Below are positions 1 to 39,688 of a DNA stretch of 39,688 nucleotides, one piece after another. The translations under genes and the position numbers were made by a program. Each line of letters opens with the position of its first letter. Position 1 is the stretch's first letter. Under the pieces are notes generated by a model. The model was not told where the DNA came from. It did not search any database and saw nothing but the letters and a program-made list of their open reading frames with translations. The stretch comes from Bacteroidota bacterium (lineage in GTDB: Bacteria; Bacteroidota; Bacteroidia; AKYH767-A; 2013-40CM-41-45): contig JAPLDB010000118.1 of assembly GCA_026391975.1 (NCBI GenBank), positions 10,666 through 50,353 of the forward strand. The letters are read 5' to 3'.

Positions 1-332
1 TGCGTTTGCTTTTTGATCAGAATATTTCTTCCCGGTTAGTTACGCAATTGAGTGACTTGTTCCCGGATTCTGTTCATACATCAAAAGTAGGATTGGAAAG
101 AGAAGATGATTTTGTTGTCTGGGAGTTTGCGAAGAGTAAGGAGATGACAATCGTTACAAAGGATTCCGATATTTATGACATTGGATTGGTGAAAGGTTTC
201 CCGCCAAAAATTATCTGGATAAGAAGTGGAAACATATCGTCAGCATACATTCAAAATCTTATCCGGAGAAATCATTTACGGATTCTGAATTTCATTAAGA
301 GCGAAGATCAATTTTGCATTGAATTAAAATGA
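1..332 (+). CDS. DUF5615 family PIN-like protein (toxin-like), 5'-truncated by 1 nt
   Basis: Window begins TG CGT TTG CTT TTT GAT CAG, i.e. (A)TG-R-L-L-F-D-Q-N; the ORF track starts at an internal TTG. LFDQN...TKDSDI...PPKIIWIRSGN pattern typical of DUF5615. Confidence 0.75.
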   Translation, partial: RLLFDQNISSRLVTQLSDLFPDSVHTSKVGLEREDDFVVWEFAKSKEMTIVTKDSDIYDIGLVKGFPPKIIWIRSGNISSAYIQNLIRRNHLRILNFIKSEDQFCIELK

Positions 333-1123
333 GTAAAGAAAGTTTTCAGGTTCTTACAATGGCTGATTTTTCAGCAAAAGGCGAAAGCCCCGAAATTCTT
401 TTTTGGGTTGGCTGTGCCGGCAGTTTTGATGAGCGCGCCCAGAAAATCACAAAAGCCGTTGCTAAAATTCTGCATCATTGCGATGTGAAATTTGCGGTGC
501 TCGGAACAGAAGAAAGCTGTACGGGCGACCCGGCCAAAAGAGCGGGCAATGAATTTCTTTTTCAGATGCAGGCAATGATGAACATTCAGGTATTGAATGG
601 TTATGACGTAAAAAAAATCGTGACTGCCTGTCCGCATTGTTTCAATACCCTGAAGAATGAATATCCTGAGCTAGGCGGTAACTATGAAGTAGTTCATCAT
701 ACTGAATTACTCCAGCAACTAATCTCTGAAGGAAAGCTGAAAGTAAGTGGTGGTAATTTTACAGGGAAACGAATTGTTTTTCACGATCCTTGTTACTTAG
801 GCAGGGGAAATAATGTGTACGAAGCACCTCGTGATGTCATACAAAAACTCGATGCGGAGTTGCATGAGATGAAACGTTCCCGATCCAATGGATTTTGCTG
901 TGGTGCCGGCGGCGGACAAATGTTCAAAGAACCGGAACATGGAAGCAAAGATGTGAATGTGGAACGCACAGAAGAAGCGCTGGCTCTTTCTCCAAATGTA
1001 ATTGCAGTCGGTTGCCCTTTTTGTATGACGATGATGACTGACGGTGTGAAAAACTTCAACAAGGAAGATGAAGTGAAAGTGCTTGATGTGGCTGAGCTCA
1101 TCGCCCAGGCGAATGAACTATAA
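329..1123 (+). CDS. (Fe-S)-binding CCG-domain protein (heterodisulfide reductase subunit B / GlpC / LldE-like)
   Basis: CCG motifs: FHDPCYLGRGN, NGFCCGAGGGQMF, VGCPFCMTMM; ATGA overlap with the upstream gene. Confidence 0.85.
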   Translation: MSKESFQVLTMADFSAKGESPEILFWVGCAGSFDERAQKITKAVAKILHHCDVKFAVLGTEESCTGDPAKRAGNEFLFQMQAMMNIQVLNGYDVKKIVTACPHCFNTLKNEYPELGGNYEVVHHTELLQQLISEGKLKVSGGNFTGKRIVFHDPCYLGRGNNVYEAPRDVIQKLDAELHEMKRSRSNGFCCGAGGGQMFKEPEHGSKDVNVERTEEALALSPNVIAVGCPFCMTMMTDGVKNFNKEDEVKVLDVAELIAQANEL

Positions 1124-1211
1124 GCACCTCTTTTAAAATGGATATTGATTTTGTATTCGATATTCGTAAATTCGAAGGCATTCGTTATTCGTACAACCGT
1201 TATTCGTACAT

Positions 1212-3323
1212 CTACTTCTCACCGAGATTGTACAGCATAAACGACAGCACATCCGTCATCTCTTCAATCTGCTTTGCCACAGGCTTGCTTGAGCCCAGCG
1301 CCGTAGCACCTGCATGACCGGCATTGATGTCCACTCGAATCAGGACAGGATTTTCTCCATGATATTTTTCCTGTAACGTGGCAAGGAATTTAAATGAATG
1401 TGCAGGAACTACGCGGTCATCATGATCGCCTGTTGTTACAAGTGTAGCAGGATATTTAACTCCTTCTTTGATATTGTGCAGCGGAGAATATTTATAGAGA
1501 TAGTCAAACCCTTCTTTTGTTTCGCTGGAACCGTAGTCGCCTTTCCATGCCCAGCCAATGGTGAACTTGTGGTAACGCAGCATGTCTAGCACACCAACAT
1601 TCGGCAATGCAACTTTGAAGAGGTCTGGTCGCTGTGTCATTACAGCACCTACAAGCAATCCGCCGTTGGAGCGACCGCCAATGGCAAGTTTGGAGGATGA
1701 AGTGTATTTGTTGTCAATTAAATATTGTGCAGCTGCAATGAAATCATCAAATACATTTTGCTTTTTTTCTTTCGTTCCTGCTTCATGCCACTTTTCGCCG
1801 AACTCGCCGCCGCCCCGTAAACTCGGCATCGCAAATACACCGCCATGTTCCAGAAAAACTAGTCTGTCCATTTTGAAATCAGGCGTCTTGCTGATGTTGA
1901 ATCCACCGTAACCGAACAACAGCGTGGGGTTTGTTCCGTCCATCTTCATATCCTTTTTATGAACGATGAACATCGGGATTTTTGTTCCGTCCTTACTTTC
2001 GTAAAATTTTTGTTCAGTGATATAATCATCACTCTTAAAGTTGATCTGTGGTCTGAAATAAACTTCACTCTCCTGCATCCTGAAATTATATTGATAGATA
2101 ACAGGCGGCGAAGTGAATGTAGTGAGTGAGTAAAACAAATTCTGGTCTTTGTTGTCACTACTGAGTTCTTCAACTGTTCCGATGCCTTCGATCTTAATAT
2201 CCTTTACAAATCCGCCGCGCCTGTTATAAACCTTCAGCCGGCTTGAGGCATTTTCCATATACTGGCAAACAAAATTATAACTTGCAGATATGACTTTCTG
2301 CATCACATTCTGTCCTTCTGCAATGATTACACGCGGAGGTGCTTCCGGCTTGTTGATGTCAATGGCAATCAATTTGTAATTAGAAGCGCCTTTGTCGGTT
2401 CTGATATAGAAAATATTGCTGTCATTGTCAATTACATCGTATTCATTCTTAAAGTCACTTACAAGGGTGATCCATTTTCCATCGCCTTTCTTCAGGTCCT
2501 GAACCATAAGGTTGTTTCCGCTTGTTCCCTCAGAGCCTGAAAGAACCAGATAGCGTTCGTCTTCAGTAACACCTGCTCCAAAGTTCCGTTGTGGATGGTC
2601 TTTGTCTGTATATATCAAAATGTCATACTTCTGTTCATTTCCAACCTGATGGAAATAAACTTTATGATGCTGATTTGAACCCTTCAATACACTGCTTGAA
2701 TCCGGAGCATCATAACGGGAATAATAAAAGCCTTTTCCCCGCCAGGAGATGCCGGAAAATTTCACCCATTGTAATTTGTCATGCCACTGTTTTCCATTGT
2801 CAATATTCATCACATAGATCTCACTCCAGTCGCTGCCGGCACGGGAAATAGAGTAGGCGAGGTTTTTTCCGTCTTTGGCAACAGAAACATTGCCAAGGTT
2901 TACGGTGCCATCAGCACTAAGTGTATTCGGATCAAAAAATGGAACAGGCTTGCCCTTCATATCCCGGATGATATTTAGCACATACTGGTTTTGCAATCCA
3001 TCATTCATATGCACGAAGTAGTGATTGCCGCCTTTGAAAGGCACTGATGACTTTGGATAATTCCACAATTCCGTCAGCCGGTTTTTGATTTCTCCGCGAA
3101 ATGGAATTTTGGAAATATAGTCTTCAGTAATTTTGTTCTGCTGTTGAACCCATGCAGCGGTTTCTTCGCTCCTATCGTCTTCCAGCCAGCGGTATGGGTC
3201 AGGGACCTTCGTGCCGAAGTATGTATCAACGGTATCAGTTTTCCGGGTGGGAGGATATTTTAATTGAGCCGATGCAAAGACTGAAAGGAGCAGGGCAAGG
3301 GCAAGGAGAGTACTTTTTTTCAT
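1212..3323 (-). CDS. Prolyl oligopeptidase, S9A family, with signal peptide
   Basis: 703 aa; N-term YPPTRKTDTVDTYFGTKVPDPYRWLEDDRSEETAAWVQQQN; catalytic GGRSNGGLL, DHDDRVVPAHSFKF, INAGHAG. Confidence 0.93.
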   Translation of the reverse strand: MKKSTLLALALLLSVFASAQLKYPPTRKTDTVDTYFGTKVPDPYRWLEDDRSEETAAWVQQQNKITEDYISKIPFRGEIKNRLTELWNYPKSSVPFKGGNHYFVHMNDGLQNQYVLNIIRDMKGKPVPFFDPNTLSADGTVNLGNVSVAKDGKNLAYSISRAGSDWSEIYVMNIDNGKQWHDKLQWVKFSGISWRGKGFYYSRYDAPDSSSVLKGSNQHHKVYFHQVGNEQKYDILIYTDKDHPQRNFGAGVTEDERYLVLSGSEGTSGNNLMVQDLKKGDGKWITLVSDFKNEYDVIDNDSNIFYIRTDKGASNYKLIAIDINKPEAPPRVIIAEGQNVMQKVISASYNFVCQYMENASSRLKVYNRRGGFVKDIKIEGIGTVEELSSDNKDQNLFYSLTTFTSPPVIYQYNFRMQESEVYFRPQINFKSDDYITEQKFYESKDGTKIPMFIVHKKDMKMDGTNPTLLFGYGGFNISKTPDFKMDRLVFLEHGGVFAMPSLRGGGEFGEKWHEAGTKEKKQNVFDDFIAAAQYLIDNKYTSSSKLAIGGRSNGGLLVGAVMTQRPDLFKVALPNVGVLDMLRYHKFTIGWAWKGDYGSSETKEGFDYLYKYSPLHNIKEGVKYPATLVTTGDHDDRVVPAHSFKFLATLQEKYHGENPVLIRVDINAGHAGATALGSSKPVAKQIEEMTDVLSFMLYNLGEK

Positions 3324-3383
3324 AGAGATTTTTGAGGCGATAAAAATAGAGAAAGATATGTGAATCTTTTAAAAGTATTTGGC

Positions 3384-3558
3384 AGTGGCTCAGTTTGATT
3401 TCTAGAGATTCCTCACTCCGTTCGGAATGACCCTGAATAGGTTGAAAATTGGCGGAAGAATAAATTTGCGGACAGGGGGCAAATTTATTCTTCCACCAAC
3501 TCACAATTTATAGCCTGTCATTCCGAACGGAGTGAGGAATCTCTCAAACTGAGCCACT
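3384..3558. repeat. Nested inverted-repeat element containing the GTCATTCCGAACGGAGTGAGGAATCTC repeat
   Basis: Outer arms 3384-3431 and 3517-3558 are reverse complements apart from a 6-nt insertion in the left arm; inner arms GGAAGAATAAATTTGC (3454-3469) and GCAAATTTATTCTTCC (3479-3494) are a perfect 16-bp stem with a 9-nt loop. Confidence 0.88.
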
Positions 3559-3611
3559 ATCAAGCAATCGTTAAGGAGTGCGAATTAACCTTTGGCGGTT
3601 TTAGAGGAGGA

Positions 3612-4190
3612 TTAATTCACCTTCAACACAAACCTGTAAGGATAATGCGCCGCTTCACCTGCACTTTCTACACCGATCCGTTTGCTTACAGTTACCTTTT
3701 TGGGATCAACGATGAGTTTCTTGTCCTCAATCCAGATTTTATCTGAAAGTAAATCAATGCCTGAATGAATTTTATTAATACCCAGTGCAACTCCTACCGT
3801 TCCCGGTCCGCCTGAAATATTTTTTTTGAGTTCTTTCATTCCTCTCCGTTTCAAAATCGTTTCTATGCCATGTGTAGGATGAACGGCGCGGATTAAAACT
3901 GCATCAGGAATATCTTTTTTATTCGTAACAACATTAAAGAGGTGATGGATTCCGTAACAGATGTAAACATAGGCAGTCCCCGGATCGGCATACATGTGTT
4001 CATTGCGCGCAGTTCTCTTTCCGCCAAAGGAATGAGATGCCCTGTCTGTCAAACCGATGTATGCTTCCGTTTCGGTAATAATACCTCCGGTAAGTTTGTT
4101 ATTAAAATTCGTAAACAGATATTTCCCCAGTAATTCACGCGCAATCAAAACAACGTCATCTCTATGATAAAAATTTCTTTTCAACTTCAT
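3612..4190 (-). CDS. 3-methyladenine DNA glycosylase (Mpg/AAG family)
   Basis: 192 aa; ARELLGKYL, ETEAYIGLTDRASHSFGGKRTARNEHMYADPGTAYVYICYGIHHLFNVV. Confidence 0.93.
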   Translation of the reverse strand: MKLKRNFYHRDDVVLIARELLGKYLFTNFNNKLTGGIITETEAYIGLTDRASHSFGGKRTARNEHMYADPGTAYVYICYGIHHLFNVVTNKKDIPDAVLIRAVHPTHGIETILKRRGMKELKKNISGGPGTVGVALGINKIHSGIDLLSDKIWIEDKKLIVDPKKVTVSKRIGVESAGEAAHYPYRFVLKVN

Positions 4191-4229
4191 AATCGCTTAT
4201 TCCTGATTGCCTGTTGTCTATTGGCTGTT

Positions 4230-4271
4230 CTTTTAACTTCTAACTTATGACTTTTAACTTTTGCCTTCTCT
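4230..4271. repeat. Period-7 degenerate tandem array (6 units)
   Basis: cttttaa cttctaa cttatga cttttaa cttttgc cttctct with exact 7-nt phase, abutting the recQ stop codon at 4272. Confidence 0.85.
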
Positions 4272-6182
4272 TTATCCGTTCCATTTCAACAAATTTCCCT
4301 CAGCATATGATATCCTCTCATTGTCAATCAACCACTCAATCACTTTGATGCTTTTATCCTGCCTGGCTTCTTTAATATGATTGACGAGTTCACTCAATTC
4401 AAGTGAATGACTTACGAGTGTCATTTTTATCTGCGTTTCAATTGTTTCAAATTCGAAATCGCTGACATCGATTTTATTTCGCTTCAGGCAATAGTCACAA
4501 ACTCCGCAACGCTGATCTCTGATCTCTCCGAAGTACTCAAGCAACATCTGGCTTCTGCACTTTGTCGGTTGCGTTGTGTACCGGATCATAGCGCGAACGC
4601 GTTTCATAAAGCGTTCTTTTCGAAGTGCAAGATTTTGTCTGTCGATATGTACATCTCTTTCATCCAGACGCTCTTCTGTAAATGTTAGTTGCGGTGCATC
4701 TGTTGCAGGAACATAGCTGAGTATCTGAAGTTTTTCAAGTTGCTTCAGCGATTCAATTAATTCTTCTTTGGAGATAGCGGCACGCTGACATAAAATATTT
4801 TCATTCACCTGAACATAATCATCAAAGACGCCTTCGTGTGAACGTAATATTGTTTTTATAAGATGATCAAATTTCGGATGGCGAACCTGGAATTCATAAA
4901 GCTCATCATATTTTGCAATGATGTGCAGTCGTGAATGGAGATCGGCTGCATCGCTGAGCGCCAGCAGCCCTTCCATTTCCAGCACTTTGATGCATGGATG
5001 TACGGTGGCCGGCAGCATTTTGTAAGATTTGCTGAAATGCGTAATGTCGAAATCATAGCTCACGCCTTTGCCCGAACCTACCGGCAACTGGTAGTAGTTT
5101 GCAAGTGCATTATAAACACGAAGTATTTCTTTCGTCTCAGGAAAACTGAGTTGTGCACGATAGGTCAATTCTTCAATGTCGCTTTGGTTGTACAGCAAAA
5201 CGGCATATGCCTTTTCTTCATCACGACCTGCCCGGCCCGCTTCCTGGAAATAGGCTTCCGGACTTTCAGGCAGATCAAGATGCACCACAAAGCGCACATT
5301 GCCTTTGTCAATGCCCATACCGAAAGCATTTGTTGCCACGATGACGCGTACTTTTTCATTCATCCAGTCTTCCTGAACAGTGCTGCGGATTGAAGCACTC
5401 AGTCCTGCATGGTAATAAGAAGCTTTTATTTTTTGCTTTTGCAAATATTCAGCTACCTCTTTGGTTTTTTTTCTGTTGCGAACGTAAATAACTCCTGTTC
5501 CTCTGACGTTAGAGATCACATTGAGCAGTTTTTTCATTTTGTCTTCCTCGTGGAAAACTACATAGGACAAGTTTTTCCGCTCAAAGCTTTTTCTGAAAAT
5601 ATTTTCGGTTTTGAATTTGAGCTTTTCCTGTATGTCAGATTGTACCTCAGGCGTAGCTGTTGCCGTTAGCGCAAGAATTGGAGTGTCGGGAATCAATTCT
5701 CTGATTTCAGCGATCTGCAAATAAGGCGGACGAAAATCATATCCCCATTGAGAAATACAGTGAGCTTCATCAATGGCCAGCAGGTTCACCTTCATGTTTT
5801 GAACAGATGCGCGGAAAAGTTCCGTTGCAAGTCGTTCAGGAGTAACATATAAAAACTTTGTTTTCCCGTATGAAGCATTTGCCAGTGCAATTTCAATTTC
5901 ATTGCGTTTCATTCCGCTCATGATGGCAACCGCAGAAATTCCTCTTTTCTTCAGGGCTTCAACCTGGTCTTTAATGAGCGAGATCAGCGGAGATACCACA
6001 ATGCAAACGCCTTCATTTGCCATTGCAGGAACCTGAAAGCAGATTGACTTTCCTCCGCCGGTTGGCATCAGGGCAAGGGTATCCCTTCCTTCCAGTACAG
6101 AAAGAATGATGTCTTCTTGCAGCGGTCTGAAAGCGTTGTGACCCCAGTAGGTTTGCAATATATCCCTGATCTTGTTTTTCAC
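4272..6182 (-). CDS. recQ: ATP-dependent DNA helicase RecQ
   Basis: 636 aa; LMPTGGGKSICFQVPA, DEAHCISQWGYDFRPPY, ALTATATP, QEAGRAGRDE, zinc-binding CGVCDYCLKRN. Confidence 0.95.
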   Translation of the reverse strand: MKNKIRDILQTYWGHNAFRPLQEDIILSVLEGRDTLALMPTGGGKSICFQVPAMANEGVCIVVSPLISLIKDQVEALKKRGISAVAIMSGMKRNEIEIALANASYGKTKFLYVTPERLATELFRASVQNMKVNLLAIDEAHCISQWGYDFRPPYLQIAEIRELIPDTPILALTATATPEVQSDIQEKLKFKTENIFRKSFERKNLSYVVFHEEDKMKKLLNVISNVRGTGVIYVRNRKKTKEVAEYLQKQKIKASYYHAGLSASIRSTVQEDWMNEKVRVIVATNAFGMGIDKGNVRFVVHLDLPESPEAYFQEAGRAGRDEEKAYAVLLYNQSDIEELTYRAQLSFPETKEILRVYNALANYYQLPVGSGKGVSYDFDITHFSKSYKMLPATVHPCIKVLEMEGLLALSDAADLHSRLHIIAKYDELYEFQVRHPKFDHLIKTILRSHEGVFDDYVQVNENILCQRAAISKEELIESLKQLEKLQILSYVPATDAPQLTFTEERLDERDVHIDRQNLALRKERFMKRVRAMIRYTTQPTKCRSQMLLEYFGEIRDQRCGVCDYCLKRNKIDVSDFEFETIETQIKMTLVSHSLELSELVNHIKEARQDKSIKVIEWLIDNERISYAEGNLLKWNG

Positions 6183-6191
6183 TCTTATTCT

Positions 6192-7106
6192 TTACAATTT
6201 CTCCATTAGATATTGATAAAGCTTCAGCATTGCATCTATGTCTTTCTTATGTACCTTTTCATCAGGTGTATGTACGTTGTCTTCGGGTGCGCCAATAAAA
6301 CACCAGTCAATAGGGTAGGGGGCTTTCTGAATTTCCGTGCCGTCACTTCCACCACTCCCTTCTACTTCGAGTTGAAAAGAAATTCCACTTTCTTTAGCGA
6401 GAGAAATAATTCTTTCGACGTACACCCTTCTTGGAATTCCGGTATCGCGCAAACTGATCACTACGCCATTCCCATGCGGAACACCTTCAGTCACCCATGT
6501 AATATCGGAAATGAGAGACTGTTTAACATTAAATATTTCGTACAAAAACTTCGCAAGATATGATGCGCTGCCACCGCCATGTTCTTCCCAGCAACTAAAA
6601 GCAATTGCTCCGTCAGTCATTGTTTCACAGAGCTTCAGTGCATTCCACACGCCAAGCCTGTTGTCGAGGTAACAGCACTGAACATAGTTTTTGTCTTCGC
6701 GGAATACCGGTTTGTAAGTTAGTTCTGTGCCTCTGTCAATTTCCCTGTGGTACTTGCAGGAAAGCTTGCTTTCGTTTTTATCATTCACGAGGGAACATTC
6801 AATTTTTCCATGGCTGTCTTCGCCAAGCAGAATTGCTCCCGTCTCAGTAGCAGGCCCTCCGATTTTCACCAACTGATTTTTATAACGGACTGTATAGCCG
6901 ATAGAATCAATGTGTGCATAAACAGCAGTACGTGGTTTCCCGAATACCAGCACAATACAATTCTGAAACCCATCTCCTTCAAATACCTGTGGTTGTGATT
7001 TCCAGTTCTTGCTGTTTGCTTTGATATAATCAAGTAAGAATGCACGCATCGCCCCTTCGTTTCCGGAAGGAGCATGGATGGCACAAAGTTGTTTTAGCAA
7101 TTGCAT
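6192..7106 (-). CDS. M20/M42-type metallopeptidase (aminopeptidase-like)
   Basis: [71 protein letters not shown]. Confidence 0.8.
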
Positions 7107-7114
7107 AATTCAGC

Positions 7115-8161
7115 TTATTGGTTTCTAAGAAAATATAACCTGTCATTAAGGATATTTTCCTCATGTATCTTTTTAGAAAAATTAATCTGTGGCGCCTTTA
7201 TTCCATCATTCAAAAATTTATCTGCGATGAAAATCCTGGCTTCATCCCAGAGGTTTTGATCAATAAAGTGTTGAAGCGTGATCCTTCCACCTTCAACAAT
7301 TAAAGATTGAATATTGCGTTTGTAAAGTTCGGTGAGAATGGAAACTAAAGTGTTTTTTTTGAAATCAATTGCAATCCACTCATTACCTTCTTGCTTTAAA
7401 TTTTTTGTTTCGGAAAAAACAACCGTTGGTGCATCGGCATTAAGGACATTCGCATTCGCTTCAATTGTATCGTCTGGATCTATTATAATTCTTATGGGAT
7501 TTCTTCCTGTCCAGTCGCGTACCGTGAGTCTTGCGTTGTCGACTTTAACGGTAATTGCACCTACAAGTATTGCCTGTTCATCGCTTCTCCATTTATGAGA
7601 ATGCTTATGCGAATAGGCATTGCTGATCATTCGGTTTTCTTCTGTAGTATTTGCAGGAGCAATAAACTGATCCATGCTTTGTGCCCACTTCAGTATAATG
7701 TAGGGGCGCTTCTTTTCGTGAAAAGTAAAAAAACGTTTGTTGATTTCACGGCATTCTTTTTCCAGAATTCCCTCGTGAACTTCAATGCCTGCAGCTTTGA
7801 GTTTTTTGATCCCTTGCCCATTCACTTCCGCAAAAGTATCGGAGCATCCGATGGTGACCTTTGGAATTTCCTTTTCAATTATAAGATCAGCACATGGAGG
7901 AGTCTTACCAAAATGGGAACAGGGTTCCAGAGAGACGTAAAGGTGTGATTGCTTTAGAATGCCGGCTCCGTGTTTTTGAATGACTTCATTGATCGCATTC
8001 ACCTCAGCATGTGCTTGACCAAACTGCTGATGAAATCCTTCGCCAATGATTTTGCCATCATGTAGGATCACGCAGCCAACAAGCGGGTTGGGCGCAACAT
8101 TGCCCAATCCGTTTGAGGCAAGCTCAAGGCAGCGGGACATATACAGTTCGTCGGTAGTCAT
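7115..8161 (-). CDS. ribD: Bifunctional diaminohydroxyphosphoribosylaminopyrimidine deaminase / 5-amino-6-(5-phosphoribosylamino)uracil reductase
   Basis: 348 aa; MSRCLELASNGLGNVAPNPLVGCVI, HAEVNAI, LYVSLEPCSHFGKTPPCADLII, reductase domain LKWAQSMDQFIA. Confidence 0.95.
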   Translation of the reverse strand: MTTDELYMSRCLELASNGLGNVAPNPLVGCVILHDGKIIGEGFHQQFGQAHAEVNAINEVIQKHGAGILKQSHLYVSLEPCSHFGKTPPCADLIIEKEIPKVTIGCSDTFAEVNGQGIKKLKAAGIEVHEGILEKECREINKRFFTFHEKKRPYIILKWAQSMDQFIAPANTTEENRMISNAYSHKHSHKWRSDEQAILVGAITVKVDNARLTVRDWTGRNPIRIIIDPDDTIEANANVLNADAPTVVFSETKNLKQEGNEWIAIDFKKNTLVSILTELYKRNIQSLIVEGGRITLQHFIDQNLWDEARIFIADKFLNDGIKAPQINFSKKIHEENILNDRLYFLRNQ

Positions 8162-8239
8162 TGTTTGCGAAAGTAACGTTTTGATTTTTCTCTTCAGGAA
8201 AAAATAATAAGGATATTACATTAGACCGGAGAAGCACTT

Positions 8240-9166
8240 TTGCCTTTCTTTGCGTCAGGGATGAAAACAGTCAGTGCATTTATTGAGCAGGCAAAACAGG
8301 AACTTCAGCATTTGTACGATGATTCTGAATTGCAGCTAATCGCCTTTTTTTTGTTAGAGGATGTAATGGGATTCTCCCGGACTGACCTGCAATTGCGAAG
8401 TAATCAGGATCTTGACCAAAAATCGTTGGAAAGATTAAATGATTTTGTCCTGCAATTGAAAGCAGGCAGACCACTGCAATATGTTTTGGGATATGCGTGG
8501 TTTTCAGGGATGAAATTTATTGTCAATGAAAACGTATTGATTCCTCGCCCCGAAACCGAAGAGCTTGTAGAGTGGATAATTTCTCATCACGAAAATCTTA
8601 ATGGTTTTCGGGCTCGGAACTCTATACTCAATTCTCATATCTCAGCAATGGATATTGGTACCGGGAGCGGTTGCATTGCAGTCTCGATCAAAAAAGCATT
8701 GCCTGCTGCTACCGTTCATGGAATTGATATTTCTGAAGAAGCGCTTCTTGTAGCAAAGCAAAATGCCGAAGCGAATGCTGCTGCTGTTAATTTTTTCCAA
8801 GACGATATTTTATCGATGGATTTTCAAAATTCAACAGGAGAGAAGTTCGATATAATCGTAAGTAACCCTCCATACATCAGGAAAAGTGAAATGAATTCAA
8901 TGGCTCCTCAGGTCAAAGATCATGAGCCACATACCGCCCTTTTTGTTCAGGATGAAGATCCTTTAATTTTTTACATCGCAATCGCTGATTTTGCAAAAAC
9001 ACATTTGAAAGAAAATGGACAGCTTTTTTTTGAGATCAATGCAACCCTAGGCACTGAGGTCAGAGATCTTTTATTAAAAAAGGGTTTCCTAAATGTCGAA
9101 TTAAAAAAAGACATCTCCGGCAATTTCAGAATGGTTAGGGCTGTTCCTAACCACCTAACGACTTAA
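8240..9166 (+). CDS. prmC: Peptide chain release factor N(5)-glutamine methyltransferase
   Basis: NVLIPRPETEELVEW, MDIGTGSGCIAVS, IIVSNPPYIRKSE. An in-frame later start at about 8261 (ATGAAAACAGTC) is possible. Confidence 0.93.
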   Translation: MPFFASGMKTVSAFIEQAKQELQHLYDDSELQLIAFFLLEDVMGFSRTDLQLRSNQDLDQKSLERLNDFVLQLKAGRPLQYVLGYAWFSGMKFIVNENVLIPRPETEELVEWIISHHENLNGFRARNSILNSHISAMDIGTGSGCIAVSIKKALPAATVHGIDISEEALLVAKQNAEANAAAVNFFQDDILSMDFQNSTGEKFDIIVSNPPYIRKSEMNSMAPQVKDHEPHTALFVQDEDPLIFYIAIADFAKTHLKENGQLFFEINATLGTEVRDLLLKKGFLNVELKKDISGNFRMVRAVPNHLTT

Positions 9167-9217
9167 TCACCTAATAACCTAACCAACTTCTCAACCAATC
9201 AACTACTTAACTACTAA
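9146..9217. repeat. Period-8 degenerate tandem array (9 units) bridging the convergent prmC and rimO 3' ends
   Basis: cctaacca cctaacga cttaatca cctaataa cctaacca acttctca accaatca actactta actactaa; includes the last prmC codons and the rimO stop codon. Confidence 0.85.
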
Positions 9218-10524
9218 ACAACCTCCCCGTACAAATCAAACTCCGCCGCCGAAAATATTTTTACATTTACAAAGTCCCCAATTCGTGTATAAAATTTTGT
9301 GGTATCGATCAGCACTTCATTGTCCACCTCCGGTGAATCAGCTTCAGTTCGCCCGATAAAATAATTTCCTTCTTTACGGTCAATGATCACTTTATAGGTT
9401 TTACCAACCTTTGCTTCGTTTATTTCAGCAGAAATTGTTTCCTGAATCTGCATCACCTCTTCTGCACGCTGCCTTTTTACATCATCCGGGACATCATCTT
9501 TAAGTGAAAAAGCATGGGTATTCTCTTCGTGGGAATAGGTAAAAATTCCAAGTCTGTCGAAACGAGTTTCCCTTACCCAGTCTTTCATCTCCTCAAAATC
9601 TTTTTCTGTTTCACCCGGATAACCAGCTATCAATGTTGTACGGATTGTAATGCCGGGAACTTTTGCCCTGATCTCATTCACCACTTCAATTGTTTTTTCT
9701 TTGGTGATACCCCTGCGCATGCTCTTCAGCATATTGTTTGTGATGTGCTGCAGAGGAATGTCCAGGTAGTTGCAAATATTCGCACGTTCGTTCATCACAT
9801 CAAGCACATCTATCGGAAACCCGGATGGAAAAGCATAATGCAAACGGATCCACTCGATTCCTTCCACATCACTTAAATGACGGAGCAGCTCAGAAAGGTT
9901 TCTCTTTTGGTAAATGTCCAGTCCGTAATAAGTAAGGTCCTGTGCGATCAGAATTAATTCTTTCGTTCCTTTCGCTGCAAGCTGTTTTGCATGGCTGACG
10001 AGTTCTTCTATGGGTATAGAAATATGCTTTCCACGCATCAGCGGGATTGCACAAAACGAGCATGGCCTATCACAGCCTTCCGAGATTTTCAGGTATGCGA
10101 AATGCTGCGGCGTTGTAAGTAATCTTTCACCTATCAGTTCATGTTTGTAATCTGCTCCAAGTGATTTTAAAAGTCTGGGAAGATCACGCGTTCCGAAAAA
10201 TTCATCTACATTCTTTATTTCTTTTTGCAGATCCGGCTTATAGCGCTCACTAAGGCATCCAGTCACAATGAGTTTTTCAATTTTACCTTCCTCTTTGGCC
10301 CGTGCATATTCCAGGATGGTATCTATGCTCTCTTCTTTGGCATTGTCAATAAATCCACAGGTGTTGATGATCACAATTCCGGCATCTTCATCCGTGGATT
10401 CATGCGTTACATCAAACTTATTGGCGCGAAGTTGCCCCATCAAAACCTCGCTATCGTAGATATTTTTGCTACAACCAAGGGTAATGACGTTGATCTTGTT
10501 CTTTTTAATCGATTTTGTTCTCAT
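9214..10524 (-). CDS. rimO: Ribosomal protein S12 methylthiotransferase RimO
   Basis: 436 aa; INVITLGCSKNIYDSEVLMGQL, radical-SAM CDRPCSFCAIP, C-terminal TRAM domain. Confidence 0.95.
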   Translation of the reverse strand: MRTKSIKKNKINVITLGCSKNIYDSEVLMGQLRANKFDVTHESTDEDAGIVIINTCGFIDNAKEESIDTILEYARAKEEGKIEKLIVTGCLSERYKPDLQKEIKNVDEFFGTRDLPRLLKSLGADYKHELIGERLLTTPQHFAYLKISEGCDRPCSFCAIPLMRGKHISIPIEELVSHAKQLAAKGTKELILIAQDLTYYGLDIYQKRNLSELLRHLSDVEGIEWIRLHYAFPSGFPIDVLDVMNERANICNYLDIPLQHITNNMLKSMRRGITKEKTIEVVNEIRAKVPGITIRTTLIAGYPGETEKDFEEMKDWVRETRFDRLGIFTYSHEENTHAFSLKDDVPDDVKRQRAEEVMQIQETISAEINEAKVGKTYKVIIDRKEGNYFIGRTEADSPEVDNEVLIDTTKFYTRIGDFVNVKIFSAAEFDLYGEVV

Positions 10525-10631
10525 CCGGCTGCGAAGGTAACCCTTGTTTTGAATTCATTTCAATGGCAATATTTGTTTCATGGAAATCTCTATCTTCGAA
10601 AAAAATTTCACACCCTAAATTCAATATCTAT

Positions 10632-12140
10632 ATGGTCAATTTTACTAAATTCATCTCTACTTTAGGTCTGTCAGCCATTCTGCTTTCTACTGCGGGATTT
10701 GCACAACAGCCGCTAACTCCCGAAGCTCAGAAAAAAGTCAACCAGCTTAAGCTTTCTGGTCAACTGACAGGGCATGAACAACTGATCAACCAGCATCCGT
10801 CAAATGCCAGAATTACGCCACCCACGCCAAATCAGGCAGGCGAGCTTTGTAACTGCTGGATTGACCGCGATACCAGCTGGACAATTGTACCATTCGATTG
10901 CCAGGGAGTGAGTGGCGGTCCCGGCGTTGCTCCGGAATACCGTAACGATGATTGGTCTGCTTGTATCGGACTTCCCTTCAGCTTTTGTTTTTACGGGCAA
11001 CCGATAGATTCTGTCTATATTAATAACAATGGAAATATTTCAATTGGGGCAAGTTATTCAACCTATTCGCCCATTTCATTTCCAACTACTTCATTCAGCA
11101 TGATTGCTCCGCTTTGGAGTGACGTAGATACCAGGGGCCCTAACAGCGGACTTGAATATTATAAAATGACCAATACCCATCTCATCGTTCAATGGGATGG
11201 AGTTGATTATTTTAATTCTGATACGTCTTTTGGGGGCTCTACCCACCAAAGCTTATTTAATACGTACCAGTTAATTATCACCAACGGAACAGACCCGATC
11301 CTTCCTACAGGTCAAAATGTTTCATTCTGCTACAAGGATATGCAATGGACAACCGGTGATGCCTCTTTAGGTACAAATGGTTTTGGGGGCTATCCGGCTA
11401 CATGCGGAGTGAACCAGGGCAATGGAGTTGACTATTTCCAGATCGGATTGTATGATACTTCTCTTACCATCTGGGACGGACCTTATGGCCTGAATGACGG
11501 AATATATTCCCTGAGTAACCAGTCCTTCAACTTCAATGTTTGCGATTCTACAAATACGCCTCCTATTGCAGTTGCAAATTATGTTTGCGATACGCTTGTA
11601 TTATGCATCGGCGATACAGGATATATTAGTGCGGGATATCTTTCACCTGAGCCGAATCAGGTAACATCGATAGCAATGGATACTATCGGACTTCATGGAG
11701 TTTCCATACTGAATGATTCAATAGCCAATCTTGCCGGCACCAATATACAGATCATCGGCCAGCCGGGAAATGAAGGTTATCATTTATTGCACCTTTATGC
11801 AACAGACAATGGAACTCCTCAGCAGACAACAACTACTTATATAGTTGTAAGCATTCTTAATTGCTCAGTTGGCATCTCTGACCCGGGTGCGTCAGGCATT
11901 CTTCAGATCTCTCCAAATCCCGTTTCCGATTTTGTAACAGTGAATTATTCATCTGCAAGAATGGCTGCATCAAGCCTGGAGATCAGAAATGCACTTGGTC
12001 AAACAGTTAGAACTATCACTATTGATCCATCGCTTTTATTTAACAAAACGGTTTCTGTAACGGATCTTCCTGCAGGAATTTATTTCGTGCACCTTTCAAC
12101 GTCGAAAGGAATGCTGGAGCAAAAATTTATCAAGCAATAG
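10632..12140 (+). CDS. T9SS type A sorting domain-containing secreted protein
   Basis: The track's 10515 start overlaps rimO; ATG at 10632 gives a signal-peptide-like N-terminus (MVNFTKFISTLGLSAILLSTAGFAQ). C-term ISPNPVSDFVTVNY...GIYFVHLSTSKGMLEQKFIKQ is a T9SS CTD. Confidence 0.85.
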   Translation: MVNFTKFISTLGLSAILLSTAGFAQQPLTPEAQKKVNQLKLSGQLTGHEQLINQHPSNARITPPTPNQAGELCNCWIDRDTSWTIVPFDCQGVSGGPGVAPEYRNDDWSACIGLPFSFCFYGQPIDSVYINNNGNISIGASYSTYSPISFPTTSFSMIAPLWSDVDTRGPNSGLEYYKMTNTHLIVQWDGVDYFNSDTSFGGSTHQSLFNTYQLIITNGTDPILPTGQNVSFCYKDMQWTTGDASLGTNGFGGYPATCGVNQGNGVDYFQIGLYDTSLTIWDGPYGLNDGIYSLSNQSFNFNVCDSTNTPPIAVANYVCDTLVLCIGDTGYISAGYLSPEPNQVTSIAMDTIGLHGVSILNDSIANLAGTNIQIIGQPGNEGYHLLHLYATDNGTPQQTTTTYIVVSILNCSVGISDPGASGILQISPNPVSDFVTVNYSSARMAASSLEIRNALGQTVRTITIDPSLLFNKTVSVTDLPAGIYFVHLSTSKGMLEQKFIKQ

Positions 12141-12164
12141 TTTTCGAACTACGCTTTAAAAGAG

Positions 12165-12193
12165 AACTCTCCTTAACGGGGGAGTTTTTTTTT
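12165..12193 (+). terminator. Rho-independent terminator
   Basis: aactctcc-ttaacg-ggggagtt followed by a T run, 25 nt after the stop of the T9SS gene. Confidence 0.75.
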
Positions 12194-12384
12194 GTTTCAA
12201 AATTCATCTGAATGTGAAGATTGGCAGGTATGGAAATAGTTATGCGATTAAATTTCCTCCGATTGCATTTTTATTGCGACGGATTTTCTGAATTTATTAT
12301 TTAAATGCTAAAACCGGTTCATAGGCGGTCTACGTAGGTTGTTTAAATTCTAAATTTTATAAACCCTTAATCTAACAAAATCAG

Positions 12385-14469
12385 ATGAAAAGAATTACAA
12401 AAAAATCAATTGCCTTGGCAACTGCAGGTGTAGCGATTGCTGCATTCGCATTTGTCGGCTTCCGCCAGCAAACACTGGAAGCATCAAGTCACCGGGAAGC
12501 CCCGCTGATTGCCAATGATCCGCTTGCAGACAATACGGATCTGTATGCATTTCGCAGCCCCGATGACACCAATACAGTGACCATCCTTGCTGCTTATGTA
12601 CCTGCAGAACTTCCACAGGGAGGTCCCAATTATTTTTCTTTTGGCGAAAATGTGCATTATGAAATTCATGTAAAGAATGATGCAGCTACTGCCGGCGATG
12701 ACATCACCTATCGCTTTACTTTTTCAAAAACCAATGAGGATCCTTCAACATTCTTTAATATACGTCTCGGCCAGCAAAACCTGAAGACAACTTATGTTGC
12801 TGAAAAGAGTACTGACAATGGTACCACATAGTCAGTTATTGTGAATGGCGGCATCGTTCCTCCACCTAATATCGGACCGCGTTCTATTAGTTCAGGAGTT
12901 GGACTCAATGCGCCTGATTATGAATCACTCTTTACCGCTGCAGTAACTACTGCTACCACAGGTGAAACAGTGTATTGTGGCCCGGCTGATGATCCTTTCT
13001 TTGTTGACCTTGGAGGTATCTTTGACCTCGGACAAACCCGCGCAGGCGGAACAGGTGTTGATGCACCAAAGGACGGATTGAAATGCAAAAACGTTCATGT
13101 GATAGCATTGAAAATTCCAATCAGTGATTTGCAGAAAGACGGAAAGACAGTAGCGCAGGCAGCTAACATTCTTGACGGAGATTTTGTTATTGGTGTTTGG
13201 GCCTCTTCCAGCCGGCCTGCTGTGCGCACCCTCAATGGAGATGGTACTGAAACGCACACAGGAAGCTGGGTACAGGTTTCGCGCTTGGGCATGCCGTTAA
13301 CGAATGAAGCTGTTATCCCTATTGGTAACAAAGATTACTGGAATTCTTTGACTCCTTATCAGGATGGAAATCATTTCGATAATTTTTTCTGTAACCCTGA
13401 ACTGGGATTATATATGGACGACAGCCTCTTTGGCGGAGCAGTACCTGCTATGAGCGCACTTCGAATTCAAAGAAATGCATTTACCATTTTAGGAAATGTG
13501 GATTTCGGAAATGGACATGACGGACTGAATGTGATCAAAGGACATCCTGCAACGGCCGGTACAGCACTCGACACAAATATCTTCGGAAATTATTTGCTTC
13601 GTGCAGGTCAGCCACGTTCTGTAGACTTACTTCCTATTTTTTATACCGGTGTTCCGAATCTTTCTCCTTATCAGCTGGCAACAGGAAAAACTGTTGGCAA
13701 TCCGTTGAGTGCAGGAAAACCTTTCATCAATAACTTTCTCCCTACTTTCGGTGACATGCTTCGCCTGAACATGGCTGTACCTGTAACACAGCGCAACAGT
13801 CCTGATTTCAGTACAGAAGGTATTGTTGCTGCAGCTGTTCTTGGCTTAACAGATGCACGATTCAATACCAATACCAACATGGATTTCATTCCTAACATGG
13901 ATGGCTTTCCAAACGGAAGACGTCTTGAAGATGACGTAACCCGCATCGAATTGCAGGCTGTAAGCGGCGTTGCGCTGGCTGCTGTCGGACTTTGGTATGA
14001 CGATTACCAGGGAGCAGGAAGTCCTGTCACTGCAGATTTGTTGAATGTGCTTACTTATACTACAGGTGTGGAAGCCAATGACACTACATTCCGAAGCTCA
14101 TTTCCATATGTTCAGCTTCCATGGAGCGGATATGGTTTGTGTACAGGTGGTTATGTTGTGACTGCAATTAACCAGGATGGACTTGGGGTGAATGTCGGCT
14201 CACCTGATTTATTTATGAGCGTGTTTCCAAATCCTGCGTCCGCAAACATCAGCATTAAGTATCATGTCGCTGGCGCAATGCGTGTGACCTTAAAAATTTA
14301 TGATTCGGTTGGCAACCTCATTGCTGAACCGGTGAAAGGTCAGATGAAATCAGCAGGAACTTATGTTTCTGATTATTCAACAGCCAATCTTGCAAATGCG
14401 GTTTACTTCGCCACCATATCTGCGGGGGACAATGTAGTGCAGAGTCTGCGAATCAATGTAGCCAGGTAA
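12385..14469 (+). pseudogene. DUF4331 family protein with T9SS sorting domain, interrupted by in-frame TAG at 12829-12831
   Basis: 12385..12831 and 12841..14469 are in the same frame (offset 456 nt). N-part has EASSHREAPLIANDPLADNTDLYAF; C-part continues SVIVNGGIVPPPNIGPRSI and ends with a T9SS CTD (VFPNPASANISIKYHV). Confidence 0.85.
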
Positions 14470-14488
14470 TTGGTTGAAAATAATTGTC

Positions 14489-14541
14489 GGGGGACCGGGA
14501 TTTGGACCATGAGGACCATTCCCGGTCACCCGGTAATTTTT
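14489..14541 (+). terminator. Candidate terminator/attenuator between DUF4331 and TPR genes
   Basis: gggggaccggga (14489-14500) pairs with tcccggtcaccc (14520-14531), 11/12, followed by a T-rich tract. Confidence 0.5.
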
Positions 14542-14564
14542 TTAATAAATACAAAACCACGACA

Positions 14565-15884
14565 ATGAAAAAATACGCTTCACTTTTATTAATCTCTCTC
14601 TTCGCAGTCCTTACCGTTCTTATCCTTGTTTACCGCAAGCCCGCGCCTGTGTATACACTCATTGAACGAAAAAATGTAAATGATGCTGAATGGGACAATT
14701 CAAAACAGGCAATTGAAAATCTGCTTGCTGCCATCCGGACAAACCCGGGAGATTTAAAATCAAAACTGAAACTCGCTTATGCATATATCCAGGAAGGGCG
14801 CACTTCCGGAAATCATGCTTATTATGATAAAGCTGCCCTCTCACTCTGCGATGAAATACTTGATAAGCAAATGGAAAATTATGAAGCAATTTGTGCAAAA
14901 GCAACTGTGCTTCTTTCACAGCATCATTTTTCTGAAGCCAAACCGCTTGCGGAAAAAGCAATCACCATCAATCCATACAATTCAGCAGCGTATGGAATCC
15001 TCACAGATTCCTATGTTGAACTAGGTGATTATAAAAAAGCAATTACTGCCGCTGATAAAATGGTAAGCACGCGACCGGATATCCGTTCGTATTCGCGTGT
15101 TTCATACCTGCGCGAAATTATGGGTGATACTCCCGGGGCAATTGATGCGATGAAACTGGCCGTAAGCTGCGGCTATCCCGGCTATGAGCAAACAGCGTGG
15201 ACGCGTTGCCAGCTGGCACGCCTGTATGAGAATACCACTCAACTCGACAATGCCAACCTACAGTATGAAATCGCTTTAAGTGAAAGACCAATGTATGCTT
15301 TCGCAATTGCCGGGCAGGGAAGGCTGGCGAAGTCAAATGGGAATTATCCTCTTGCCATTCAAAAATTTGAACTCGCATCGAGGCTCGTGAATGATTTTTC
15401 TTTTGACCAGGAATTGACAGAGTTGTACCACCTCAATAGTGAACCGAAGAAGGCCTATGAATATTCGCAAAAAACAATTGAAGACCTGGCCGGTATTTCC
15501 GGAAAAGAAAGCGAATCGAACCACGGTCATTACGCAGACAGGGAGTTGGCTTATGCATATCTGAATGCTTATGATTATTCTTTGGCACTCAGGCATGCTC
15601 TCATCGAATACCATCGCAGACCTGAAAACATTGATGTAAATCAAACGCTGGCCTGGGTGTATTATAAACTCGGGGATTATAATAATGCTGACAAGTATAT
15701 GAATGTGGCTATGAAAACGAATTCGAAGAACCCTGTTCTGCTGTATGAAGCCGGACTCGTTAAAAAGGCTGCGGGTAATTTTTCTGAGGGCAATCAATTG
15801 ATGAGCGATGCATTAAAGCGCAATCCATTCCTGTCACCCGTATTGAAATGGGAGGGAAGCCGCCAGGTTGCATTGTTGAATTAA
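14565..15884 (+). CDS. Tetratricopeptide-repeat protein with N-terminal signal/membrane anchor
   Basis: ATG at 14565 gives MKKYASLLLISLFAVLTVLILVYRKPAP; repeated TPR units such as AKPLAEKAITINPYNSAAYGILTDSYVELGDYKKAI and LAWVYYKLGDYNNADKYMNVAMKTN. Confidence 0.85.
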   Translation: MKKYASLLLISLFAVLTVLILVYRKPAPVYTLIERKNVNDAEWDNSKQAIENLLAAIRTNPGDLKSKLKLAYAYIQEGRTSGNHAYYDKAALSLCDEILDKQMENYEAICAKATVLLSQHHFSEAKPLAEKAITINPYNSAAYGILTDSYVELGDYKKAITAADKMVSTRPDIRSYSRVSYLREIMGDTPGAIDAMKLAVSCGYPGYEQTAWTRCQLARLYENTTQLDNANLQYEIALSERPMYAFAIAGQGRLAKSNGNYPLAIQKFELASRLVNDFSFDQELTELYHLNSEPKKAYEYSQKTIEDLAGISGKESESNHGHYADRELAYAYLNAYDYSLALRHALIEYHRRPENIDVNQTLAWVYYKLGDYNNADKYMNVAMKTNSKNPVLLYEAGLVKKAAGNFSEGNQLMSDALKRNPFLSPVLKWEGSRQVALLN

Positions 15885-15887
15885 TTA

Positions 15888-16580
15888 TTGGCGAGACGAA
15901 TGAAAGAAATAATAAACGCAATGAAAATTAAAACCGGATGGATCATCCCTTTTCTGATATTTATTTTTCCGAATATTGTTTCGGCACACGCCATTAATTA
16001 CGATGTGGAATCACTCTCTTCGACAGGAGTTGCGGGTTACTATGTAAGGCTTGGTTTCACACATATACTCCCGTTTGGTTTTGATCACATCCTTTTTATT
16101 CTCGGCATCTTTTTTCTCAACCCCAACCTACGCGCTGTACTTTGGCAGGCAACAGCATTTACCATTGCACACAGTATCACGCTTGCACTTGCAGCAACAG
16201 GAGTCATTCACCCGTTATCATCCATTATTGAACCCATCATTGCATTAAGTATTGCATTCATTGCCATTGAAAATATATTTATTACTTCACTGAAATGGTG
16301 GCGTGTGCTGATTGTATTTGGTTTCGGACTTGTGCATGGAATGGGTTTCGCAGGCGCACTGGCGGAAATCGGACTTCCCGAGAAAAACCTGCTCACTTCC
16401 ATCATTGGATTTAATATTGGCGTTGAACTCGGGCAAATAACCATTATCCTGCTTGCCAACTATATTCTCATCAGGTGGATTAAAGACAAACAATGGTACA
16501 GGCCACGGTTTTTAGTCCCGGCGTCACTTTCAATCGCTTTATTTGCATTGTGGCTCACTTATGAAAGACTGGGCCTTTGA
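15888..16580 (+). CDS. HupE/UreJ family membrane protein
   Basis: Multiple TM segments with GFTHILPFGFDHILFILGIFF, HSITLALAATG, LVHGMGFAGALAEIG, FNIGVELGQI. Internal starts at 15900 or 15921 also possible. Confidence 0.85.
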   Translation: MARRMKEIINAMKIKTGWIIPFLIFIFPNIVSAHAINYDVESLSSTGVAGYYVRLGFTHILPFGFDHILFILGIFFLNPNLRAVLWQATAFTIAHSITLALAATGVIHPLSSIIEPIIALSIAFIAIENIFITSLKWWRVLIVFGFGLVHGMGFAGALAEIGLPEKNLLTSIIGFNIGVELGQITIILLANYILIRWIKDKQWYRPRFLVPASLSIALFALWLTYERLGL

Positions 16581-16703
16581 CTTTGTTTACTCCATCATCT
16601 TCAACCCTTTTCTTTTTATGAACATCAGCATTTTTCTTTTCACTTTTTGGTACATTCGCTGAATAGGTTCCAGGCAAATAAAGCTTGAGACCCTGATTCA
16701 AAA

Positions 16704-19700
16704 ATGCAGTTTTCCCACCTCCACTCACATACACAATTCTCTCTTCTCGACGGCGCAGCAAGCATTTCAGGCCTTTATAAAAAGGCAGTGAAAGACAACA
16801 TGCGCGCAATTGCAATCACTGATCATGGAAACATGTTCGGTGTATTCAAGTTTGTGGCTGAAGCAACCAAGCATAACAAAGAAGGAGTGAAAGTCAAACC
16901 AATTGTTGGGTGTGAGTTTTACCTGGTGGCTGACCGGCACAAAAGGCAATTTACAAAAGAAGTTAGAGATGAACGGGCACACCAGTTATTCCTTGCGAAG
17001 AATGCAGAAGGGTATAAGAACCTCATTAAGCTTTGTTCGCTCGGTTACATGGAAGGACTTTATGGAAAGTATCCGCGTATTGATAAGGAACTTGTGCTGA
17101 AGTACCATAAAGGATTGATTGCAACCACTTGTTGTCTTGCTGCAGAAGTGCCGAGAGCAATCATCAAAAAAGGTGAAGCGGAAGCAGAGAAGATTTTTAA
17201 ATGGTGGCTGGATCTATTCGGAGAAGATTATTACATCGAGCTTCAACGTCACGATATTCCTGAACAGAGAATTGTCAACGAAGTTTTATTGAAGTGGTCA
17301 CTTAAGTACAATGTGAAGGTGATCGCTACCAACGATTCTCATTACGTGAACCAGGCAGATTCAAATGCACATGACATCCTGCTTTGTATCAACACGGGAG
17401 AAAAACAGGCGACTGAAAAAGCAAAGGACGGCGATGAAGAAAATAATCAGAAGGGCAAACGGTTCGCTTTTTACAATGATCAGTTTTATTTCAAGACCAC
17501 TGAAGAGATGTCAACACTTTTCAGTGATGTGCCCGAGGCAATTGACAATACCAATGAGATCGTTGACAAAGTTGAATTATTAAAACTAAAGCAGGATATT
17601 TTACTCCCGAATTTTGTAATCCCTGAAGGTTTTAAAGATCAGGATGCATACCTCGAACACCTCACTTATACCGGAGCGAAAGAAAGGTACAAGGAAATAA
17701 CACCGGACGTTGAAGAGCGTTTGAAGTTTGAACTCTTTACCATCAGAACGATGGGATTTGCGGGATACTTTTTGATTGTATCAGATTTTATCAAACATGG
17801 ACGTGATGTAGGCGTGTTTATCGGCCCCGGCCGGGGAAGTGCTGCGGGCTCTGTGGTGGCTTATTGTACGGGTATCACAAACATTGATCCTATAAAGTAC
17901 AATTTGCTCTTTGAAAGATTCCTGAATCCCGACCGCAAGAGCATGCCCGATATTGATACTGACTTTGACGACGTCGGGAGGCAAAAAGTAATTGACTATG
18001 TAGTAGAAAAATACGGCCGTAACCAGGTGGCACAGATTGTTACCTATGGTACCATGGCCGCCAAGATGAGCATCAAGGATGTTGCGCGCGTTCTGGATCT
18101 TCCATTACCGGAAGCCAATGCACTTGCGAAACTTGTTCCTGAGCGCCCGGGCATCGAACTCAATAACATCATGACTGCTCCGCTCGATGGAGATAAAGGA
18201 CTGAAATCATTTCTACAAAGCGATGAAATTGAAGACGTAAAAAAGTTGCGGAAAATTGCAGAAGGAAAAGACCTGCAGGCCGCAGTGATTAAAGAAGCCC
18301 TTATTCTTGAAGGAAGCGTTCGAAATACCGGCATTCATGCGGCAGGAATCATCATCGCACCGATGGATCTCACGGAAATTATTCCTGTTGCAACTTCAAA
18401 GGAAACGGAATTGCTGATTACTCAATTTGAAGGAAAAGTTATTGAAGATGCAGGTGTGCTGAAGATGGACTTTCTCGGTTTGAAAACACTGACTATCATC
18501 AGAGATGCACTTGAACTTATTGAACATCATCATGGTGTAAAAATTGATATCGATAAGATTCCGCTTGACGACAAGAAAACACTGGAGCTTTACCAGCGCG
18601 CAGAAACCAATGCAACATTCCAGTTTGAATCGGCTGGAATGCAGAAGTACCTGAAAGATCTCAAGCCTGATAAGTTTGAAGACCTCATTGCAATGAATGC
18701 GCTTTTCCGTCCGGGACCGCTGGCTTACATTCCTGAATTCATTGACAGGAAACACGGAAGAAAAAGGATCGTGTATGACGTTCCTGAAATGGAAGAATAT
18801 TTAAAGGACACCTATGGCATCACAGTTTACCAGGAACAGGTGATGTTGCTTTCTCAAAAGCTGGCCGGCTTTACAAAAGGCGAAGCGGATGTTCTGCGCA
18901 AAGCAATGGGAAAGAAAGACCGTGCAACACTGGATAAAATGAAGAGCAGGTTTATCGAGGGGACGACTGCAAAAAATCTCGATGCAAAAATTTGCGAGAA
19001 GGTGTGGACAGACTGGGAAGCATTTGCGCAGTATGCATTCAATAAATCACATTCTACATGTTATGCATTTGTTGCATTTCAGACGGCCTATTTAAAAACG
19101 CATTATCCGGCAGAGTACATGAGTTCTGTGCTTACACACAACCTGAGCCAAATCGAAAAGATTACTTTTTTCATGGAAGAATGCAGAAGAATGAATGTGC
19201 CTGTCCTTGGTCCCGATGTAAATGAAAGTCATTACAACTTTGGCGTGAACGGCAAGGGAGAAATCCGCTTTGGTTTGGGAGCAGTGAAGGGAGTAGGAGA
19301 AGGTGCTGTTCAGGCCATCATTGAAGAGCGCACCAAGAACGGAGCTTTTTCAGATATTTTTGAACTTGCCCAGCGCGTCAGCACAAAGGCCGTCAACAAA
19401 CGCTGCCTTGAAAGTCTGGCAATGGCAGGGGCACTGGATTGTTTCGAAGGAATACACCGTGCACAATATTTTGCAGGTGATGCAAAAGACCCCGTACCGG
19501 GAATTGAACGCGTCACAAAATTTGCTTCTGCCTTCAGCAATAATAGTTCTTCAATGACGAATACGTTATTTGGCGAAGACCATCACGATACGATTACGGT
19601 TCCTGTGCTGCCCGACGTTGCTCCATGGAATTCACTGGAGAAACTGAGAAAAGAAAAAGAAGTGATCGGTTTTTACATCAGCGGACATCCGTTGGATGAA

Positions 19701-20150
19701 TACCGTTTTGAAATTGATAATTTCTGCACCCATAAAATTGACGAACTCAAGGATGTAGACAAACTGAAAGAAAAAGATATTTCCATTGCAGGAATACTTA
19801 CCGAGGTAAGTCACAGGATGAGTAAAACAGGCAAACCATTCGGAAGCTTTATCATTGAAGATTTCAGCGGCTCAACCAACCTCGTACTTTTTGGTTCAGA
19901 CTATGGTAAAATGAAAGAGTTTTTAATCCAGGAAAGTTTTGTGTACGTACGTGCGAAAGTGCAAACGCGTTTCAGCCAGTCTGATGTTTGGGAAGTGCGC
20001 CCGTATGCGATTCAGTTTTTATCTGATGTCAGTGATAAAATGACAAAGAGCATCACCTTAAAAGTTCCGCTCGAAAAAATTTCTGATAAGCTCATTTCAT
20101 CAGTGAATGAAATCCTTGCCTCGCATCCCGGAAATTCCATCGTGAAATAA
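16704..20150 (+). CDS. dnaE: DNA polymerase III subunit alpha
   Basis: 1148 aa; PHP start MQFSHLHSHTQFSLLDGAASISGLYKKA, GPGRGSAAGSVVAYC, PDIDTDFDD, GTMAAKMSIKDVARV. 29 further in-frame codons follow the stop. Confidence 0.96.
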   Translation: MQFSHLHSHTQFSLLDGAASISGLYKKAVKDNMRAIAITDHGNMFGVFKFVAEATKHNKEGVKVKPIVGCEFYLVADRHKRQFTKEVRDERAHQLFLAKNAEGYKNLIKLCSLGYMEGLYGKYPRIDKELVLKYHKGLIATTCCLAAEVPRAIIKKGEAEAEKIFKWWLDLFGEDYYIELQRHDIPEQRIVNEVLLKWSLKYNVKVIATNDSHYVNQADSNAHDILLCINTGEKQATEKAKDGDEENNQKGKRFAFYNDQFYFKTTEEMSTLFSDVPEAIDNTNEIVDKVELLKLKQDILLPNFVIPEGFKDQDAYLEHLTYTGAKERYKEITPDVEERLKFELFTIRTMGFAGYFLIVSDFIKHGRDVGVFIGPGRGSAAGSVVAYCTGITNIDPIKYNLLFERFLNPDRKSMPDIDTDFDDVGRQKVIDYVVEKYGRNQVAQIVTYGTMAAKMSIKDVARVLDLPLPEANALAKLVPERPGIELNNIMTAPLDGDKGLKSFLQSDEIEDVKKLRKIAEGKDLQAAVIKEALILEGSVRNTGIHAAGIIIAPMDLTEIIPVATSKETELLITQFEGKVIEDAGVLKMDFLGLKTLTIIRDALELIEHHHGVKIDIDKIPLDDKKTLELYQRAETNATFQFESAGMQKYLKDLKPDKFEDLIAMNALFRPGPLAYIPEFIDRKHGRKRIVYDVPEMEEYLKDTYGITVYQEQVMLLSQKLAGFTKGEADVLRKAMGKKDRATLDKMKSRFIEGTTAKNLDAKICEKVWTDWEAFAQYAFNKSHSTCYAFVAFQTAYLKTHYPAEYMSSVLTHNLSQIEKITFFMEECRRMNVPVLGPDVNESHYNFGVNGKGEIRFGLGAVKGVGEGAVQAIIEERTKNGAFSDIFELAQRVSTKAVNKRCLESLAMAGALDCFEGIHRAQYFAGDAKDPVPGIERVTKFASAFSNNSSSMTNTLFGEDHHDTITVPVLPDVAPWNSLEKLRKEKEVIGFYISGHPLDEYRFEIDNFCTHKIDELKDVDKLKEKDISIAGILTEVSHRMSKTGKPFGSFIIEDFSGSTNLVLFGSDYGKMKEFLIQESFVYVRAKVQTRFSQSDVWEVRPYAIQFLSDVSDKMTKSITLKVPLEKISDKLISSVNEILASHPGNSIVK

Positions 20151-20335
20151 GCGCCTTCCAAAAAATTGAAGGTGAAGGCAAGCAAAGCGCTCATCGACCA
20201 GCTTACGATGAGCAAAGAAATTGAAGTAAAGGTGAATTAATAAATGTGAGTGTAATTGCACATTTCGGAATTCGGATATCAATAATTTGTAATTCGTAAA
20301 TTCGTATGTTTTCATTCGTAATTCGATGGGGTAAC

Positions 20336-21214
20336 CTAATCCTCCAGTACTCCGTATTTCCCCATCCAAAAATCATCCATCGCCTCCTGTATCTCATCAT
20401 ACGTATTCATCACAAACGGTCCGTAAGCAGCGATCGGTTCATTGATCGGTTCACCGCTAAGTACTAGCAATACAGCATCATCTTCTGCAACAATTGAAAT
20501 CGTTTCGCCATCATTATTGAATAGGATAAAGTGATCCTGAGGCGCTGATTCACTTCCGTTTACTTTTACATTTCCTTCAACTACCAGGATTCCTGTATTG
20601 AAATTCTCGGGGAGATTTAGAGATAACGTTCCGCCTTTTTTTAACCTGACATTATACATCTGAATAGGAGTGAAGGTAGATGCAGGTCCTTTTACACCAT
20701 TGAATTCTCCGGCAATGACTTCAACAATTCCGCTGCCGCCGGGCAATTCGGCCTTGCCAATGGAATCCCGTGTAATCGCCTGGTATTTTGGCGTGCCCTT
20801 CTTGTCTTTAGCCGGAAGATTCACCCAAAGCTGAACCATCTGGAATGGTCCTCCTTTTTTACTGAACTCCTTTTCATGGTATTCTTTGTGCAGGATTCCT
20901 GAACCGGCAGTCATCCACTGAACTTCACCTTCACTGATCACACCGCTGTTTCCAAAGCTGTCGTGGTGGGCTACTTTTCCATGATAGGCAATCGTTACGG
21001 TTTCAAAACCTCTATGAGGATGCACACCCACACCACGTGGAATTTCCCTTGGGGAAAAATCAATTTTTGAGTTATAATCCATCATAAAAAACGGACTCAT
21101 CCTCTTCTGGTCCAAATCATACCCGCTTGGGAAGAAGTTGTGGACCCGGAAACCATCACCTACCATGTGAGGTGCCGGTGGCGGCAATATCTGTTGTACT
21201 GATTTGGTTTTCAT
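20336..21214 (-). CDS. Pirin family protein
   Basis: MDYNSKIDFSPREIPRGVGVHPHRGFETVTIAYHGKVAHHDSFGNSGVISEGEVQWMTAGSGILHKEYH. Start taken at MKTKSVQQ (21214) instead of 21253. Confidence 0.92.
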   Translation of the reverse strand: MKTKSVQQILPPPAPHMVGDGFRVHNFFPSGYDLDQKRMSPFFMMDYNSKIDFSPREIPRGVGVHPHRGFETVTIAYHGKVAHHDSFGNSGVISEGEVQWMTAGSGILHKEYHEKEFSKKGGPFQMVQLWVNLPAKDKKGTPKYQAITRDSIGKAELPGGSGIVEVIAGEFNGVKGPASTFTPIQMYNVRLKKGGTLSLNLPENFNTGILVVEGNVKVNGSESAPQDHFILFNNDGETISIVAEDDAVLLVLSGEPINEPIAAYGPFVMNTYDEIQEAMDDFWMGKYGVLED

Positions 21215-21456
21215 TATTATAAATTTATTGGCAAATATAGGATGGGAGCCCATGAAAGAACATTGATCTGAGGTAAGAAATAACGCTAAAACATGGGTTC
21301 CTGACTTCCTGTCAGCTAAAACAATCAGGCTCCCTTTTTGTTATTATATTCGCGACTCAGTTTTTATCTCATCCCGATAACTATCGGACTCAAATCTCCC
21401 TCCCGCTAGCTATCGGGATCATATCTCATATCTCATATCTAACATCTCCTTAAATT

Positions 21457-21777
21457 ATGGCAATCGTAATCACAGACGCAAACTTCGAAGAAGTAGTAAT
21501 GAAATCAGACAAACCCGTTTTAGTTGACTTTTGGGCTGAATGGTGCGGACCATGCCGCATGGTAGGTCCAATAGTTGATGAACTTTCGACTGAATATGAC
21601 GGAAGGGTCGTAATCGGAAAAGTTGATGTTGACAGCAATCCGAACATTTCAATGAATTTCGGAATACGCAATATTCCTACAATCCTGTTTTTTAAAAACG
21701 GGCAGGTTGTTGACAAACAAGTTGGAGCAGTGCCTAAAGGAGTACTCGCAGGCAAACTGAATGCGCAACTTTCCTGA
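21457..21777 (+). CDS. trxA: Thioredoxin
   Basis: DKPVLVDFWAEWCGPCRMVGPIVDELS active site; 106 aa. Confidence 0.96.
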   Translation: MAIVITDANFEEVVMKSDKPVLVDFWAEWCGPCRMVGPIVDELSTEYDGRVVIGKVDVDSNPNISMNFGIRNIPTILFFKNGQVVDKQVGAVPKGVLAGKLNAQLS

Positions 21778-21801
21778 ATAATAACAGATGAAAAGCAAAA
21801 G

Positions 21802-21828
21802 CCGTTTCGTTCCAACGAGGCGGTTTTT
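21802..21828 (+). terminator. Rho-independent terminator after thioredoxin
   Basis: ccgtttcgtt / aacgaggcgg stem (with G-U pairs) followed by tttttgatttt. Confidence 0.75.
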
Positions 21829-21849
21829 GATTTTAAGAACTCCCGTTAC

Positions 21850-23616
21850 TTATTGTTTAATGAATTTTCCCGAATGTATTTCTGTTCCCGATTTTATCTG
21901 AACAAAATACATTCCCGGTTTCATATTGCTGCAATCAATTTTTTTGGATGAAGGATTGACCTTATTCCTTTCAGTGGTTCGAAAAACTTCTTTTCCCAAA
22001 ATATCCGTAATCGAAATATCTTCTATCGCTGAAGTTTTTTTGAGTGAAAGTGTCACGGCATCATTTGCAGGTACCGGATAAGCAGATACCGTTTCACTGT
22101 TATTTATTTCTGAAATGCCTTCCCAGGTATAATCATATACTGCCACAAATCCGTCAAGCCATGTTGTATTGCCTCCGTTCACAAAAAGGTTATGTACAAT
22201 TGGTCCGGGATCAAAATCAATAGTATCAGACGAGAACCAACCCGTTACCCCTACTTTATGATTTGGAATGGTACACAGTCCGAGGCCGAACTAATTGCCA
22301 TTTCCACGAAACGGTATGGCATCAATAAAATGTCCGTCCTGATCATATTCAGCAAGGTATGCGTCAGAGCCCAGTTGTCCGGTGAGATTAAATACATTAG
22401 GTCCGGGATCGAAATCAACAGTGTCACCATAATTTCCTGTAATAAAAAGATGACCGGTATGATCCACTACAAGATCCTGAGCAACTTCTGAATAATAACC
22501 ACCAACTGCAAATGCCCAGTTCAGAACTCCGCCGGTATCAAACTTTGCAACATAGATATCCTGAACGCCATTCGGATAGTTATGCAGGAAATAGGTTCCT
22601 GTATCAGGATCAATATCCATTGAATCACTGTTGAAATAACCACCGAGGTAAGGATTCCCGGAATCATCTACATCCAGACCATTGATAGTTTCACCATAAA
22701 TTCCTCCGAAACTTTTCACCCATTGAAAGGCTGTGGACGAATTATCATTTGAATACTTTGCCAAAAAAATGCGACCATTTCCCGGAGAATAAACATTTGA
22801 CGTTCCTGCTCCGGGGTCGAAATCAGTGCTGTCTCCACTCACAATTCCCGCAACAAAAATAGATGAGGCGTTTGCATTTTCAATCCTGTAACCTGTAGCA
22901 CCACCGAATCCACCGATGTTGAATGACCAGTCGTATGCACCATTCAGCGTGGCGTAGGAAGCAACAAAGCAGTTACCGGTATTTAAAGATGCGTTTCCAT
23001 TATTTACTATTAACTGCGTTCCGTTACCCGGGTCCATGTCCATGGTTACACTTTGGTATCCTCCGGTTATCACTGCATGGTCACCATCAGGATTGATTAT
23101 AACATCATATGAGCGTTCATCAAGCGAATCCCCGATAGCATTAACCCATTGAAAATTTCCATTCACATCATACTTGGCTAAAAACAGGTCTGTGCCACCT
23201 CTGCTGATTCTGGATGCATCACCACTGCCGGGATCAAAGTCAACCGTATCCTGGAAATTACCGGTGATATATATATTGCCTGTTGCATCAAGATTAATTT
23301 TTGTGACCAATTCATCACCGCTACCTCCGATGTTGAATCCCCATTGCAAAATTCCCTGCTGCGAATATTTTGCAACGTATATATCTGTCGTATAAGTACC
23401 ATTGTTATAAACATAGTATGGCGTTCCCAGCGGATTGAGATCCATCCAGTACGTATGCATCCCAGTGCAATAATAATTTCCTGCAGCATCTGAAGCGATA
23501 GAGGTGCCACGGTCGTTGGCATTGTTGCCAAGTGAAAATGCGCTATAGTAGCTGAATTGCGCCTGCGCGCTTACAATGAAAAACAAAGCCAGTGAAATAA
23601 GTAGTGTTTTTTTCAT
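21850..23616 (-). pseudogene. T9SS-sorted SBBP/beta-propeller-like repeat protein, interrupted by in-frame TAG (22291-22293, minus strand)
   Basis: 22291..23706 and 21850..22182 are in the same minus frame. Across the stop the translation reads FRGNGN*FGLGLCTIPNHKVGVTGWFSSDTIDFDPGPIVHNLFVNGGNTTWLDGFVAVYDY, continuing the DFDPG repeat unit, then the CTD AYPVPANDAVTLSL...GKFIKQ. Start MKKTLLISLALFF at 23616. Confidence 0.85.
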
Positions 23617-24853
23617 GCCTGAGGTTTTTTGTAAAAGTAAACGATTTTTTATAATAGTTTCCATTCCAGTTAATTCATGAATCTCAATATTAGGCAGCCA
23701 ATTCATTACTCAGATCTAATTCCTATCTTTGAAATACATTATTGCACACACTTATATTTTTTACCTGTCGATTAGAATTATGATGCTTAAAAAAATTACT
23801 CCATTTGTATTTTTTCTCTTTGTAATCTCCGGTGCTCATTCACAAACGCCACAACTATTAATGGACATCAACACTGATTCTTCCGCAATTGATTTATATG
23901 ATGCATCGTTGTTAGAGTTTAATGGCAACGCTTACTTTGATGCCAATGACGGAATTTCAGGCAATGAGCTATGGGCTACCGATGGCACTTCCGCAGGAAC
24001 GCATGCGGTAACTGACATCTGGCCGGGCAATGGCTCCTCAAATCCAAGGGGACGTATTGCTTATAATGGTCTGATCTATTTTTCAGCAAATGACTCCATT
24101 CATGGAACAGAATTGTGGGCAACAGATGGTACTTCATCGGGAACCTTTATGGTGAAAGATATTTATGCCGGACAAAACGGTAGCGCCGTAAATAATTTTG
24201 TACTGAATAACAACAGGATGTTTTTCAGTGCAAGTGATTCTATCTTCGGGAATGAATTATGGAGCACCGATGGTTCCGATACCGGTACAGTAATGGTAAA
24301 AGACATTAACCCGGGAACTGCTTCAGGTTTTTGCTCCGGTTTTATTGTTCACAATGGGAAAATGTACTTTACGGCAAAGACGGATACAACCGGATATGAA
24401 CTATGGATATCTGATGGTACTTCTGAAGGTACACACATGGTAAAGGATATTTTTCCGGGAACGGGAGATGGATATTCTTACGGTCAATGGTGTGAATACG
24501 ATAATAAGTTATTCTTCAGCGCGAACGATGGTGTACATGGTTTTGAACTTTGGAAAACAGATGGAACCGGTGTCGGTACAGAAATGGTAATTGATCTTTA
24601 CAATGGCCAGACTGCCAGTTATCCTTCCGGTATTGTTGTTTACAATGGTCTAATTTATTTTCCGGGAGCTGACAATGTAAACGGGCGCGAACTTTGGTCA
24701 TCCGATGGAACAGCTGCCGGTACTTTGCTGGTGAAAGATATCAATGCTGGTCTTGCAGGAAGCTTTCCTTTAGGGCTTACTGTTTACAATGACAAATTGT
24801 TTTTTCGTGCAAATGAAAACATAAGTGGAGCTGAATTATGGTCTACTGATGGA

Positions 24854-24898
24854 CTTTAGGATCGCTGTATTTTCCGGCGACTTATGATTCGATTGGAA
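24854..24898 (+). repeat. 45-bp exact direct repeat, copy 1
   Basis: ctttaggatcgctgtattttccggcgacttatgattcgattggaa identical to 25116-25160. Confidence 0.95.
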
Positions 24899-25115
24899 TC
24901 GGATATCTTGCCCGGCGCAGCTGCAAGTTTTCCAAGAAACCTGGTTGTTTATGGACGGCAGCTTTATTTTATTGCTGTCGGAAGTCTGACCGATGGTTAC
25001 CAGTTGTTCAGATTCAATGATTCTACAGGAGTAACAGAACAAGTGGTACCGGCAACATACCTTCCGAATGCATGCACAGATGATGATATGGATCATTACT
25101 CAGAACCTTGCATCG

Positions 25116-25160
25116 CTTTAGGATCGCTGTATTTTCCGGCGACTTATGATTCGATTGGAA
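25116..25160 (+). repeat. 45-bp exact direct repeat, copy 2
   Basis: Same 45 nt as 24854-24898, here in a sensible frame (LGSLYFPATYDSIG). Confidence 0.95.
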
Positions 25161-25547
25161 CGGAAATGTATAAAATTCAATCCTCTCTCATTGGAATTGA
25201 GGAGCAACCTGGAAGTTTTTTCTTTGATGTTTATCCTGACCCGGCTTCTTCAATTATTACGATCAATTTGTATGATGAAAAAAATACCGCTCAGGTAACA
25301 ATATATAATATGGAAGGAAAAGCCCTTCTCTCCGAACACTTTAATGAAGTGGCGTCATTTGATGTAAGCAATTTCAGCAGCGGAATTTATGCCATCCGGG
25401 TAATTACTTCCCATGGTAGTCGCATTAAAAAAATAGTAATTAGATGACGATTTCAATGATTTTTGCAACCTTGACAAGGTTATTCAGTACACGTTTTTAG
25501 AATTGGAAGCCCGATTTTTCGAAATTTGTTAAGTAAGATAGCCGACA

Positions 25548-25991
25548 ATGAGTGACGGACATAAAAGAAGTTTTGCCAAGGGCGCAACATGGCGAATAGT
25601 CGGAACACTCGATACAATTTTCCTTTCATTCCTTTTCACAGGAAGCATAGGCAAAGCCCTGAAGACCGGGGGCATAGAATTGTTCACGAAGATCTTCCTT
25701 TTCTATCTTCATGAAAGAATATGGGGTAAACTGAAATACGGTACAAAGGAGAAAATCGTAAACGGAATAATCAAAATCAGGGAATTACATTCACGCAGTG
25801 TAGTAAAGGGAATCAGCTGGCGTGTATTTGGATCGCTGGATACCTTTTGGATTGCTTTTTTTGTCAATAAGGGTTCCGAACATGCTGTACAGACTGCCTT
25901 TTATATTACAGGTACAGAAGTATTCACCAAGGTGTTTTTATACTGGGTGCACGAAAGGGTATGGATGAAAGTACGCTGGGGAAGACACTAA
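25548..25991 (+). CDS. Protein with two tandem DUF2061 domains
   Basis: KRSFAKGATWRIVGTLDTIFLSFLFTG...ELFTKIFLFYLHERIWGKLKYG and HSRSVVKGISWRVFGSLDTFWIAFFV...EVFTKVFLYWVHERVWMKVRWG. Confidence 0.9.
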   Translation: MSDGHKRSFAKGATWRIVGTLDTIFLSFLFTGSIGKALKTGGIELFTKIFLFYLHERIWGKLKYGTKEKIVNGIIKIRELHSRSVVKGISWRVFGSLDTFWIAFFVNKGSEHAVQTAFYITGTEVFTKVFLYWVHERVWMKVRWGRH

Positions 25992-26488
25992 GCTTTTCCG
26001 CTTTGCAGATCTGAATTTCCTTTCTCTACTTTTTCTTTCAGCTTTTCCTTAAAGTCAGCGACACGTTTCAAAACCTCTGCATCGAAGGCCCCTATAATTT
26101 GCGCAGCGAGGATGCCGGCATTTTGTGCTGCGTTTAAAGCTACAGTTGCAACCGGAACTCCATTCGGCATTTGCAAAATGGAAAGAACAGAATCCCAGCC
26201 GTCGATGCTATTGGACGATTTTATTGGAACGCCGATTACGGGAAGAGGAGTAAGGGAAGCTGTCATGCCCGGAAGATGCGCTGCTCCTCCTGCTCCTGCA
26301 ATGATCACTTTGAGTCCACGTGATACAGCAGAGCTGGCGTAGTCAAACATTTTGTCCGGAGTACGGTGTGCAGATACGATGGAGATTTCATATGGAATTG
26401 CCAATGACTCCAGGATTTTTGCTGCCTCATTCATGATTGCAAGATCAGACTGGCTGCCCATGATGATTCCGACTTGTGGTTTTTTCAT
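25988..26488 (-). CDS. purE: N5-carboxyaminoimidazole ribonucleotide mutase
   Basis: VGIIMGSQSDLAIMNEAAKIL, SAHRTPDKMFDYA, IAGAGGAAHLPGM. Confidence 0.95.
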   Translation of the reverse strand: MKKPQVGIIMGSQSDLAIMNEAAKILESLAIPYEISIVSAHRTPDKMFDYASSAVSRGLKVIIAGAGGAAHLPGMTASLTPLPVIGVPIKSSNSIDGWDSVLSILQMPNGVPVATVALNAAQNAGILAAQIIGAFDAEVLKRVADFKEKLKEKVEKGNSDLQSGKA

Positions 26489-26571
26489 TTATATAAGTTT
26501 GCAATTGGCACCCCGATAGCTATCCGAAGGCAGATGGCAACTATTGCATTTTGCCAACTGCTCATTGCCAA

Positions 26572-27717
26572 CTAAGTGATTACTCTGATAATTTCCTTTA
26601 TTAAAATGGCTTTCTTTTTTGCATCTTCAATCGTCTTCGCAGCAATTGTTACGTGACCCATTTTCCTGAATGGCTTGGTGTTTTTCTTACCGTAAAGATG
26701 AATATAAACTCCTTCCATGGCAAGCGCCTTTTCAAGCCCTTCATATTTTGCTTCTCCTGAATGATCTTTCTCACCAAGAAGATTTACCATGACGGATGGA
26801 GAAATAATTTCTGTTGAACCAAGCGGCAAGTCTAAAATTGCGCGCAGGTGTTGTTCATACTGGGAAGTGATATTTCCTTCAATGGTCTGATGTCCGCTGT
26901 TGTGTGGGCGTGGCGCGATTTCATTGACAAGCACTTCTCCTTTTGTTGTTACAAACATTTCCACTGCAAGAACGCCAACAATCTGTGAATCTGTGGCTAT
27001 TTTCTTTGCGATGTCTTCCGCTTTTAATTCAATTTCTTTTGAAATAGTTGCAGGGGAAAAAAGAAATTCCACAAGGTTTGCTTCAGGATTAAATTCCATT
27101 TCAACAACAGGAAAAGATTTCACTTCTCCGCTCTCATTTCTTGCAACAATCACAGCTATTTCTTTTTCAAAAGGGATAAATTTCTCCAGGACAGACGGTG
27201 CGTCAAATCCTTTTTCAAAATCAGATTCTGATTTCATAACCTGCACACCTTTGCCATCATATCCGCCCCTGCGCAGCTTCTGAACATAAGGAAGGAATTT
27301 TTTCTGTTCGCTGAGCTGTTTTTTATTTTCGATAAGATGAAATTCTGCGGTAGGAATTCCGTTTGTGCGGTAAAATATTTTTTGTGCGCCTTTGTCCTGA
27401 ACCAGTTTGATAATGTTGGACTGAGGAAAAACTTTTACTCCTTCTTTTTCCAGCGCTTCCAGCGCTTCAACATTCACGTGTTCAATTTCAATGGTAAGAA
27501 CATCAACCTTTTTACCGAATTCATAAACTGTTTTGTAGTCGTTAAAATCGCCGACAATGAATTCGTCACAAATATTTTTGCATGGAGCATTCGGATCCGG
27601 ATCAAGAACTGAATTGCTGATATTGTAATCGGCCGCTTTTTGCAATAACATCCTGCCCAGCTGTCCCCCGCCGAGGATCCCGAGTTTGAGATTGTTGTAA
27701 AATTTTTTAGCCGCCAC
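26572..27717 (-). CDS. purK: N5-carboxyaminoimidazole ribonucleotide synthase
   Basis: LKLGILGGGQLGRML, RRGGYDGKGVQ, VNEIAPRPHNSGHQTIEG. Confidence 0.95.
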   Translation of the reverse strand: MAAKKFYNNLKLGILGGGQLGRMLLQKAADYNISNSVLDPDPNAPCKNICDEFIVGDFNDYKTVYEFGKKVDVLTIEIEHVNVEALEALEKEGVKVFPQSNIIKLVQDKGAQKIFYRTNGIPTAEFHLIENKKQLSEQKKFLPYVQKLRRGGYDGKGVQVMKSESDFEKGFDAPSVLEKFIPFEKEIAVIVARNESGEVKSFPVVEMEFNPEANLVEFLFSPATISKEIELKAEDIAKKIATDSQIVGVLAVEMFVTTKGEVLVNEIAPRPHNSGHQTIEGNITSQYEQHLRAILDLPLGSTEIISPSVMVNLLGEKDHSGEAKYEGLEKALAMEGVYIHLYGKKNTKPFRKMGHVTIAAKTIEDAKKKAILIKEIIRVIT

Positions 27718-27758
27718 CTTGGTTATATTGTCTTGCTTATGAATTCATCACCTGTATA

Positions 27759-27854
27759 GATTCACATCTTCAAATCGTTTCATCTTCAAATCCTCTCATC
27801 CTCAAATCTTCAAATCAACTAATCAACAACTCAACTACTCAACTACTCAACTTA
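27759..27854. repeat. Period-8 degenerate tandem array (12 units), overlapping the acyltransferase 3' end
   Basis: gattcaca tcttcaaa tcgtttca tcttcaaa tcctctca tcctcaaa tcttcaaa tcaactaa tcaacaac tcaactac tcaactac tcaactta; exact 8-nt phase. Confidence 0.9.
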
Positions 27855-28714
27855 TGTTTCCACCTCCTGTGCGTCCACAACCAATACTCCGGCGCTGAAC
27901 GAATGATATCTTCATTGATACGGTAGATCCTTTCTGTGATTTCATTTTCTTTTGTCTGAACCGGTGTATCAGTTACTAGCTCATAAGTGATGCGGTACTT
28001 TCCTCGGCTGAGCTTGATAATCTTCCCATAGATAACAGGGAAATCATATTTCACCGCATATCGCTCCACCCCTGTCATTACGGAGGTATCCTGGTTAAGG
28101 AATTTTAGCCAGATACCCTTTTTCGGATTACTCGGACTCTGGTCGAAGATAAAACCATAAGAACAGCTTTCATTTTTATGATCTTCAAAATACTGTGCGA
28201 CTTCTTTCACCGACATCAACGTCATCCCGAACTTACTTCTTGTTTCCTGGAGTTTCGTGTCGAAAAATTTACTTTTGAGTGGAAGGTAAATTCCAAGTGC
28301 CTTGTGCGAACTGTGACGGATAAATGCCACTGCCGGCCATTCCCAGTTGCCATAATGCCCGGTACACAATATGACGCTTTTATTCAGCCTGTAATATTTT
28401 TCGAGCAGTTCAGTATTTACTGCCTCCACCCTTTTTTGCAATTGTTTTTCAGAAATTGAAAATGACTTCAATCCTTCTACAACCACATCGCAGAAATGGC
28501 CATAAAATTTTCGCATCAGCAACTTCAATTCTTCTTCGCTTTTTTCAGGGAAGGAATTACGGAGGTTTTCCCAGACTACTTTTTTTCGGTAACCAAAGAG
28601 GGTAAAGAGAAAGAAAAACAGGAAATCCGACAATGCATATAGTGCAGGCAACGGAAGCCAGGAAATGGGGAGAAGTAAAAGGTAATAGAATAGTGCGCTG
28701 ATGATATTTCCCAT
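27839..28714 (-). CDS. Lysophospholipid (lipid A biosynthesis) acyltransferase, LpxL/HtrB family
   Basis: ILCTGHYGNWEWPAVAF, FIFDQSPSNPKKGIWLKFLNQDTSVMTGVERYAVKYDFPVIYG, EYWLWTHRRWK. Start taken at MGNIISALFYYLLLLP. Confidence 0.88.
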   Translation of the reverse strand: MGNIISALFYYLLLLPISWLPLPALYALSDFLFFFLFTLFGYRKKVVWENLRNSFPEKSEEELKLLMRKFYGHFCDVVVEGLKSFSISEKQLQKRVEAVNTELLEKYYRLNKSVILCTGHYGNWEWPAVAFIRHSSHKALGIYLPLKSKFFDTKLQETRSKFGMTLMSVKEVAQYFEDHKNESCSYGFIFDQSPSNPKKGIWLKFLNQDTSVMTGVERYAVKYDFPVIYGKIIKLSRGKYRITYELVTDTPVQTKENEITERIYRINEDIIRSAPEYWLWTHRRWKHKLSS

Positions 28715-28804
28715 AATGTGGCGGCAAATATAGTTTGGTTTTTGAAAGGAACCTGCTTCACGGGAACTAAAAATTCGAGTTACTTTTGCGCTCAAATCAA
28801 TTGT

Positions 28805-30139
28805 GTGGAAGTTACGATCAGAAAAGGCAGGGTAGAAGGGAAAGTACATGTGCCATCATCAAAAAGCCTTTTGCAACGCTATTTAATAGGAGCACTCCTT
28901 GCCGAAGGCGTCACTGAATTATATGATGTGCATCACTGCAATGATACCCTGGCATGCCTTGATGCTGTTCAATCTTTTCAGTCGCAATCCCAAATCGGTT
29001 CCGGTTTGAGAATTGAAGGCGGTAATGGAGTTATTTATCCTTCCATTGATAGGATTAATTGTGGTGAATCCGGTTTTGCCTTGCGTGCGCTCGCATCAGT
29101 TGCAGCTTTGGCAGCCGGGCAGATTACTTTAACCGGTTCAGGATCCTTGCAAAGGCGCCCTGTCAGTTTTTTTGAAAACGTGTTTCCTGAATTAGGTGTT
29201 GAATGCAAAACCAATGGTGGATTTCTTCCGCTTAACGTTAGGGGACCTATGCGGTTCAAAGATATCTCAATTGACGGATCATTGAGTTCACAGTTTCTCT
29301 CCGGCTTGCTGATTGTTTATCCGCTTGCAAACAAGGATCATGTTATCGATGTCAAAAACCTTAGTAGCAAACATTACATTGACCTCACTTTGCAGGTGAT
29401 GAAGGATTTTGGAGTGAATGTGACACATGAATCCTATCAGAAATTTTTTATTCCCGGGAATCAGAAATACAAATCCTGTAAAGCAGTGATCGAAGGTGAC
29501 TGGAGCGCGGCTTCCTTTTTGTTGGTAGCTGGGGCAACTGCAGGTGAAGTAACCGTCAATAATCTATCGATGAATTCTTTGCAGCCGGATAAAGCCATTG
29601 TTGAGGTATTGAGAAGCTGCGGTGCAGAAGTTACGTTGAATAACAATTCTGTATCGGTCACCTCTTCTGACTTCAAACTTCGAACTTCAAACTTCAAATC
29701 GCGAGGTTTCACTCACGATCGCGAGCAAGCCTCGCGACTTCAAACTCACAACCTCAAACCCTTTAAATTTGATTCCACCGATTGTCCGGACCTGTTTCCG
29801 CCTTTGGTTGCCCTTGCAGCTAGATGTAATGGCATATCAGAAATAACAGGCGTTCAAAGATTGATTCACAAAGAAAGCAACCGTGCATTAGCTTTGCAGC
29901 AAGAGTTTTCAAAGATGAATGACAAGCTGATTTCAATTGAAGGAAATAAAATGATCATCTGTGGCGGATTGCCATTGAAAAGTGCAAATGTTGATTCGCA
30001 TAACGACCACCGAATCGCCATGTCGCTTGCAATAGCCGGACTGAATGTTGAAGGCGGAATTCAAATTAGCGGATGTGAATCTGTACAAAAATCATATCCT
30101 GATTTCTTTGCCAACCTTGAAAAACTCATCATGAATTGA
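28805..30139 (+). CDS. aroA: 3-phosphoshikimate 1-carboxyvinyltransferase, with in-frame insertion
   Basis: VHVPSSKSLLQRYLIGALLAEG, NCGESGFALRALA, GDWSAASFLLVAGA, DSTDCPDLFPPLVALAA, HNDHRIAMSLAIAGL. Likely GTG start at 28805 (VEVTIRKGRVEG). Confidence 0.92.
   Translation: MEVTIRKGRVEGKVHVPSSKSLLQRYLIGALLAEGVTELYDVHHCNDTLACLDAVQSFQSQSQIGSGLRIEGGNGVIYPSIDRINCGESGFALRALASVAALAAGQITLTGSGSLQRRPVSFFENVFPELGVECKTNGGFLPLNVRGPMRFKDISIDGSLSSQFLSGLLIVYPLANKDHVIDVKNLSSKHYIDLTLQVMKDFGVNVTHESYQKFFIPGNQKYKSCKAVIEGDWSAASFLLVAGATAGEVTVNNLSMNSLQPDKAIVEVLRSCGAEVTLNNNSVSVTSSDFKLRTSNFKSRGFTHDREQASRLQTHNLKPFKFDSTDCPDLFPPLVALAARCNGISEITGVQRLIHKESNRALALQQEFSKMNDKLISIEGNKMIICGGLPLKSANVDSHNDHRIAMSLAIAGLNVEGGIQISGCESVQKSYPDFFANLEKLIMN
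29669..29760 (+). repeat. In-frame repeat/palindrome insertion within aroA
   Basis: Period-7 units cttcaaa cttcgaa cttcaaa cttcaaa, then tcgcgagg...gatcgcgag-caagc-ctcgcga, then cttcaaa ctcacaa cctcaaa; 11-bp direct repeat gacttcaaact at 29669-29679 and 29736-29746. Confidence 0.8.
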
Positions 30140-30149
30140 TATTTATTTT

Positions 30150-30213
30150 CTTAATCACTTCATCACCTAATCACCTAATCACTTCATCACCCAATCACCT
30201 CCTCAACACCTCC
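30150..30213. repeat. Period-8 degenerate tandem array between aroA and aroC (7 clear units)
   Basis: cttaatca cttcatca cctaatca cctaatca cttcatca cccaatca cctcctca (acacctcc). Confidence 0.9.
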
Positions 30214-30217
30214 CACA

Positions 30218-31216
30218 ATGAACTCTTTCGGAACCATATATCGCACTCATGTCTTCGGCGAATCCCATGGAAATTTAATCGGTGTATTGATCGACGGATG
30301 CCCTGCAGGTATTCCGCTTGCAATTGATGATTTCAAAGAGGACCTCTCACGCAGAAAAGCGGGGGCAAGCGCAACTACGTCAAGAATTGAAGATGATATT
30401 CCACTGATTCAGTCTGGTGTTTTTAATGGTTTTACTACCGGTGCTCCAATATGTATTGTATTTGAAAACAAAAATATACAGTCGAAGGATTATGATCAAC
30501 TGAAAATTCAGCCGCGTCCCGGACATGCAGATTTTGTGGCGCAACAAAAGTTTCATGGCTTCAATGACCACCGTGGCGGCGGACATTTTTCCGGACGGCT
30601 TACACTATCTTTAGTTGCAGCAGGTGTCATTGCTAAGAAGATTCATACTGGTATTGAAGTCACTGCCAAACTTATTGAGGCCGGTGGAAATAAAAACATT
30701 GAAGAAGCCGTTGCCCTTGCCATAAAGAATCAGGATTCTATTGGGGGAATAGTGGAATGTATAGTTACCGGCTTGCCGGTAGGCCTTGGGGAACCATTTT
30801 TCAATTCAGTCGAGTCATTGATCAGCCATGCAGTTTTTTCGATTCCTGCCATCAAAGGAATTGAGTTTGGCTCGGGATTTTCATCGGCAAGAATGACAGG
30901 AAGTAACCACAATGATTCTATTATTGACGCTTCAGGAAAAACAAAAACAAATTTTGCAGGCGGCATTAATGGTGGAATTACAAACGGCAATGAATTAATT
31001 TTTCGGGTCGCTGTGAAGCCGCCCAGCAGTACGCCACAGCCTCAGCAAACATTGAATATGGAGTCGGGCAGGGTGGAAGAACTGATGGTTGTAGGCAGAC
31101 ATGACCTTTGCATTGCGCTCAGGGTGCCTGTGGTGGTTGAAAGCGCAGTGGCCATGGTGCTGGCTGATCTATTGCTTGTTGACCAAATACAAAGACAGAA
31201 CAGAAGTCGCAGTTGA
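30218..31216 (+). CDS. aroC: Chorismate synthase
   Basis: FGTIYRTHVFGESHGNLIGVLIDGCPAGIPL, RPGHADFVAQQKF, RGGGHFSGRLTLSLVAAG, GINGGITNGNELIFRVAVKP. Confidence 0.95.
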   Translation: MNSFGTIYRTHVFGESHGNLIGVLIDGCPAGIPLAIDDFKEDLSRRKAGASATTSRIEDDIPLIQSGVFNGFTTGAPICIVFENKNIQSKDYDQLKIQPRPGHADFVAQQKFHGFNDHRGGGHFSGRLTLSLVAAGVIAKKIHTGIEVTAKLIEAGGNKNIEEAVALAIKNQDSIGGIVECIVTGLPVGLGEPFFNSVESLISHAVFSIPAIKGIEFGSGFSSARMTGSNHNDSIIDASGKTKTNFAGGINGGITNGNELIFRVAVKPPSSTPQPQQTLNMESGRVEELMVVGRHDLCIALRVPVVVESAVAMVLADLLLVDQIQRQNRSRS

Positions 31217-31509
31217 GTGGTACTTCAATCGAGAATTATTTTTTCTGATTTTTTAAAGATTACTCTGCGTGTGTCTAGGTATGTGGACCGTTTTACTTTC
31301 CCAATACAAAAAGTAACACGCTTTCTAAATCAACACGTTAGCTTTGGGAGGTACAAATGGGGTACAGGAACGATGAAAATTATCACGAATAAGGTATTCT
31401 AAAAATTGATTGCTTTAATATAATACAAGCCAAAGCAAAAAAATTACAAGTGCCGTTCCTATCAGTATTGGAATTGCCCCATCAAGATCTATTTCTTCCG
31501 TAGGCAAAT

Positions 31510-32523
31510 TCAACTTAGTCTTGCACTCTTATTGCTTTTTGTGGTTAAGAGGTATTCCCGAAAATCATTGCAGAACATTTCATTCAGATCAGCAAATTTC
31601 AAATTCCCATTCGTAAAAGTTTCAAGGAAATGAAAAGCCGAGACCCAGTTATCATGGTTCGATTCTTTACGCTTTTCTGCTAACTTTTTGAAGTAGGTAA
31701 CGAATGAAGTTTCCGCCAACTCTTTTTTTCTCAACTGTTCCTTTTCGTAACCCGTATAAATTTCAGGCTTGTTTAATTGGTTGTCTCGCTTCTGCCTTAT
31801 CTGTTCCGCCAACTGTAACGTGTCTTTGTTATGCTGCTTATCAATTGGGTTTTTTGCTTTATCAAAAATGTAAAGCCCCAAAAATTCCCTTCGGGTTTGT
31901 ACGCCTGTTTCGGGGTGGAGTATCGCAGGGTAAAAATCCAAATACAAACTTTGTCTCTTACCTGAAATTGTCTTTTGCCTTAACTTAACCTTTGTTGTGA
32001 CGTAAACGAATAAGCCTTTTTTCATTTTTGAAATCCCGTTTCGCTTAATCAAATTATAAAGTGCCGCTTCTGAAATGCCATATTTGTTTTGCACCTCAGC
32101 AATGGTGTAACAATCACTTTCTTTCCACTCCTTTTGCTGGGGTTCGTAGTTGGCCTGAATTGGTTGCGGAGGCGCGAATAGTTTGTCAACCTCCGCACGC
32201 TTAATAAGTGTTTTCCTCTCTGCGAGGTTCACAGCATTGATTGTTTCGTTTTCTATTAACCTGTAAGCTGTGCGAATGGAACAGCTTAGAAGTTGTGCAA
32301 CGTCCCGTACTGTTAAAAACTCCTTTGCCTTAATTTCTTCAATCGGTTTCGCTCTGATAAGTTGGGTTTGCTTATCGCTTACCTCAACCTTGCTGGCTCT
32401 TAATCTTGCCTTGTAAGCACGTTTAGCGCACGTATCACTGCAATACTGGGTAACCGTGGTTCGGGCTGTGAAATCATTGCCGCAATGCTGGCAAACACGT
32501 ATAAGCTTCAAATTAGAACTCAT
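31510..32523 (-). pseudogene. Remnant: zinc-ribbon/HTH excisionase-like protein fused to the N-terminal part of a tyrosine integrase; catalytic domain absent
   Basis: CQHCGNDFTARTTVTQYCSDTCAK zinc ribbon; HTH LTVRDVAQLLSCSIRTAYRLIE; then VKLRQKTISGKRQSLYLDFYPAILHPETGVQTRREFLGLYIF (arm-binding) and a SAM-like segment ending at FCNDFREYLLTTKSNKSARLS*. Confidence 0.75.
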
Positions 32524-32691
32524 TAGATTGCTTTAAGTATCGTTAAGTATAAATAAGTGTATTTAAGTGCCATAAATTCGCCAACCATTCAAAAATTTTG
32601 TACCTCAGTGCTTCAAGGTACAACAAAGGTACAAGTTATTGCTGAATAAATGGATAGTAAACCTGAGTAAATATCAACAGCATCACACTAA

Positions 32692-32715
32692 AAAAGCCCT
32701 ATTATCAGGGCTTTT
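32692..32715 (-). terminator. Rho-independent terminator downstream of mnmE
   Basis: aaaagccct-attatc-agggctttt perfect 9-bp stem; on the minus strand followed by a T run. Confidence 0.85.
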
Positions 32716-32758
32716 AGAGCATTATTAGCAAAGTTGTTAATTGTTTGTTTTTGGGTGG

Positions 32759-34165
32759 TTACTTTCCAATACAGAAGCGTGAAAAGATATTCGCCAGCAA
32801 CATATCATTTGTCACTTCACCGGTGATCAGTCCCAAATGATAAAGGGCATTTCTAATTTCCGGCGCTATCAAATCTCCTGAGAGTTTTTTATTCAACCCC
32901 TCCAATACAAGTTGAAGAGATTCATTTGTGTGCTGCAATGCCTCTGCGTGCCTGGCATTTGTGACAATTACATTATCATGTTTGGTATGAGATAAATTAA
33001 TTTCATCCAGCAGCTTTTTGGTAAGGATAGGCAGGTTGAGTTTTTCTTTTGCAGAGATGAAAACGACTTCGCCAAATCCGTCAAATTCATTTTTTAGCTT
33101 TTCATGTTCCTTCTTATCGACCTTATTCCCTGCAAGGATGACCTTATAGTTTGTCGAATGAACATTCTTTTTCAATTCCTCCAGTTCGCTTCGCAGAGAT
33201 GCAGGTGTGGATTCATTCACATCGAATAAATAGATCAGCACCGGACTCTGATTGATCTTTTCCATCGTACGGCTTACGCCAATGCTTTCAATGGCATCGC
33301 TCGTCTCTCGGATTCCCGCGGTGTCTATAAACCGGAACTTTATTCCTGACAAAACAATTTCTTCTTCGATGGTATCCCTTGTCGTTCCTGCTATATGACT
33401 TACTATGGCGCGCTCGTCATTCAGCAATGCATTTAGCAAAGTGGATTTTCCTACATTCGGTCTGCCGGCTATTACTACAGGAATTCCATGTTTGATCACA
33501 TTTCCTAATTCAAAAGAGGAAATCAGATTTGAGATATGAGACATGATATGTCCAATGAGTTCAGCAAGTTGCTTCCTGTTTGCAAATTCTACGTCTTCCT
33601 CGCTGAAGTCCAGTTCCAGTTCAATCAGTGATGCAAAATTGATCAGCTGCTCACGTAACTGTTTTATCTCAGATGAATAACCCCCACGCATTTGTTTTAA
33701 TGCAAGGTCATGTGATGCCGATGAGTCAGATGCAATAAGGTCAGCAACTGCTTCAGCCTGCGATAAGTCCATCTTGCCATTCAGAAAGGCACGCAAAGTA
33801 AACTCTCCCGGTTGCGCATTCCTTGCTCCGTGTCTGTTGAGCAGTTGCAGGATTTGCTGTTGTATGAAAATTGAACCATGACAGGAGATTTCGACTACAT
33901 CCTCTCCTGTATATGAATGCGGATTTTTAAAGACTGAAACCAGTACTTCATCAATCGTATTCTCTCCTTCCTTTATCCACCCGAAATGAATGGTATGCGA
34001 ATCCTGCTCAGCGATTTTCTTTTTATTTTTTCCCTTCGCGACAAAAACACCGTCAGTAATCTCAAATGCCCTCATCCCAGACACCCTAATCACCGCAATC
34101 GCCCCAACTCCCGCCGCAGTCGCCGGGGCTATGATTGTGTCACCATTATTTGAAAACTGTTGCAT
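32759..34165 (-). CDS. mnmE: tRNA uridine-5-carboxymethylaminomethyl(34) synthesis GTPase MnmE
   Basis: 468 aa; DTIIAPATAAGVGAIAVIRVSG, GRPNVGKSTLLNALL, DTAGIRETSD, C-terminal FCIGK. Confidence 0.96.
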   Translation of the reverse strand: MQQFSNNGDTIIAPATAAGVGAIAVIRVSGMRAFEITDGVFVAKGKNKKKIAEQDSHTIHFGWIKEGENTIDEVLVSVFKNPHSYTGEDVVEISCHGSIFIQQQILQLLNRHGARNAQPGEFTLRAFLNGKMDLSQAEAVADLIASDSSASHDLALKQMRGGYSSEIKQLREQLINFASLIELELDFSEEDVEFANRKQLAELIGHIMSHISNLISSFELGNVIKHGIPVVIAGRPNVGKSTLLNALLNDERAIVSHIAGTTRDTIEEEIVLSGIKFRFIDTAGIRETSDAIESIGVSRTMEKINQSPVLIYLFDVNESTPASLRSELEELKKNVHSTNYKVILAGNKVDKKEHEKLKNEFDGFGEVVFISAKEKLNLPILTKKLLDEINLSHTKHDNVIVTNARHAEALQHTNESLQLVLEGLNKKLSGDLIAPEIRNALYHLGLITGEVTNDMLLANIFSRFCIGK

Positions 34166-34207
34166 CTTTATTACTTCCTCCTGTATCTGATATTTCTTTT
34201 GTCTTAA

Positions 34208-34342
34208 TTATTTAACGAAACCTGTTGCATCTACAAATTCCCTCCCCTCTCCCTCGGAGAGGGGCCCGGGGGAGAGGCCCCCAATACCCGCTGCTGTCGC
34301 CGGAGCTACAATTATATCACCATTGTTTAAAAACTGCTGCAT
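34208..34342 (-). pseudogene. Truncated duplicate of the mnmE 5' end running into a REP-like palindrome
   Basis: Minus-strand translation MQQFLNNGDIIVAPATAAGIGGLSPGPLSEGEGREFVDATGFVK*; the first ~21 aa match MnmE MQQFSNNGDTIIAPATAAGVG. Confidence 0.8.
34244..34280. repeat. REP-like GC-rich palindrome
   Basis: cccctctcc-ctc-ggagagggg (34244-34264) followed by cccgggggagaggccc. Confidence 0.75.
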
Positions 34343-34369
34343 ACCTAAATATCTTCTTGCTTCTTTCGC

Positions 34370-34425
34370 CTTCTAACTTATAACTTCTAACTTTTGAATT
34401 GTGCCTTCTAACTTTTGCCTCTTGT
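34370..34425. repeat. Period-7 degenerate tandem array (8 units)
   Basis: cttctaa cttataa cttctaa cttttga attgtgc cttctaa cttttgc ctcttgt; exact 7-nt phase. Confidence 0.85.
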
Positions 34426-34466
34426 TATTCCCTGCTTCAACATCCCACCACCGTCCATTATTTCCC

Positions 34467-34515
34467 CTTGTGACTTGTAACTTTTGACTTTTGACTTCTA
34501 ACTTGTGACTTTTCA
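34467..34515. repeat. Period-7 degenerate tandem array (7 units) abutting the DUF4199 stop codon
   Basis: cttgtga cttgtaa cttttga cttttga cttctaa cttgtga cttttca; exact 7-nt phase. Confidence 0.9.
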
Positions 34516-34516
34516 T

Positions 34517-35017
34517 TTACTTCTTCCTATACACCCTCGCCGCTATCGCCGACAATATCAACCCCCAGCCAAATGAAAATACGAAAAGCAGAAAAAAGGA
34601 AATAATAGAGCCATTAAAACTCATCTCCATGTCTTTCATAGATTTTTCCATTTCTGCTTCCGTTGCATTTCGGGCCCGCATTTGATCAAGGGTGTAAACT
34701 TTCAGGGTTTCAAAAAACGCAGGATTAATAAATTTCTGATAGAGGTAGATAACGATCGTAAAACCGGCGCAATAAAGTAACGACATCAGCATACCATCCC
34801 GAAGTCCCTCATTGAAAGAATAGGTATCTCTTTGTCCGCGTGACTGATTCACCGTTACAAAAATCAGCACCCAGAACAATACCATCGGTAACATCCTCGT
34901 GTATTGGCCAATGTCATGACGGGTGGAATTCCAGCCCATAAAATGTTCAATCATGATCCAGACAGTGGAAATGGCCAGAGCAAGCAGGGCATATTTGACA
35001 GATGGTTTTGTTGGCAT
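34517..35017 (-). CDS. DUF4199 domain-containing membrane protein
   Basis: 166 aa with predicted TM helices; YSFNEGLRDGMLMSLLYCAGFTIVIYLYQKFINPAF. Confidence 0.75.
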   Translation of the reverse strand: MPTKPSVKYALLALAISTVWIMIEHFMGWNSTRHDIGQYTRMLPMVLFWVLIFVTVNQSRGQRDTYSFNEGLRDGMLMSLLYCAGFTIVIYLYQKFINPAFFETLKVYTLDQMRARNATEAEMEKSMKDMEMSFNGSIISFFLLFVFSFGWGLILSAIAARVYRKK

Positions 35018-35120
35018 GTTAAATATTTTTGGTTTGATACAAAGAAAGGGAAAAAAGGGGACGGATGTCGGTTGATATCGAGGGGACTTTGCAACCTTTT
35101 GCCCAAATATCCTTTTCTCA

Positions 35121-35241
35121 CTTAGTCACTTAGTCACTTAGTCAAATTGCCACTTAGTCACCCCATCACCCATTCAACTTAATCACCTCACCACTTAATC
35201 ACCTCATCACTTAGTCACCTCTTCACCTAATCAACCAATCA
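35121..35241. repeat. Period-8 degenerate tandem array (about 15 units) in a divergent spacer
   Basis: cttagtca x3, aattgcca, cttagtca, ccccatca, cccattca, acttaatca (one 9-mer), cctcacca, cttaatca, cctcatca, cttagtca, cctcttca, cctaatca, accaatca. Confidence 0.92.
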
Positions 35242-35314
35242 TCCAACAATTAATTTGCTATCGAAATAAAAACCTCTACCTTGTTCCTGCAAACTCTAAC
35301 ACCCCAACTCAGCT

Positions 35315-37939
35315 ATGAAAAAAATCTTACTAGTTATTGCAATTCTGTTTTCTGCTTCCAGGATTAATGCCCAATGGGTATTACAAAACTCAAATATCTC
35401 TGCAGGATTTTATGCGCAGTTTATCAGCGCCGTTGATCCGGATATATGTTGGGGAATCGTTTCTGATCCTGCCAATAACCTGAACCCTGTGCAGGAATAT
35501 ACACGTACCATTGATGGCGGAATAAACTGGATCGGTGGTAACATCACCAATTGCGCCGGCCGTTGCCCTGCAAGTATTTTTGCCCTCAATGCCGATACAG
35601 CATGGGCAGCAATGTTCAGCGGAACAGGGGGGCCTGGAACAGGAGCTATCATGCGGACTGATGATGGCGGTAATACCTGGAACCAGCAAACTACTGCGCT
35701 GTTTACTGCAACCGGCAACTTTCCTGATTTCATCTACTTCTGGGATGCAAACAATGGTATTTGCCTGGGTGATCCTACAGGAGGCTATTTTGAAATATAT
35801 ACCACCATTGATGGCGGAACTACCTGGATCCGTGCCAATCAGGCAGAAATTCCTCCGCAGTTAAATGGTGAGTTCGGCATTACAGATGTATTTACCGCTG
35901 ACCATGGAAGTACGCTTTGGTTCGGAACAAACTTCGGCCGCATATTTAAAACTACAGATAAAGGGTATAACTGGACAGTTGCACAAACTCCTTTTGCAGA
36001 TTTTATCGGTGCCATTGCTTTCCGTGATGCCAATAACGGATTGTGCGTTAGCGGAGGCGCTACTGGTTCAGCGGATGTTGCAAGAACAACTGACGGTGGT
36101 GCAACCTGGACGCTCGTCGGAACCAATACTGCAGGGATGACTTTGAAGGGTGGACTTTGTTATGTACCGGGAACCGATTCAACATATTTTATTTCGACTC
36201 CTTTTGCAGGAACGGTAGATGGAACTACTTTCAGTCCGAACGATGGCAATGCATGGATTCCTGTCGATAACCTGATTCACACCGATATTCAGTTTGTAAA
36301 TGATTCGGTTGGATGGACCGGTTCAAATGAAATGGCTGCTCCAATGTTCAAGTGGAGTACACCAATTACAGTTGCATTAAATGATGTTGCATCACAAAGT
36401 ATTGATGTGGCAACAAGCACAGGACTCATTATCCAAACCCCCAAAGCAACTATCATCAACAATGGACTAAATGTTCAATCATTCAATGTAACGATGACGA
36501 TATCAGGAGGCTATTCATCAACGAAATCAATTTCAAACCTCGCATTTTACAATACTACGCAGGTTGATTTTGATCCGTGGACTCCTTCTGCTACAGGAAA
36601 TTATACGATCAATATCTATACTTCTTTAGGAACTGACTCGGATCATAATAACGATACTTTAATAAAGAGTGTGGATGTATTTGAAGCTTTCCCTAACTGT
36701 GGTTGGTATGATAAAGCACCAATTGCATCAGGCACTTTTGGATTGGCAGGCGCCTTTTATCTGGACGGTTGGACTTCCACTTCTCCGGGAAAACTTTATT
36801 CTGTTGGTGGTGCGGTTGCAGGAGTGATTGCAACTGCCATGCAGGAGTATTCAACCGTTTCAAATGCTTGGAGTCCTTCTCCGGATATGCCAACCGGCAA
36901 GTACCAGTTCAGTGCAAATACTGTTGGCTATAAGATCGTTTGTGCCGGTGGTTATAGTTCCGGTTTTACACCTGATCCTAATACTTATGTTTATGATATC
37001 TCAACTTCATTGTGGACTGTAATGGCACCAATGCCAATCCCGGTAGGTGATTATGCATCAGGAGTTTATAGAGATTCATTAATCTATTATATAGGTGGAT
37101 TTGATGGCATCCAAGATCAGGATATCGTTCAGGTATATGATGTGGTAAATGACACATGGAGTTCTGCTTCTGTTAAACCGGGAACACCTGTTGATGCATT
37201 GCGTGGAGCAATTAATATGGACAAAATTGTAGTTGTTGGTGGCTACTCTCAGTCATTGGGAGCACCTGTTTCCGAAGCATATATCGGAGCCATTGATGCA
37301 CTAAATCCGCTTAACATTACCTGGACTGCATTACCTGACTATCCTGCTGGCCGCGCTTCAAGACTTGGTGCCGGAAGTGTATTCATGGATCTACGACCGT
37401 TGGTAATTTTCACCGGGGGCGATCCTACAGGTGCCGGACAGGAAGGTCTTGCTGATACCTGGGGTTATGATATCAATGCAAACCAGTGGCTGATCGGTTC
37501 AGCAAAGACAACCGGAGTCAGCAACATCAGCAACCTTTGTGGTGTGATAGCCAATGATACTTTATGGATGGCTTGTGTTGCCGGTTACAATGGAAACGGT
37601 GTCTTCGGAACGCAGAATGAATGGCTTTGTCTTGGCCCTCAGGTATGGACAGGAGTCAATGAGCATTCGTTAACTGCTGCACAAGGTTCATTGTTTTTAT
37701 ATCCAAATCCGGCCGCAGAGAAACTGACAATTGGAATAGGGCAGGGCGCATTCACCGGCGTTCAGATATTCAATGTTTTAGGCGAAAATGTACTCACGCT
37801 GACGCAGCAAAACCTGACCATGAGATCACAATCTGTAACAATAGACATATCAGGCTTAAAGCCCGGTGTTTATTCGGTGAGAGGAACCACTGATTCAGGT
37901 ATTTCAAATGCCACTTTTGTAAGATCAGAAAACCGGTAA
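35315..37939 (+). CDS. T9SS-sorted protein with BNR/Ycf48-like N-terminal half and kelch-like C-terminal half
   Basis: Signal peptide MKKILLVIAILFSASRINAQ; TIDGGINWIGG, RTDDGGNTWNQQ, RTTDGGATWTLVG; kelch-like YSVGGAVAGVIATAMQEYSTVSNAWSPSPDMP; CTD LYPNPAAEKLTIGI. Confidence 0.88.
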   Translation: MKKILLVIAILFSASRINAQWVLQNSNISAGFYAQFISAVDPDICWGIVSDPANNLNPVQEYTRTIDGGINWIGGNITNCAGRCPASIFALNADTAWAAMFSGTGGPGTGAIMRTDDGGNTWNQQTTALFTATGNFPDFIYFWDANNGICLGDPTGGYFEIYTTIDGGTTWIRANQAEIPPQLNGEFGITDVFTADHGSTLWFGTNFGRIFKTTDKGYNWTVAQTPFADFIGAIAFRDANNGLCVSGGATGSADVARTTDGGATWTLVGTNTAGMTLKGGLCYVPGTDSTYFISTPFAGTVDGTTFSPNDGNAWIPVDNLIHTDIQFVNDSVGWTGSNEMAAPMFKWSTPITVALNDVASQSIDVATSTGLIIQTPKATIINNGLNVQSFNVTMTISGGYSSTKSISNLAFYNTTQVDFDPWTPSATGNYTINIYTSLGTDSDHNNDTLIKSVDVFEAFPNCGWYDKAPIASGTFGLAGAFYLDGWTSTSPGKLYSVGGAVAGVIATAMQEYSTVSNAWSPSPDMPTGKYQFSANTVGYKIVCAGGYSSGFTPDPNTYVYDISTSLWTVMAPMPIPVGDYASGVYRDSLIYYIGGFDGIQDQDIVQVYDVVNDTWSSASVKPGTPVDALRGAINMDKIVVVGGYSQSLGAPVSEAYIGAIDALNPLNITWTALPDYPAGRASRLGAGSVFMDLRPLVIFTGGDPTGAGQEGLADTWGYDINANQWLIGSAKTTGVSNISNLCGVIANDTLWMACVAGYNGNGVFGTQNEWLCLGPQVWTGVNEHSLTAAQGSLFLYPNPAAEKLTIGIGQGAFTGVQIFNVLGENVLTLTQQNLTMRSQSVTIDISGLKPGVYSVRGTTDSGISNATFVRSENR

Positions 37940-37970
37940 CCGGATAGAATCAAATATGATTTTCATTAGA

Positions 37971-38000
37971 AATGACGGGCTCAAACCCGTCATTTTTTTT
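37971..38000 (+). terminator. Rho-independent terminator
   Basis: aatgacggg-ctcaaa-cccgtcatt perfect 9-bp stem followed by a T run. Confidence 0.92.
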
Positions 38001-38016
38001 ATAATACCATTACTCA

Positions 38017-38134
38017 GTTCAAATTAATCCAATAATGTTTTTGGTATAATGCCGATAGAGTAGCTGTTATAGTTCAAAAGCCGCAAGGCGCATTGGACTA
38101 TTACAGATACCGTATCGGTATAACCAATCTGAAC
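38017..38134. repeat. Long imperfect hairpin element with apical gcc-GCAA-ggc
   Basis: Left arm gttcaaatt...ggtataatgccgata...ctgttatagttcaaaagcc pairs with ggcgcattggactattacag...tatcggtataaccaatctgaac, with mismatches and bulges. Confidence 0.7.
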
Positions 38135-38175
38135 ATTTTTCGTTAGAAAAGATTTATCAGGTAAAACTTCAGAAA

Positions 38176-39688
38176 ATGTCAGAAACGACCACAGGAAATC
38201 AAACAAAAGGGGGCGAATTTTTAATCAAAGAAACCAGGGCTCAGGATATTTATATTCCCGATGAGCGCAACGAAGAACAGCAGATGATGGTGCAGGCCTG
38301 CCACGATTTTCTGGAGCAGGAAGTATATACCAAGATCGACCGCATTGATGCACAGGAGGAAGGGCTCATGCAGTCCTTGCTCGACAAAGCCGGTGAACTT
38401 GGATTGCTGGGAATTTCAATCCCTGAAGAATACAGCGGGCTCGGAAAAGATTTTACAACAGGTATGCTTGTGACTGATGCACTCGGCGCCGGATATTCAT
38501 TTTCTGTTGCTTACGCCGCACATACAGGAATAGGAACCTTGCCTATATTATATTACGGTACAGATGAGCAAAAGAAAAAATACATCCCGAAACTTGCTAC
38601 CGGGGAATGGAAAAGCGCTTATTGTTTGACGGAGCCTAGTTCAGGTTCAGATGCCAATTCAGGAAAAACAAAAGCCGTGCTCACGCCTGATGGAAAACAT
38701 TATTTACTGAATGGCCAGAAAATGTGGATCACCAATGGTGGCTTTGCCGATCTCTTTATCGTGTTCGCAAAAATTGATAACGATGAAAACCTAAGTGCAT
38801 TTATTGTTGAGAAGACTTTTCCGGGGATCACACTCAATCCGGAAGAGCATAAAATGGGAATTAAAGGGAGTAGTACAAGACAAATTTTTTTCAATGACTG
38901 CAAAGTCCCTGTAGAAAACCTCCTCAGCAAAAGAGAAAACGGATTTAAGATTGCAGTCAATATTCTCAATCTCGGAAGAATCAAGCTTGCAGGCGCTGCC
39001 ATCGGCGGATGCAAGCGGACCATTACACAGAGTATCATGTATGCCAATGAAAGGCAGCAGTTCGGCAGACCGATTTCAAAATACGGAGCCATCAGATATA
39101 AGATCGCCGAGCAGGCAATCCGTACCTATGCCTGCGAGAGTGCCATTTTTCGTTGCAGTAAAAACATTGAAGATGCCACCAATGAATTGATTGCTTCCGG
39201 AATGGAGGAAGGCAAAGCCAAGTTGAAAGGGGTGGAGCAGTTTGCAGTGGAGGCTGCCATCCTTAAAGTAAATGGCAGTGAAGTTCTTGATTATGTTACA
39301 GACGAAGGCGTTCAGATATACGGTGGTATGGGCTACAGCGCTGATGCACCCATGGAACGTGCTTACCGCGATGCACGCATCAATAGGATATTTGAAGGAA
39401 CCAATGAGATAAACAGGATGCTTACCGTGGATATGATGCTGAAGCGTGCAATGAAGGGCGAACTGGATTTACTCACACCTGCCACTGCCGTTTCCAAAGA
39501 GCTCATGAGCATTCCGGATTTCAGTAACGGAGAAGACAACCTTTTTTCAGCAGAGAAAAAATACATTGCCAATTTCAAGAAAGCAGTACTGCTCGTTGCC
39601 GGCGCAGCAGTGCAGAAGTTAATGATGCAGCTTGCCAAAGAACAGGAAGTCCTCATGAACATAGCCGACATGATGATTGACCTCTACA
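38176..39688 (+). CDS. Acyl-CoA dehydrogenase, 3' end beyond window
   Basis: Open from ATG 38176 (MSETTTGNQTKGGEFLIKETRAQDIYIPDERNEEQ) to the window end; AYCLTEPSSGSDANSGKTKA, YGGMGYSADAPMERAYRDARINRIFEGTNEINR. Absent from the supplied ORF track. Confidence 0.94.
   Translation, partial: MSETTTGNQTKGGEFLIKETRAQDIYIPDERNEEQQMMVQACHDFLEQEVYTKIDRIDAQEEGLMQSLLDKAGELGLLGISIPEEYSGLGKDFTTGMLVTDALGAGYSFSVAYAAHTGIGTLPILYYGTDEQKKKYIPKLATGEWKSAYCLTEPSSGSDANSGKTKAVLTPDGKHYLLNGQKMWITNGGFADLFIVFAKIDNDENLSAFIVEKTFPGITLNPEEHKMGIKGSSTRQIFFNDCKVPVENLLSKRENGFKIAVNILNLGRIKLAGAAIGGCKRTITQSIMYANERQQFGRPISKYGAIRYKIAEQAIRTYACESAIFRCSKNIEDATNELIASGMEEGKAKLKGVEQFAVEAAILKVNGSEVLDYVTDEGVQIYGGMGYSADAPMERAYRDARINRIFEGTNEINRMLTVDMMLKRAMKGELDLLTPATAVSKELMSIPDFSNGEDNLFSAEKKYIANFKKAVLLVAGAAVQKLMMQLAKEQEVLMNIADMMIDLY

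Follow-up and report, generated by a model that had tools for sequence, protein, structure and literature searches.

How does a block of repetitive DNA, of a kind that otherwise occupies spacers, come to lie in frame within the gene of an essential-type enzyme? The question is raised by aroA, the EPSP synthase gene in the 39,688-nt stretch of a Bacteroidota genome analysed here (the window), for which a preliminary description had reported a palindrome and heptads inserted in frame. Our analysis makes it very probable that spacer-type non-coding DNA has become part of an essential-type gene, and that dispersed repeats are tolerated in disordered surface loops once they have passed a filter for frame and stop codons. 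The AroA loop has about four residues in relatives, and a minimum of about 20 further ORFs in this genome contain in-frame repeats of the kinds that make up the aroA insert.

The aroA gene and its product

The aroA ORF (28718-30139, plus strand; 473 aa from a GTG codon) matches the Pfam family PF00275 (EPSP_synthase) with an E-value of 5e-88, and passes the equivalog score of NCBIfam TIGR01356 (328 bits, cut-off 287). At its 5' end the ORF runs into an acyltransferase gene on the opposite strand, and translation probably begins near 28805 (VEVTIRKG...). The reading frame contains no stops, its product keeps the EPSPS motifs SKSxxxR, SSQF, CPD, KESNR and DHRIAM, and the host genome, a 3.61-Mb draft in 239 contigs, contains no second aroA copy. 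Thus, the gene is not a pseudogene with a functional copy elsewhere, an outcome that the preliminary description had considered, and its statement that the insert preserves the frame holds.

The nearest named relatives of this AroA are from Chitinophagaceae and Segetibacter. The closest ortholog, that of G006 (L028; 56-63% identity), reads NSVTV-KRKP-LKAF at the site of interest; AroA here has NSVSV-(31 aa)-LKPF, and the link is longer by a net 27 aa (81 nt). The extra stretch, previously estimated at about 25 residues, is therefore real, although it starts a few residues further toward the N-terminus. It is missing from all of the ~30 AroA relatives aligned, whose links at this site are short and varied; the alternative named earlier, that relatives share the same residues, is thereby contradicted. 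From orthologs at ~60% identity, with one genome per species as the basis of comparison, we infer that the difference arose by insertion.

The AlphaFold2 model of AroA, calculated from a shallow alignment of three sequences (mean pLDDT 86.9), exhibits the EPSPS fold, with TM-scores of 0.84-0.88 to the E. coli and Klebsiella enzymes and 0.87 to 3fk0. The sole segment with pLDDT below 50 is the insert; it comprises model residues 290-314 (codons 29672-29746, plus strand) and is predicted to be a disordered loop. The insert maps between the EPSPS segment ending with TRGELK and the segment starting with ELKAVDMDMNHIPDA; a strand terminating near EPSPS residue 310 lies before it, and the segment with the conserved PD motif comes after it. 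Judging from the model and the retained motifs, AroA looks like a functional enzyme with an added floppy loop, and the cell probably makes working enzymes that bear floppy loops of translated spacer DNA.

DNA structure of the insert and its second copy

Repeat and inverted-repeat searches bear out the architecture proposed earlier, namely heptads, a palindromic core with TCGCGAG, and three more heptads. The 5' array (29670-29698, plus strand) comprises 4.1 copies of ACTTCAA with a period of 7 and 90% matches according to Tandem Repeats Finder; 24 of 28 positions match at lag 7, a value reached by none of 2000 codon shuffles (shuffle maximum 20). It is followed by a 52-bp palindromic element (29694-29745, plus strand), delineated by BLAST, a core-pattern search and folding, with the outer stem TCGCGAGG...CCTCGCGA and the inner hairpin TCGCGAGCAAGCCTCGCGA (29719-29737). 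In the inverted repeat TTCAAATCGCGAGGTTT/AAGCCTCGCGACTTCAA the arms span 29693-29709 and 29727-29743; TCGCGAG is present at 29699 and again at 29719, and CTCGCGA at 29731. The 3' end is formed by degenerate heptads (CTTCAAA, CTCACAA, CCTCAAA; 29736-29759, plus strand), which belong to the direct repeat family D1 and are 83% identical to the 5' array; the direct repeat GACTTCAAACT is present at 29669 and 29736 exactly as described before. The hairpin is moderately significant (DNA fold z-score of -2.5 to -2.7). Tandem heptads are joined in the insert to a palindromic element, and these two types of repeat need not have arisen in the same way. Searches for a plasmid or phage source gave no match, and a known RNA family was rejected as well, since Rfam returned only two sub-threshold chance matches.

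A gapped BLAST search of the host genome with the palindromic element revealed one other match (81% identity over 52 bp, E-value 1.4e-5), at L060:3233-3284, within a phosphohexomutase gene of the GlmM/phosphomannomutase family (L060:3101-4573). This copy is also in frame and adds 21 residues that ~20 aligned relatives do not have, so the earlier suggestion to look for the core elsewhere yielded one further in-frame site. The element is read in different frames in aroA and in the phosphohexomutase gene, which, together with its absence from the ~20 relatives, argues that it is the DNA that spreads, and not a peptide. The core pattern was found at just these two loci of the genome, both within genes, with no spacer copy. 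We therefore rejected the idea of the TCGCGAG core as an abundant dispersed family: in addition to the two loci here, there is one in 99 other genomes, located outside any plausible gene.

Repeats in spacers and in other genes

In this genome short repeats normally lie in spacers. Most of the spacer heptads are of the RACTTYT or CTCATAT types, and one spacer has ~15 TTTGAAG units; an array of CTTGTGA/CTTTTGA units lies at 34467-34513 of the window. Three RACTTYT heptads in a row give 96 matches here, 20 in G002, 12 in G046 and almost none elsewhere. The assignment of the insert to the same class of repeat as fills the spacers needs a small correction, in that the exact CTTCAAA unit is uncommon there. 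Arrays with a period of 8 also fill spacers in the window (27761-27856, 35108-35233, and, between aroA and aroC, 30147-30199). Among the palindromes, CCGATARCTATCGG has an intergenic copy at 21374-21387, and its TCCCGATNGNNATCGGGA form has 73 copies in the genome, as compared to 0 for the reversed control, and was found in 37 of 100 genomes searched. The in-gene copies of the latter are read in several frames (PDSYR, PIAIG, SRWLSG). Palindromes are not enriched beside heptads in spacers above background, which leaves the composite structure seen in aroA and pyrD unexplained by a single element type.

Because 7 and 3 are coprime, a perfect array of heptads leaves either every frame of a strand open or none of them; all 16384 heptamers, when written as perfect arrays, gave 3 or 0 open frames per strand. 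Heptads can for the same reason easily pass the frame/stop filter. Of the 68 strand-copies of spacer heptad arrays, 42 have no open frame, and heptads within genes can only be drawn from the open ones.

To the question of whether other genes carry such repeats in frame, raised in the preliminary description, the answer is positive. We compared spacers with ORFs by BLAST, using reversed spacers as a control; ORFs were called mechanically, with no gene finder, and the counts come from a non-random sample of 1.62 Mb (~45% of the genome), a part of which was picked for having matches. There were 34 ORF-internal sites, located at a distance from the ORF ends, with at least 2 spacer partners (in 27 ORFs) versus 2 in the reversed control, and 26 sites with at least 3 partners (in 21 ORFs) versus 0. 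According to Pfam and NCBIfam, the affected genes include pyrD, metG, hemB, ileS, polA, uvrA, nuoL, a pyruvate carboxylase-like gene, atpB (at the N-terminus), a heptosyltransferase-family gene, and many type IX secretion C-terminal domains. A clear insertion, as judged by alignment of many orthologs, is seen in aroA, the phosphohexomutase gene and pyrD, while the remaining genes rest on repeat content and family matches. PyrD carries in frame a block that relatives do not have, composed of heptads, TCCCGATAGCCATCGGGA and further heptads. In 1.6 Mb, arrays with a period of 7 occur deep within ORFs, and periods 4, 5, 8, 10, 11 and 13 give none.

In-ORF heptads close to ORF starts (L079, L158, L154, L177) were left out as likely upstream DNA, and a heptad-like stretch in MnmE (window 32759-34165) was not counted, as the region looks native. 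In ATP synthase subunit a (L074:3910-5055, minus strand) a PDSYRE palindrome lies near the N-terminus, and may be either upstream DNA or an insertion in the leader. The linkers and tails of secreted proteins (type IX C-terminal domains; L078, L085, L162, L070, L066) are rich in the translated repeats AGLTPALSEGEG, KVKIQKSKVKSE and NPDSYRD.

The same loops in relatives

In related species the same loops hold unrelated in-frame repeats. In the MetRS loop, the length of which varies in every species, the heptads have the unit CAAACAT here, AATCCGA in G006, where they surround TCCCGCACGTGCGGGA, and CAGGAAT in G002, whereas G013 has an CCCCGGCCCCTCTCC...GAGGGGGGAG element (loci in relatives: L225, L217 and L218). 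The heptads of the PyrD loop have the unit ACCGGAA in G006 and GGGCAGT in G002 (L185 and L186). In PyrD of both G006 and G002, as well as in MetRS of G002, no other part of the gene is as heptad-periodic as the loop; this is not so in MetRS of G006 and G013, where the case rests on the palindrome.

Two hemB copies are present on one contig (L199:7370-8176 and 18306-19307, minus strand). The complete copy carries GGCCTCTCCCCCAGCCCCTCTCC-AAAGGAGAGGGG in frame, and in the N-terminally truncated copy 2 nt at the tip of this hairpin are replaced by an extra 29-nt palindrome, again in frame. This is the nearest that we have to an empty/filled pair of sites, and suggests hairpin tips as possible targets of insertion.

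In-frame DUF559 domains and palindromes

Several housekeeping genes contain in frame a DUF559 domain, a relative of the solved endonuclease-like protein 3hrl: those for IleRS and RecG in the host genome, MetH in G016, and LeuRS and acetyl-CoA synthetase in G003 (loci L201:15516-19535, minus strand, L136/L243, L242, L245 and L257). In four of these five genes from three genomes the domain has clearly paired inverted palindromes on its two sides. The inverted-flank scores are 37 for IleRS, 36 for LeuRS and 41 for acetyl-CoA synthetase; in RecG, which is outside the scored set, the paired palindromes are clear by eye, and in MetH the right copy is degenerate, with a score of 20 that equals the background. 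Among 19 scored DUF559 loci, for which the overall median is just 23, 12 are near full-length, and 8 of these score 31-88. For 66 other gene loci the median is 19, and the highest score is 28; with mismatched flank pairs the median is 20 and the 95% point 26, and their maximum of 639 stems from near-identical loci. Among the ~150 DUF559 matches listed for the class, 52 are in open frames of at least 500 aa by a hand count, and some of these are perhaps ordinary fusions.

DUF559 is thus a candidate enzyme for the movement of palindromic repeats, a link that we did not find in the literature. We can tentatively propose, as a possibility still somewhat short of even, that the palindromes of this group are the ends or non-autonomous derivatives of a DUF559-based mobile unit that inserts in frame, stays translated, and leaves short palindromic scars, with peptides like LTPxPSPxERG/PLSFGEG, in many proteins of Bacteroidia. 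If true, IleRS, LeuRS, RecG, MetH and acetyl-CoA synthetase would carry a whole nuclease domain between inverted palindromes. The candidate may not apply to aroA, since the aroA palindrome is not visibly of the type that flanks DUF559.

Origin of the aroA insert

The series of events that would account for these observations begins with palindromes being copied to new sites by a REP- or MITE-like process, and with heptads growing through replication slippage. Most insertions into coding regions would be harmful and would be lost; the survivors would be those with a length that is a multiple of three and no stop in the used frame, located in disordered surface loops or linkers. We assume neutrality: most likely, the insert neither alters the activity of EPSP synthase nor represents an adaptation. 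MITEs are marked by terminal inverted repeats and a target-site duplication; the aroA insert has inverted arms, and no target-site duplication could be read against orthologs from other species.

It is conceivable, albeit unlikely, that nothing was copied in, and that the loop grew locally by replication slippage and template switching at quasi-palindromes. Heptads generally look amplified in place, and their units at the PyrD and MetRS loops differ by species (ACCGGAA, GGGCAGT, CAGGAAT, AATCCGA, CAAACAT), which points to such growth; local growth does not, however, account for the recurrence of the palindromic half of the aroA insert in a second gene, nor for the 73 dispersed copies of TCCCGATNGNNATCGGGA against none in the control, several of them in genes. 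Mobilisation of the palindromes as REPs by a RAYT (Y1) transposase appears less probable still: REP-like hairpins are common, and one Y1_Tnp domain above the cut-off is encoded here and many in relatives, but the aroA element has no GTAG tag, and the number of Y1 genes does not track that of palindromes (7 genes and 4 palindromes in G006; 1 gene above the cut-off and 73 palindromes in the host genome).

We give little credence to the view that the insert has been co-opted, so that its peptide, or a hairpin in mRNA or DNA, regulates AroA as a folding pause, a binding site or an interaction loop. Its retention in an essential-type enzyme and a hairpin somewhat more stable than those of shuffled sequences are compatible with such a role, against which stand the predicted disorder, the lack of the insert in every aligned AroA relative, the lack of any Rfam family at the gathering score, and the filling of loops in other enzymes and species with unrelated sequences. 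An assembly chimera or a decaying gene, which the fragmentation of the draft into 239 contigs might bring to mind, is very hard to reconcile with the retention of the frame and of the characteristic EPSPS motifs, the lack of a second aroA copy, and like features in many genes and in the genomes of relatives. Tolerated insertion of dispersed repeats is the explanation that we favor.

The case shows that spacer repeats can colonise essential-type genes in frame outside reduced intracellular genomes as well, and it offers translated repeats as an origin, open to testing, of novel protein segments derived from non-coding DNA. The loops that contain different repeats in related species serve as natural maps of insertion tolerance in enzymes, and in annotation, LTPGPSP-like or KSKVKS-like stretches should be considered as possible translated repeats.

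Comparison with known systems

The closest parallel, invoked already in the preliminary description, is provided by the Rickettsia palindromic elements (RPEs), which occupy intergenic sites and also, in frame, housekeeping genes, where they add tens of residues at tolerant sites; they are ~150 bp long, have a conserved peptide, and in the case of RPE-4 and RPE-6 end in CGTC (PMC10969869, PMC3733652). The likeness holds insofar as palindromes are inserted in frame into unrelated genes here as well (aroA, phosphohexomutase, pyrD), and fails for size and for the CGTC tag: the shared element here has 52 bp, is read in different frames, is untagged (neither CGTC nor GACG occurs in 29669-29760), and is joined to heptads in a 3.6-Mb Bacteroidota genome.

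In-frame palindromes have also been reported outside Rickettsia, with Opitutus terrae, Thioalkalivibrio and Xanthomonas as examples. Such palindromes are known from the coding regions of several groups, where uvrA and genes for polymerases and recombination are frequent hosts, and CGTC repeats have been noted in Bacteroidetes (PMC3733652), so the principle itself is already known. These intragenic REPs of the GTAG/CGTC families resemble our case as short palindromes in coding regions, including uvrA and DNA polymerase I, both of which are affected here. The aroA element differs in lacking GTAG/CGTC, with no GTAG/CTAC at the foot of the hairpin; REPs are devoid of heptads, while here several unrelated palindrome families are accompanied by heptads and a nuclease domain. 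Arrays of the TAACTGA heptamer are intergenic in Beggiatoaceae, Cyanobacteria and some Bacteroidetes (PMC4679880), and share with the repeats described here the period of 7, the direct orientation and the location mostly in spacers; our arrays are built of other units (TAACTGA is not present in the aroA insert), of which there are many per genome instead of one, and also occur inside genes. Inteins with homing nucleases likewise place a nuclease domain in frame in housekeeping genes, as DUF559 is placed in ileS, recG, metH, leuS and acs; Pfam, however, reported no splicing domain, and DUF559 appears to be retained in the protein and is mostly bounded by palindromes. We found no mention in the literature of the palindrome string or of LTPGPSP-type peptides. 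As far as the literature showed, what is new is the presence of heptads in genes, the filling of a given loop with unrelated repeats in related species, the coexistence within a single genome of several families of palindromes, and the nuclease domain carried in frame.
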